From Methylophaga sp. OBS4 (GTDB lineage: Bacteria > Pseudomonadota > Gammaproteobacteria > Nitrosococcales > Methylophagaceae): a stretch of DNA of 49,896 nt. The position numbers were made by a program, and so were the translations under genes. The notes beneath the pieces are model-generated. The model did not search any database. It was not told the DNA's origin and saw only the letters and a list, made by a program, of their open reading frames with translations. The stretch's first letter is position 1; every line of letters starts with the position of its first letter. Of the stretch, positions 1 through 49,896 are shown piece after piece. Where the stretch lies: the NCBI RefSeq assembly GCF_026319305.1, contig NZ_JAPDMV010000023.1, positions 1 through 49,896 of the forward strand, in the 5' to 3' direction.

Positions 1-302
1 GTGAACTGGCTGAACACACCAAAAATATTCAGGCCGATAACAAAGTGGCGTTAACCATCACTGATATCGAAAATGAAAACAGCCCCGGTAGCGGTGCCCG
101 CATCACCTGCCTCGCTGAAGCGGTAAGAAGTAACGAGCAACAAGCTTTGAGTCTACTTTATCAACAGCGTTTCAGTGATGCCGAGATAATTCTGCAGCTG
201 CCCGGTTTCCAGTTTTACCAACTCAATCTACAGGCCGTCAGACTAATTGCAGGCTTTGGCGACATCCAGTGGCTGACCCCTGATCAATTAACGTTAATAT
301 AA
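1..302 (+). CDS. HugZ-like / pyridoxamine-phosphate-oxidase-fold FMN-binding protein, C-terminal fragment
   Basis: The frame is open from base 3 to the TAA at 300-302, so the gene begins before the window. The visible part is about 99 residues. It reads ELAEHTKNIQADNKVALTI and then ...ARITCLAEAV...FSDAEIILQLPGFQFYQLNLQAVRLIAGFGDIQWL. This order (a 'xxHTKNIQADxxVxL' strand, an 'xRxTxxxxA' strand, a 'PxFxFYxL...xxAxxIxGFG' end) is that of the split-barrel PNPOx-like family that includes HugZ haem oxygenases. Family members bind FMN or haem. The substrate cannot be told from a C-terminal piece. An internal GTG at 45 is not needed as a start, because the frame continues upstream in homologous-looking sequence. 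Confidence 0.72.
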   Translation, partial: ELAEHTKNIQADNKVALTITDIENENSPGSGARITCLAEAVRSNEQQALSLLYQQRFSDAEIILQLPGFQFYQLNLQAVRLIAGFGDIQWLTPDQLTLI

Positions 303-440
303 CAAGGCGTCTGAACATTCAATAATGGCCGTATGAGTATCTGAAGAGCATGGCTTGACGCATTTCAGACATCAATGGCAATGAACGCATTGAACTCTGT
401 AAGTCATGCCGCTAAGCCACCTTGAAAAGGAAATACCATC

Positions 441-1196
441 ATGAATATGAGCAAACGCATTCTCATCTCATTGGCCGTCAGCAATCTGCTGCTGATTGGC
501 AGCGCTCAGGCTGACTGGAAAACCATTCTTAATGATCTGGGAGAAGCAGGCAAAACGTTCTTGCCTGGTTCTGACTCCAGTGAAGATCTTGATACCAGTA
601 CCATTATTTCCGGGCTGAAAGAAGCATTAAGTGTCGGCAGCCAGCGTGCCATCGACAATATCAGTCAAACCAACGGCTTTCTGGATAATCCCCAGATCCG
701 TATTCCCATGCCCCCGCAGGTGGAGAAAGTCGGCAGTCTGATGCGACAGTTCGGCATGAGTGAACTGGCTGACGAGTTTGAAACCAGTATGAATCATGCT
801 GCTGAGAAGGCGGCACCCGAAGCCACTGATATCGTTGTCAATGCTATAAAAGACATGACGATTGATGATGCCAAACAGATTCTGAATGGTCCTGATGATG
901 CCGCCACACAGTACTTCAGAGAACAGACCAGCGACAGACTGACCACCCTGTTTCGCCCGGCAATAAAAGACTCACTGGACCAGGTCGGCTCCACCCATTA
1001 TTACAATCAGCTGAACGATAGGGTATCCAGTATCCCGGTGGTAGGTGAAAATCTCAATGTGAATCTCCCTGATTACGTCACTGAACAGGCGCTCAACGGC
1101 TTGTTTACCATGCTCGCACTCGAGGAAAAGAAAATTCGCGAAAATCCTGCCGCCAGAACCACAGAATTGCTGAAAAAAGTGTTTCAGCAGCAATAA
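441..1196 (+). CDS. DUF4197 family exported protein
   Basis: A 251-residue protein with a clear Sec signal peptide: basic MNMSKR, a hydrophobic core to about residue 20, and a SAQA cleavage site after residue 24, so the mature protein starts at DWK. The rest is mostly helical, with the DUF4197 features of a repeated 'GLKEAL..G...AI' opening, a central 'IRIPMPPQVEKV...MRQFGM' motif, and a C-terminal 'ALNGLFTMLALEEKKIRENPAARTTELLKKVF' segment. The function of this family is unknown and it is presumably periplasmic. The ATG at 441 follows AAGGA about 10 bases upstream, and the ATG at 447 is a near equivalent. It appears to be a single-gene unit; the following gene starts 71 bases later with its own RBS. 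Confidence 0.8.
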   Translation: MNMSKRILISLAVSNLLLIGSAQADWKTILNDLGEAGKTFLPGSDSSEDLDTSTIISGLKEALSVGSQRAIDNISQTNGFLDNPQIRIPMPPQVEKVGSLMRQFGMSELADEFETSMNHAAEKAAPEATDIVVNAIKDMTIDDAKQILNGPDDAATQYFREQTSDRLTTLFRPAIKDSLDQVGSTHYYNQLNDRVSSIPVVGENLNVNLPDYVTEQALNGLFTMLALEEKKIRENPAARTTELLKKVFQQQ

Positions 1197-1267
1197 GACT
1201 GTGGAAGCTACTCATCGGTAGGCTAATGTAATACCATAATGGCCACATAAATCGTAAAGGAATAATC

Positions 1268-2032
1268 ATGCCGTATCCGCACCATATCAATTTGTCCAGT
1301 CAAGGCACTTCGCTCAAAGCCCTGTTCACGGGGTATTTGATGGTAGTAGCAGTAGGTTACATGATGGCCCTGGTACAAATTCAATTTACCCATGGTATGG
1401 CTGACGGGGAACTGGGTTTGTCTATTGATGATATTGTTTACAGTTATTACGGCCAACGTTCCGGCTCGGTACTGGAAAGTAAACTCAATGGGTCCATGCA
1501 GGTAATGGCACCTGAGCAAGAACGCCTCAAAATTATTAACTGGGTGTATAAAGGTGCTGATGAACAGGCTTTTTACGATAACGGTATCCGTCAGATCTTC
1601 GACAACCGCTGTATTGCCTGCCACAATCCTGATTCCGGCATGCCAGTGCCGAACTTCATTGAGTTCGAGAATATTGCCAAGCGTGCCGAAACAGATACCG
1701 GTGCCACCTTTTCTTCACTGGCACGCGTATCTCATATCCATCTATTCGGTATCGCCTTCATTTTCATGTTTGTCGGTCTGATCTTCAGTCTGGCAGCAGG
1801 TGTACCCAAACCGCTTAAAGTGACGGCGATTATCACCCCATATGTGTTCTTGCTGGTTGATATTTCCTCTTGGTGGTTAACCAAGCTGAACCCTTATTTT
1901 GCATGGTTGGTCATTATTGCCGGTGCGGCGATGGCATTGTCTTTTGCCTTTATGTGGCTGGTATCCCTGTATGAAATGTGGATCCTGCCGCATAAACATG
2001 TCGATAACCGTGATGCCTTACTTGATGAGTAA
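1268..2032 (+). CDS. Membrane-anchored monohaem c-type cytochrome-like protein
   Basis: A 254-residue protein with one N-terminal membrane segment (about 17-38), a periplasmic-looking domain (about 40-150) carrying a single CIACH covalent haem site (C115, C118, H119), and three further membrane segments (about 155-178, 186-203 and 209-235). Two histidines, H156 and H158, sit at the start of the second membrane segment, where they could act as axial ligands. The ATG at 1268 follows AAAGGA at good spacing. I do not recognise a named family. No oxidase, reductase or cytochrome-maturation gene is nearby, so the redox partner is unknown. The gene ends before a stable hairpin at 2060-2086 and converges with uup. 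Confidence 0.7.
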   Translation: MPYPHHINLSSQGTSLKALFTGYLMVVAVGYMMALVQIQFTHGMADGELGLSIDDIVYSYYGQRSGSVLESKLNGSMQVMAPEQERLKIINWVYKGADEQAFYDNGIRQIFDNRCIACHNPDSGMPVPNFIEFENIAKRAETDTGATFSSLARVSHIHLFGIAFIFMFVGLIFSLAAGVPKPLKVTAIITPYVFLLVDISSWWLTKLNPYFAWLVIIAGAAMALSFAFMWLVSLYEMWILPHKHVDNRDALLDE

Positions 2033-2059
2033 TGTTTAATAGTTGGATATATAACCATA

Positions 2060-2086
2060 CCAGGGCGACTTCTACAGTCGCCTTGG
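2060..2086 (+). terminator. Hairpin between convergent cytochrome-like gene and uup
   Basis: An 11-bp stem with one G-T pair: CCAGGGCGACT, loop tctac, AGTCGCCTTGG. It lies 27 bases after the stop of the membrane cytochrome gene and 62 bases from the uup stop. There is no long T run on either side, so it is a weak intrinsic terminator or an mRNA 3'-end stabiliser shared by the two converging units. An 11-bp direct repeat (gttggatatat) flanks it at 2042-2052 and 2090-2100. Confidence 0.5.
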
Positions 2087-2148
2087 CTTGTTGGATATAT
2101 TCCGACTTTATTACAACAGGGAAATGCCGCTTAGGGCTTGCAATTGAC

Positions 2149-4047
2149 TCAACCGTTCTGCTTGTCTTCCAGCTGTTCCCAACGCGCATATAACTGTTCA
2201 AGTTCGGCTGTTAGATCCGCCAATTGCTGTTGCAGCTGACTGATTGTTGCCGCTTCTTTTTTATAAAAATCTGGATCAGCCATCTGCTGATGCAATGTTT
2301 CCTGTTCTGCTTCCAGCTTTTCAATTCTGGCAGGCAAGGCCTTGAGGTCCTGCTTTTCCTGATAGCTCAGTGCCGAGCTTTTCTGTACCGGCGGTTTCAC
2401 TTCCAAGGCAGGCTTGGTTTTATTTCCCGCCCTCGCCGCTTTATCGGCTTTTTGCGGACGCTGGTGCAGCCAGTCATCGTAACCGCCGACATATTCCCGC
2501 AGTTTTCCATCCTCATCAAACACGATGCTGCTGGTCACCACATTATTCAAAAAAGCCCGATCATGGCTGACCAATAACAAGGTACCGCTGTAGTTGAGCA
2601 GTAAATCTTCCAGCAGTTCCAGCGTTTCAGCATCCAGATCATTGGTTGGTTCATCCATCACCAGCAGATTGGCGGGCTGGGTAAACAGTTTGGCCAGCAG
2701 CAGACGATTACGTTCGCCCCCCGATAAGGCTTTTACCGGCGTTCTGGCCCGTTCAGGCGTGAACAGAAAATCCTGCAGATAACCGATGATATGTTTGCGG
2801 GAGCCATTGATATCAACATGATCACTACCCTGCCCCACGTTTTCCACCACGCTTTCTTCTTCGTTAAGCTGGCTGCGCAGTTGATCAAAAAAAGCGATTT
2901 CCAGATTGGTGCCCAGTTTGACGGTGCCGGTCTCTGGCTCAGCGCGTTGCAGCAGAATCGACAATAAGGTGCTCTTGCCGCAACCATTCGGACCAATGAT
3001 ACCGATGCGATCGCCGCGCTGAATCAGCGTAGTAAAATCGTCAAACAGCACTTTTCCGTCATAACTCTGACCGATATGTTCGGCCTCAATGACCAGTTTG
3101 CCGCTGCGCTCGGCTTCTTGCAGCTGCATCGACACATTGCCCAGTTTGTCACGGCGCTGACTGCGTTCCCGGCGCAACTGCTGCAAAGCCCTCACTCTGC
3201 CTTCATTGCGGGTTCGGCGCGCCTTGATCCCCTGCCGGATCCAGATTTCTTCCTGCGCCAGTTTTTTATCAAACTGTGCATTCTGCTCGGCTTCTGCCGC
3301 CAGTATTTCCTCGCGTTTTTTCAGGTAGTTGGCATAATCTCCCGGGAAACTGAACAGCTGTCCGCGATCCAGTTGCACAATGCGGGTTGCCAGAGCCTGC
3401 AGGAAGGCCCGGTCATGGGTGATAAATAACAGCGTGCCGCCGTAGCTTTTAAGAAAGCCTTCCAGCCAGGTGATTGATTCAATATCAAGATGGTTGGTCG
3501 GCTCATCCAGCAGCAGAATATCGGGATGTTTGACCAGCGCCTGCGCCAGTAGCACCCGGCGTTTTTTACCGCCTGACAGGCTGTCAAAATCATCATCGGC
3601 ATTCAGAGATAGTCTGGAAATCACTGTTTCCACCTGCTGTTCCATACTCCAGCCGTCAGCCGCTTCCAGTTTGTGCTGCGCTTGTTCCAGCTTGGCCAGC
3701 ACCGCGTTTGAACTGTCCGTTTCAAGCTGATGCAAAACCTCATGATATTCCATCAGCAAGGGAGCAATATTTCCCAGTCCGGCGGCGACCACATCAAAGA
3801 CTTTGCCGTGGGTGCCAATCGGCACTTCCTGTTCCAGCCGGGCAATTTTAATCTCCTGCACACCGGTCATTTCACCGCTATCAGCCTTGATTTCCCCGGC
3901 TATCAGTTTCATCAGGGTCGATTTGCCGGCACCGTTGCGGCCAACCAGACACACACGTTCGCCCCGATCCAGCTGAAAGTCGACCTTATCAAGCAGGTTG
4001 GGACCGCCAAAACTGACGGTAATTTGTTTCAATGACAGTAATGCCAC
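2149..4047 (-). CDS. uup: ABC-F ATPase Uup
   Basis: A 632-residue soluble protein with two ABC ATPase domains and no membrane segments. Walker A motifs are GRNGAGKS (about 37-44) and GPNGCGKS (about 352-359). Signature motifs are LSGGKKRR and LSGGERNR, and Walker B motifs [11 protein letters not shown] and [11 protein letters not shown]. The inter-domain linker is rich in Arg/Glu (IRQGIKARRTRNEGR), as expected for a ribosome-contacting P-site tRNA interaction motif. The last 80 residues form a Glu/Gln/Leu-rich coiled coil, which is the Uup hallmark. Uup affects precise transposon excision and ribosome function. The start is GTG at 4047. The yheS stop (TGA at 4050-4052) is 2 bases upstream, so the two ABC-F genes are cotranscribed. 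Confidence 0.93.
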   Translation of the reverse strand: MALLSLKQITVSFGGPNLLDKVDFQLDRGERVCLVGRNGAGKSTLMKLIAGEIKADSGEMTGVQEIKIARLEQEVPIGTHGKVFDVVAAGLGNIAPLLMEYHEVLHQLETDSSNAVLAKLEQAQHKLEAADGWSMEQQVETVISRLSLNADDDFDSLSGGKKRRVLLAQALVKHPDILLLDEPTNHLDIESITWLEGFLKSYGGTLLFITHDRAFLQALATRIVQLDRGQLFSFPGDYANYLKKREEILAAEAEQNAQFDKKLAQEEIWIRQGIKARRTRNEGRVRALQQLRRERSQRRDKLGNVSMQLQEAERSGKLVIEAEHIGQSYDGKVLFDDFTTLIQRGDRIGIIGPNGCGKSTLLSILLQRAEPETGTVKLGTNLEIAFFDQLRSQLNEEESVVENVGQGSDHVDINGSRKHIIGYLQDFLFTPERARTPVKALSGGERNRLLLAKLFTQPANLLVMDEPTNDLDAETLELLEDLLLNYSGTLLLVSHDRAFLNNVVTSSIVFDEDGKLREYVGGYDDWLHQRPQKADKAARAGNKTKPALEVKPPVQKSSALSYQEKQDLKALPARIEKLEAEQETLHQQMADPDFYKKEAATISQLQQQLADLTAELEQLYARWEQLEDKQNG

Positions 4048-4049
4048 AC

Positions 4050-5948
4050 TCAGTCCTCAGCGGTCTGTGCCGCTTCCAGTTGTTCACTGGCCTCAAGCCA
4101 TTGCATTTCGACCTGTTCCAGTTCAGTTTTTAAATCAGCCTGCTGTTGCAGGAGCTGTTTGAGTTTGTCTTTCGCCTGCTCACTGTAGAGCTCGTTATCC
4201 GCCAGTTTGTCTTCCAGCTCGATCAACGCTTTTGTCAGTTTGTCCATCTGCTGTTCCGCCTTTTTAGCGGCATTTCTCAGCGGTTGCAGTTTCTGGCGTT
4301 GTTCGGCAGCAGCGCGGCGGTCCTGCTTTTTATTATTGCCATTGCCGGCGGTTGCAGCCGTATCGGTTTTCTGGGGCTTGTCCTTGTTGAGCAACCATTG
4401 GCGGTAATCATCCAGATCACCATCAAAACGTTTTGCCTGCCCAGCTGATACCAGCCACAAATCATCGGTCACCGTACGCAATAAATGCCGATCATGCGAC
4501 ACCACCACCAACGCACCTTCAAACTCTTGCAAGGCCACTGTCAGCGCCAGTCGCATTTCCAGATCGAGATGGTTGGTAGGTTCATCCAGCAGCAATACCA
4601 CAGGACGTTGATATACCAACAAGGCCAGCACCAGTCTTGCTTTTTCGCCGCCGGAAAACGGCGCAACCGGACCCAGTGCCGCTTCACCATGAAAACCAAA
4701 GCCGCCGAGGAAGTTGCGCAGCTCCTGTTCTCCGGCCTGCCTGTCCAATCGCTGCAGATGCTTTAGTGGACTGTCGTCAGGATAGAGTTGTTCCAGCTGA
4801 TGCTGCGCAAAATAACCGATACCAATATCCTTGGCTTCCTTGCGCTTGCCCGTCAATGGCGGCAGCTCATCGGCGATCAGTTTGATCAGCGTTGATTTAC
4901 CCGCACCATTAGGCCCCAGCAGGCCGATACGATCGCCGGGCGCCAGACTGAGTTTGATATTGCTGATAAGCGGTTTACCGGCATAACCGACTGAGGCTTT
5001 ATCCAGACTGATTAAAGGCACGGACAAACGTGTCGGTGGCAGGAAACTGAACTGAAACGGCGAGTCGACATGTGCCGGCGCAATTAACTCCATGCGTTCC
5101 AGTGCCTTGATTCGGCTTTGTGCCTGTCTGGCTTTGGTCGCTTTGGCTTTGAAACGGGTGACAAAACTGCGCATATGCGCGATTTCACGTTGCTGTTTCT
5201 GATGCGCCGCCTGCTGATTTGCCAGATGTTCGGCCCGCGCCAGTTCAAAGTCGGAATAAGAACCGGTGTAGAGTTTGATGCGCTCCTGCTCGATATGTGC
5301 GATATGCGTGACCACGCGATCAAGAAAGTCACGATCATGCGAAATCACCAGCAGCGTACCCGGATAATTACGCAGCCACTCCTCCAGCCAATACACCGCT
5401 TCCAGATCCAGATGATTGGTCGGTTCATCCAGCAACAGCAGGTCAGAACGGCACATCAACGCCTGTGCCAGATTCAAACGCATGCGCCAGCCACCCGAAA
5501 ATGAAGTGACCGGTGACATTTCCTGCCCGGCTGTAAACCCCAGACCATGCATCAATTTACCGGCCCGGCTGTTGGCCGTATAAGCGTCTATTGCAGCCAG
5601 TTTGTCGTGCAATACACTTTGCAAATGGCCATCATCGTCCGCTTCCGCTTGTGCAAGTTCGGCGTTTAACCGGGTGAGTTCCGCATCCCCTTGCAGCACA
5701 TACTCTATGGCTGGTGTATCTACGGCGGGTGTTTCCTGGGCAACATGGGCAATGACCCATGACTCAGGAATGGATACCGAACCGGTATCAGCATGGAGTT
5801 GATCCCGCAACATAGCAAACAGACTGGATTTGCCGGTGCCGTTAGCACCGGTCAGACCCACCCGCTGTCCGGGATGAATGATCAGGTTGGCAGATTCAAA
5901 TAACAGACGCGTACCACGACGCAATGAGAGCTGGCTCAGTTTTATCAT
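4050..5948 (-). CDS. yheS: ABC-F ATPase YheS
   Basis: A 632-residue ABC-F protein. Walker A motifs are GANGTGKSS and GPNGAGKST, signatures FSGGWRMRL and FSGGEKARL, and Walker B motifs [11 protein letters not shown] (twice), followed by an Arg/Lys-rich linker (FVTRFKAKATKARQAQSRIKALERM) and a charged C-terminal coiled coil. The order and length match YheS, an EttA relative thought to act on ribosomes stalled at particular sequences. The ATG at 5948 is preferred: GGGA lies 8 bases upstream in the loop of a perfect hairpin. An in-frame ATG at 5957 lies inside that stem and has no RBS. The gene leads the yheS-uup unit. Confidence 0.92.
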   Translation of the reverse strand: MIKLSQLSLRRGTRLLFESANLIIHPGQRVGLTGANGTGKSSLFAMLRDQLHADTGSVSIPESWVIAHVAQETPAVDTPAIEYVLQGDAELTRLNAELAQAEADDDGHLQSVLHDKLAAIDAYTANSRAGKLMHGLGFTAGQEMSPVTSFSGGWRMRLNLAQALMCRSDLLLLDEPTNHLDLEAVYWLEEWLRNYPGTLLVISHDRDFLDRVVTHIAHIEQERIKLYTGSYSDFELARAEHLANQQAAHQKQQREIAHMRSFVTRFKAKATKARQAQSRIKALERMELIAPAHVDSPFQFSFLPPTRLSVPLISLDKASVGYAGKPLISNIKLSLAPGDRIGLLGPNGAGKSTLIKLIADELPPLTGKRKEAKDIGIGYFAQHQLEQLYPDDSPLKHLQRLDRQAGEQELRNFLGGFGFHGEAALGPVAPFSGGEKARLVLALLVYQRPVVLLLDEPTNHLDLEMRLALTVALQEFEGALVVVSHDRHLLRTVTDDLWLVSAGQAKRFDGDLDDYRQWLLNKDKPQKTDTAATAGNGNNKKQDRRAAAEQRQKLQPLRNAAKKAEQQMDKLTKALIELEDKLADNELYSEQAKDKLKQLLQQQADLKTELEQVEMQWLEASEQLEAAQTAED

Positions 5949-5968
5949 GGCGCACATCCCTGTGCGCC
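5949..5968 (-). promoter_or_regulatory. Shine-Dalgarno-in-loop hairpin immediately before the yheS start codon
   Basis: On the minus strand GGCGCACA, loop GGGA, TGTGCGCC is followed directly by the ATG of yheS. The 8-bp stem is perfect and the loop is four bases. The loop is the Shine-Dalgarno core at ideal spacing (8 bases) from the start, so the RNA fold would present or hide the ribosome site. The likely role is translational control of an ABC-F gene, which is inferred from structure only. Confidence 0.6.
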
Positions 5969-6079
5969 ACCGCTCCGCGGCAGCCCACGGCTGTGCAACT
6001 TTGATCCCGTCAAATTTGTCATGGCGCGCATTGTACCAAGGCCAGCCGTTGAAAATCAGCTTTTATCGACGCTGCCTAT

Positions 6080-6108
6080 TTGACCTTGCCATAAGAGTGA
6101 TTCATATT
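6080..6108 (+). promoter_or_regulatory. Sigma-70-like promoter for the ATP-grasp/CocE unit
   Basis: TTGACC at 6080-6085 and CATATT at 6103-6108 are separated by 17 bases. The -35 matches five of six consensus bases and the -10 four of six. The predicted RNA start is near 6115, about 90 bases before the ATP-grasp start codon. It lies between the diverging yheS gene and this unit. Confidence 0.45.
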
Positions 6109-6205
6109 GAATTAAAAGCTGGCTGACCAGATCTGATTAGCAGAAGAAATTTTTGCAACCAGGCCAGATAGCCAGTCTGCGGAATATAGGGAGGCATGAC
6201 CCCAG

Positions 6206-7540
6206 ATGACCGCGCGGCGAGATAAGCGAAACATATTCGTACTGGGCTACGACGAGGCTCACAGTACCGATCTCTTGCAGATTCGAGACGCCGAACGCTT
6301 CCTGTTTCATCCACTGCTTCACTCAAGCGAGGTCATCCACCAGGATAATTATTTCATCGACGAGAAGCTGGGCAAGGCCAGAGATATACTCAATTCATTC
6401 GAAGGCTCCATCGATGCCATCATCTGCCATTGGGATTTTCCGGCCACCTCGATGGCAGCCATACTCTGTGAGGAGTATGGCCTGAAATCCCCCTCACTAG
6501 AAGCCGTACTCAAATGCTCACACAAGTTCTGGAGCCGGCTGGAGCAGCAAAAGGTTGTGCCCGAAAACACACCTGCATTCTGCGCGGTAGACCCTTTCGA
6601 CGATCAAGCCGAGGACAAACTATCGCTGGAATACCCTTTCTGGCTCAAACCGATCAAGGGGTATGGTTCCATGCTCGGCTTTCGTATCAACGATGCGCAC
6701 GATTTCAAGCGGGCTTTGGCGATTGTGCGCGACAAAATCCGCCGTATCGGCGATCCCTTCAACACCATCCTGGACCGGATCGATTTGCCCGCCGCTGTTG
6801 TCGGCGTGAACGGTAATTACCTGATCGCGGAACAGTTTATCCACGGTATCGAAATAGCTCCAGAAGGCTCGGTTCAAAACGGCAATTTCACCATACACGG
6901 CGTCATCGACATGGTGCGCGATAAGAATCACAAAAGCTTCCTGCGTTACGAATATCCCTCCCAATCACCACCTAAAATTCAACAAAGAGCCATCAACATA
7001 GCAGAAAAGGTGCTCGGTCAAATCGGTTTCGACAATGGCTGCTTCAATATGGAGTTCTTCTGGGACAGGGAAACGGACGATCTGTGGATCGTGGAGATCA
7101 ATCCCCGCATTTCGCAGTCTCACTCATACCAGTTCGAGAAGGTGAACGGCATGTCCAATCATGAAGTGGCGATCCACGTCGCACTGGGAGACAAGGCGCA
7201 TCTTCGTCATGGCGATGGTCCCTACAAACATGCAGCCAAGTTCCTGCTACGGCATTACACGCAGCAGGATGCACTGGTAGAGCGAGCTCCGTCCCGGGCG
7301 GACATGGAGCAGCTCAAAGCGCTGCAACCGGACACCGATGTCGAGATCAGAGTCAAGCAGGGACAGCGGCTTTCTACGCTTTGCGACCAGGATCCCTACA
7401 GTTATATGCTGGCAGAAATAGAAGTCGCTGCGCAAACCACGCACGAGATGCTGGAAAAGTATCACCAGGCAGTGGCTTTGCTGCCTTTCGAATTTAGAGC
7501 AGTTAACGGATCGAAGCAGGAGGAGAGCGGCCAAACATGA
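6206..7540 (+). CDS. ATP-grasp domain enzyme (carboxylate-amine ligase type)
   Basis: A 444-residue protein. The N-terminal part (1-130) looks like a Rossmann-like pre-ATP-grasp domain (DAIICHWDFPATSMAAILCEEYGL). The ATP-grasp core (about 135-320) has PFWLKPIKGYGSMLGF as the ATP-binding lysine loop, LIAEQFIHGIEI as the hinge and CFNMEFFW...LWIVEINPRIS as the Mg2+-binding Glu/Asn strand. A 110-residue C-terminal tail follows. Enzymes of this fold join a carboxylate, via an acyl-phosphate, to an amine or amino acid; the substrate cannot be inferred. GGGAGG at 6189-6194 is 11 bases before the ATG. The gene overlaps the next by 4 bases (ATGA), so the two products probably act together. The GC content rises toward the partner gene, which suggests transfer. 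Confidence 0.8.
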   Translation: MTARRDKRNIFVLGYDEAHSTDLLQIRDAERFLFHPLLHSSEVIHQDNYFIDEKLGKARDILNSFEGSIDAIICHWDFPATSMAAILCEEYGLKSPSLEAVLKCSHKFWSRLEQQKVVPENTPAFCAVDPFDDQAEDKLSLEYPFWLKPIKGYGSMLGFRINDAHDFKRALAIVRDKIRRIGDPFNTILDRIDLPAAVVGVNGNYLIAEQFIHGIEIAPEGSVQNGNFTIHGVIDMVRDKNHKSFLRYEYPSQSPPKIQQRAINIAEKVLGQIGFDNGCFNMEFFWDRETDDLWIVEINPRISQSHSYQFEKVNGMSNHEVAIHVALGDKAHLRHGDGPYKHAAKFLLRHYTQQDALVERAPSRADMEQLKALQPDTDVEIRVKQGQRLSTLCDQDPYSYMLAEIEVAAQTTHEMLEKYHQAVALLPFEFRAVNGSKQEESGQT

Positions 7541-9576
7541 CTTTCGAACAGATAGACACGGCTAGCCTGCCCTGGGACATCGAAGTCCACGAGCATATTT
7601 GGATCCCGCTGGCCGACGGCGAACGTCTGGCGGCCAGGCTTTGGCTGCCAGTGGATGCCTTCCGCCGCCCGGTGCCGGCGATCCTTGAGTACATACCATA
7701 CCGCAAACGCGATCTCACCCGTGCTCGTGACGCTCTCACCCATCCATGGCTCGCCGGACATGGTTATGCCTGCATACGTGTAGACCTGCGAGGAAGCGGC
7801 GAATCCGATGGCGTGCTGAAGGACCAGTACCGGGAACAGGAACTGGACGACGGTGTACAGGTGATAAACTGGCTGTCGGAACAGCCCTGGTGTGATGGAA
7901 ACGTGGGAATGATGGGTATTTCCTGGGGCGGCTTCAACGCCCTGCAGGTCGCCGCAAAAAGGCCGCAAGCGCTGAAAGCCGTAATTTCCGCCTGTTCCAC
8001 CGACGACCTCTATGTCGATAACATGCACTACATGGGCGGCTGCCTGCTCACGGACAACCTGTCGGAATCGACGACGATGTTCACCGCCAACAGTTCGCCG
8101 CCCGATCCCGAGCTTGTCGGAGAAAGATGGAGAGAGATGTGGCTGCAGCGCCTGGAAGGCAGTGGTCTTTGGCTTGAGACCTGGCTGCGGCACCAGCATC
8201 GCGACAGCTACTGGCACCATGGTTCCGTCTGCGAGGACTATGGTGCTATCCAGTGCCCTGTAATGGCCATCGGCGGCTGGGCCGACGGTTACACCAATGC
8301 CATTTTCAGATTGCTAGCGCACCTGGATGTACCGCGCCAGGGCTTGATCGGCCCTTGGGGACACAAGTATCCTCATCAAGGCATTCCGGGGCCGGCCATC
8401 GGTTTCCTGCAGGAATCCTTGCGCTGGTGGGATAGGTGGCTGAAAGACATCGACACCGGGATCATGAAGGAGCCCATGCTGCGGGCGTGGATGCAGGACA
8501 GCGTGCCGCCCACCACCTATTACCACGAAAGGCCCGGCCGCTGGGTCGGCGAAAATGAATGGCCCTCGAAGCGAATCGATCACAAGCGTTTCGTGCTGAA
8601 GCCTCTATGCCTTGTTCCTGACGATACGGTAGCGCCTCATAACATGCCCATAGATCTAACTATCTCATCACCACTCAGCGTGGGGCTGTTCGCCGGAAAA
8701 TGGTGCTCCTACGCTGCGGCCCCCGACTTGCCACATGACCAGCGCGAAGAAGATGGTGGGGCCTTGATTTTTGAGAGCGAACCACTGGCAGAGGATATCG
8801 AGATCTTGGGGGCTCCTTCCCTGAAACTCACCCTTTCCAGCAATCAGGCCATAGCCATGATCGCGGCGCGGCTTTCAGATGTGGCGCCGACAGACAAGGC
8901 CACACGAGTAACCTACGGCTTGCTGAACCTCAATCACCGCTATGGGCATGACCACCCGGAAAATTTGATGCCGGGCGAAGAGTTCGTAGTGGAGCTAAGA
9001 CTCAATCATATCGCCCAAGTTTTCCCGGCTGGCCACCGCCTGCGCCTGAGCCTTTCCACTTCTTACTGGCCCTTGGCCTGGCCGCCGCCCCGGCCGGTTC
9101 AGTTGACGATAAAAACGCTGTCCTCCTACCTGAGCCTACCCATAAGACCCCGGCGTGATGCCGATATCGATATCCACTTTGAATCACCGCAGGGCACACA
9201 GCAAATAGCCATCACCCAGCTAGAACCACCCCATCACAACTGGCTGGTTCATCGTGATCTCGCTGAGGATCTGTCTACACTGGAAGTCATACAAGACCAG
9301 GGGAAATACCGCATCGAGCAGATCGACCTGGACGTCACCAACCGGATATGGAACTGGTACAGCTATCGTGACGACGACTTCTGCTCACCAAAAGGGGAAA
9401 CCAGGACGGAACGTTGCTTCCGGCGCGGTGACTGGTCGGTGCGCACCACGACACATACCGTGTTGACTGCTGATAATACCAATTTTTACATTTGGGCCGA
9501 ACTGGATGCCTGGGAAGGTAAAAAACGCATCTTCTCCCGCAACTGGGATGTCACCATCCCACGCCTTTTCCTATAA
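7537..9576 (+). CDS. CocE/NonD family alpha/beta hydrolase (S15-type X-Pro dipeptidyl-peptidase-like)
   Basis: A 679-residue protein in the cocaine-esterase / X-prolyl dipeptidyl-peptidase family. N-terminal hydrolase domain: ILEYIPYRKRDL, the oxyanion-region RVDLRGSGESDG, nucleophile elbow GISWGG (Ser near residue 128), AIGGWADGY supplying the Asp, and GPWGHKYPH supplying the His. A helical cap lies between, and a C-terminal jelly-roll (LRLNHIAQVFPAGHRLRLSLSTSYWP) closes this part. About 120 extra residues follow (after about 560), more than in typical 550-residue CocE. No signal peptide is evident, so it is cytosolic. It probably hydrolyses an ester or amide, perhaps the product of the coupled ATP-grasp enzyme. 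Sampled 60-base stretches are about 62-73% GC, well above neighbouring genes. Confidence 0.85.
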   Translation: MTFEQIDTASLPWDIEVHEHIWIPLADGERLAARLWLPVDAFRRPVPAILEYIPYRKRDLTRARDALTHPWLAGHGYACIRVDLRGSGESDGVLKDQYREQELDDGVQVINWLSEQPWCDGNVGMMGISWGGFNALQVAAKRPQALKAVISACSTDDLYVDNMHYMGGCLLTDNLSESTTMFTANSSPPDPELVGERWREMWLQRLEGSGLWLETWLRHQHRDSYWHHGSVCEDYGAIQCPVMAIGGWADGYTNAIFRLLAHLDVPRQGLIGPWGHKYPHQGIPGPAIGFLQESLRWWDRWLKDIDTGIMKEPMLRAWMQDSVPPTTYYHERPGRWVGENEWPSKRIDHKRFVLKPLCLVPDDTVAPHNMPIDLTISSPLSVGLFAGKWCSYAAAPDLPHDQREEDGGALIFESEPLAEDIEILGAPSLKLTLSSNQAIAMIAARLSDVAPTDKATRVTYGLLNLNHRYGHDHPENLMPGEEFVVELRLNHIAQVFPAGHRLRLSLSTSYWPLAWPPPRPVQLTIKTLSSYLSLPIRPRRDADIDIHFESPQGTQQIAITQLEPPHHNWLVHRDLAEDLSTLEVIQDQGKYRIEQIDLDVTNRIWNWYSYRDDDFCSPKGETRTERCFRRGDWSVRTTTHTVLTADNTNFYIWAELDAWEGKKRIFSRNWDVTIPRLFL

Positions 9577-9604
9577 AGCATGCTTAACACGCGTCTTACT
9601 CGTA

Positions 9605-10288
9605 TTAAGGCATGGCCGGCAACTGCCAGTCGATCGGTGTTTTACCATGCTGCAGCAAATACTCATTGGCCTTGCTGAAATGGCGACAGCCGAAAAAACC
9701 ACGATGGGCCGATAATGGCGAGGGATGCGGCGCTTTTAAAACCAGGTGACGCTGCGGATCGATGACGGCCCCCTTCTTCTGGGCGTAACTGCCCCACAAC
9801 ATAAACACCACATGCTCGCACTGCTCGTTAACAGTCGCGATCACCTTGTCGGTAAATTGCTCCCATCCCTTGCCCTGATGCGAATTGGCTTTTGAATCTT
9901 CCACCGTCAATACGGCATTAAGCAATAATACCCCCTGCCTGGCCCAGCTCTCCAGATAACCATGATTAACCGGTTCAACACCCAAATCTGTCTGCAATTC
10001 CTTATAGATATTGACCAGCGAGGGGGGAATCTTGACCCCCGATTGTACCGAAAAGCACAAACCATGAGCCTGTCCCGGCTGATGATAGGGATCCTGACCG
10101 AGAATCACCACTTTCACCTGATCCAGTGGCGTGGCCTCCAGCGCGTGAAACCAGTTTTGTGAGTGGGGATAAATCGTTTTATGGTTATCTTTTTCAGCAC
10201 GCAGAAACTGTTTCAGAGCCAGCATATAGGGGGCGGCAAACTCAGCGCCTAACACCTCCTGCCAGCTGGGAGCCCTTTCCAACACCAT
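9605..10288 (-). CDS. ung: Uracil-DNA glycosylase, family 1
   Basis: A 227-residue enzyme that removes uracil from DNA to start base-excision repair. Motifs are [18 protein letters not shown] (the water-activating Asp and uracil-pocket Tyr), LLLNAVLTV (the Asn that reads uracil) and [13 protein letters not shown] (catalytic His and DNA-intercalating loop), all in family-1 order and at the usual length. The start is the ATG at 10288. The gene converges with the CocE gene, only 28 bases separating the stops, and diverges from ynfA. A 7-bp inverted repeat (CTTTATC, 4 bases, GATAAAG at 10299-10316) lies just upstream in the shared promoter region. Confidence 0.96.
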
Positions 10289-10387
10289 CTTTGTTTCCCT
10301 TTATCTTGTGATAAAGTGCCTATGATAACGAATTCAATAGCTGGCTGTCGCATCACGGCCGGCGGGTGGCCAAGCAGGGACTTTATT

Positions 10388-10720
10388 GTGGAATTGTTAA
10401 AAACCCTTACTTTATTCGGCGCCACCGCAGTGGCTGAGATTGTAGGTTGCTACTTGCCGTATCTGTGGTTGAAACAGGGACATTCCGTCTGGTTACTGTT
10501 ACCGGCAGCACTCAGTCTGGCTATATTTGTCTGGCTGCTGACTTTGCATCCTCATGCGGCAGGCCGGGTTTATGCCGCTTATGGCGGTGTTTACGTCAGT
10601 GTCGCTTTATTTTGGTTATGGGCCGTAGATTCGGTACGCCCGAGTTTCACTGACTATATTGGCGTCGCGGTATGTCTGCTGGGCATGTTTATTATCATGT
10701 TCGGGCCGCGGCAGGTTTGA
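10388..10720 (+). CDS. ynfA: YnfA family (UPF0060) small inner-membrane protein
   Basis: A 110-residue protein with four hydrophobic segments and the family signatures [50 protein letters not shown] and a C-terminal [12 protein letters not shown]. It is SMR-like in size, and efflux activity has been proposed for YnfA homologues. The start is set at GTG 10388: AGGGA lies 7 bases upstream, and the length then agrees with the 108-residue family norm. A longer ATG reading from 10316 adds 24 residues with no family resemblance and no RBS. Confidence 0.88.
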
Positions 10721-10767
10721 ATTCAGCCGCACTGGCAGCGTTAGCAAAACTCAACTAAAAAATGCAG

Positions 10768-10811
10768 CAGCTCCCTCCTGCTTTAAGCTGGGAGAGGATT
10801 GGAGGGAGCTG
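10768..10811. repeat. 11-bp perfect inverted repeat (hairpin) between ynfA and spy-like gene
   Basis: CAGCTCCCTCC at 10768-10778 pairs perfectly with GGAGGGAGCTG at 10801-10811 across a 22-base loop. The loop holds a second GGGAG (10790-10794) that could pair alternatively with CTCCC. It lies 48 bases after the ynfA stop. There is no T run, so this is not a classical terminator; it could protect or end converging transcripts. Confidence 0.5.
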
Positions 10812-10815
10812 TGCA

Positions 10816-10856
10816 TATACCTGTGATATCGTGCATTTCCAAGTATCACGGGTATA
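10816..10856. repeat. 13-bp inverted repeat (hairpin) just after the spy-like gene
   Basis: TATACCTGTGATA at 10816-10828 pairs with TATCACGGGTATA at 10844-10856, with a single G-U type mismatch across a 15-base loop. It begins 5 bases beyond the stop codon of the minus-strand spy-like gene, so it would form the 3' end of that mRNA. There is no T tract. Together with the neighbouring hairpin it makes a tandem pair. Confidence 0.5.
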
Positions 10857-10861
10857 AACGT

Positions 10862-11311
10862 TTAGTGACGCATTTTTTCCTTAAACCTGGCCATTTTGGC
10901 TTTCAATTGTTCCTGCTGTTCCGGTGTCAGTACATTGAACACATCATGATGAAATTTTGCTCTTTCAGTCGCTCTTTGTTTTTGCAAGATCATCGATTGA
11001 TCGATCAGAGATTCCAGTTCGGCCTCATTGAAATTATCTGACATGGTCAAATCATGAATGGCTTTTCTGATTTCCCGGCTCTGGCCTTTTTGTGCCTGAC
11101 GATCGGCATGACGTTTTTCCATCATCGCTTTAATCTGGGCTGTCTGCGTATCGCTCAGATCCAGATCACGCAGATGAAAAGGAATATCACCCGCTTTTTT
11201 ATGCTTCATCTGATGATGAGATTTATCGCCACATTCCTGACCGGCATGTTCCACCGGATTGGCCATAGCGGCAATGGGTATCAGGCTCAGTAAAATCATT
11301 AACTTCCGCAT
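10862..11311 (-). CDS. Spy/CpxP-like periplasmic chaperone/regulator
   Basis: A 149-residue exported protein. The signal peptide is MRKLMILLSLIPIAAMA (cut after about residue 17), followed by a His-rich linker (GDKSHHQMKHKK) and an all-helical domain with two LTxxQ-type motifs (LDLSDTQTAQIKAMM and VLTPEQQEQLKAKM), the mark of the CpxP/Spy family. CpxP binds and inhibits the sensor CpxA, while Spy is an ATP-independent chaperone. The divergent position next to cpxRA favours a CpxP role. The ATG at 11311 has AAGGAG 6 bases upstream; a longer reading to 11368 would cover this RBS. The His-rich segment might also bind metal. Confidence 0.85.
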   Translation of the reverse strand: MRKLMILLSLIPIAAMANPVEHAGQECGDKSHHQMKHKKAGDIPFHLRDLDLSDTQTAQIKAMMEKRHADRQAQKGQSREIRKAIHDLTMSDNFNEAELESLIDQSMILQKQRATERAKFHHDVFNVLTPEQQEQLKAKMARFKEKMRH

Positions 11312-11402
11312 ATTCTTCTCCTTGTTTAGGGTTTGGCGCTGGTGAGATGCTGCGGCTAAAGCCGTCATCCCCCTAGACAGTGCCAGTATCTCCCAGCCGG
11401 GC

Positions 11403-11438
11403 GTAAAGAAACGTTAGCCAAAGGTAAAGTTAGGTAAA
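11403..11438. promoter_or_regulatory. CpxR operator: three GTAAA half-sites
   Basis: GTAAA occurs at 11403-11407, 11424-11428 and 11434-11438. The last two form an exact GTAAA-N5-GTAAA, the published Enterobacterial CpxR box. The first is 21 bases away, two helical turns, and is followed by GTTAG at the N5 position. The site lies between the divergent spy-like gene and cpxR. A possible cpxR -10 (TATGAT) is at 11478-11483 and a possible spy -10 (GATACT, minus) at 11390-11385. This fits CpxR controlling both units. Confidence 0.7.
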
Positions 11439-11509
11439 GTTGGTTCCAGCTGTCTGGTGACGCTCATGGCTTGCGGCTATGATGAACACAGATAAGAGAG
11501 AGGGCTATT

Positions 11510-12196
11510 GTGGCAAACCTGCTGATTATTGATGATGATGTTGAACTGGCAGAGTTGTTTCAGGACTATCTGCAACAGGAAGGTTTCAACGTCGAAACAG
11601 TCTTTAACGGCCGCAACGGACTTGATGCCGCGTTGAGCGGCAGTTTTGATCTGGTCATCCTCGATATGATGCTGCCGGATATCAAAGGCACCGATATTCT
11701 GGTTCAGATCCGGCAGCAAAGCCTGATTCCGGTGCTGATGTTTACCGCCAAGGGGGACGATGTTGATCGCATTATTGGTCTGGAATCCGGCGCTGATGAT
11801 TATGTTCCCAAACCATGCACACCGCGGGAGCTGGTTGCGCGGATTCGTGCCATTTTGCGGCGCACCGATAACAGCTTTGGCAGTGATATGGATAAAGTCA
11901 TCAAAAATGGCCCCTTGCAGCTCTGGACAGAAAAACGCAAAGCCGTCTGGTTTGAGCAGGAACTCGATCTGACCAGCACCGAGTTCAATCTGCTGGAAGC
12001 GCTGGCAAGGCAGGCCGGTCAGGTTGTGAGCAAAAATGAATTATCCGAACGTGCACTGGGGCGCCCGTTAGCTCGTTTTGATCGCAGTATAGACGTTCAT
12101 ATGAGCAGTATTCGTCACAAACTGGGGCAGCAGGCTGATGGCCATCTTTATATCCAGACCATTCGTGGTCAGGGTTATCAATTAATTAAAGAGTAA
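11510..12196 (+). CDS. cpxR: CpxR-like OmpR-family response regulator
   Basis: A 228-residue two-component regulator. The receiver domain (1-118) has the acidic cluster IIDDD (D8-D10), phosphoacceptor D52 in VILDMMLP, T79 in MFTAKGD and K101 in DYVPKPCTP. The winged-helix DNA-binding domain (about 130-228) has the ELDLTSTEFNLLEAL and VSKNELSERALGRPLARFDRSIDVHMSSIRHKLG elements typical of CpxR. It starts with GTG at 11510 after a GAGAGAGGG purine run. Two bases separate it from cpxA. The identity is supported by the exact CpxR-box upstream and the divergent CpxP-like gene. Confidence 0.9.
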   Translation: MANLLIIDDDVELAELFQDYLQQEGFNVETVFNGRNGLDAALSGSFDLVILDMMLPDIKGTDILVQIRQQSLIPVLMFTAKGDDVDRIIGLESGADDYVPKPCTPRELVARIRAILRRTDNSFGSDMDKVIKNGPLQLWTEKRKAVWFEQELDLTSTEFNLLEALARQAGQVVSKNELSERALGRPLARFDRSIDVHMSSIRHKLGQQADGHLYIQTIRGQGYQLIKE

Positions 12197-12198
12197 TC

Positions 12199-13563
12199 AT
12201 GGGGCGCTTATTCTGGAAATTCTTGTTCAGCTTCTGGCTGACCTTATTACTTGCCGGTATCAGCGTCGGCACCCTGGTCTGGTTGAAACAGGCGGCTGAT
12301 AACGAAGAAGACTTTAGCAAAGTCAGATTAATTGATCGGCATGGCTTGCCTTTTGTGTCGGTCGCTGCAGATATTGCAGAACACGGCGGTTTGCCGGCGC
12401 TAATCGCATTCTTACAACAGCTCGACAATTCACCGATGCCTTCTGTACTGGCCATCAATGAAAACGGCGAAGACATCCTCAGCCGCGAAGTGGATGCCGA
12501 TGCCCTATCACAAGCCAGAGAATGGGTTGAAATGGGCAAACGCCGCGTAGTCAGGCTCATCCCGTCGCAGCAAGGCAATCTGCTATTGTTTGCACCGATG
12601 CCATCGGAGCAGCAAGTCTTCAGCCAACAACCGAGAAAGCGCCCGCCGCCGCCTCATGCCAGACATTGGCCATTAATATTACTGTTTGCCTCAGGCTTTA
12701 TAGCCAGTCTGATGTTCAGTGCGCTGCTGGCCTGGTATTTCACCCGCCCTATCCGCAGCTTGAAACAGGCGTTCAATGCTGTCGCCCAGGGCAAACTCGA
12801 TACCAGAGTCAGTCCAGAGATGGGCCATCGTCAGGATGAACTTGCCGAACTGGGGCAAAATTTTGATTATATGGCTTCTCAAATCAGCAGTCTGGTTAAC
12901 GGTCAGCGGCGCTTATTACACGATGTTTCTCACGAACTGCGTTCGCCTTTAGCACGGATGCAGGCTGCCATCGGAATTGCCCAGCAGCAACCGGACAAGG
13001 TGGAGCCGACATTGCAGCGTCTGGAACGCGAAGCGCAGCGAATCAGCGATTTGGTTGGTGAACTATTGTTATTGTCTCGTATGGAAACCGGCGTCAATCA
13101 TCGTCACGACAGCAAAGTCGATCTCACCGTATTGCTGGATGAAATAGTTGAAGATGCCCGCTTTGAAGCCGCCAGCAAACAAATTGAAATTATTTATCAA
13201 TCAGCTGAAAACATTCAGATTCACGGTCAGCAGGAGTTGTTGCATCGCGCCATTGAAAATGTATTACGCAACGCAATCAAATTCAGTCATCCCGGTAGTG
13301 AAGTCAAAGTGACTATTCACAAAGACAACGCCCAAAAACAACTCACCATCAGCGTAGAAGATCAGGGACCCGGCGTGGCGGAAGCCGAACTGGAGAATAT
13401 TTTCCAGCCTTTTTTCCGGGGTAAAGCCGAGCAGCGGCGCGATAGTATTGGTCTGGGGCTTACCATTGCACAACGGGCGGTTGAAGCTCACCGGGGCCAT
13501 ATTGAAGCCCATAACCGCAGTGCAGGCGGTTTACAGATCATCATCATCCTGAATCTCGTTTAA
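12199..13563 (+). CDS. cpxA: CpxA-like sensor histidine kinase
   Basis: A 454-residue membrane kinase. TM1 spans about 8-29, a short periplasmic sensor domain about 30-157, TM2 about 158-180, HAMP 181-235, the dimerisation/phosphoacceptor helix HDVSHELRSPLARMQ with H245, and the ATP-binding domain with the N box (IENVLRNAIKFSHPG), G1 (DQGPGV) and G2 (GLGLTIAQRAVEAH). It would phosphorylate CpxR on envelope stress. The periplasmic domain is somewhat shorter than in E. coli and carries a Pro-rich juxtamembrane patch (RKRPPPPHARH). It is cotranscribed with cpxR, with only 2 bases between them. Confidence 0.9.
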   Translation: MGRLFWKFLFSFWLTLLLAGISVGTLVWLKQAADNEEDFSKVRLIDRHGLPFVSVAADIAEHGGLPALIAFLQQLDNSPMPSVLAINENGEDILSREVDADALSQAREWVEMGKRRVVRLIPSQQGNLLLFAPMPSEQQVFSQQPRKRPPPPHARHWPLILLFASGFIASLMFSALLAWYFTRPIRSLKQAFNAVAQGKLDTRVSPEMGHRQDELAELGQNFDYMASQISSLVNGQRRLLHDVSHELRSPLARMQAAIGIAQQQPDKVEPTLQRLEREAQRISDLVGELLLLSRMETGVNHRHDSKVDLTVLLDEIVEDARFEAASKQIEIIYQSAENIQIHGQQELLHRAIENVLRNAIKFSHPGSEVKVTIHKDNAQKQLTISVEDQGPGVAEAELENIFQPFFRGKAEQRRDSIGLGLTIAQRAVEAHRGHIEAHNRSAGGLQIIIILNLV

Positions 13564-13565
13564 AA

Positions 13566-13591
13566 GCCTTCCCGCCAAGCGCATGGAAGGC
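13566..13591 (+). terminator. Weak hairpin after cpxA
   Basis: GCCTTC at 13566-13571 pairs with GAAGGC at 13586-13591 across a 14-base loop, starting 2 bases after the cpxA stop. No T run follows, so intrinsic termination is doubtful. Confidence 0.3.
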
Positions 13592-13641
13592 GTTAAAGTT
13601 ATGATGCTTGCCAGCTGATTAAATTAGTTTTATATTCATTT

Positions 13642-13660
13642 GATAATGATTATCAATATC
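13642..13660. promoter_or_regulatory. Fur box upstream of the HTH regulator
   Basis: GATAATGATTATCAATATC matches 17 of 19 positions of the Fur consensus (GATAATGATAATCATTATC). Within a slightly shifted frame it contains a perfect 17-bp palindrome, TTGATAAT-g-ATTATCAA. It ends 12 bases before the ATG of the HTH gene, so Fur-Fe2+ binding would block transcription or initiation. Iron repression of the downstream gene is therefore expected. Confidence 0.7.
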
Positions 13661-13672
13661 AAATAAGACCTT

Positions 13673-14614
13673 ATGCAATTTTCCCAATACATTCAGCAAT
13701 CACGCCGTAAACACCTCCTCACTCAAAGCGAACTCGCCGAACAAATGGCCTGCCGTTTCGCCGAGTTGAGCGAACTGGACAGTAACACTATCAGCCGCTG
13801 GGAGCGGGGGCAGCATACCCCCGCCATTGACCGGCAGCGTTTATGTGTTGAATTTTTTGGCGACAACCCGGTTGAGAAACTGCCGTTCCACCTTGCTCAT
13901 ACATCCGCGGTAACCCCTGCTCAGAATCAGGCCCGGCAACGTTTGCTCAAACAGCTGTCGCAACAACGTTTTAATACACTGGTCGGCGGCTTGCCTGCAT
14001 TTTCACCCGACTCACAGCTTGAAAGATGCCGTCACGGCTCAGAGGAAGCAGCTTATATTGAGTTTATATCGACACTGCGCAATCGACTCAGTCCGGAGCA
14101 AATGCCGCTTACAGCAGCTGTAATTATTGACTGGCTGCGGCATCCCGGTGCTTATCTATGGTTAATAAAACATCAATCACACCCGCTCCTGCACTGTTTG
14201 TTTGTGCACCTTAAACCCGCTGTTTACCAGCAATTGCTCTATCAACATCGCGAAGAATCAACATTAACGGCAGATGACCTGGCCTCGCCCGATGAAAACA
14301 GCTGTCTGTATATTATCAGTCTCTACAGCACGGGAAACGAGACGTTGGTGGATTTGTATCTGCACCTGTATCAGCACTGCTTTCAACATCGGGGCCGATT
14401 GCAGTCATTGGGTATGCTGGCAACGCATAATGATGATATAAAACTCGGCCGCCACTTAGCGATGCAAGTCAAACAAACCAGTCCGGCATTAGCCCACGGC
14501 ACCGTGCAATATCTGGCAAAGCGCCACACCTGGGCCACGCTGACCGGTCATATCAGTCAACTGCTGCTGATGCCTGCAACACGCCTGTCGATACAAACCA
14601 GCACTATCAGCTAG
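13673..14614 (+). CDS. XRE-family helix-turn-helix regulator with uncharacterised C-terminal domain
   Basis: A 313-residue protein. The N-terminal HTH (about 5-68) reads IQQSRRKHLLTQSELAEQM...SNTISRWERGQHTP, a classic XRE/Cro recognition pattern. The C-terminal 240 residues are rich in Leu/His/Gln helices with no motif that I recognise. A Fur box sits just upstream and a second one just past its terminator, which suggests a role in iron-responsive control, although its targets are unknown. The RBS is weak (AAGACC region before the ATG at 13673). It has no partner gene on its strand in the immediate vicinity apart from the candidate small RNA. Confidence 0.75.
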   Translation: MQFSQYIQQSRRKHLLTQSELAEQMACRFAELSELDSNTISRWERGQHTPAIDRQRLCVEFFGDNPVEKLPFHLAHTSAVTPAQNQARQRLLKQLSQQRFNTLVGGLPAFSPDSQLERCRHGSEEAAYIEFISTLRNRLSPEQMPLTAAVIIDWLRHPGAYLWLIKHQSHPLLHCLFVHLKPAVYQQLLYQHREESTLTADDLASPDENSCLYIISLYSTGNETLVDLYLHLYQHCFQHRGRLQSLGMLATHNDDIKLGRHLAMQVKQTSPALAHGTVQYLAKRHTWATLTGHISQLLLMPATRLSIQTSTIS

Positions 14615-14652
14615 GCATAAAATAAAAGAAATTTATTTTACTATGCCTTTTT
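14613..14652 (+). terminator. Intrinsic terminator of the HTH gene
   Basis: AGGCATA (14613-14619) plus AAATAAA pairs with TTTATTT plus TATGCCT (14642-14648), with a 3-base bulge and a 5-base loop, then TTTT. The stem begins within the stop codon. It separates the HTH gene from the Fur box that follows 5 bases later. Confidence 0.7.
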
Positions 14653-14656
14653 AATC

Positions 14657-14675
14657 GTTAATAATAATCATTATT
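14657..14675. promoter_or_regulatory. Second Fur box, upstream of candidate small RNA
   Basis: GTTAATAATAATCATTATT matches 16 of 19 Fur-consensus positions. It is followed by an A/T-rich stretch containing TATTAT, which could serve as a -10. No annotated-size gene starts for 200 bases; instead a strong terminator follows at 14759. This points to a Fur-repressed short transcript rather than control of msrB, which lies beyond that terminator. Confidence 0.6.
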
Positions 14676-14681
14676 ATTTGC

Positions 14682-14787
14682 AACTGAAGGAATGCTTGAT
14701 GACATTCATGGAGGAACGACATCAACACTCCCTCTCTCTAAAGTCTGAAAACCGAGTTGTTGCCAGCATTCTGCTGGCAACTTTTTT
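14682..14787 (+). ncRNA. Candidate Fur-regulated small RNA
   Basis: The unit consists of Fur box (14657-14675), possible -10 (TATTAT at about 14672-14677), roughly 100 bases of unstructured-looking sequence, and a strong intrinsic terminator at 14759-14787. The size and architecture are those of RyhB/PrrF-type iron-sparing RNAs. The single-stranded middle has ACGACATCAACACTCCCTCTC at 14716-14736, of which the ACGACAT piece also occurs in the RyhB core; this resemblance is short and may be chance. The 5' end is a guess from the -10. An alternative reading is a 35-codon ORF beginning at 14699. Confidence 0.42.
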
Positions 14788-14806
14788 CAGCCCTTTCTCA
14801 AGATAA
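14699..14806 (+). CDS. Possible 35-residue ORF inside the Fur-controlled transcript
   Basis: ATG at 14699 has AAGGA (14687-14691) at an ideal 7-base spacing. The product would be 35 residues with a charged N-terminus (MTFMEERHQH) and a hydrophobic C-terminal stretch (VVASILLATFFSPFSR) resembling a signal-peptide core. Against it, the intrinsic terminator lies inside the frame and would end the RNA before the stop codon at 14804-14806. It could be a leader peptide, a remnant of a TonB-receptor start, or chance. Confidence 0.2.
   Translation: MTFMEERHQHSLSLKSENRVVASILLATFFSPFSR
14759..14787 (+). terminator. Strong intrinsic terminator of the candidate small RNA
   Basis: GTTGCCAGC (14759-14767), loop attct, GCTGGCAAC (14773-14781), then six T. 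The 9-bp stem is perfect. No recognised gene ends here, so the terminator belongs to the transcript that starts at the second Fur box. Confidence 0.8.
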
Positions 14807-14882
14807 ATCAGGATCAATACTGATCTTTTGTGCATATTTGCATACAATGAACTTGTGCAAAACAGGTTATTGATGCTGAAAC

Positions 14883-15281
14883 ATGTCCGACAAAATTGTG
14901 AAATCCGACTCTCAATGGCGAGAGCAGCTCACCGAAGAGCAATTTTCTGTAACCCGCCACGCTGCTACTGAACCGCCGTTCTCAGGTGTCTATGTCGATC
15001 ATCATGATCAAGGCATCTATAAGTGTGTCTGTTGTCATCAGCCCTTATTCTCTTCCGACGACAAGTTTGATTCGGGTTGCGGCTGGCCCAGTTTTTCTGC
15101 GCAAATCGAGCAGGGTGCCGTCACGCATCACGCTGATTACAGTCATGGCATGGATCGAACAGAAGTGCGGTGCCGGCATTGTGATGCGCACCTGGGACAT
15201 ATCTTCGACGACGGCCCAGCTCCCACCGGTTTACGCTACTGCATCAATTCGGTAGCGCTGGATTTCGATGGCGAAAAGTGA
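14883..15281 (+). CDS. msrB: Peptide-methionine (R)-S-oxide reductase MsrB
   Basis: A 132-residue repair enzyme that reduces methionine-R-sulfoxide in proteins. The zinc ligands are the Cys pairs in [11 protein letters not shown] and [14 protein letters not shown], and the core motif is [10 protein letters not shown]. The catalytic Cys is in [10 protein letters not shown] near the C-terminus, with [10 protein letters not shown] before it. The length fits the family. The start is ATG 14883. A possible -10 (TACAAT) is at 14843-14848. The gene overlaps the GIY-YIG gene by 14 bases. Confidence 0.95.
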
Positions 15282-15525
15282 CTGGTTCGTCTACATCATC
15301 GAAGCCGATAATGGCAACCTTTACACTGGCATTACCACCGATCTGCAACGTCGCTTCCAACAACATTTGAATAAAACCGGGGGCGCCCGCTTTTTTCATA
15401 CCAGTCATGCCAGAAAACTGGTGTTTCAGGAGCAGCACCCCGACCGCAGCAGCGCCTCCAAAAGAGAAGCCGCGATCAAGAAACTATCAAGACAAGCCAA
15501 ACTCACCCTTATCGAACAGCAATAA
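15268..15525 (+). CDS. GIY-YIG nuclease-like protein (YhbQ family)
   Basis: An 85-residue single-domain GIY-YIG protein. [28 protein letters not shown] is the two-strand GIY-YIG core followed by the conserved Arg helix, and [11 protein letters not shown] carries the conserved Glu/Lys helix. YhbQ-type proteins are proposed DNA-repair or structure-specific nucleases, but their true role is unclear. It starts inside the end of msrB and is translationally coupled to it. It ends 66 bases before ybiT. Confidence 0.85.
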
Positions 15526-15538
15526 CACCATGTATAAT
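15510..15538 (+). promoter_or_regulatory. Possible ybiT promoter
   Basis: A perfect TATAAT is at 15533-15538, 54 bases before the ybiT start and only 8 bases after the GIY-YIG stop. The -35 region (about 15509-15515, TTATCG) is poor. The call rests on the -10. Confidence 0.35.
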
Positions 15539-15591
15539 GGTATGTTTTTCTGATTCGACTCGTCGACTAATCTCACTACAGGATTTTTGCC

Positions 15592-17187
15592 TTGCTAACT
15601 ACTGCAAACATCACCATGCAATTCGGGGCCAAGCCTCTGTTCGAAAATGTTTCCGTTAAATTCGGTGACGGCAACCGCTACGGCCTAATCGGCGCTAATG
15701 GTTGCGGTAAGTCCACCTTTATGAAGATCCTTGCCGGGCAGTTGGAGCCCACCGCCGGCAATATCAACCGCGATGTGAACGAATCATTTGCCGTATTGAA
15801 ACAGGACCAGTTCGCCTATGAAGATCAGCGTGTTATTGACGTTGTGATCATGGGGCAGCCCGAGTTGTGGGAAGTGCATCGCGAACGCGACCGTATCTAT
15901 AACTTGCCGGAAATGAGCGAGGAAGACGGTATTAAGGTCGCGGAACTGGAAGGTCACTATGCCGAACTCGACGGTTATACCGCTGAATCCCGCGCCGGCG
16001 AATTATTACTGGGTGTCGGTATTCCGGTGGAGCAGCATTACGGTCCGATGAGTGAAATCGCACCCGGCTGGAAGTTACGTATTCTGCTGGCACAGGTGCT
16101 GTTTGCCGATCCCGACATCATGCTGCTCGATGAGCCGACCAACCACCTTGATATCAACACTATCCGCTGGCTGGAAGATATTTTGAATCAGCGTAACAGC
16201 ACCATGATCATCATTTCGCATGATCGCCACTTCCTCAACAGTATCTGCACCCATATGGCTGATATGGATTACGGTGAACTGCGTATTTATCCCGGCAACT
16301 ATGATAACTACATGCTGGCTTCCACCCAGGCCCGTGAACGCCAGATGTCTGATAATGCGAAAAAGAAAGCGCAAATTAAAGAGTTACAGGAATTTGTCTC
16401 GCGCTTTTCTGCCAATGCATCCAAAGCCAAACAGGCCACTTCGCGGCAGAAGCAGATTGAAAAAATCCAGCTGGATGATATTAAACCGTCCAGCCGTGTG
16501 AATCCGTTTATCCGTTTTACGCAGGAAAAGAAACTGTTTCGTAATGCGCTGGAAACCAGTGCAATCAGCCAGGCTTATCAGGCAGAAAAACCGTTGTTCC
16601 AGGATTTCAGCTTTATGACTGAGGTCGGCGAGCGCATCGCCATTATCGGTCCTAACGGTATCGGTAAATCGACACTGGTAAAAACGTTAGTCGGTGAAAT
16701 GACCGCTCAAGCAGGTGAAGTCAAATGGTCGGAAAATGCCAATATTGGCTATTACGCCCAGGATCATGATCACCTGTTTAAAAGTAACATGACTTTGTTT
16801 GAGTGGATGAGTCAATGGGCTGGGCCGGAAGACGACGAACAGGCCATTCGCGGCACTTTGGGCCGACTGCTTTTTTCCGGCCATATGATCGATAAAAAGG
16901 TCAATGTACTCTCAGGTGGCGAAAAAGGCCGCATGTTGTTAGGCAAGCTGATTCTGCAACGTCCCAATATTCTGGTAATGGACGAGCCAACCAACCATAT
17001 GGATATGGAATCCATTGAATCGCTGAATATGGCACTGGAACAATATGAAGGCACTTTGTTCTTCGTCAGCCATGATCGTGAATTTGTCTCCTCACTGGCA
17101 ACACGCATCTTTGATATGGAAAACGAAGGCATTACCGATTTTGCCGGCAGCTATGATGACTACCTGCAAAGCCAGGGTATCGTTTGA
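15592..17187 (+). CDS. ybiT: ABC-F ATPase YbiT
   Basis: A 531-residue ABC-F protein without the C-terminal coiled coil of Uup/YheS. Walker A motifs are GANGCGKST and GPNGIGKST, Walker B motifs [10 protein letters not shown] and [10 protein letters not shown], and the first signature is degenerate (IAPGWKLR) while the second is LSGGEKGR. The linker [25 protein letters not shown] and the opening [17 protein letters not shown]...RYGLIGANG match YbiT closely. It is a ribosome-associated translation factor. It starts with TTG at 15592, AGGA lying 10 bases upstream; the N-terminus aligns with E. coli YbiT from its first residue. Confidence 0.94.
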
Positions 17188-17246
17188 TAAAATCGTTTGA
17201 GTTGTAACGGCACATTAAGCTAGAGCCAACGATCGCAGCAGGCACT

Positions 17247-18674
17247 TTAGGTCGAGACCATGTCGAGCCCGTTAAAAAATAGATAAGTGTTCTTACCATT
17301 GTGTTTGCTGCAATACATGGCGTCATCAGCCCGGCCGATCAGCTCATCAGGATCATGGCCATCACGTGGCGCCACCGCAATGCCGATACTCGCCGTTATC
17401 TCAACCGCCTTATCACCTACCTGGAAGGAACGGCCCAGATTATGTAGGATCTTTTTGGCAATTTCATCGATATCGTCTTCACCAGCCAAGCCTGTCAGGA
17501 TTACCAAAAATTCGTCACCGCCGACACGTGCCACAGTATCATCCTTACGGATACAACTGGCCACACGCTTCCCCACTCTGGCGAGGATTTCATCACCTAT
17601 CGCATGGCCGTATTTATCATTGACCGGTTTAAAACCATCCAAATCAATAAACATCACAGCGGTATGGAGTTTACTTCGTTGCATGGATTTTAGTGACTGG
17701 GACAATCGATCTATTGCCAGCGAACGATTGGGTAAACCGGTGATACGATCATAATAAGCCAGCCTGTTCAATTCTTGCTGGCTCTGTTCCAACTCTATGG
17801 CTGCCGCCATACTCATTTTGATATAACGGCTGATATTGAACCCAAAAAATACCGTTATCAAAGTTAGAATCAATAAAATCCCCCCCAAAACCGGGGAATT
17901 ATTATTAATAAATAGGGCGCCAGGCTGATCTGCACGCCATACAATAGTGGCAAGATTTTTACCCAAAGGGTTTATCACAGATTTGGCAAGATAATCAGCA
18001 GGGCCCTGCTGTGAAGAAAACAACATCATCGAATTAAACTTAAAATCCTGGGCCCAGCCATTTATCATCGCTGCGTCCAGTTTCTTGCTCATCAATAACA
18101 AGCCATAGGCCTGCCCGAATACAAAACGCGGATCCTGATCGTCATGGGGAGTAATGGGCACACAGGCGACCATATGTAGCTCAAACCCCATCTTGATGAA
18201 TCCGGTCACCGGCACCGGGTCGGTCATTTCTGCTTGCAGTGCCTGCTGCATCAGATACTGATATGGCTCAGCAGTAAGCGCCTTATTCGGATCTGCTTCA
18301 ACTTCACCGTCAACTATGGACATGATAATAGTTTTATCCAGATTAGCGACAGCCACACGGGAAATGCCAAAACTATCCCCCATATACGATCCCAGAAAAT
18401 TATCCTCGATGAACTCAGGATCGAGTCTCAGACTCAGTTTTTCTACCGAGTCATTCCAATAAGCATAATCCTTGGTTAACTTACCCATACCTTCCAGCTC
18501 ATTTCTGATTACACTGTCAAAAATGGCTGTAGAGGTTTCAGCAGATATCGTATTGAGCTTTTCTGCAGAATGAAACAGCAATATAACCAGATAAACTGAC
18601 ACCACAGCCAATATCATGAACAACAGATACAAACTGATTTTCAATTTGCTTAACACCCTGCAAATGTTGTTCAT
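17247..18674 (-). CDS. CHASE4-GGDEF diguanylate cyclase
   Basis: A 475-residue membrane protein. TM1 spans about 15-35, a periplasmic CHASE4-type sensor about 40-260 (it has the TKDYAYWNDSVEKL motif), TM2 about 262-282, and the GGDEF domain about 310-470. The active-site GGDEF (385-389) is intact. The inhibitory I-site RKDD (376-379) is present, five residues upstream, so feedback inhibition by c-di-GMP is expected. LDGFKPVNDKYGHAIGD supplies the metal-binding Asp and substrate Asn. No EAL domain. It should make c-di-GMP in response to a periplasmic signal. The gene diverges from the SYLF gene. Confidence 0.92.
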   Translation of the reverse strand: MNNICRVLSKLKISLYLLFMILAVVSVYLVILLFHSAEKLNTISAETSTAIFDSVIRNELEGMGKLTKDYAYWNDSVEKLSLRLDPEFIEDNFLGSYMGDSFGISRVAVANLDKTIIMSIVDGEVEADPNKALTAEPYQYLMQQALQAEMTDPVPVTGFIKMGFELHMVACVPITPHDDQDPRFVFGQAYGLLLMSKKLDAAMINGWAQDFKFNSMMLFSSQQGPADYLAKSVINPLGKNLATIVWRADQPGALFINNNSPVLGGILLILTLITVFFGFNISRYIKMSMAAAIELEQSQQELNRLAYYDRITGLPNRSLAIDRLSQSLKSMQRSKLHTAVMFIDLDGFKPVNDKYGHAIGDEILARVGKRVASCIRKDDTVARVGGDEFLVILTGLAGEDDIDEIAKKILHNLGRSFQVGDKAVEITASIGIAVAPRDGHDPDELIGRADDAMYCSKHNGKNTYLFFNGLDMVST

Positions 18675-18911
18675 ATCCCTGATGCTCCCCCCTAGCTTCA
18701 GACAACCGCCCTGTCGCAGCGCGCTAACTCCATCGCTATATCACAGTAAACGACCGATTTTTTTATAAATAATCAATTATCTTTTCAAAGAATCTGTTCA
18801 TCTTACTTAATAACCATCCAAAAAGTATAGATTTCCTATAGTTAGGAAAATTACTGCACAGCATAATGTTTCTGTATATATTAAGTGCATAATTTTATTT
18901 CAGGGATCGCT
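18675..18911. other. AT-rich divergent intergenic region with inverted repeat
   Basis: These 237 bases lie between the divergent cyclase and SYLF genes and hold no ORF. A 7-bp perfect inverted repeat, TTTCCTA-tagt-TAGGAAA, is at 18832-18849, about 63 bases before the SYLF start; it could be an operator. No clear -35/-10 pair stands out. Confidence 0.35.
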
Positions 18912-19481
18912 ATGATGTTTTATCAGAACTTGCCGAAACAGCATTACCTGGTGGTTACCTTGCTGGCTTGCCTATTCTTTATCACCGCACCATTGAAAGT
19001 GCAGGCTGCGTCCGCAGCTGAAATTGATATCGGCGTAACAGAAACATTGAAAAATTTCCGTTCTGAAGTGCCCGGAGGGGGCAAATTTCTGCAACGCGCT
19101 GAAGGGGTATTAGTCTTCCCGAAAGTTATCAAAGCCGGATTCGGTATCGGCGGCGAATATGGCGAAGGCGCACTGCTAATCAATGGCCAGACGGTGGATT
19201 ACTACAGTACTGCTGCCGCTTCCATTGGTCTGCAATTAGGTGCCCAAAGTAAATCACTTGTTGTAGTTTTCCTGTCCGGAGATTCATTAAAACAGTTTCG
19301 TGACAGTAAAGGCTGGAAAGCCGGTGTCGATGGCTCTGTCGCTGTTGTAGAATGGGGTGCAGGCGAAGACATCAACACCATAGATATTGAAGATCCCATA
19401 GTCGGTTTTGTATTCAGCAATAAAGGGCTGATGTTCAACCTGACATTGGAAGGTTCTAAATTTACCAAAATACAGAAATAA
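18912..19481 (+). CDS. SYLF-domain (Ysc84-like) lipid-binding exported protein
   Basis: A 189-residue protein. The signal peptide covers about 1-33 (hydrophobic LVVTLLACLFFITAPLKVQA). It is followed by a SYLF domain: FLQRAEGVLVFPKVIKAGFGIGGEYGEGALLI, YYSTAAASIGLQLGAQSKSLVVVF, and VDGSVAVVEWGAGEDIN. In eukaryotes this fold binds phosphoinositides; the bacterial role is unclear, probably at the envelope. ATG 18912 (then ATG 18915) has AGGGA 6 bases upstream. An in-frame GTG at 18885 is less likely. The next gene follows after 2 bases. Confidence 0.88.
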   Translation: MMFYQNLPKQHYLVVTLLACLFFITAPLKVQAASAAEIDIGVTETLKNFRSEVPGGGKFLQRAEGVLVFPKVIKAGFGIGGEYGEGALLINGQTVDYYSTAAASIGLQLGAQSKSLVVVFLSGDSLKQFRDSKGWKAGVDGSVAVVEWGAGEDINTIDIEDPIVGFVFSNKGLMFNLTLEGSKFTKIQK

Positions 19482-19483
19482 TA

Positions 19484-19825
19484 ATGACAGACATTAATCC
19501 AGATTACCCACCTAAAACCTGTGAAATCGACCGACTGGTGACGCACTCACGTCTGGTTGATGCCGCTCTGGCCGGAACCAAGACCCAGCAACGTCGTAAT
19601 GGCGTTTATGGCTATCCGGGCGAAACCTTCGACCTGGCAGGAGAACAATTTGTCATTACGCAACTTGAAAGACAGTCATTAGGGGATATGAGCGAAGCTG
19701 ATGCCAAAGCCGAGGGTTTTCCAAACCTGCAGACCTATAAACAGCTGATTATCAGCATGCATGCAGGCATGGACTGGAATGACGCACATCAAGTCTGGGT
19801 GCACAGCTTTAAGCAATCTGAATAA
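19484..19825 (+). CDS. ASCH-domain protein
   Basis: A 113-residue cytosolic protein with an ASCH (PUA-like, RNA-associated beta-barrel) pattern: a TKTQQRRNGVYGYPGETFDLAGEQFVIT strand pair carrying the conserved Gly/Lys region, then LGDMSEADAKAEGFPNLQTYKQLI and a C-terminal W-x-H. ASCH proteins are thought to bind RNA or nucleotides. It is cotranscribed with the SYLF gene, although no functional link is evident. Its TAA directly abuts the stop codon of the converging flavoenzyme gene (19826), with no intergenic space. Confidence 0.75.
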   Translation: MTDINPDYPPKTCEIDRLVTHSRLVDAALAGTKTQQRRNGVYGYPGETFDLAGEQFVITQLERQSLGDMSEADAKAEGFPNLQTYKQLIISMHAGMDWNDAHQVWVHSFKQSE

Positions 19826-21262
19826 CTAATCCAGGGCTTCAGACTGGAATGAGTCGCAGCGGGCTAAATCAAAGGGTTGTGTCGTTTCCAGCCGTTGGCT
19901 GAGCACATCACGTAATGCGCTTCGCATACCTTCTTCCAATACGGGGTGATAAATGGGCATGGCGAGCAACGCTTCAACGCTAAGCTGCTGCTGTATTGCA
20001 AGAGCCAGTATATGGGCCATGTGCCCCGCATCTGGTGCCGACATTTCTGCGCCAAGCAGTCGTCCGTTAGTTTTATCTGCATAAATCCGCATCAGACCAA
20101 CGTTCTGCAGAGCCGCACGTGCACGCCCCTGATCAGTATAGCTCGCCTGCCCAACCACCAGCGGATGAGACTCACACTCTGCATAGGATCGCCCCACCAT
20201 GGCCGTTTCCGGAGCACTGAAGACAATACTCAAAGGCGTCCTGCGACAAAAAGCCTCGACTTTCTCAGCCACCGCATTATGACCGGCTATGTGCCCTTCA
20301 TCTGCGACTTCGTGTAATAACATCGTATCAGCACTGGCATCGCCGGCTAAGAAGACCGGTAAATCAGCGACTTGCATTGTCTGAGGGTTGATGTCGGGCA
20401 TCCCGTTGTCATCCAACGCCACACCAAGATTGTCAAACCCGATATTATCAATATTCGGCTGACGGCCAACGGCCGCAATAACCTGATCCACTTCTACGCT
20501 GTAAGCACCGGCTGTCACCTGAATACCCGTATCAGTGGTTGTTAGCTCCGCATTATCACCAAGATGAATGGCAAATTCTTTCTGTAGACTGTCATGTAAC
20601 GCCTGATTGACAGCCGGATCCGTTAAACCAGCAAGTTCGTTACCTGCGCCAAAGCCGGTGACCGTTATACCCAGCCTTGCCAGCGCCTGAGCAATTTCAA
20701 CACCAATCGCTCCCAATCCGATAACCGCGACGCGTTGCTTGAAGTCATGCTGTTCAAATAGCGTGTCTGTGGTGAGTAACTTGTCACCCAGTGACAGCCA
20801 AGCGCTGGGCACAATGGGTCTGGAACCCGTTGCAATGATGATTTTCCGGCCAGCAATCTGCTGATCGTTAACTTCAACTAGATTCGCACTCAATAACCGC
20901 GCTCTGCCGCTGATGTTTTTGTCTCCCAACTCGTGGACGGCCTTGAGTGTGCTGGCAACATAATAATCTCGCAAATCACGTACCCGTTGCATGACCGCTG
21001 GAATATCGATTTGCAATGCCTCTGCATGACGAATGCCAAATGCTTCAAAGCTATAGCGCCGGTGAAAAGCATTCGCGGCTTCGATCAGCAGCTTGGAAGG
21101 CATGCAACCAACACGGGCACAGGTCGTGCCATAGGGACCATCATTAATCAGCAGATAACGGTCCGTAACCTTTTTGACTTCCTTGATCGCAGCTAAACCG
21201 GCCGTGCCCGCACCGATTACCACCACATCTGCCTCAGTCTGGATTGACACGCCGTCTATCAA
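19826..21262 (-). CDS. Dihydrolipoamide dehydrogenase-like pyridine nucleotide-disulfide oxidoreductase
   Basis: A 478-residue FAD enzyme. The dinucleotide motif VVVIGAGTAGLAA is near the N-terminus, the redox disulfide is in TTCARVGCMPSK (CxxxxC), the NAD(P)-binding motif is VAVIGLGAIGVEIA, the second FAD motif LPVFLAGDA, and the dimerisation-domain base is YHPVLEEG (His-Glu). All catalytic features are present. The closest type is Lpd, but no 2-oxo-acid dehydrogenase genes are nearby, so the real partner is open. It begins with TTG at 21262 or GTG at 21250; no in-frame ATG exists after the upstream stop. It is the third gene of the FNT-dodecin operon. Confidence 0.82.
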   Translation of the reverse strand: MIDGVSIQTEADVVVIGAGTAGLAAIKEVKKVTDRYLLINDGPYGTTCARVGCMPSKLLIEAANAFHRRYSFEAFGIRHAEALQIDIPAVMQRVRDLRDYYVASTLKAVHELGDKNISGRARLLSANLVEVNDQQIAGRKIIIATGSRPIVPSAWLSLGDKLLTTDTLFEQHDFKQRVAVIGLGAIGVEIAQALARLGITVTGFGAGNELAGLTDPAVNQALHDSLQKEFAIHLGDNAELTTTDTGIQVTAGAYSVEVDQVIAAVGRQPNIDNIGFDNLGVALDDNGMPDINPQTMQVADLPVFLAGDASADTMLLHEVADEGHIAGHNAVAEKVEAFCRRTPLSIVFSAPETAMVGRSYAECESHPLVVGQASYTDQGRARAALQNVGLMRIYADKTNGRLLGAEMSAPDAGHMAHILALAIQQQLSVEALLAMPIYHPVLEEGMRSALRDVLSQRLETTQPFDLARCDSFQSEALD

Positions 21263-21276
21263 ACCATACTGTCAGC

Positions 21277-21486
21277 TTAATCTTCTATTCTGAATCCGAC
21301 TTTGATGGTGACCTGCCAGTATTTCACTACACCTTCTTCGATACAGCCGCGGGTTTCCACCACCTGAAACCAGTGCATGTTCTTGACGGTTTCAGCTGCT
21401 TTAATAACGGCATTTTGAATAGCCTGGTCTGAGCTCACAGGGGAGCTACCGGTCAGTTCGATAAGTTTGTAGATATGTTCACTCAT
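21277..21486 (-). CDS. Dodecin, flavin-binding protein
   Basis: A 69-residue protein with the dodecin pattern: IYKLIELTGSSPVSSDQAIQNAVIKAAETVKNMHWFQVVETRG...YWQVTIKVGFRIED. The Trp in MHWFQVVE is the conserved flavin-stacking residue. Dodecamers store and protect riboflavin, FMN or FAD. ATG 21486 has AAGGAG 7 bases upstream; a longer reading would lack an RBS. It sits one base after the FNT gene and 14 bases before the flavoenzyme, so a supply or protection role for that enzyme's flavin is an attractive inference. Confidence 0.9.
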   Translation of the reverse strand: MSEHIYKLIELTGSSPVSSDQAIQNAVIKAAETVKNMHWFQVVETRGCIEEGVVKYWQVTIKVGFRIED

Positions 21487-21487
21487 G

Positions 21488-22330
21488 TTAATTCTCCTTG
21501 TTTTTACGCAGATATATAAACCAGTACACCAGACCGACAAACAGGCCGCCGCCCAGCATATTGCCTAACGTCACTGGTATCAAGTTATGCCACAAAAAGC
21601 CACTGATCGTGAGTTTGTCCAACACCAAATAACCCAAAGGCTGCAACATGGCAGGGTCAGCCTTTGCCACTAAACCCGCGGGAATGAAATACATATTAGC
21701 CACTGAATGCTCAAAACCCATTGCAACAAATGCCGTGATCGGAAACAGGATCGCCAGCACTTTATCCACCACGCTGCGCCCGGCATAACACAACCAGACT
21801 GCCAGACAGACCAGCACATTGCACAATATGCCCCGGAAAAAGGCCTGGATCCAGTCCAGATTGACTTTGCTATGGGCAATCGCAATCGCTTTACTACCAA
21901 CCGCCCCCTCAGCAAGCAGCCAGTGCCCACTGAAATAAATCATCACCAGAATACCCAGTGCGCCTACAAAATTGCCAAGGTAAACAATCAACCAGTTTTT
22001 CAGTAACTGTGCCAGACTGACCTGACCATCAACACAAGCCATCACAATCAGATTATTGCCAGTGAACAATTCAGCGCCGGCCACTACGACCAAAATCAAG
22101 CCCAGACAGAATGCAACACCGCCAATCAGACGCATCAGGCCACCAGCCACCCCGGCGCTATCATAAGTCACCAAGGTGAAGAAAACGGCGCCCAAAGCAA
22201 TAAAGGCACCTGCCAGCATGGCTAATACAAATACCTGCACAGGATCACTGCTACTTTTGGTGACGCCTGCCTGTTGTATGTGGGCAGCAATTTGCTGCGG
22301 GGTGTAGGCATCAACTGAAAAACGTTCCAT
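21488..22330 (-). CDS. Formate/nitrite transporter (FNT) family channel
   Basis: A 280-residue inner-membrane protein with six membrane segments. It shows the FNT signatures GAFIALGAVFFTLV, GAELFTGNNLIVM and GFEHSVANMYFIP (the central-pore His), and NMLGGGLFVG near the end. FNT pentamers pass formate, nitrite or hydrosulfide. The substrate cannot be distinguished here, and no nitrite or formate enzyme is adjacent. The start is ATG 22330 with a GAGAG at 8 bases; a GTG at 22339 is less likely. A 26-bp near-palindrome lies 17 bases upstream. Confidence 0.88.
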   Translation of the reverse strand: MERFSVDAYTPQQIAAHIQQAGVTKSSSDPVQVFVLAMLAGAFIALGAVFFTLVTYDSAGVAGGLMRLIGGVAFCLGLILVVVAGAELFTGNNLIVMACVDGQVSLAQLLKNWLIVYLGNFVGALGILVMIYFSGHWLLAEGAVGSKAIAIAHSKVNLDWIQAFFRGILCNVLVCLAVWLCYAGRSVVDKVLAILFPITAFVAMGFEHSVANMYFIPAGLVAKADPAMLQPLGYLVLDKLTISGFLWHNLIPVTLGNMLGGGLFVGLVYWFIYLRKNKEN

Positions 22331-22346
22331 AGCAGGCACTCTCGAT

Positions 22347-22372
22347 GTCTTATGACAGTACTATCATAAGAC
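22347..22372. promoter_or_regulatory. 26-bp near-perfect palindrome controlling the FNT-dodecin operon
   Basis: GTCTTATGACAGT (22347-22359) is followed without spacer by ACTATCATAAGAC (22360-22372). The arms match at 12 of 13 positions, and the outer 9 bp are perfect. Its edge is 17 bases from the FNT start codon. It may be the operator of an unknown dimeric regulator, or an RNA hairpin in the leader. It does not match Fur, CpxR, NsrR or FNR boxes. Confidence 0.6.
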
Positions 22373-22519
22373 CAAGCTGACCCGCATTTCCAGTCCGGCA
22401 GCCAACTACAATAAATTTATGATTTTTATATCTTTTAACAGCATTGACTTGTATAATTGGGGGTTTTACATCCCGCTCATCAGTTTTGCGTTCAAAAACT
22501 GACTTTCACAGGTTTTACC

Positions 22520-24325
22520 ATGTCCACAGAACAACTCGATCCGATCCCCTCATTCAGTGAGTTGGGAATCGCCGCCCCTATTGTAAAAGCTATTCAGGAA
22601 GCCGGGTACGAAACCCCCTCCCCGATTCAGGCACAAAGTATTACACCACTGTTGCAAGGTCGTGATCTGCTCGGTCAGGCGCAGACCGGTACCGGTAAAA
22701 CAGCCGCCTTTTCTTTGCCGCTGTTAAGCCGCATTGATGCCCGTCAGAAAACACCCCAAATTCTGGTACTCACGCCTACCCGCGAACTGGCTATTCAGGT
22801 CGCCGAAGCTATTCAAGGCTACGGACGTCATTTAAAAGGCTTTCACGTACTGCCTATTTACGGCGGCCAGAGCATGAGTATCCAGCTACGCCAGCTGCAG
22901 CGTAACCCGCAAGTGATTGTCGGTACACCCGGCCGTATTCTGGATCATATTCGTCGTGGCAAACTGGTATTGGAAAATCTGCAATCCCTGGTTTTGGATG
23001 AAGCAGATGAAATGCTGCGCATGGGCTTTATCGATGATGTGGAAACCATTCTGCAGGAAACGCCTGAAACTCGTCAGGTCGCGTTGTTTTCCGCCACCAT
23101 GCCCAAACCGATTCACCGGGTTGCCCAGCGTTATCTGAAAGATCCGGTGGAAGTCCATATCAAGTCGAAAACATCCACAGTTGATACCATCAATCAGCGT
23201 TACTGGCAGGTGACCGGTTTACACAAACTGGATGCGCTCACCCGGATGCTGGAAGTAGAAGATTTTGATGGCATGCTCATTTTCGTGCGCACCAAAAATG
23301 CCACTGTTGATCTGGCCGAGAAACTGGAAGCCCGCGGTTATGCCAGTTCTGCGCTTAATGGTGATATGAATCAGGCTTTACGCGAAAAAACCGTCGAGAA
23401 AATGAAAGCCGGCAAAATCGATATTCTGGTAGCGACCGATGTCGCCGCCCGTGGTCTGGATATCGAACGCATGAGCCATGTTATCAACTACGATATTCCC
23501 TACGATACCGAATCCTATGTGCACCGAATCGGCCGTACCGGCCGGGCAGGCCGCAAGGGTGAAGCGATTCTGTTTGTTGCACCGCGTGAAAAACGTATGC
23601 TCGGCGCTATCGAAAAAGCGACCAGACAAACCATCAGCAAGATGCAACTGCCCAGTAGCGAAGATATTGCCGATCGCCGTGTCATGGCCTTCAAACAACA
23701 TTTGTCTGAAACCATCGAATCTCAGGATCTGGCATTTTTTGAAAACCTGATCACCCAATATCAGGAAGAACATAACGCTGATCCGGTAGAAATGGCCGCT
23801 GCACTGGCGTTTCTGGTACAAAAAAATCGTCCTTTATTACCGGTCAAACATGTCAGTGAACGACGCCAGCCCAAAGACAAACCGGAAAGAGAGAGCAAAC
23901 GTTCAGCGGATCGCGAGCCACGCCAGACTCGTGAACCACGGCAGGTTCGTGAACGCAAGCATCAGCCTGAAGAAGGCATGAAAACTTACCGCGTCGAAGT
24001 AGGTGCCGCGGACAATGTTGAGCCGAAACACCTGGTCGGTGCCATCGCCAATGAAGCCGGACTGGAAAGTCAGTTTATCGGCCGTATCAGCATTATGGAT
24101 GATCACAGTTTTGTCGATTTGCCGGATGGTATGCCCAAAGATATTTTCCAGCACCTGAGCAAAGTCTGGGTCAACAACAAACAACTGCAAATCAGCCTGC
24201 CTGACGATGTTCCCGCAGCTACGAATGACAGAAAAACGGCCAGACCACCACGCAAAAATGAGGCACCGAGAAAACGTTTATCTTTGCAAAAAGAGCGCTC
24301 AAACGCGGGCAGCAAGCGCCGCTAA
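22520..24325 (+). CDS. deaD: DEAD-box RNA helicase DeaD/CsdA
   Basis: A 601-residue helicase. The Q motif is FSELGI...GYETPSPIQAQ, Walker A AQTGTGKT, Ia PTRELAIQ, II VLDEADEM, III SATMP, then RTKN, VATDVAARGLDIE and HRIGRTGRAGRKG. The C-terminal part has a basic linker with REPRQTREPRQVRERK repeats and a DbpA/CsdA-type RNA-binding fold (about 490-560, YRVEVGAADNVEPKHLVGAIANEAG). It acts in ribosome assembly and cold-shock mRNA unwinding. ATG 22520 is chosen over upstream in-frame starts because MSTEQ begins the conserved region and AGG precedes it. TATAAT at 22452-22457 may be its -10. Confidence 0.95.
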   Translation: MSTEQLDPIPSFSELGIAAPIVKAIQEAGYETPSPIQAQSITPLLQGRDLLGQAQTGTGKTAAFSLPLLSRIDARQKTPQILVLTPTRELAIQVAEAIQGYGRHLKGFHVLPIYGGQSMSIQLRQLQRNPQVIVGTPGRILDHIRRGKLVLENLQSLVLDEADEMLRMGFIDDVETILQETPETRQVALFSATMPKPIHRVAQRYLKDPVEVHIKSKTSTVDTINQRYWQVTGLHKLDALTRMLEVEDFDGMLIFVRTKNATVDLAEKLEARGYASSALNGDMNQALREKTVEKMKAGKIDILVATDVAARGLDIERMSHVINYDIPYDTESYVHRIGRTGRAGRKGEAILFVAPREKRMLGAIEKATRQTISKMQLPSSEDIADRRVMAFKQHLSETIESQDLAFFENLITQYQEEHNADPVEMAAALAFLVQKNRPLLPVKHVSERRQPKDKPERESKRSADREPRQTREPRQVRERKHQPEEGMKTYRVEVGAADNVEPKHLVGAIANEAGLESQFIGRISIMDDHSFVDLPDGMPKDIFQHLSKVWVNNKQLQISLPDDVPAATNDRKTARPPRKNEAPRKRLSLQKERSNAGSKRR

Positions 24326-24356
24326 TCTGGTACTTAGATTCACAAATTATGTGATA

Positions 24357-24380
24357 GAGGGATTGCCACGGTAATCCCTC
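24357..24380 (+). terminator. Hairpin after deaD
   Basis: GAGGGATT (24357-24364) pairs perfectly with AATCCCTC (24373-24380) across an 8-base loop, 32 bases after the deaD stop, then acattatt. It is a moderately convincing terminator, as the T content after the stem is low. Confidence 0.5.
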
Positions 24381-24475
24381 ACATTATTCAATAACCATAT
24401 GCGCCGTTCCTGACACAAGATCACGTCTCAAAACCGCAACTTCCTCAAATAATTCAGCCGTGCCACAATAGCCGC

Positions 24476-25705
24476 ATGCTGAATATCATCTGGGTTGCCT
24501 TTTTTCTGATTGCTTTTATTGTTGCGCTGATAAAGCTTCTGATTCTGGGCGATCAACAGATTTTTTCCCAGTTGATGGAAGCCATGTTCAGCTTGTCCAA
24601 AACGGCATTTGAAATCTCACTGGGGCTGACAGGCATCCTGGCCTTATGGCTGGGTATTATGCGTATCGGCGAACGCAGCGGGTTTATTGAACTGCTGACC
24701 CGGGGGTTGGCGCCGCTGTTTCAACGTCTGATGCCGGAAATCCCCAAAAATCATCCCGCGTTGGGAGCGATGGTAATGAATATTTCGGCCAACGCGCTGG
24801 GCCTGGATAATGCGGCCACCCCCCTAGGCATCAAAGCGATGAAAGAGCTGCAAACCCTTAATCCGCTCAAAGAGACAGCCAGCAACGCGCAGATCCTGTT
24901 TCTGGTCATTAACACATCGGCCGTCACCTTGTTTCCGGTCACGATATTTACCTACCGGGCACAAATGGGCGCCGCTAATCCCACTGATGTCTTTATCCCG
25001 ATTCTGCTGGCCACTTATATGTCCACCTTTATCGGTTTATTAACGGTGGCCTGGGTACAGAAAATTAATTTGCTGGACAGAGTTGTTATCGCCTATCTGG
25101 GCGGGTTCACGCTGTTGGTCGCGGCTGTATTGGCTTATTTTGCCAGTCTGTCACAAGCACAAATGCTAGCGCAGTCAGCCCTCGTCAGCAATGTGATTTT
25201 ATTTTCTCTGGTGGCATTGTTTATTTCGGCTGCGGTATTCAGGCGGGTCAATGCCTACGATGCCTTTATTGACGGTGCCCGTGAAGGTTTTGAAACCGCC
25301 ATTAAGATCATCCCCTATCTGGTGGCGATGCTGGTGGCGATCGGCGTGTTCCGTGCCAGCGGCGCTTTGGATTTACTGGCCGACGGCCTGCGCAGTCTGA
25401 TACTGGCGCTGGGATTTGATGATCGCTTTATTGATGCGCTGCCGACAGCTTTAATGAAACCTTTCAGTGGCAGTGGCGCCAGAGCCATGATGGTGGATAC
25501 CATGCAGGCCTACGGCGCCGACTCTTTTGCCGGACGACTGTCATCGATTGTACAAGGCAGTACCGAAACGACCTTCTATGTGTTGGCTATTTATTTCGGT
25601 GCTGTAGGCATTAAAAATATCCGCCATGCAGCCGGTTGTGGCCTGGCCGCAGATTTTGCCGGTATTATTGCTGCGATCTCAGTCGCTTACTGGTTCTTCG
25701 GTTAA
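24476..25705 (+). CDS. SpmA/SpmB-like nucleoside-recognition (Gate) domain membrane protein
   Basis: A 409-residue polytopic protein made of two Gate/nucleoside-recognition modules in one chain. The first (about 1-200, SpmA-like) has GIMRIGERSGFIELLTRGLAPLF and NISANALGLDNAATPLGIKAM. The second (about 235-409, SpmB-like) has YDAFIDGAREGFETAIKIIPYLVAMLVAIGVFR and GSTETTFYVLAIYFGAVGIKN. In Bacillus the separate proteins serve spore-core dehydration; in Gram-negative bacteria the fused form is of unknown transport function. No good Shine-Dalgarno precedes ATG 24476. It stands alone between deaD and the oxygenase gene. Confidence 0.85.
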   Translation: MLNIIWVAFFLIAFIVALIKLLILGDQQIFSQLMEAMFSLSKTAFEISLGLTGILALWLGIMRIGERSGFIELLTRGLAPLFQRLMPEIPKNHPALGAMVMNISANALGLDNAATPLGIKAMKELQTLNPLKETASNAQILFLVINTSAVTLFPVTIFTYRAQMGAANPTDVFIPILLATYMSTFIGLLTVAWVQKINLLDRVVIAYLGGFTLLVAAVLAYFASLSQAQMLAQSALVSNVILFSLVALFISAAVFRRVNAYDAFIDGAREGFETAIKIIPYLVAMLVAIGVFRASGALDLLADGLRSLILALGFDDRFIDALPTALMKPFSGSGARAMMVDTMQAYGADSFAGRLSSIVQGSTETTFYVLAIYFGAVGIKNIRHAAGCGLAADFAGIIAAISVAYWFFG

Positions 25706-25859
25706 ACATTAAAAAAATCAAAATTTATTCCCTATTAGTGCTCAAATCTGCTAAATTTTAGCGCCCGTTCAGTACCTTGCACCCCACATCATGCTGCCAG
25801 TCAGCATATCTCCAGGTTCAACGTAACGGTCTTTTACTGTCCGTTTGGAGATTACATGT

Positions 25860-26498
25860 TTGAAACCGCTAATCCAGCCCGCTGAATCCATTTATGATGA
25901 AATTGCCGATAAGCTGGCCAGCCAGGGTTATTGCATTTTGCCCCAGCTGTTACCGGCCGTATTGACCAACGCTTTGCACCGACGCGTCATCAATATGGAC
26001 GATGATGATTTCCGGCAAGCAGGTATCGGTCGTGAATTACAGTTCCAGCTCAATCAGACAGTACGCCAGGACCAAATCCGCTGGCTCAATCAACAACAGC
26101 CGGTAGATGCACAATATCTGGCTCAAATGGCGGATTTCCGCCTTGCCATCAACCGGCGTTTGTTTATGGGCTTATTTGATTATGAAGCGCATTATGCTTT
26201 TTATGCGCCGGGTGCTTTTTATAAAAAACATTTTGATGCGTTCAAGGGGCAGTCCAACCGCGTGCTGACCACCGTTTTATATCTTAATCAGGACTGGCAA
26301 GCAGCAGATGGCGGCCAGCTGCTGCTCTATAGCCCGGATGGAAATAAAGTCATTGAGCAGATCAACCCCGATTTCGGCAGTTTTGTTATCTTCCTGAGCG
26401 AACAATTTCCTCACGAGGTAGTCAAATCAGCATGTGATCGCTACAGTATTGCTGGTTGGTTTCGTTTACATGATCCTCTGCAGGCACCCTCTTTATGA
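25860..26498 (+). CDS. 2-oxoglutarate/Fe(II) oxygenase, prolyl-hydroxylase-like
   Basis: A 212-residue enzyme with the double-stranded beta-helix iron site: H and D in KKHFDAFKG, distal H in FPHEV, and the 2OG-binding Arg in RYSIAGWF. The surrounding text, LTTVLYLNQDWQAADGGQLLLY...FGSFVIFLSEQFPHEV, resembles bacterial prolyl hydroxylases of the HIF-PHD type, one of which in Pseudomonas modifies EF-Tu. The start is uncertain. TTG 25860 has GGAG 9 bases upstream; TTG 25845 has no RBS. An out-of-frame ATG at 25856 is also well placed. Its end overlaps the deformylase gene by 4 bases, which hints at a shared role in protein synthesis or modification. Confidence 0.82.
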   Translation: MKPLIQPAESIYDEIADKLASQGYCILPQLLPAVLTNALHRRVINMDDDDFRQAGIGRELQFQLNQTVRQDQIRWLNQQQPVDAQYLAQMADFRLAINRRLFMGLFDYEAHYAFYAPGAFYKKHFDAFKGQSNRVLTTVLYLNQDWQAADGGQLLLYSPDGNKVIEQINPDFGSFVIFLSEQFPHEVVKSACDRYSIAGWFRLHDPLQAPSL

Positions 26499-27031
26499 CC
26501 GACACTTTCGACATTCTTCAACTGGGTCATCCGCTTTTACGGCAGACTGCCGATCCTGTCGAAAATATCCAGGATACAAATTTTCAGAACATGCTGGATA
26601 AGCTGTTGAGCTTTGTGCTGGCGAAGGGGGGAATGGGTATCGCCGCGCCGCAGGTCGGTATCAGTCAGCAGGTATTTATTCTGTCCTCCCATCCCAATGC
26701 CCGTTACCCTTACGCACCGACAATGCCTTCTTTTTTTGTTATCAATCCGGAAATCACCTCGCGGTCAGAGACAACCAGCAAGGACTGGGAAGGCTGTCTA
26801 AGCCTGCCCGGCATTCGCGCATTGGTGCCGCGGCATGATGCCGTTAAGGTACGCTATAAAACCCGTAAGGGTGAAACCATTAATACCGAATACAAGGGGT
26901 TTATCGCCCGTGTCTTCCAGCATGAATTTGATCACCTGCATGGCACCGTCTTTCTGGATCGGGTGGATGATACCCATGAAGTCATGATGGAGCGGGAGTG
27001 GCAACGGCAAATCGCCAAATATCACCGTTGA
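26495..27031 (+). CDS. def: Peptide deformylase
   Basis: A 178-residue metalloenzyme that removes the formyl group from nascent proteins. It contains all three motifs: GMGIAAPQVG (for GxGxAAPQ), EGCLSLPG with the metal Cys, and QHEFDHLHG with the HExxH metal/catalytic residues. The C-terminal helix is short. It overlaps the oxygenase gene (ATGA), so it is translationally coupled. It is not in the usual def-fmt arrangement, so a second deformylase gene may exist elsewhere in the genome. Confidence 0.93.
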   Translation: MTDTFDILQLGHPLLRQTADPVENIQDTNFQNMLDKLLSFVLAKGGMGIAAPQVGISQQVFILSSHPNARYPYAPTMPSFFVINPEITSRSETTSKDWEGCLSLPGIRALVPRHDAVKVRYKTRKGETINTEYKGFIARVFQHEFDHLHGTVFLDRVDDTHEVMMEREWQRQIAKYHR

Positions 27032-27127
27032 GTCTCATACCACCACAATCCAAAGCACGTATATCCAAATTGTTTCGGTTAAAGAGATTGATTCTGGCGG
27101 CGGTTATTGTGAAATAATGAACGGGCT

Positions 27128-28177
27128 CTAACCAAACATACGGCCGACATAGCGGCTCAGTTTTTCTGATCGCTTCGGATCTCTCAAAGCCTGCATCACC
27201 GGCTCACGCATACCGGGAATAAACATCAGATCGGCCAGCAGCTGACTGAAACCGCTGTAACCGGTATCGTTATGGGCTAGTTGTTCAACGAACAGTTTAC
27301 ACAGACTGACTTGTTTCAATACCGGCCACAAACGGCCACAAATGATCGCCAGTATTTCTATATTCTGACTGCAACGATGTTTGAGTACATGCGCTGTCAT
27401 CTGATCGACCAGCCCTTTTGCCGGACTGTTTGAAGCCGCACGCAGGCAGGCGCAAATCATGCTGATATCCGGTTGTTTTTCCTGTAGTTGAACATTCACC
27501 CTATGCACCAGTATCTCAACAATACCGGCCGCGGGTGCGGCATTTTCCAGAAAAGTACTGAGCACATTAAACGGCTCTGCAGGCACCCGTGGCAGGGTTT
27601 CAATCAGACCCAATGTTTCTTCATTGTCATCCAGTCTCACCGCGACATCGGCCACGCCCTGCATAGCCAGACTCTGCCAGCTGTCCAGGTCGCGTTTGCC
27701 GGTGAAATAGGCATAGGCTTCATGATAGAACTGTGAAGGTTTCAACGCCAGACTTTTGGTGGCATGGGCATTGAACGCCGCCATTTTGTCTTCACGCGGC
27801 GTGAAGGTGTAGAGACTGTCTTTTAAAGCGCCTTCAATCTGTTGTCCATCGGCTGCAGCCAGCATACATTCGCCGACACGATCCAGCAGCATCAGCAGAA
27901 ACTCATCACGGGCAGCCTGAATCAACAATCCCTGTTCATCGAGCGGAAACTTCAGAAACCAAACATATTGTTTTTCGGCCGCATCCGGATGCCAGAAGAT
28001 CACCCCAAACAAAGCACTGCGCTGGAAGGGGTAAGGGTACGGTTTTCTGGCCCATTCAAAACTGACAAAGTCATCAGGGCTCAATTTGCAGACGCGGCGA
28101 CCCATATCAAACACACGGTATTTAGCCCCGCTTTGATGCAGGAACTCGCTCAGCGTCGTGATTTTATGGTCACTCAT
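27128..28177 (-). CDS. DUF3549 family protein
   Basis: A 349-residue cytosolic protein of the gammaproteobacterial DUF3549 family: LSEFLHQSGAKYRVFDMGRRVCKLSP at the start, YPYPFQRSALFGVIFW, then an alpha-helical repeat-like C-terminal half with DNEETLGLIETLP and ICACLRAASNS. No catalytic motif is visible, and the function is unknown. It follows argJ after 9 bases and is thus the distal gene of the secA-argJ unit. Confidence 0.78.
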   Translation of the reverse strand: MSDHKITTLSEFLHQSGAKYRVFDMGRRVCKLSPDDFVSFEWARKPYPYPFQRSALFGVIFWHPDAAEKQYVWFLKFPLDEQGLLIQAARDEFLLMLLDRVGECMLAAADGQQIEGALKDSLYTFTPREDKMAAFNAHATKSLALKPSQFYHEAYAYFTGKRDLDSWQSLAMQGVADVAVRLDDNEETLGLIETLPRVPAEPFNVLSTFLENAAPAAGIVEILVHRVNVQLQEKQPDISMICACLRAASNSPAKGLVDQMTAHVLKHRCSQNIEILAIICGRLWPVLKQVSLCKLFVEQLAHNDTGYSGFSQLLADLMFIPGMREPVMQALRDPKRSEKLSRYVGRMFG

Positions 28178-28186
28178 CGTATTGTG

Positions 28187-29413
28187 TCAGGTGCGGTATT
28201 CGGCATTGATTTTAACGTAGTCGTAAGAGAAGTCGCAGGTCCACACTAAATCTTCTGCTTCGCCACGCCCCAATATCACGGTGATCTCAATCTCAGGCTG
28301 GTCCATCACCAGCTGACCTTTTTCTTCGGTATAGTCAGCGGCAGGTTGCCCGCCATCAACAATACAAACCTGCCCCAGATAAATACTGACTTTGCCCAAA
28401 TCAAAGTCACTGATTCCACTGCGCCCCACTGCCGCCAGAATTCGGCCCCAGTTCGGATCACAAGCAAATAAGGCGGTTTTGACCAGCGGTGAGTGGGCAA
28501 TCGTATAAGCCACCTGACGGCACTCTTCTGCGCTCTGCCCCTGCTTGACCGCGATAGAAATAAACTTGGTTGCGCCTTCACCATCACGCACGACGGCCTG
28601 GGCCAGATAGCGAGTTAAATCATTGAGCGCATTCAGTAAACGGCGGGCTTCGGTACTATGGATATCACTGATTTCACTATTTTGTGCCTGACCGGTAGCT
28701 ATCAAAACACAAGCATCGTTGGTCGAGGTATCACCGTCAACGGTAATGCGGTTAAACGATTGTGCCATTGCCTGATGCAGCATTTCATCCAGCACAGATT
28801 GTGACACCGCAGCATCCGTTGCGATATAAGCCAGCATAGTCGCCATATCCGGACGAATCATACCCGAGCCTTTGGACATGCCGGTTATCGTGACAGTCTG
28901 GCCTGCCAGTTCAAGCTGGACCGATTTTGCCTTGGCAAGGGTATCGGTGGTCATGATTGCATGGGCGGCATCAAACCAGTTCGCAGCCGAGAGCCGGGCG
29001 ATAGCCTCAGGTAACACGGCCTCAATCTTACTGACCGGCAACGGTTGACCAATCACCCCAGTGGAAAATGGCAATACACTGTCTGCAGGCTTGCCTGTCA
29101 GTTCCGCCACCGCCTGGCAACAGGCATAAGCGGCTTGCATGCCTGCTTCACCGGTACCGGCATTGGCATTACCGGAATTAATCAACAAAAAGCGACTGGC
29201 CGTCTGCTTTTGATGTTGCTTGGCCACCAGAACCGGCGCCGCGCAAAATGCATTTTTGGTATAGACCGCGGCAGTATGACTGCCTGCCGCCAACTCAATC
29301 AATACAACATCTTTACGACCCGGTTTTTTGATTCCTGCACTGGCGGTTGCCAGCCTGATACCGGCAACCGGTAATAGCTCGTCCGGTTGCGGTGCCGTCA
29401 GATTGACTGCCAT
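28187..29413 (-). CDS. argJ: Bifunctional ornithine acetyltransferase / N-acetylglutamate synthase ArgJ
   Basis: A 408-residue arginine-biosynthesis enzyme that recycles the acetyl group from N-acetylornithine to glutamate. It is an Ntn-type self-processing protein; cleavage would be before T192 in MIRPDMATMLAYIATD. Other marks are the FLLINSGNANAGTGE oxyanion region and TVDGDTSTND. The start is ATG 29413, which shares one base with the secA stop (TGATG); a longer in-frame reading enters secA. The presence of ArgJ implies the cyclic acetyl pathway rather than ArgE. Confidence 0.94.
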   Translation of the reverse strand: MAVNLTAPQPDELLPVAGIRLATASAGIKKPGRKDVVLIELAAGSHTAAVYTKNAFCAAPVLVAKQHQKQTASRFLLINSGNANAGTGEAGMQAAYACCQAVAELTGKPADSVLPFSTGVIGQPLPVSKIEAVLPEAIARLSAANWFDAAHAIMTTDTLAKAKSVQLELAGQTVTITGMSKGSGMIRPDMATMLAYIATDAAVSQSVLDEMLHQAMAQSFNRITVDGDTSTNDACVLIATGQAQNSEISDIHSTEARRLLNALNDLTRYLAQAVVRDGEGATKFISIAVKQGQSAEECRQVAYTIAHSPLVKTALFACDPNWGRILAAVGRSGISDFDLGKVSIYLGQVCIVDGGQPAADYTEEKGQLVMDQPEIEITVILGRGEAEDLVWTCDFSYDYVKINAEYRT

Positions 29414-32130
29414 CAGTTGATAGCTCCGTGACAGTGCTTGAATTTTTTGCCAGATCCACAAGGACAAGGATCGTTACGGCCTACTTTATTGCCTTCACGA
29501 GTGTAAGGTTGTGAAGCTTCAGGGGCTTGTTCGGCTGCCTCTTCTCTGCCCATCTGCTGAGCCTCATCATGCTGATACTCCACATCACCGCTCTGGCGAC
29601 GCTGCTCATCAACGGCATCCACATCTTCAGGTGCTCGCACCTGAACGCGTGAGATTAGTCTGATCACTTCATGTTTGATATTGTCGAGCATGGTGGTAAA
29701 CAGGCTGAAGGATTCACGCTTGTATTCCTGCTTGGGATCTTTCTGCGCATAACCACGCAGATTGATACCGGTACGCAGGTAATCCATCTGTGCCAGATGC
29801 TCTTTCCACTGTGAATCCAGCGTTTGCAGCATGATGGCTTTTTCGAAATGGCGCATCAGTTCGGAGCCCACCGTGTCTTCTTTTTCTTTGTAAGCGGCTT
29901 CTGCTGCTTCTACAATCCGCTCGCGCAACGATTCTTCATGCAGACTGTCATCCTGTTCCAGCCAGCCGCTGAGATCCAGTTCCAGCGCATATTCATCGCG
30001 CAAAGCCTTTTCAAGGCCGCTCACATCCCACAGCTCATCTATGCTGTTAGGTGGAATATAACTACTGATGGTGTCATTAATCACACTGCTGCGCATGGAG
30101 CTAATAGCTTCTGATACATCATCAGCCGCCATCAGTTCATTTCGCTGCTCATAGACAACTTTACGCTGGTCATTGGCCACATCATCAAATTCCAGCAATT
30201 GTTTGCGAATGTCGAAGTTATGACCTTCCACTTTACGCTGCGCATTTTCAATAGCTCGACTGACCCAGGGATGCTCAATTGCCTCCCCTTCTTCCATGCC
30301 CAGTTTCTGCATCAGACCCGCCATGCGTTCTGAAGCAAAAATGCGCATCAGGTTATCTTCCAGCGACAGGAAAAAACGGGTTGAACCGGGATCACCCTGA
30401 CGGCCGGAACGACCGCGCAGCTGATTGTCGATACGGCGTGATTCGTGACGCTCCGTACCGATAATGTGCAAACCACCGGCTGCCAATACGGCATCATGTC
30501 GGTTCATCCACTCAGTTCTGACTCGGGCTTTTTCCTCATCCTCTGCGTCTTCGCCCAAAGCTTCCAGTTCAGCTTCCAGACTGCCGCCGAGCACGATATC
30601 TGTACCCCGACCGGCCATATTGGTAGCAATAGTCACCGCACCCGGACGGCCGGCATGAGCAATGATTTGGGCTTCTTTTTCGTGGAACTTGGCGTTCAGT
30701 ACTGCATGTGGCACTTTGGCTTTTTCCAGCAGCTCATGTAGATATTCCGAACTTTCGATAGAAGCGGTACCCACCAGAACCGGTTGCTGACGGTGTACGC
30801 AGTCGCGGATATTTTCCAGAATAGCGTAGTATTTTTCTTTTGCCGTCAGATAGATGCGGTCAGCCTCATCTTTACGTTGCATTTCCTTGTGTGTTGGAAT
30901 GACCACCACTTCCAGGCCGTAAATGGATTGCAGCTCAAAAGCTTCGGTATCAGCGGTGCCGGTCATGCCCGACAGTTTATGGTAGAGACGGAAGTAATTC
31001 TGGAAAGTAATTGATGCCAGCGTCTGATTTTCGTTCTGGATCTTAACGCCTTCTTTCGCCTCTATCGCCTGATGTAGGCCTTCTGACCAGCGACGTCCCG
31101 GCATACTGCGGCCGGTAAATTCATCAACAATCACAATCTGATTGTCCTGCACGATGTAGTCCACGTCACGCTGAAACAGAACATGGGCCCTCAGTGCTGC
31201 GGTCACGTGATGCATCAAACCGATATTTGCCGCATCATAAAGGCTCGCATCTTCAGCCAGCAAACCGGTTTCTGTGAGCATCGATTCAATTTTTTCATGC
31301 CCCGCCTCGGTGAAATAAACCTGTTTGTTTTTTTCATCTAGCGTGTAGTCGCCGGGCACGGTGATCTCTTCACCCTCGCCTTCCTGTTTTGTCAGGCTGG
31401 GAATCAGTTTGTTGATTTGAATATACAGCTCGGAGCTGTCTTCAGCGGGACCGGAAATAATCAGCGGGGTACGCGCCTCGTCAATCAGAATCGAGTCAAC
31501 TTCATCGATAACGGCGAAGTTAAGCTGACGCTGGACTTTCTCTTCCAGTCTGAACGCCATATTGTCACGCAGATAATCGAAACCAAATTCATTATTGGTG
31601 CCGTAGGTGATATCGGCATGATAGGCCTCGCGTCTTTCCTCATTAGTCATGCCGGAAACAATGACACCGGTGCTCAAGCCCAGAAAACCGTAGAGCTTGC
31701 TCATCCAGTTGGCATCACGCTTGGCCAGATAATCATTCACGGTAATGACGTGTACGCCGTCACCTTCCAGTGCATTGAGATAAACGGCAAGAGTAGCGAC
31801 CAGCGTTTTACCTTCACCGGTTTTCATTTCGGCAATCTTGCCTTCGTTAAGCACCATGCCACCGATCATCTGTACATCGAAATGACGCATGCCCAACACC
31901 CGCTTGCCGGCTTCTCTGACTACCGCGAAAGCTTCCGGCAGAATATCGTCCAAAGTCTGGCCTTCATTCAGAAGCTGGCGAAACTCAGTGGTTTTGGCTT
32001 GTAATGCTGAGTCATCAAGTTGCTCTATATCAGCTTCAAACGCAGCAATCTCGTCGACTGTTTTGCGCATCCTTTTCAAAATCCGCTCATTGCGACTGCC
32101 AAATATCTTGCTGAAAAACTTGCTAACCAT
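29413..32130 (-). CDS. secA: Protein translocase ATPase SecA
   Basis: A 905-residue motor for Sec-dependent export. Walker A is MKTGEGKTL (about 102-110), Walker [15 protein letters not shown], then the preprotein-binding domain, [41 protein letters not shown] in the second motor domain, and the C-terminal zinc/SecB-binding tail [14 protein letters not shown]. Full length. It is followed by argJ (1-base overlap) and preceded by an M23 peptidase gene, as in Pseudomonas. Confidence 0.97.
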
Positions 32131-32189
32131 TATTTCGCCTTACCTGTTTATGACGGCACGTGCACCGGAAATAGTTGATAAATCGCGTG

Positions 32190-32219
32190 ATTATAACGCG
32201 GACTCAATAGCAGATTGAA
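32190..32219 (-). promoter_or_regulatory. Probable secA promoter
   Basis: On the minus strand TTCAAT (32219-32214) and a perfect TATAAT (32195-32190) are separated by 18 bases. The predicted transcript starts near 32183, about 50 bases before the secA ATG. The region upstream to the M23 stop (32344) holds no other clear signal. Confidence 0.45.
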
Positions 32220-32343
32220 GATCACATAGATCCAAGTGGAGACAATCGCCCCTGAAAACAAGGGTATATACAGGCTGCAACGCAGTGCTGGCTGTTTACA
32301 TGAGCTCTGATACGCGCATTTCCAGGTTGTTTAAGTACCCGAT

Positions 32344-33258
32344 TTATTTGATGAAGTTGTACGGATTGATGTGTTTACCATCGCGCAGTACTTCAAAATG
32401 GACATGCGGGCCGGTTGAACGGCCTGTCGATCCCATCAGCGCCAGTTCCTCTCCTTTGCTGATTCTGTCACCTACTTTGACCTTGATGGTCTTATTATGT
32501 GCATAACGAGTGACATAACCGTTACCATGATCGACTTCGACCAGTCCGCCATAACCACCACGATTACCGACCCAGCTGACCATACCGTCCGCTACCGCGA
32601 TAACACTGCTGCCGGATTTACCGGCAAGATCCACACCTTCATGGAAGGTTTTTTTACCATTAAACGGATCGATACGGTAACCATAGAAAGATGAAATCCA
32701 GCCTTCCTTAATGGGTTTACCATCGGGAATAGCGGCAGCAATATTGTCTTTAGTGATCAGGTATTGCTCCAGCGCCGACAGAGTATTTTGCTGGCCCTTC
32801 AAATCCAGCGACAACTGCTCAATGCCTTCATCAATAGCATCGCTGCTGAGAGGCAGACCATCACTATCAACCCCTCCTTGTGCCGGTTGCTCTGTGAGCA
32901 GATATTCAGAAGCATCAAAACCGGCAATTTCTGCCAGACGCTCGCTGAGCATCTTCAGGCGAATGGTTTCCGCCTGTAAACCTCCAAGCTGACGCGCATA
33001 AAAACCCTGAATAGCTTCGTTTTCAAACTGCACAGTAGTGTCGATAACGGCTTTTGATTGGGATTGAATGGAACTGAAGAGAGGAGGTGTGGCAGGTAAA
33101 AGCGGGGAAGTCGCTGAGCTATTCATCCAGTTGGCGAAGCTGAATGTACTGATGCTGACCAGGCTGATTAACAGCGTCGTCAGCACCAGCAGCTTCGTTC
33201 GCGTCAAATGCCAATGTTTATGGCGCTTGTTGTTTGAGGATATAATGATAACCTGCAT
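32344..33258 (-). CDS. M23 (LytM) family metallopeptidase, membrane anchored
   Basis: A 304-residue envelope protein. It has a basic start, one membrane segment (about 24-43, LLVLTTLLISLVSISTFSFA), a coiled-coil/helical region (about 60-180) and a C-terminal LytM domain (about 195-304). Zinc ligands are visible: FHEGVDLAG (HxxxD) and HVHFEV, with a conserved His in RYAHN. It is likely an active peptidoglycan endopeptidase or divisome regulator. ATG 33258 follows AAAGGA. Its place between lpxC/dciA and secA is conserved in gammaproteobacteria. Confidence 0.9.
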   Translation of the reverse strand: MQVIIISSNNKRHKHWHLTRTKLLVLTTLLISLVSISTFSFANWMNSSATSPLLPATPPLFSSIQSQSKAVIDTTVQFENEAIQGFYARQLGGLQAETIRLKMLSERLAEIAGFDASEYLLTEQPAQGGVDSDGLPLSSDAIDEGIEQLSLDLKGQQNTLSALEQYLITKDNIAAAIPDGKPIKEGWISSFYGYRIDPFNGKKTFHEGVDLAGKSGSSVIAVADGMVSWVGNRGGYGGLVEVDHGNGYVTRYAHNKTIKVKVGDRISKGEELALMGSTGRSTGPHVHFEVLRDGKHINPYNFIK

Positions 33259-33284
33259 TTTTATCCTTTCGTCAGTTAAAATTC

Positions 33285-33728
33285 ATGTCAAAAAAACCTG
33301 AACGCGTCAGTCAAATATACAAGCAGGACAGTCACATGAAGTGTCTGGCCGCCCGTGCGCGACAATTGGACAAGCTTAACATTATTCTGCAAAAAAGCCT
33401 GCCCTTGCAATTCAGCAATCATTGCCACCTGGCTAATGTCACCGCAGACAGGATTATCGTCCACACCGACAATGCCGGCTATGCCAGCTTGTTACGTTTT
33501 CAGGCTCCGGTGGTTTGCAAGGCATTATCAGCATATTTGCCTGAGCCTGTATACAAACTCGAAGTCAAAGTCCGTCCCAAACAATCATTGATCGAGCAGA
33601 CAGATCATGCTGCGGTGCATGTTTCTACAAAAACAGCGGCGTTACTGAAAAACACCGCTGCTACTATCGAAGACGGTCCGTTAAAAACCGCGCTCAATAA
33701 ACTGGCCCAGCGCCGCCCCTCAGACTGA
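33285..33728 (+). CDS. dciA: DciA-type (DUF721) replicative helicase loader
   Basis: A 147-residue DUF721 protein: LNIILQKSLPLQFSNHCHLANVTADRIIVHTDNAGYASLLRFQAPVVCKAL is the KH-like DUF721 core, with a disordered C-terminal tail. DUF721 proteins (DciA) load or operate DnaB in bacteria lacking DnaC. It is the only plus-strand gene between the minus-strand M23 gene (26 bases apart, divergent) and lpxC, with which it converges at a gap of 6 bases. Confidence 0.82.
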   Translation: MSKKPERVSQIYKQDSHMKCLAARARQLDKLNIILQKSLPLQFSNHCHLANVTADRIIVHTDNAGYASLLRFQAPVVCKALSAYLPEPVYKLEVKVRPKQSLIEQTDHAAVHVSTKTAALLKNTAATIEDGPLKTALNKLAQRRPSD

Positions 33729-33734
33729 AGCTGA

Positions 33735-34652
33735 TCAGCTGGTAAGAGATGCAGCCGGACGACTGAAAAGAATGGGGGCATCTTTGTCGTCTTCAAAGCT
33801 GACCAGCTCCCAGGCATCTTCCTGGGCCAGCAGTTTACGCAATAATTTGTTATTGACCTCATGGCCGGATTTATGACCGCTGAAAGCACCGATCAGGCTG
33901 TGACCCAGCAGATATAAATCGCCAATGGCATCCAGCACCTTGTGACGGACAAACTCATCTTCGTAACGCAAACCGTCTTCATTCAAGACACGGTAATCAT
34001 CTACGACGATGGCATTGTCCATACTGCCACCCAGTGCCAGATTGTTTTCACGCAGTTTTTCGATATCTTTCATAAAACCGAAAGTACGGGCACGACTGAC
34101 TTCACGCACGAACGAAGTGGAGGAGAAATCAACATCAACTTGTTGAGGTCGTCCGGTGAAGGCAGGATGCTCGAAGTCAATGGTGAACGAGACTTTGAAA
34201 CCGTCAAACGGTTCAAATCTGGCCCATTTATCACCATCTTCCAAAACAACCGGCTTTTTGATACGGATAAACTGCTTGGCGACATTCTGCTCTTCGATAC
34301 CAGCCGACTGCACCAGGAACACAAAAGGTCCGGCACTGCCATCCATGATCGGCACTTCTGCCGCATTTAGATCAATATAGGCATTATCAATACCGAGACC
34401 GGCAAACGCCGATAACAGATGTTCCACAGTGGAAACGCGCTGACCATGTTCAACCAGTGTTGTTGACAAAGCTGTTTCACCGACATTTTCGGCTTTGGCC
34501 TGTATTTCAACCACCGGGTCGAGATCGACTCTGCGGAAAATAATGCCTGTATCAGGGGCAGCAGGCCGCAGGGTCAGATAAACCATCTCACCGCTATGCA
34601 GACCGACACCGGTCGCACGAATCACGTTTTTCAATGTTCGCTGCTTAATCAC
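33735..34652 (-). CDS. lpxC: UDP-3-O-acyl-N-acetylglucosamine deacetylase LpxC
   Basis: A 305-residue zinc enzyme for the committed step of lipid A synthesis. Motifs are [19 protein letters not shown] (zinc His), [13 protein letters not shown], and [32 protein letters not shown] (zinc His/Asp and catalytic His). The start is GTG 34652, preceded by AAGGGG 8 bases upstream; [20 protein letters not shown] aligns from the start. It lies after ftsZ, as in most gammaproteobacteria. Confidence 0.97.
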
Positions 34653-34724
34653 GGTGCAATACCCCTTATACAGTTACAGATCGCGTAATGATATCACAAG
34701 CAGATAAATTCCAGCCATCAGTAT

Positions 34725-35879
34725 TTAGTCAGCCTGTCGACGCAGAAAAGCCGGGATATCAAGATAATCCATATTGACATCGCCATTGGCGACTTGTTTC
34801 TGCTGACTGTTTTTTTCTTTACGAATGACTGTCGGTTCATCATAGTCAATCTCAACCGGTTTCTTGACGATTTCGATCTGTGGAGACTCGATTTCAGGTG
34901 CTTTTGGCACTGCTACTCTATCACCACCCAGACCAGTTGCCACTACCGTGACACGCAGTTCGTCAGTCATATCCGGATCAATCACCGTACCCACCACCAC
35001 CGTGGCATCATCAGAAGCAAATTCCTTAATGGTATTACCCACCGCTTCAAATTCACCGATGCTCATATCCAGACCGGCCGTGATATTAACCAGCACGCCA
35101 CGTGCCCCCGCCAGATCCACATCTTCCAGTAACGGACTGGAAACAGCCAATCTAGCCGCTTCAATAGCACGATTTTCGCCGGTAGCATGGCCGGTACCCA
35201 TCATCGCCATTCCCATTTCGGACATCACTGTACGAACATCGGCAAAGTCAACGTTAATCATACCTTCACGGGTAATCAGCTCGGCAATACCTTGTACCGC
35301 CCCCAGCAACACATCGTTGGCTGATTTGAACGCATTCAGCAAGGTCATATCCTTACCCAGCACTTTCAGCAATTTCTCATTGGGAATGGTAATCAATGAA
35401 TCAACATGCTGGCCCAGTTCCTCAATACCCGCTTGGGCCGTTTTCATCCGCTTGACACCTTCAAACGGGAACGGTTTGGTCACCACGGCAACAGTCAGAA
35501 TGCCCATTTCCTTGGCAACCTGGGCAACTACAGGTGCAGCGCCGGTACCGGTACCACCGCCCATGCCCGCTGTGATAAAGACCATATCCGCACCTTTGAT
35601 CACTTCCATAATGCGTTCCCGGTCTTCCAGTGCTGCCTGACGGCCTACATCAGGATTAGCGCCGGCGCCCAGACCTTTGGTAATGTCTGTACCCAGTTGC
35701 AATTGGGTGGTCGCAGAACTCTTGCGCAAAGCCTGCGCATCAGTATTAGCACTGATGAAATCAACCCCTTCGATTTGATTGAGCACCATATGTTCCAAGG
35801 CGTTACCGCCGCCACCGCCGACACCGATTACTTTGATGACCGCGTTTTCTGTATATGTATCTATAAGTTCAAAAGTCAT
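34725..35879 (-). CDS. ftsZ: Cell division GTPase FtsZ
   Basis: A 384-residue tubulin homologue that forms the Z ring. [12 protein letters not shown] is at 17-28, the tubulin signature GGGTGTGA is at 107-114, and [22 protein letters not shown] is the T7 synergy loop. The C-terminal linker ([13 protein letters not shown]) and the conserved [14 protein letters not shown] peptide bind FtsA and ZipA. ATG 35879 has AGGGGGAG upstream; the TTG at 35906 would include the RBS in the coding region. It lies 50 bases after ftsA. Confidence 0.98.
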
Positions 35880-35929
35880 GGTTTCTCCCCCTAAAAAGTT
35901 GTTCAAACAAACATGCCTGATTACTCAGC

Positions 35930-37180
35930 TTAAAAATTCCCCTGGAACCAGCTTTTCATTCTTGCCAGCATGCCTTTAAACCCGTCCGTTACCTTCATTT
36001 CACCGTGCCCTGAGGCACTCTCCTCGTTGCCGAATAACAGCAACCCGACACCTGTGGCGTGAATCGGATTACGTACCACATCAACCAATCCCCCTACGTG
36101 TTGCGGCACGCCGAGACGCACAGGCAGATGGAAAACTTCTTCCGCTAACTCAATCACGCCTTCCATCTTGGAACTGCCGCCCGTCAGCACAATGCCGGCA
36201 GCCAGCAACTCCTCAAACCCACTGCGACGCAGTTCAGACTGAACCAGCATCAGCAATTCTTCATAACGCGGCTCCACCACTTCAGCCAACGTTTGTCTGG
36301 CTAATTGGCGAGGCGGCCTGTCACCGACACTAGGCACTTCGATGGTTTCATCTTCACGTGCCAATTGCGTCAAGGCGCAGGCATATTTAATTTTGATTTC
36401 TTCGGCGTATTGGGTCGGGGTACGCAAAGCCACAGCGATATCGTTGGTGACCTGGTCACCGGCAATCGGAATGACCGCCGTATGACGGATAGCACCATCG
36501 ACAAATACCGCGATATCTGTCGTACCGCCGCCGATATCGACAATGCAGACACCCAGTTCTTTTTCATCCTGATCCAGCACTGAGTAGCTGGAAGCCATCT
36601 GCTCCAGAATGATGCCGTCTACTACCAAACCGCAGCGCTCGATACATTTGCTAATGTTTTGCGCCGCACTCACCGCGCCGGTAATTAAATGAACCTTGGC
36701 TTCAAGTCGTACCCCCGACATGCCTATAGGTTCACGAATACCTTCCTGATTATCGATAATGTATTCCTGCGGCAAAACGTGCAGCAGTTGCTGATCGCCC
36801 GGGAAATGCACAGCACGTGCCGCATCGAGAACACGGTCGATATCACCCTGCATTACTTCTTTATCGCGAATGGCTACTGTGCCGTGCGAGTTAAGGCTGC
36901 GGATATGACTGCCGGCAATGCCTGCATACACGGAGTGGATCTGACAGCCAGCCATCAACTCGGCTTCTTCCACTGCCCGTTGGATAGATTGCACGGTGGA
37001 CTCGATATTAACCACCACACCTTTTTTCATTCCTCTGGCTGGATGTGAACCGATACCGATGATCTCCAGTGCATGCTCACCCGGTCCGGCATTATGAATA
37101 GGTGCAGCGACGATCGCCACCACCTTCGAGGTACCGATGTCCAATCCAACAATGAGCTCTCTTTCATTTCGTTTTGACAT
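35930..37180 (-). CDS. ftsA: Cell division actin homologue FtsA
   Basis: A 416-residue actin-fold ATPase that tethers FtsZ to the membrane. The phosphate-1 motif is IVGLDIGTSKVVAIV, phosphate-2 GVCIVDIGGGTTDIAVF, and the adenosine motif AAGIVLTGGSSKMEG. The last residues, GFKGMLARMKSWFQGNF, form the expected amphipathic membrane-targeting helix. ATG 37180 shares one base with the ftsQ stop (TAATG). Confidence 0.97.
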   Translation of the reverse strand: MSKRNERELIVGLDIGTSKVVAIVAAPIHNAGPGEHALEIIGIGSHPARGMKKGVVVNIESTVQSIQRAVEEAELMAGCQIHSVYAGIAGSHIRSLNSHGTVAIRDKEVMQGDIDRVLDAARAVHFPGDQQLLHVLPQEYIIDNQEGIREPIGMSGVRLEAKVHLITGAVSAAQNISKCIERCGLVVDGIILEQMASSYSVLDQDEKELGVCIVDIGGGTTDIAVFVDGAIRHTAVIPIAGDQVTNDIAVALRTPTQYAEEIKIKYACALTQLAREDETIEVPSVGDRPPRQLARQTLAEVVEPRYEELLMLVQSELRRSGFEELLAAGIVLTGGSSKMEGVIELAEEVFHLPVRLGVPQHVGGLVDVVRNPIHATGVGLLLFGNEESASGHGEMKVTDGFKGMLARMKSWFQGNF

Positions 37181-37959
37181 TACACTGTTCCATTAAAATC
37201 AGGTTGCTGACCAGACTTCCATACCACGGCCAGCCCATTGGTATAACGCATATCTACCTCGGCAATCTGTGACCGGAAAGTCGCCAGCCCGCCGTTAAAA
37301 ACCCGAATAAACCGCTTTAATCGTGTTTCGCCCCCGGCCCGGCCCAGCTTGAGATGTAAACCTTCGGCAAAATCCACCTGCCAGGCACGGCGTTTATCCA
37401 TATTGACGGCAACTACTTTCAGCCCCAGTTGGTTGACCTGACGCTGGATCTCCACCAGCCGTCTGGCCATTAATTCACTGGTGCCGTCAGGTCCGTTCAG
37501 CTGTACCAATCCTCTCGGAATCGTTGCCGATGGCGGTGTAAATACCGCACCACTGGTATTCACCAGGCTGTTTTTGTTCCAACGCGCTATGGCTTTTTGT
37601 TCTTCCACAATCAGGTGCAGCGTGTCAGGCCACACCCGTCTGACCTGAATCTGTTTCACCCAGGGCAAAGCCTCCCCGGCCTGACGGATCCTGGCTACAT
37701 CCACGTCCATAAAACTGCCGCGGACAATCGGTGACACGACTTTCACCAACGCCTCTTTATCAGCATGGCGAAATTCGCCTTCGACGGTGACGTGTTTCAC
37801 TGGTAGCGTATCTTCCTGTTGCAGATACATTCCGCCGCCAATCACAGTAACCAGAATCAGCAACGTCACCGCCTGCCGCCAGAACTGTTTCCAGCTGCGA
37901 GGCTGACGTGACGGCTTAGGCTGTTGACGGGTAGCGCCACTTTTACGTTTCACTGCCAT
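37180..37959 (-). CDS. ftsQ: Cell division protein FtsQ
   Basis: A 259-residue bitopic protein. It has a basic cytoplasmic tail (KRKSGATRQQPKPSRQPR), a single TM (about 30-46), then a POTRA domain (LPVKHVTVEGEFRHADKEALVKVVSP...GSFMDVDVARIRQAGEALPWVKQIQVRRVWPDTLHLIVEEQ) and a beta domain binding FtsL/FtsB. ATG 37959 overlaps the ddl stop by one base. Confidence 0.95.
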   Translation of the reverse strand: MAVKRKSGATRQQPKPSRQPRSWKQFWRQAVTLLILVTVIGGGMYLQQEDTLPVKHVTVEGEFRHADKEALVKVVSPIVRGSFMDVDVARIRQAGEALPWVKQIQVRRVWPDTLHLIVEEQKAIARWNKNSLVNTSGAVFTPPSATIPRGLVQLNGPDGTSELMARRLVEIQRQVNQLGLKVVAVNMDKRRAWQVDFAEGLHLKLGRAGGETRLKRFIRVFNGGLATFRSQIAEVDMRYTNGLAVVWKSGQQPDFNGTV

Positions 37960-38900
37960 CAGTTTTCATCCTCAAAACTGGTTTCCAGAATACGCCAGAC
38001 CAGATCGTCAAATTCCAGTCCCGCCTGCCTGGCGGCCATCGGTACCAGACTGTGATCGGTCATGCCCGGCACACTGTTGGCCTCCAACAGATAAAACTGA
38101 CCGGCACCATCACGCATAAAATCGATTCGGCCCCAGCCTTTCATGTCCAGGCCGTTGAACGCCCGCAACGCCAGTTGCTGCATTTGTTGTTCGCTCTGCT
38201 GATCCAGGCCGCACGGGCACAAATATTCCGTAGTGCTGGCTTGATATTTGGCTTCATAGTCATAAAACTCGCGCGGGGTTTTCAGACGAATCGCCGGCAG
38301 CGCTTCTTCACCCAGAATCGCCACGGTGTATTCCTCACCCTGAATCCACTGCTCTGCGATCACATCGTCGTCATACTTGAGCGCCAGACTGATCGCGTCT
38401 TTCAGCTGTATCTTGTCACTGACCTTGCTCATACCGATGCTGGAACCTTCGTTGACCGGTTTGATAATCAAAGGCAGTCCCAGTTTGGCAATCAACTGAT
38501 CGATATCGGTACGTGCATTTACTGTTTCAAAAGCGGGGGTAGGTAATCCTTGCTGTTGCCAGCTCTGCTTGCTGATGCGTTTGTTCATCGACAAAACAGA
38601 CGCGGTCACATTACTGCCGGTGTAGGGCAGGTTTACTGCCTGCAAGAACCCCTGAATCTCACCGTCTTCCCCACCACGGCCGTGCAATATCACAAAGGCA
38701 CGATCAAACTGGCCACTGCTGAGCTGATGGCAGATATCAAAGCTGACATCAACACTGTAGGCATCCACACCTTTACGTTGCAGTCCGGCCAGAACAGCCC
38801 GACCACTGATCAACGAGATCTCACGTTCAGCTGAGCGGCCGCCCATTAATACGGCAACGCGACCAAATTCTGCGGCTGATGCAATTGTCCGTGTCATCAC
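37959..38900 (-). CDS. ddl: D-alanine-D-alanine ligase
   Basis: A 313-residue ATP-grasp ligase making the D-Ala-D-Ala dipeptide for MurF. It shows VLMGGRSAEREISLISG, FVILHGRGGEDGEIQGFLQ, the ATP lysine region LPLIIKPVNEGSSIGMSKV, and YLLEANSVPGMTDHSLVP with the Mg2+-binding residues. Start is GTG 38900 (GTGA overlap with the murB stop) or the ATG at 38897; the two are three bases apart and the product differs by one residue. Confidence 0.96.
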   Translation of the reverse strand: MMTRTIASAAEFGRVAVLMGGRSAEREISLISGRAVLAGLQRKGVDAYSVDVSFDICHQLSSGQFDRAFVILHGRGGEDGEIQGFLQAVNLPYTGSNVTASVLSMNKRISKQSWQQQGLPTPAFETVNARTDIDQLIAKLGLPLIIKPVNEGSSIGMSKVSDKIQLKDAISLALKYDDDVIAEQWIQGEEYTVAILGEEALPAIRLKTPREFYDYEAKYQASTTEYLCPCGLDQQSEQQMQQLALRAFNGLDMKGWGRIDFMRDGAGQFYLLEANSVPGMTDHSLVPMAARQAGLEFDDLVWRILETSFEDEN

Positions 38901-39787
38901 GCCCGCTCCCCGATAATGTGCACTTCCGGTATCAACTTCACCCCCTGTGCCTGCTCCACTTTCTGCTGCACCAGTAAAATCAGGCTTTCTATATCTCCTG
39001 CGGTGGCATTACCGTCATTAACAATAAAATTGGCATGTTTAGTGGAAACACTGGCACCACCCACGGCCAAGCCTTTCAGTCCGCTTATTTCGATAAGGCG
39101 TCCGGCATAATCACCCGCGGGATTTCTGAACACGGAACCCGCACAAGGCTGATTAGTCGGCTGGCTGGCATTGCGTTTCTTCAACAGTTCACGAATAAGG
39201 TCCAATTCAGCCGCAGCGTCCCCTTGTTCGAACGCCAGCGTCGCGGCCACAAACCACTCGTTGGCAGGAATCGCCACGTGACGGTATGAAACCACAAACT
39301 GATCGGCTGGCCGCTGATGCAATTGACCGCGGCTATCAATAGTGGTGACCTCGCTGACATAATCCCAAGTTTCTGCTGCATGGGCGCCGGCATTCATGGC
39401 TAAAGCGCCGCCCAGCGTACCGGGTATACCGGCAAGGAATGCGGCACCTTTCAGGCCGGCCTTGGCAGCCTGTTTGGCCAGTTTGCTGCAATAAACACCA
39501 ACCTCGGCATGAACGGCATTGTGTTTCACTTCAATATGCTGCAACACACCGGCGGTCGCGATCACCGTGCCGGCAAAGCCCCCGTCCCGGATCAATAAAT
39601 TACTGCCCAGTCCAAGCCACATGACCGGTTCAGACTCGGGTAACTGCGATAAAAAACGCGCCAAATCATCGATATCGCTGGGACGATAAAAACACTGGGC
39701 AATACCGCCCACCCGCCAGGAAGTATATTTGGCCAATGGCTCATTCAGTCTCAACTCACCTTTCAGGTTCTGATATAAAGCCATCAT
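38897..39787 (-). CDS. murB: UDP-N-acetylenolpyruvoylglucosamine reductase MurB
   Basis: A 296-residue FAD enzyme forming UDP-MurNAc. It has the FAD-binding YTSWRVGG and [53 protein letters not shown] with the catalytic Ser, and a C-terminal [12 protein letters not shown] with the Glu. It is the short type-II form (no extra loop domain). Its insertion between murC and ddl follows the non-enterobacterial arrangement. It overlaps murC by 3 bases. Confidence 0.96.
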
Positions 39788-41205
39788 TCAACACCCCCGC
39801 TCAGTTGTTGCGGCAGCGCCTGTGCCATTCTGCCAATATCCCCTGCGCCCAGCGTCAACAACACATCACCGTCTTTTAACAAACCCGGCAGCAGCGCAAA
39901 CAAGGCTTCTTTATCTTCAGCAAATACCGGTTCTACCTGTCCGCGCAGGCGAATTGCCCGGCACAGGCTGCGGGCATCGGCGCCGGCAATTTTGCTTTCG
40001 CCGGCCGGATAAACCTCCAGTACCACCAGTACATCGACCAGAGACAGCACCTGGGCAAAGTCTTCAAATAAATCACGGGTCCGGGTGTAACGATGAGGCT
40101 GGAATACTACAACCAGACGCTGACCCGGCCAGCCACCTCGCGTCGCAGCCAACGTTGCCGCAATTTCTGTCGGATGATGACCATAATCGTCAATCAAAAT
40201 GGCATGGCCGTCTTCAGCTTTAACCGGTCCTAGCAGATTAAAGCGGCGGCCAATGCCATCGAACTTGAGTAAAGCCTGCTGACAGGCTGTTACGCTCACC
40301 TGCAGATTGCGGGCAACTGCCATCGCCGCCGTCGCATTAAGTGCATTGTGCAGACCGGGCATATTCAACGTGATCGGAAACTGTTTACCACTGTTTTTTT
40401 CGATAATGGTGAAAAAGCTCTGTCCCTGATGCTGGCTTAACTCCACCAGCTGATAATCGGCTTCTTCATCGGTGCCATAGGTAATAAAAGGCCGCGTCAC
40501 TTCAGTCAGCAATTCTTTCACTACCGGATCATCAAGACACATCACTGCCAGGCCATAGAACGGCAAGTGATGCAGAAACTCGACAAAAGTGGCTTTCAAT
40601 TTGCCGAAATCACCGTCATAAGTCGCCATATGATCTTCATCAATATTGGTGACCACGGCGATCATCGGTTGTAAATACAGAAACGAAGCATCACTTTCAT
40701 CCGCTTCCGCGACCAGATAACGTCCGGTACCCAGACGCGCATTACTGCCGGCACTGTTCAATCGGCCGCCGATAACAAAAGTCGGATCCAGCTCCCCTTC
40801 ACTGAGTAAAGCGGCGATCAGACTGGTTGTGGTGGTTTTGCCATGGGTACCGGCCACTGCGATGCCATAACTGAAACGCATCAATTCGGCGAGCATTTCT
40901 GCCCGAGGCACAACCGGAATACGATGTTCACGGGCCGCATGTAACTCGACATTGTCCTCGTTGACTGCGGTGGTCACCACAACCACATCGGCCCCTTTCA
41001 GATAACCGGGGTCATGGCCGATCATGATGGTGGCGCCCAAGGTACGCAGATGTCTGATCAGACTGTTTTCAGCCAAATCAGAACCGGTCACCTGATAACC
41101 CAGATTGAGCAATACTTCGGCAATGCCGCCCATACCGACGCCACCAATGCCGATAAAGTGAATATGTTTCACTCTGCTTTGCATGGCTGATGTCAGTTTA
41201 TCCAT
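39784..41205 (-). CDS. murC: UDP-N-acetylmuramate-L-alanine ligase MurC
   Basis: A 473-residue Mur ligase. It has [28 protein letters not shown] (UDP-binding), [14 protein letters not shown] (ATP loop), [22 protein letters not shown], and the C-terminal [14 protein letters not shown]. The start is ATG 41205, with GGAG upstream and an 8-base overlap with the murG end. The frame stays open to 41298, but that part lies inside murG. An internal ATG at 41184 is another option. Confidence 0.96.
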
Positions 41206-42274
41206 GCGCCAGCTCCATACATTTGTCAGCAATTTCTGCTGCTGTGCCAATTTTGGCGACTTTCCGCGCCGCGTTGGCCATATCCAGTAATGCGTCACGG
41301 TCAGTATTCAAGCAGCAGATTTTGTCAGCCAGCAGACTGGCGCTGAGTTCATGATCGGCGATAAGCTGGGCAGCACCGGCTTCAACCAACAAAGCGGCAT
41401 TATGGGTTTGATGATCATCGACCGCATGAGGAAACGGCACCAGCAGCGCCCCGACACCAGCCGCGGCCAGTTCTGCCACCGTCAAAGCACCTGCCCGGCA
41501 GATCACCAGATCGGCCCAGGCATAAGCACCTGCCATATCGTCAATAAAATCAGTGACATTGGCTTGTACACCAGCTTGTTGATAGTTATGACGACAATCT
41601 TCCAAATGGCGACTGCCGCATTGATGAACAACTTGCGGACGTTGTGCCTCGGCTATCAATGCCAATGCCTGAGGGATCGTATTGTTTAATGACCTAGCAC
41701 CCAGGCTGCCGCCTAATACCAATAGATTCATCACACCGCTATGTTCGCTGAAACGCACATGGGGCATCGGCAGATCTTCTATAGTTTTACGTACCGGATT
41801 TCCCACCCATTGCGCTTTGACCTTATCGGCAAAACTATGAGGGAATCCTTCCAGAACGACGCGTGCCAATTTCGACAACAGACGATTGGTCAAACCGGGA
41901 ATGGCATTTTGTTCATGAATGATCAGCGGTTTACGCAGCAACCAGGCCGCCACACCACCGGGGCCTGATGCAAAACCGCCCAGTCCCAGCACCACATCGG
42001 GTTTTAATTCACGTATCAGCTGTAAAGCTTCCCAGACAGCTTTTATCACTCTGAACGGGGCCATTAACCAACCCATCGCCCCATTGCCACGTAATCCCTG
42101 CACTTTTATTTCAGATAATAAATAGCCCGCCTGCGGCACCAACTGTGCCTCTATACCTTTGGCGGTGCCGATCCACGACACTTCAACCGTGCGCTGTCTC
42201 AGTTCCTCAGCCACAGCCAAAGCCGGAAACACATGTCCGCCCGTACCACCCGCCATGATCATCACCCGCGTCAT
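41198..42274 (-). CDS. murG: UDP-GlcNAc:lipid I GlcNAc transferase MurG
   Basis: A 358-residue GT28 enzyme that makes lipid II at the inner face of the membrane. The first Gly loop is [19 protein letters not shown], the second [31 protein letters not shown], the third [12 protein letters not shown], and the C-terminal UDP-GlcNAc site [41 protein letters not shown] overlap (4 bases) with ftsW. Confidence 0.97.
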
Positions 42275-43410
42275 CGTCTTATCCTCGCCGACGCTTTTTC
42301 GGGCAGACGTGTTTCCATATCGACACGAAGCAACAAGGCAATGGCGATACAGACGATAACCAGACTACTGCCGCCATAACTCATTAACGGCAAGGTCAGT
42401 CCTTTGGTTGGCAGCGCCCCCATATTGACTCCGATGTTGACGCAGGCCTGCAAGCCCAGCCAAATGCCGATGCCGTAGGCAATTTGAGCACCGAATACCT
42501 GACCGGACATTTCAGCGGCACGTCCAATTGCCAGCGCCCGCCAGATAAAGACAAAAAACAGCCCGATGACAGCCATGGCGCCAATCAGGCCCAGTTCTTC
42601 AGCCAGGATGGAATAAAGAAAATCGGTATGTGCTTCCGGCAGATAAAACAGTTTCTGCATGCTGCTGCCAAGTCCGACCCCCAACCAGTCACCGCGGCCA
42701 AAAGCGATCAGCGCCTGGGTCAACTGAAAACCGCTGCCGAATGGATCCGCCCAGGGGTCCATAAAGCTTTGCAGACGTTCCAGACGATAGGGAGCAATCC
42801 ATACCAATAATGCGAACAAGCCCCCCATCACCGCAATCAACGCGGCAAACACATCGAGTCTGGCCCCACCGAGAAACAGCATTGCCAGTACCGTCGACAT
42901 AATCACCACCATCGACCCCATATCCGGTTGCAACAACAGCAGGAATGCCGCGACCCCCAGAAGCATCAACGGCGCCAGCACCTTGATAAATGAACCGTGC
43001 AACTGACCATGATGTCGCTGCGAATAATCAGCGATATAAAGGATGGCAAACAATTTGATAAGTTCAGCTACCTGTAGATTAACCGGTCCCAATGGCAGCC
43101 AGCGGGAACTACCGTTCACTTCACGCCCCACACCGGGAATCAGCACTAGAACCAACAATACGACACCCAACATTAACATTTGCGGCGCCATGCGTTGCCA
43201 GACGGCCAGCCGTACTGATACCACCGCCCAGGCTAAACCCAATCCGATGCCGGCAAATACCGCCTGACGCAGGAAATAATAAAGTGGCTGGCCGGTTTTG
43301 CTGTCGGCAATGGTAATCGAAGCCGAGCAAACCATAATCAACCCTATCAGCATCAAAGCGCCGGCCACAAACACGAGGCTGCGATCAAGCTGGAGACTGG
43401 ACTCACTCAT
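42271..43410 (-). CDS. ftsW: Septal SEDS peptidoglycan polymerase FtsW
   Basis: A 379-residue protein with ten membrane segments. SEDS marks: GREVNGSSRWLPLGPVNLQVAELIKLFAILY, LLQPDMGSMVVIM, the acidic GLGSSMQKLFYLPEAHTDFLYSILAEELGLIGA, and the final TKGLTLPLMSYGGSSLV. It acts with FtsI in septal glycan synthesis. It overlaps murD by 4 bases. No in-frame problem is seen. Confidence 0.96.
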   Translation of the reverse strand: MSESSLQLDRSLVFVAGALMLIGLIMVCSASITIADSKTGQPLYYFLRQAVFAGIGLGLAWAVVSVRLAVWQRMAPQMLMLGVVLLVLVLIPGVGREVNGSSRWLPLGPVNLQVAELIKLFAILYIADYSQRHHGQLHGSFIKVLAPLMLLGVAAFLLLLQPDMGSMVVIMSTVLAMLFLGGARLDVFAALIAVMGGLFALLVWIAPYRLERLQSFMDPWADPFGSGFQLTQALIAFGRGDWLGVGLGSSMQKLFYLPEAHTDFLYSILAEELGLIGAMAVIGLFFVFIWRALAIGRAAEMSGQVFGAQIAYGIGIWLGLQACVNIGVNMGALPTKGLTLPLMSYGGSSLVIVCIAIALLLRVDMETRLPEKASARIRR

Positions 43411-44762
43411 GTCGCCAACCTCCTTACCGCCTGTTCAAACACTTCGCCGCGCTCAGCATAACCACTGAACATGTCAAAACTGGCACAGGCGGGAGACAGC
43501 AAGACATTGTCACCGGGCTGCGCCGCTTTTTGTGCCTGTTGCACAGCATCATTCATATCTTTGGCATTGATTTGCATCACACCGGCAGGGATAGCGGCAG
43601 CAATTTGCGCTGCAGCCTCACCGATTAAAACCACAGCACGAACAGCATGCTGCAGGCTCGGCGTCAGTTCGGAGAAATCCTGCCCTTTACCTTCGCCGCC
43701 GGCAATCAACACAATCATGCCGTGGTCAGCCAGTCCTTCAATCGCAGCCACACAAGCACCCACATTGGTGGCTTTGGAATCATTGAACCAGCGCACCTCA
43801 TTCAAGGTTCTGACCAGGCGGCAGCGATGCGGCAAGCCTTTAAATTCCTGCAGCGCCGATAACATGGCTGGCATAGGTAAAGCCATTGCAGAACCCAGCG
43901 CCAAAGCAGCCAGCGCATTGGCCTGGTTGTGTTTACCCACGATTTTCATCTGGTCGACTGCCAATAAAGGATATTCCCCCTCTGCCAGCCAGGTTTTGCC
44001 GTTATCTTCCAGCAAGCCGAAATCGACCCCTTTTGATGCCTGCAAACTGAAACCTATCTGGTTACGACCGGCAATAGCCATGGCGCTGACAACCGGATCG
44101 TCGCGGTTGATAACCATGACCCCGTCGCCATTGAAAATCTTCTGTTTGGCTTGTTGATAATCTGCTACCGAGTCGTATCGATCCAGATGATCCGGGCTCA
44201 CATTCAACACCACTGCAGCAAAGGCATTTAGTGATGTCACGGTTTCCAACTGAAAGCTCGATAATTCGACAATGTAAAAGTCCGGAGCCTCTTCTGTCAG
44301 CAAATCCAATGCCGGTGTGCCCAGGTTGCCTCCTGTCAGCACATTCTTCCCTGCCAACTGCGCCATCAATGATAGTAAGGTAGTCACGGTACTCTTGCCG
44401 TTAGACCCGGTAACCGCCACGATAGGCGCATTGGCGTAACGGGCAAATAATTCAACATCCCCCACAATCTCGATACCGGCTTCTCTGGCAGCGCTGATTT
44501 CCGGCAAGCGCGGATCGACCCCCGGACTGAGCACAATCATGTCGGCTTTCAATAACCAGTCCAGATCCAGCCCTCCCGTTTTGACCAGCACTTGCGGAAA
44601 CTCATGTTGCAGCGTTGTCAAACCAGGCGGCTGTTCGCGTGTATCCATGACCACGACGCCCAGCGCATGCTTTGTCAGAAAACGCGCACAAGACAATCCG
44701 GTCTGCCCCAGACCGACAATCAGACAGTTTTTATGTGTGAGTTCATTCACGGCTTGTGTCAT
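43407..44762 (-). CDS. murD: UDP-MurNAc-L-alanine-D-glutamate ligase MurD
   Basis: A 451-residue Mur ligase adding D-Glu. [17 protein letters not shown] (N-terminal Rossmann fold), [19 protein letters not shown] (ATP loop), [23 protein letters not shown] and [12 protein letters not shown], then [20 protein letters not shown] near the end. 4-base overlap with mraY. Confidence 0.97.
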
Positions 44763-45841
44763 CGTAATTTCAACGTCGCTAATCCAACCAGAACCAGGAA
44801 TACCGTGATGATCCAGAACCGCACGATAATGCGGGGTTCCGGCCAGCCTTTCAGTTCATAGTGATGATGTATCGGCGCCATCAGAAACACGCGTTTACCA
44901 CGCAACTTGTAGGAGGCCACTTGAATCATCACCGACAAGGTTTCAATCACAAACACACCGCCCATGATCAGCAGCACCAGCTCCTGCCTGACCAGCACTG
45001 CCACCGTACCTAAAGCCGCCCCCAGCGCCAAAGCACCGACATCCCCCATAAATACCTGTGCCGGATACGTGTTAAACCAGAGAAAACCCAGGCCGGCGCC
45101 AACCATGGCCGCGCAGAACACCGTCAGCTCGCCCGCATTGGGAATAAAAGGAATCGCCAGATAAGTGGCGAACTCAAAATGGCCGGCCACATAGCTGAAC
45201 AAACCCAGCGCTGTCGCCACCATCACCGTCGGCATAATTGCCAGACCGTCAAGTCCGTCTGTCAGATTCACTGCATTACTGCTGCCGACTATCACCAGAT
45301 AGGTCAGCAACATGTACCAGCCACCCAGCGGAATCAGCACCTCTTTGAAAAACGGCACGATAAGCTGTGTTTCTGCCGGCACTGAAGCAGTGATATACAA
45401 AAAAATGGCGGCACCGGCGCCGAACACCGACTGCCAGAAATACTTGTAACGACTGAGCAGGCCTTTGGGGTCCTGGCGCACCAGTTTGATGTAATCATCC
45501 ACAAAACCAATGATGCCAAATGCCAAAGTCACCACTAATACGACCCAGATGTAACGGTTAGCCAGATCAGCCCACAACAGGGTGCTGACGGCAATAGCCA
45601 CCAGAATCAGCGCGCCGCCCATGGTCGGTGTCCCACTTTTGCTGAAGTGTGATTCCGGGCCATCCTGTCTGACGACCTGGCCGATTTGTTTGAAACTGAG
45701 ATGACGAATCATTGTCGGCCCGACAATGAGGGCAATACCCAGCGCCGTCATCACTCCCAGAATCGCACGCAACGTCAGATACTGGAATACATTAAAACCG
45801 CTATGGATCTGGCTCAGATATTCACTCAAAAACAGCAGCAT
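44759..45841 (-). CDS. mraY: Phospho-MurNAc-pentapeptide transferase MraY
   Basis: A 360-residue, ten-TM enzyme that forms lipid I on undecaprenyl phosphate. Catalytic marks: [58 protein letters not shown], and [20 protein letters not shown] 45841 shares a base with the murF stop (TGATG). Confidence 0.97.
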
Positions 45842-47196
45842 CAGCGCATTCCCCTATCAGCCAGCTCATCTGCCAACTTATCCAGTTGCATAAAGCGCGA
45901 TCCCTTAATCAGACAAGTTACTTCCTTGCTCAATTCGTTTCGCAATAAGTTCTGCAATGTTTCTATATCCTCGTAATGCTCGGCACCTTCGCCAAAGCTG
46001 TTTGTCGCACTGCGGCTACTGGTTCCGACGGTCAGCAGGCGGTTCACGCCGGCTTCCCGGGCCTGCAGCCCCATTTGCTGATGAATCTCTTCTGTCTTGC
46101 TGCCCAGCTCACCAAAATCTCCCAGCACCAGCCAGTGTTGACCGGAAAATTCTGATAAGGTTTTTAATGCCTGCAGATAGGAACCCGGGTTGGCATTGTA
46201 GGTATCATCAATAATGCGGGATTCACCGATCCCAGCCCTTAATTGCAGGCGGTGCGGCACTGCCTGGATCGAGCTCAAGCCTTTCACCATTGCCGCTACC
46301 GGAATCTCCAACGCCACGCAGATGGCAATGGCCGCTAAAGCGTTAGCGACGTTATGCATACCGGGAAGAGGTAAATTAAAGTGATGGCTGATGCCGTCAA
46401 TAGCCACCATAAAATGGCTGGACCCCAGATCAAGTTGAACATATTCAGCGGTGATATCCGCCGGGTTTTCCAGCGCAAATGTCTTGAATTGCCTTGCTGC
46501 CAGCAAGGATTGCCAGAGTTCAACATGGGGCATATCAGCATTTATCACGCCGATACCGTGTGCCGGCAGGCCGGCAAAAATTTCACCCTTGGCGGCGGCC
46601 ACGCCTTCCACACTGCCAAACCCTTCCAGGTGAGCAGGGGCGACGTTATTAATAATCGCTACATCAGGTTCAGCCACCGCTACCAGTCCGGCAATTTCAC
46701 CGGGATGGTTAGCGCCCATCTCAATCACGGCAAAATCGTCATGCCGGCCCAAACAACACAAGGTCAGCGGCACGCCGAGATCGTTATTCAGATTGCCCTG
46801 GGTGGCGGTTACCGTGCCGACTTGTTTCAAAATAGCACTGACCATTTCTTTTACACTGGTCTTACCATTACTGCCTGTAATAGCCACGACTCTGGCCTGA
46901 CACTGCTGCCGCCAATATTTTGCTATTTGAGCAAAAGCCCGGCGGACATCAGCAACCTGTATTTGTGGTAAAGGATCATCTCGCAGCTCACTGACCAGCG
47001 CAGCACTGGCACCGGCTTCACGGGCCTGCCTGATAAAGTCATGGCCGTCTACCCGTTCGCCTTTCAGCGCGACAAATAAATTACCGGTACTGATCTTGCG
47101 CGTATCAATAACTGCTCCAGAGACCAACACATCCCCAAACGGCTGCTGACACCCCACTACGCGGGCAAGTTCATTGAGAGACAACTGCAACCCCAT
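45841..47196 (-). CDS. murF: UDP-MurNAc-tripeptide D-Ala-D-Ala ligase MurF
   Basis: A 451-residue Mur ligase that finishes the pentapeptide precursor. [19 protein letters not shown] is the ATP loop, [14 protein letters not shown] the MurF-specific motif, [13 protein letters not shown] follows, and [18 protein letters not shown] is the C-terminal domain signature. The start is ATG 47196, in a TGATG junction with murE; a preceding TTG (47199) would add one Met. Confidence 0.96.
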
Positions 47197-48737
47197 CAAT
47201 GTCCTCCCGCCACGTTGTAAATACCGTTTTCTATAGCCATCAATACATCCGTGACGATCAGTGCATCGCTGAACGGATATTTGATATGGTCAATTTCCTG
47301 ATACGCTTCATGCCCTTTACCGGCGATCAGTACAATATCCATCGGCCCGGCATGAGAAATAGCGTGAGTAATGGCTAACTTACGGTCGAGTTCAACATGG
47401 ATATTTTCCGGCTGACGACACCCCGCCAAAATGTCCTCGATAATGGCATGGTTATTTTCTGTTCTGGGGTTATCATCGGTAATGATGACTTTGTCTGCCT
47501 CTTTTTCGGCAATCTGCCCCATCAAAGGCCGCTTACCTTTATCACGGTCACCGCCACAACCGAACACACACCAGAGATGCCCCTGTTCCGGCAAATGCAC
47601 CCGCAAGGTCTTCAATGCCTGCTCCAGCGCATCGGGCGTGTGAGCATAATCGATGACCACACTCGGTTGTGCGCCCCGCCCATGCGCTTCCATTCTGCCG
47701 GCAACCGCATGACAGCGCGTGATCGCTTGCTGGATTTCCTCTCGTGTCATGCCTAAGGCCTCTAACACACCAACTGTGGCCAATATATTGTCGACATTGA
47801 ACCGTCCCAGAATAGGCAGAGCGACCTTCAGCGTCTGTCCATTGAAAGTCAGCTCAAACTGCATGCCATCACGATGACAATTGATGGCATCAGCACGAAT
47901 ATCGGCGTTTTCAACAGAGGAATAAGTAAGCAGTCTGGTACCTGCTTCGAGTTTGTCGATAACTTTGCGACCAAAGCCATCACTGGCGTTAATTACCGTC
48001 GTTTTAACGGACGCCATATCAAACAGACGCTGTTTGGCTGCCGCATACTCATACATGGTCCGGTGATAATCGAGATGGTCGCGGCTCAGATTAGTCAAAA
48101 CAGCAATATTGATGTCCACACTGTTCAATCGCCCCTGCTCCAGCGCATGCGATGAAGCTTCCAGCACCACATACTGACAACCTTCCAGTTCAAACCCTGC
48201 CAGTAAACGCTGCATAGAGACCGGATCCGGTGTGGTCATGCCGGTCAGCTCAAGATCGCTGAGGCGGCCTGCCCCCAGTGTGCCGATTATTCCGCAGGGT
48301 TTGGCCATGCCTTCCAATGCCTGCGCAATAAACTGACTTACTGATGTTTTGCCATTGGTGCCGGTCACCGCAATCACGGTCATATGTTGCGATGGGTACT
48401 GATAAAAACGGGCGGCAATAAACCCGGCTTTCTGTGCCAGATTGGCTACCGGATAAGCACTCACCACGGCTTCATCCAGCAAAAGTTGTTCCCGTTCAGT
48501 CAATGTTTGCTGCTGATCTATCAATACCGCAAAAGCACCTTTATCCAGTGCTTGTTGCAAATGTTTTTCACGCTGCTCATCCTGCCTGGCCAGAGACAGG
48601 AATAAAGCCCCCGGCGCCACCCGGCGGCTGTCCATGCTTATATCCGCCAGCATACACTCCTGCACATTCACACCTTCCGCTACTACATCCTGCAGCAGCT
48701 GCGTCAACGATTGCTGTTTCACAATAGAAGTTATCAT
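47196..48737 (-). CDS. murE: UDP-MurNAc-dipeptide meso-DAP ligase MurE
   Basis: A 513-residue Mur ligase. ATP loop VTGTNGKTSVSQFI (about 124-137), VLEASSHALEQGR, NLSRDHLDYH, and near residue 415 the DDNPRTEN motif, which is the DNPR signature for meso-diaminopimelate rather than lysine. The cell wall is therefore the DAP type, as expected for a Gram-negative. It overlaps ftsI by 4 bases. Confidence 0.97.
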   Translation of the reverse strand: MITSIVKQQSLTQLLQDVVAEGVNVQECMLADISMDSRRVAPGALFLSLARQDEQREKHLQQALDKGAFAVLIDQQQTLTEREQLLLDEAVVSAYPVANLAQKAGFIAARFYQYPSQHMTVIAVTGTNGKTSVSQFIAQALEGMAKPCGIIGTLGAGRLSDLELTGMTTPDPVSMQRLLAGFELEGCQYVVLEASSHALEQGRLNSVDINIAVLTNLSRDHLDYHRTMYEYAAAKQRLFDMASVKTTVINASDGFGRKVIDKLEAGTRLLTYSSVENADIRADAINCHRDGMQFELTFNGQTLKVALPILGRFNVDNILATVGVLEALGMTREEIQQAITRCHAVAGRMEAHGRGAQPSVVIDYAHTPDALEQALKTLRVHLPEQGHLWCVFGCGGDRDKGKRPLMGQIAEKEADKVIITDDNPRTENNHAIIEDILAGCRQPENIHVELDRKLAITHAISHAGPMDIVLIAGKGHEAYQEIDHIKYPFSDALIVTDVLMAIENGIYNVAGGH

Positions 48738-49896
48738 TTGTGGGCCACCTGTATCTGCGTTATCGGTAATGCATCCGGTGCAATATTAAGCAGCCTTACG
48801 GCGCCGGTCATGACTTCTGAAAACACCGGTGCTGCCACCAGACCACCGTAGTACTCCTCACCACGGGGTTCATCCACCATTACAACCATCACCAGCCGGG
48901 GGGCGCCGGCTGGAATAATGCCTGCAAAAACTGACTGATAACGTTTATCCGAATAACCGCCACTGGTCGCTTTTTTTGCCGTACCGGTTTTACCGGCTAC
49001 CCGGTAATTGGCGACTGCGGCTTTTTGCGCTGTGCCCCCGGGCTGCACTACCAGTTCCATCATGTCTAACACCTGTTTCATGATGTCGGAGGAAAACACA
49101 CGGCGACCGCGGGGTGTCTCATGTGTTTTGACAAAAGTAACCGGTCTTAATATGCCGCCACTGGCCAGAACACTGTAGGCACGTGCCAACTGCAAAGCAC
49201 TGGTGGCCACGCCATAACCATAAGCCAAAGTAGCTCTGTCCAGTTTTCGCCATGACTGAGGATCGGGCATGCTGCCCATGGCCTCGCCCGGGAAGTAGGC
49301 ACCGGTCGCCTCACCCAGACCAAAACTGGCAAAATCATGCCAGAGGTCTTTAGGTTCCAGTTCCAATGCAATCTTGCTGGCGCCGATATTGCTCGACTTC
49401 TGAATCAAGGTCGCTAAATCGATCTCTCCATAATCGCGAAAATCCCTGATGGGATGACCGCTAACTCTGAAAATACCGGGATGGGTATTAATAATGCTGG
49501 AAGCATCAAACTTGCCGGACTTGATGCCACTGGCGACCGTAAACGGTTTGACCGTGGAGCCGGGCTCAAACAAGTCGGTCACCGCCCGGTTACGGAAGTC
49601 ACTGGATTTCAAACCTGTTCGATTATTAGGGTTGAATGAGGGTTGGTTGACCATTGCCAGCACTTCGCCGGTCTGTATATCCAGCACTACTGCCGTTCCG
49701 GCACGCGCCTGATGTTCGTTCACGGCCGCTTTCAGCGCCTGATAGGTCAGGTATTGCAGGCGCAGGTCAATGCTGAGACTGATATTTTCGCCCGCTTTGG
49801 CAGGCCGAATCAATTCGCCCCCTTCGACATAATTGCCCCGACTGTCACGCACCATGCGCTTGAGTCCGGGCACACCTGTCAGTACCGCATCATAGG
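48734..49896 (-). CDS. ftsI: Septal transpeptidase PBP3 (FtsI), C-terminal part
   Basis: About 386 residues of the transpeptidase; the N-terminal cytoplasmic tail, TM and dimerisation domain lie beyond the window edge, and the frame is open to base 49894. All three active-site motifs are present: FEPGSTVKPF (SxxK nucleophile), SSNIGAS (SxN) and AGKTGTAKK (KTG). It crosslinks septal peptidoglycan with FtsW. The rest of the cluster (mraZ, rsmH, ftsL) would be expected upstream. Confidence 0.96.
   Translation of the reverse strand, partial: YDAVLTGVPGLKRMVRDSRGNYVEGGELIRPAKAGENISLSIDLRLQYLTYQALKAAVNEHQARAGTAVVLDIQTGEVLAMVNQPSFNPNNRTGLKSSDFRNRAVTDLFEPGSTVKPFTVASGIKSGKFDASSIINTHPGIFRVSGHPIRDFRDYGEIDLATLIQKSSNIGASKIALELEPKDLWHDFASFGLGEATGAYFPGEAMGSMPDPQSWRKLDRATLAYGYGVATSALQLARAYSVLASGGILRPVTFVKTHETPRGRRVFSSDIMKQVLDMMELVVQPGGTAQKAAVANYRVAGKTGTAKKATSGGYSDKRYQSVFAGIIPAGAPRLVMVVMVDEPRGEEYYGGLVAAPVFSEVMTGAVRLLNIAPDALPITQIQVAHK

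Follow-up and report, generated by a model that had tools for sequence, protein, structure and literature searches.

A predicted Fur-repressed small RNA gene upstream of msrB in one clade of Methylophaga

Introduction

The stretch of DNA analyzed here (the window) comprises 49,896 nucleotides of a contig of Methylophaga sp. OBS4. Between a gene encoding a helix-turn-helix (HTH) protein and msrB, it harbors a Fur box, a short segment, and a terminator. What does this unit encode? An initial reading of the letters made without database searches (the sequence-only reading) proposed an iron-regulated small RNA (sRNA). This proposal now appears largely right, since box, promoter, RNA, and terminator are conserved together and the predicted targets are mostly iron enzymes. 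From the comparison of sequences, we consider it very probable that positions 14682-14787 are the gene of a trans-acting, Fur-repressed, iron-sparing sRNA that is new and lineage-specific. The genomes having the unit are called carriers below. The features of the locus are the following:

11510..13563, plus strand: response regulator and histidine kinase (kinase domains), conserved left of the sRNA unit
14649..14654, plus strand: -35-like element TTTTAA (3/6), 17 bp before the -10 element, overlapping the T-run of the upstream terminator
14657..14675, plus strand: Fur box (consensus match, 16/19), covering the promoter spacer and the -10 element
14672..14677, plus strand: -10-like element TATTAT (5/6)
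14682..14787, plus strand: predicted small RNA gene of ~106 nt, its 5' end (14682) predicted from the promoter; matched exactly at 14682-14787 by covariance model R1, which was built without the Fur box and has the window among its 10 training sequences
14686..14734, plus strand: 5' hairpin GA.GGA/UCC.UC with a variable inner arm, the outer stem being common to 8/8 single-sequence folds
14733..14747, plus strand: seed 1, UCUCUCUAAAGUCUG, complementary to the ribosome-binding regions of rpe and edd, with one mismatch to the exact site in its own genome
14746..14757, plus strand: seed 2, UGAAAACCGAGU, complementary to the sodB leader
14759..14787, plus strand: intrinsic terminator (10-bp stem, 3-nt loop, T6)
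14843..14848, plus strand: -10-like element TACAAT of a separate msrB promoter, seen in 10/10 carriers and 9/11 non-carriers
14883..15281, plus strand: msrB (peptide methionine sulfoxide reductase B; Pfam SelR, 9e-54), a neighbor outside the sRNA unit

Layout of the locus

The Fur box GTTAATAATAATCATTATT agrees at 16 of 19 positions with GATAATGATAATCATTATC, which we take to be the consensus, and this confirms the position and the score given by the sequence-only reading. Dinucleotide shuffles lead one to expect 0.02 matches with at most three mismatches in the whole window. Three were found, two of which are the two strands of another box. On the minus strand at 13642-13660, 12 bases upstream of the HTH gene (13673-14614), there is a further and better Fur box (18/19), which the initial reading had not mentioned. 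The HTH gene may be another Fur-controlled regulator; no relative of it was found in the regions read around the sRNA unit in the 9 other carriers.

The -10 element is TATTAT, TATCAT, or TACTAT in all 9 loci (of 10) that are readable at the promoter, and the hexamer 17 bp upstream starts with TTG in 8 of these 9. The window is the exception (TTTTAA): its own -35 element is poor (3/6) and is overlapped by the T-run of the upstream terminator. The latter, which had been assigned to the HTH gene, is a real AU-rich hairpin (-9.7 kcal/mol), though it was not listed by the pattern scan. At the other end of the unit, the hairpin described as a perfect 9-bp stem followed by six T is indeed perfect and has its six T (14782-14787), but the stem is of 10 bp (14759-14768 pairing with 14772-14781 around a 3-nt loop). 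Among the 9 other carriers, one, G014, differs in the sequence of this stem and yet retains its pairing. Two traits by which we define the class of Fur-repressed sRNAs are present in this layout: first, a short untranslated unit whose sigma-70-type promoter is covered by a Fur box (weak in two carriers), and second, the stand-alone nature of this unit, which ends in an intrinsic terminator of its own and contains no conserved open reading frame.

In the window, the unit is flanked on the left by the response regulator/histidine kinase pair and the HTH gene, and on the right by msrB, a GIY-YIG gene, and an ABC-F gene. The two-component pair lies on the left and msrB on the right in 10/10 carriers, with 0 to 2 other genes before the unit. 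There is a single match to the unit in its own genome, a 2.55-Mb draft that is 83.6% complete.

Conservation and distribution

A DNA search identified the unit in 9 of the 23 other Methylophaga genomes (E < 1e-9). The covariance search that the sequence-only reading had proposed as a check, using model R1 (10 sequences, no Fur box), retrieved the same 10/24 genomes at 87-124 bits, and the 33 other family members searched reached ~20 bits at most. Model R1 was run over 57 family genomes with stricter filters, and model R2, which includes the Fur box, over 32. The unit is always upstream of msrB and all carriers are within one clade. As had been expected of close relatives, the pair of box and terminator is kept inside this clade, and 11 genomes outside it (G007, G009-G012, G016-G021) have msrB with readable upstream DNA and lack the unit. 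Three genomes are undecidable: the contig of G002 begins 30 bases before msrB, and G001 and G003 lack an msrB of the corresponding type. A tree built from three concatenated proteins groups the 10 carriers in one clade with G002 and G003, two genomes that are predicted to have the unit as well; the root of this tree is weak because the outgroup has the superoxide dismutase (SOD) gene only. Since all carriers form one clade, the co-occurrence tests presented below rest on few independent events.

Across the 10 genomes, the elements keep their order and spacing even where the DNA identity with the window falls to 73%. The whole set of box, promoter, RNA, and terminator is preserved while the adjoining intergenic DNA diverges. 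Even though model R1 left the Fur box out, a Fur-box-like sequence is found upstream of the unit in 10/10 carriers, with AATCATTA invariant. Its agreement with the consensus ranges from 11 to 17 of 19 positions, and is poor in G014 (11/19) and G006 (12/19). A scan for the core pattern across a genome collection of 84,980 species returned only 7 contigs, all from Methylophaga and including M. sulfidovorans and M. aminisulfidivorans. A mobile origin of the unit was rejected, as there were 0 matches among 72,556 plasmid and 50,697 phage records (E 0.01).

Outside the clade, G010 has a 78-nt short form (L088 5984-6061; G010:C1:894483-894560) directly before an ABC-F gene. Its Fur box agrees at 14/19 positions; it keeps UCUCUCU and lacks AACCGAGU, and the sodB leader of the same genome lacks ACTCGGTT. 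It scores 34.7 bits with model R1 (E 3.8e-4), and its score with model R2 is by construction, as it is part of that model. Among the hits examined for sister-clade counterparts with the R1, R2, and PrrF models, it was the only credible one. The other weak hits examined (16 + 4 + 11 loci, a minority of such hits) corresponded to coding stretches, to a Fur box or a terminator belonging to a protein gene, or to unrelated stretches between a box and a terminator. A DNA query with the G010 form gave short partial matches only in other genomes, up to ~40 bases.

Other arrangements of a box and a terminator were observed further away. Loci L244 and L248 (G038 and G039, same order, other family) have a different unit made of a Fur-box-like sequence, ~95 nt, and a GC-rich terminator, which is possibly a Fur sRNA of that family. 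The non-carrier G018 has, in L245 (G018:C54:6604-6733, minus strand), a Fur-box-like palindrome followed by ~80 nt and a strong terminator.

Predicted structure of the RNA

The core of the RNA, CUCCCUCUCUCUuAAAUCUGAAAACCGAG, is nearly invariant and predicted to be unpaired, between the 5' hairpin and the terminator. In the alignment, the stretch CTCCCTCTCTCTtAAaTCTGAAAaCCGAG is nearly invariant, GA.GGA near the 5' end is invariant, and the inner arm of the hairpin is variable. In all 8 single-sequence folds, GA.GGA/UCC.UC closes the 5' hairpin, the core is unpaired, and the terminator is formed (z from -2.4 to -4.5), and the segment after the Fur box folds better than shuffles (z -2.5). As the outer stem is almost constant, column-wise covariation is weak (both partners are changed in 1/17 pairs). 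The predicted structure rests on the repeated single-sequence folds and on the terminator of G014, whose sequence changed while its pairing was kept.

Predicted targets

The sequence-only reading had suggested searching for targets among the mRNAs of iron proteins. Such a search predicts sodB as a target in 10/10 carriers, rpe in 9/10, and edd in 7/10. One Fe/Mn-SOD gene was found per carrier, except in G022, which has two copies. The sodB leaders of the carriers have in common TTAGGAGA and, at 30-36 nt upstream of the ATG, ACTCGGTTA, with TTTCAC between the two in 9/10 carriers, the exception being the window's genome. In these leaders, ACTCGGTT is perfectly complementary to AACCGAGT of the sRNA, where G008 has one change, and the pairing is extended by TTTTCA and the ribosome-binding site. 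The site ACTCGGTT is present in 10/10 carriers versus 2/10 of the non-carriers taken into the test, which are those having a SOD gene and readable DNA upstream of msrB (Fisher p 0.0007, ignoring kinship). Outside the carriers, it is present in G002, G003, G011, and G012, and absent from the sodB leaders of G001, G007, G009, G010, G016, G017, G018, G020, and G021; no SOD gene was found in G019, nor in four more family genomes. Two of these non-carriers, G011 and G012 (L187, L189), have sodB leaders with the site, yet no sRNA counterpart was detected. SOD leaders with ACTTGGTT were found in G030 and G034, from another genus. When the duplex energy is computed with the core of each genome, that of sodB is reached by at most 3/300 shuffled cores in every carrier (3/300 in the window's own genome). 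The sRNA of G008, which has AAATCCGAG, forms a weaker predicted duplex with sodB (-17.9 versus -20.6 in its near relative G022).

The complement of seed 1 lies at the ribosome-binding regions of rpe, in every carrier except G004, and of edd, in 7/10 carriers. We counted 45 occurrences of TTTAAGAGAG located 0-12 nt before an ATG in the 10 carriers, which become 42 once 3 that are the antisense of the sRNA locus are dropped. The reversed-pattern control gave 12. In the 11 non-carriers, pattern and control were both found 6 times, and in the undecidable G001, G002, and G003 the pattern occurs 0, 3, and 2 times and the control 0, 0, and 1. The 42 sites in carriers precede rpe (9), edd (7), the genes of encapsulin ferritin (3), catalase (2), and a c-type cytochrome (2), and fabA (2), the remaining 17 being upstream of short or unnamed frames, and none of the 6 sites in non-carriers precedes a frame longer than 75 aa. 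We read 39 of these 42 sites, whereas three in G023 were assigned by their identical matched string only, and the second catalase site was counted in the same way. Names were given to one or two representatives per target by NCBIfam and Pfam, and to the others by matching first residues. Catalase was named by Pfam, and the c-type cytochromes correspond to Pfam Cytochrome_CBB3, their best NCBIfam model (methanol metabolism-related) being below its cut-off.

From one subclade to another, the rpe leaders vary in the parts outside the seed, an argument for the seed being under selection. As the sRNA of the window's own genome has CUCUCUAAAG, there is one mismatch between its seed and the rpe site. 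For the native pairs of this genome, the energy is reached by 0/300 shuffled cores for rpe and 4/300 for edd. Across carriers, the rpe energy is reached by at most 4/300 shuffled cores in 8/9 genomes and by 13/300 in G008, that of edd by 3-8 of 300, that of catalase in G015 by 10/300, and that of the cytochrome in G004 by 0/300. Encapsulin ferritin was rejected as a target: it has the seed in 3/10 carriers, but 98, 40, and 60 of 300 shuffles reach the energy. A complement of seed 1 is also found 3 nt before the ATG of fabA, which encodes no iron enzyme, in G003, G006, and G014 (L203, L213, L229), two of which are carriers.

We also screened 1131 predicted gene starts of G022 (1.14 Mb, 37%) for duplex energy with the core. 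In this screen, sodB ranks 2, rpe 3, and edd 10. A nitrite/sulfite-reductase family protein ranks 1, an FdhF/YdeP-type oxidoreductase 4, and formate dehydrogenase gamma 8. Ranks 5, 6, 7, and 9 are occupied by a sulfate-permease family protein, truA, an IS3 transposase, and an efflux-pump fragment, the gene starts of ranks 7 and 9 being doubtful. Half of the top 10 genes thus encode iron enzymes (5, or 6 if the FdhF/YdeP protein is counted) versus 2/20 random genes (Fisher p 0.026 or 0.007), in a scoring done by hand and unblinded; the random genes, each of 100 aa or more, were drawn from those ranked lower than 30. Among 357 genes (380 kb of G022), exact 9-mer complements are not enriched (53/500 shuffles reach the count); the gene count is reached by 40/500 shuffles for 10-mers and 8/500 for 11-mers in the same 380 kb. 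A third trait of the class, a conserved unpaired core complementary to the leaders of iron-protein mRNAs, is present as a prediction.

Proposed mechanism and alternatives

We propose that, when iron is replete, Fur would bind the box over the promoter and block it. When iron is short, the sRNA would be transcribed up to its terminator, and its single-stranded core would pair with the leaders of mRNAs encoding iron-using proteins, presumably with Hfq. In this model, the sodB leader would be paired by UGAAAACCGAGU together with UCUCU. The stretch UCUCUUAAAU would pair with rpe and edd at their ribosome-binding regions, and likewise, in single species, with the mRNAs of a catalase, a c-type cytochrome, and formate dehydrogenase gamma. 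Pairing to the leaders would block translation and iron would be saved.

The location of the unit, directly upstream of msrB and on the same strand in 10/10 carriers, could also suggest a Fur-controlled leader, in which the hairpin acts as an attenuator and msrB is the regulated gene. We find this very unlikely, since a TACAAT-type promoter follows the terminator in 10/10 carriers and precedes msrB in 9/11 non-carriers (not in G009 and G010), in line with the initial view that msrB does not explain the unit. Moreover, the most conserved part is the unpaired core, which matches unlinked iron genes, and the shorter candidate of G010 precedes an ABC-F gene, not msrB. It is even harder to believe that the unit encodes a small peptide, instead of or besides its role as an RNA. 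A 42-aa frame does span it in the window, but this frame has no Pfam match, and frames, starts, and lengths vary among the 10 sequences, whose 5' part has indels; the sequence-only reading rightly saw no recognized gene here. Finally, single consensus matches are weak evidence, and one could invoke a chance box next to a chance terminator, an explanation that has become close to untenable, being already refuted by the conserved order and spacing of the elements in 10 genomes.

A less improbable, though still unlikely, explanation is a conserved sRNA having another main role or lacking Fur control, the target matches being due to purine-rich ribosome-binding sites. A CU-rich core would pair with many such sites, unrelated genes also score high, and exact short complements are weakly enriched. 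However, the sodB seed AACCGAGU, whose 8-nt complement is found in 10/10 carriers, is not CU-rich, the reversed-pattern control yields 3.5 times fewer sites in carriers, iron enzymes are 5/10 of the top genes versus 2/20 of random ones (judged by hand), and a Fur-box-like sequence is upstream in 10/10. Hence, we favor a Fur-repressed, iron-sparing sRNA.

If this sRNA functions as predicted, iron shortage would turn down Fe-superoxide dismutase, ribulose-phosphate 3-epimerase (Rpe), and 6-phosphogluconate dehydratase (Edd), and in some species also formate dehydrogenase and a c-type cytochrome. Rpe catalyzes a step of the ribulose monophosphate cycle, whereas Edd belongs to the Entner-Doudoroff branch and is an iron-sulfur enzyme. 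One report describes Rpe of E. coli as a mononuclear Fe(II) enzyme (PMC8115020). Marine iron limitation would then be linked to methanol assimilation through Rpe and Edd. We give an even chance to the broader idea of a Methylophaga-specific Fur sRNA wired to one-carbon metabolism, by which the iron supply sets the flux of methanol carbon. The border of the clade, the short form of G010, and the sodB site without detectable RNA in G011 and G012 make the origin of the sRNA testable.

Comparison with known small RNAs

Neither the window nor 7 loci spanning the unit (6/10 carriers) or the G010 counterpart gave a match to Rfam 15 at gathering thresholds (0 matches). When the Fur box is included, the best Rfam match of the segment is PrrF (RF00444), with 34.7 bits (E 1.9e-4) for a cut-off of 90. 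Membership was rejected: without the Fur box PrrF is unlisted at E up to 10, which means that the score rests on the promoter. The PrrF model gave 0 matches above the cut-off in the 24 Methylophaga genomes, and 9/14 unrelated control genomes also gave matches, none above the cut-off. Membership in RyhB (RF00057) was rejected as well (14.8 bits, E 1.2, cut-off 55). The sequence-only reading had noted that the piece ACGACAT also occurs in the RyhB core. This piece, at 14716-14722, belongs to the variable arm of the 5' hairpin, and none of the 9 aligned relatives has it; it therefore carries no weight, and homology to RyhB through it was discarded. The likeness to RyhB and PrrF thus holds for the layout, which is equal, while homology is unsupported by Rfam scores below the cut-offs: the resemblance is one of layout and logic.

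Like PrrF of Pseudomonas, the Methylophaga sRNA has a Fur box over its promoter, ~110 nt, a terminator, and a predicted repression of sodB. It is single-copy in its own genome, whereas PrrF1/2 are arranged in tandem. It has in common with RyhB of enterobacteria and vibrios the Fur-repressed layout and the sodB leader, which is among the targets of RyhB and is a predicted target here; it differs by its seeds and by ACGACAT not being conserved.

Fur-repressed iron-sparing RNAs seem to originate repeatedly, without common sequence, and sodB is a repeated target. HrrF (PMC4144887) and BrrF (PMC7377471) are two such RNAs, each specific to its lineage, that have already been published. HrrF, from Pasteurellaceae, has modABC, asnA, asnC, and nrdB as reported targets (PMC4144887); compared by description, it belongs to another taxon and has other reported targets. 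The report on BrrF of Burkholderia (PMC7377471) depicts a lineage-specific low-iron sRNA acting on sodB, catalase, and central metabolism, with TCA-cycle targets, without a Fur box directly upstream, and probably co-expressed with hemP. The Methylophaga sRNA resembles it in type and in having sodB, catalase, and central metabolism as (here predicted) targets, and differs from it by its upstream Fur box and by predicted rpe and edd instead of TCA-cycle targets. Our search of the literature, which left most subscription journals outside, found no such RNA in Methylophaga or other methylotrophs, and the accessible text of a Methylophaga transcriptome paper mentions small RNAs in general terms only. 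The Methylophaga sRNA would represent another independent case besides HrrF and BrrF, this time in a methylotroph, with a sodB site and a second seed that can be read from the sequence.
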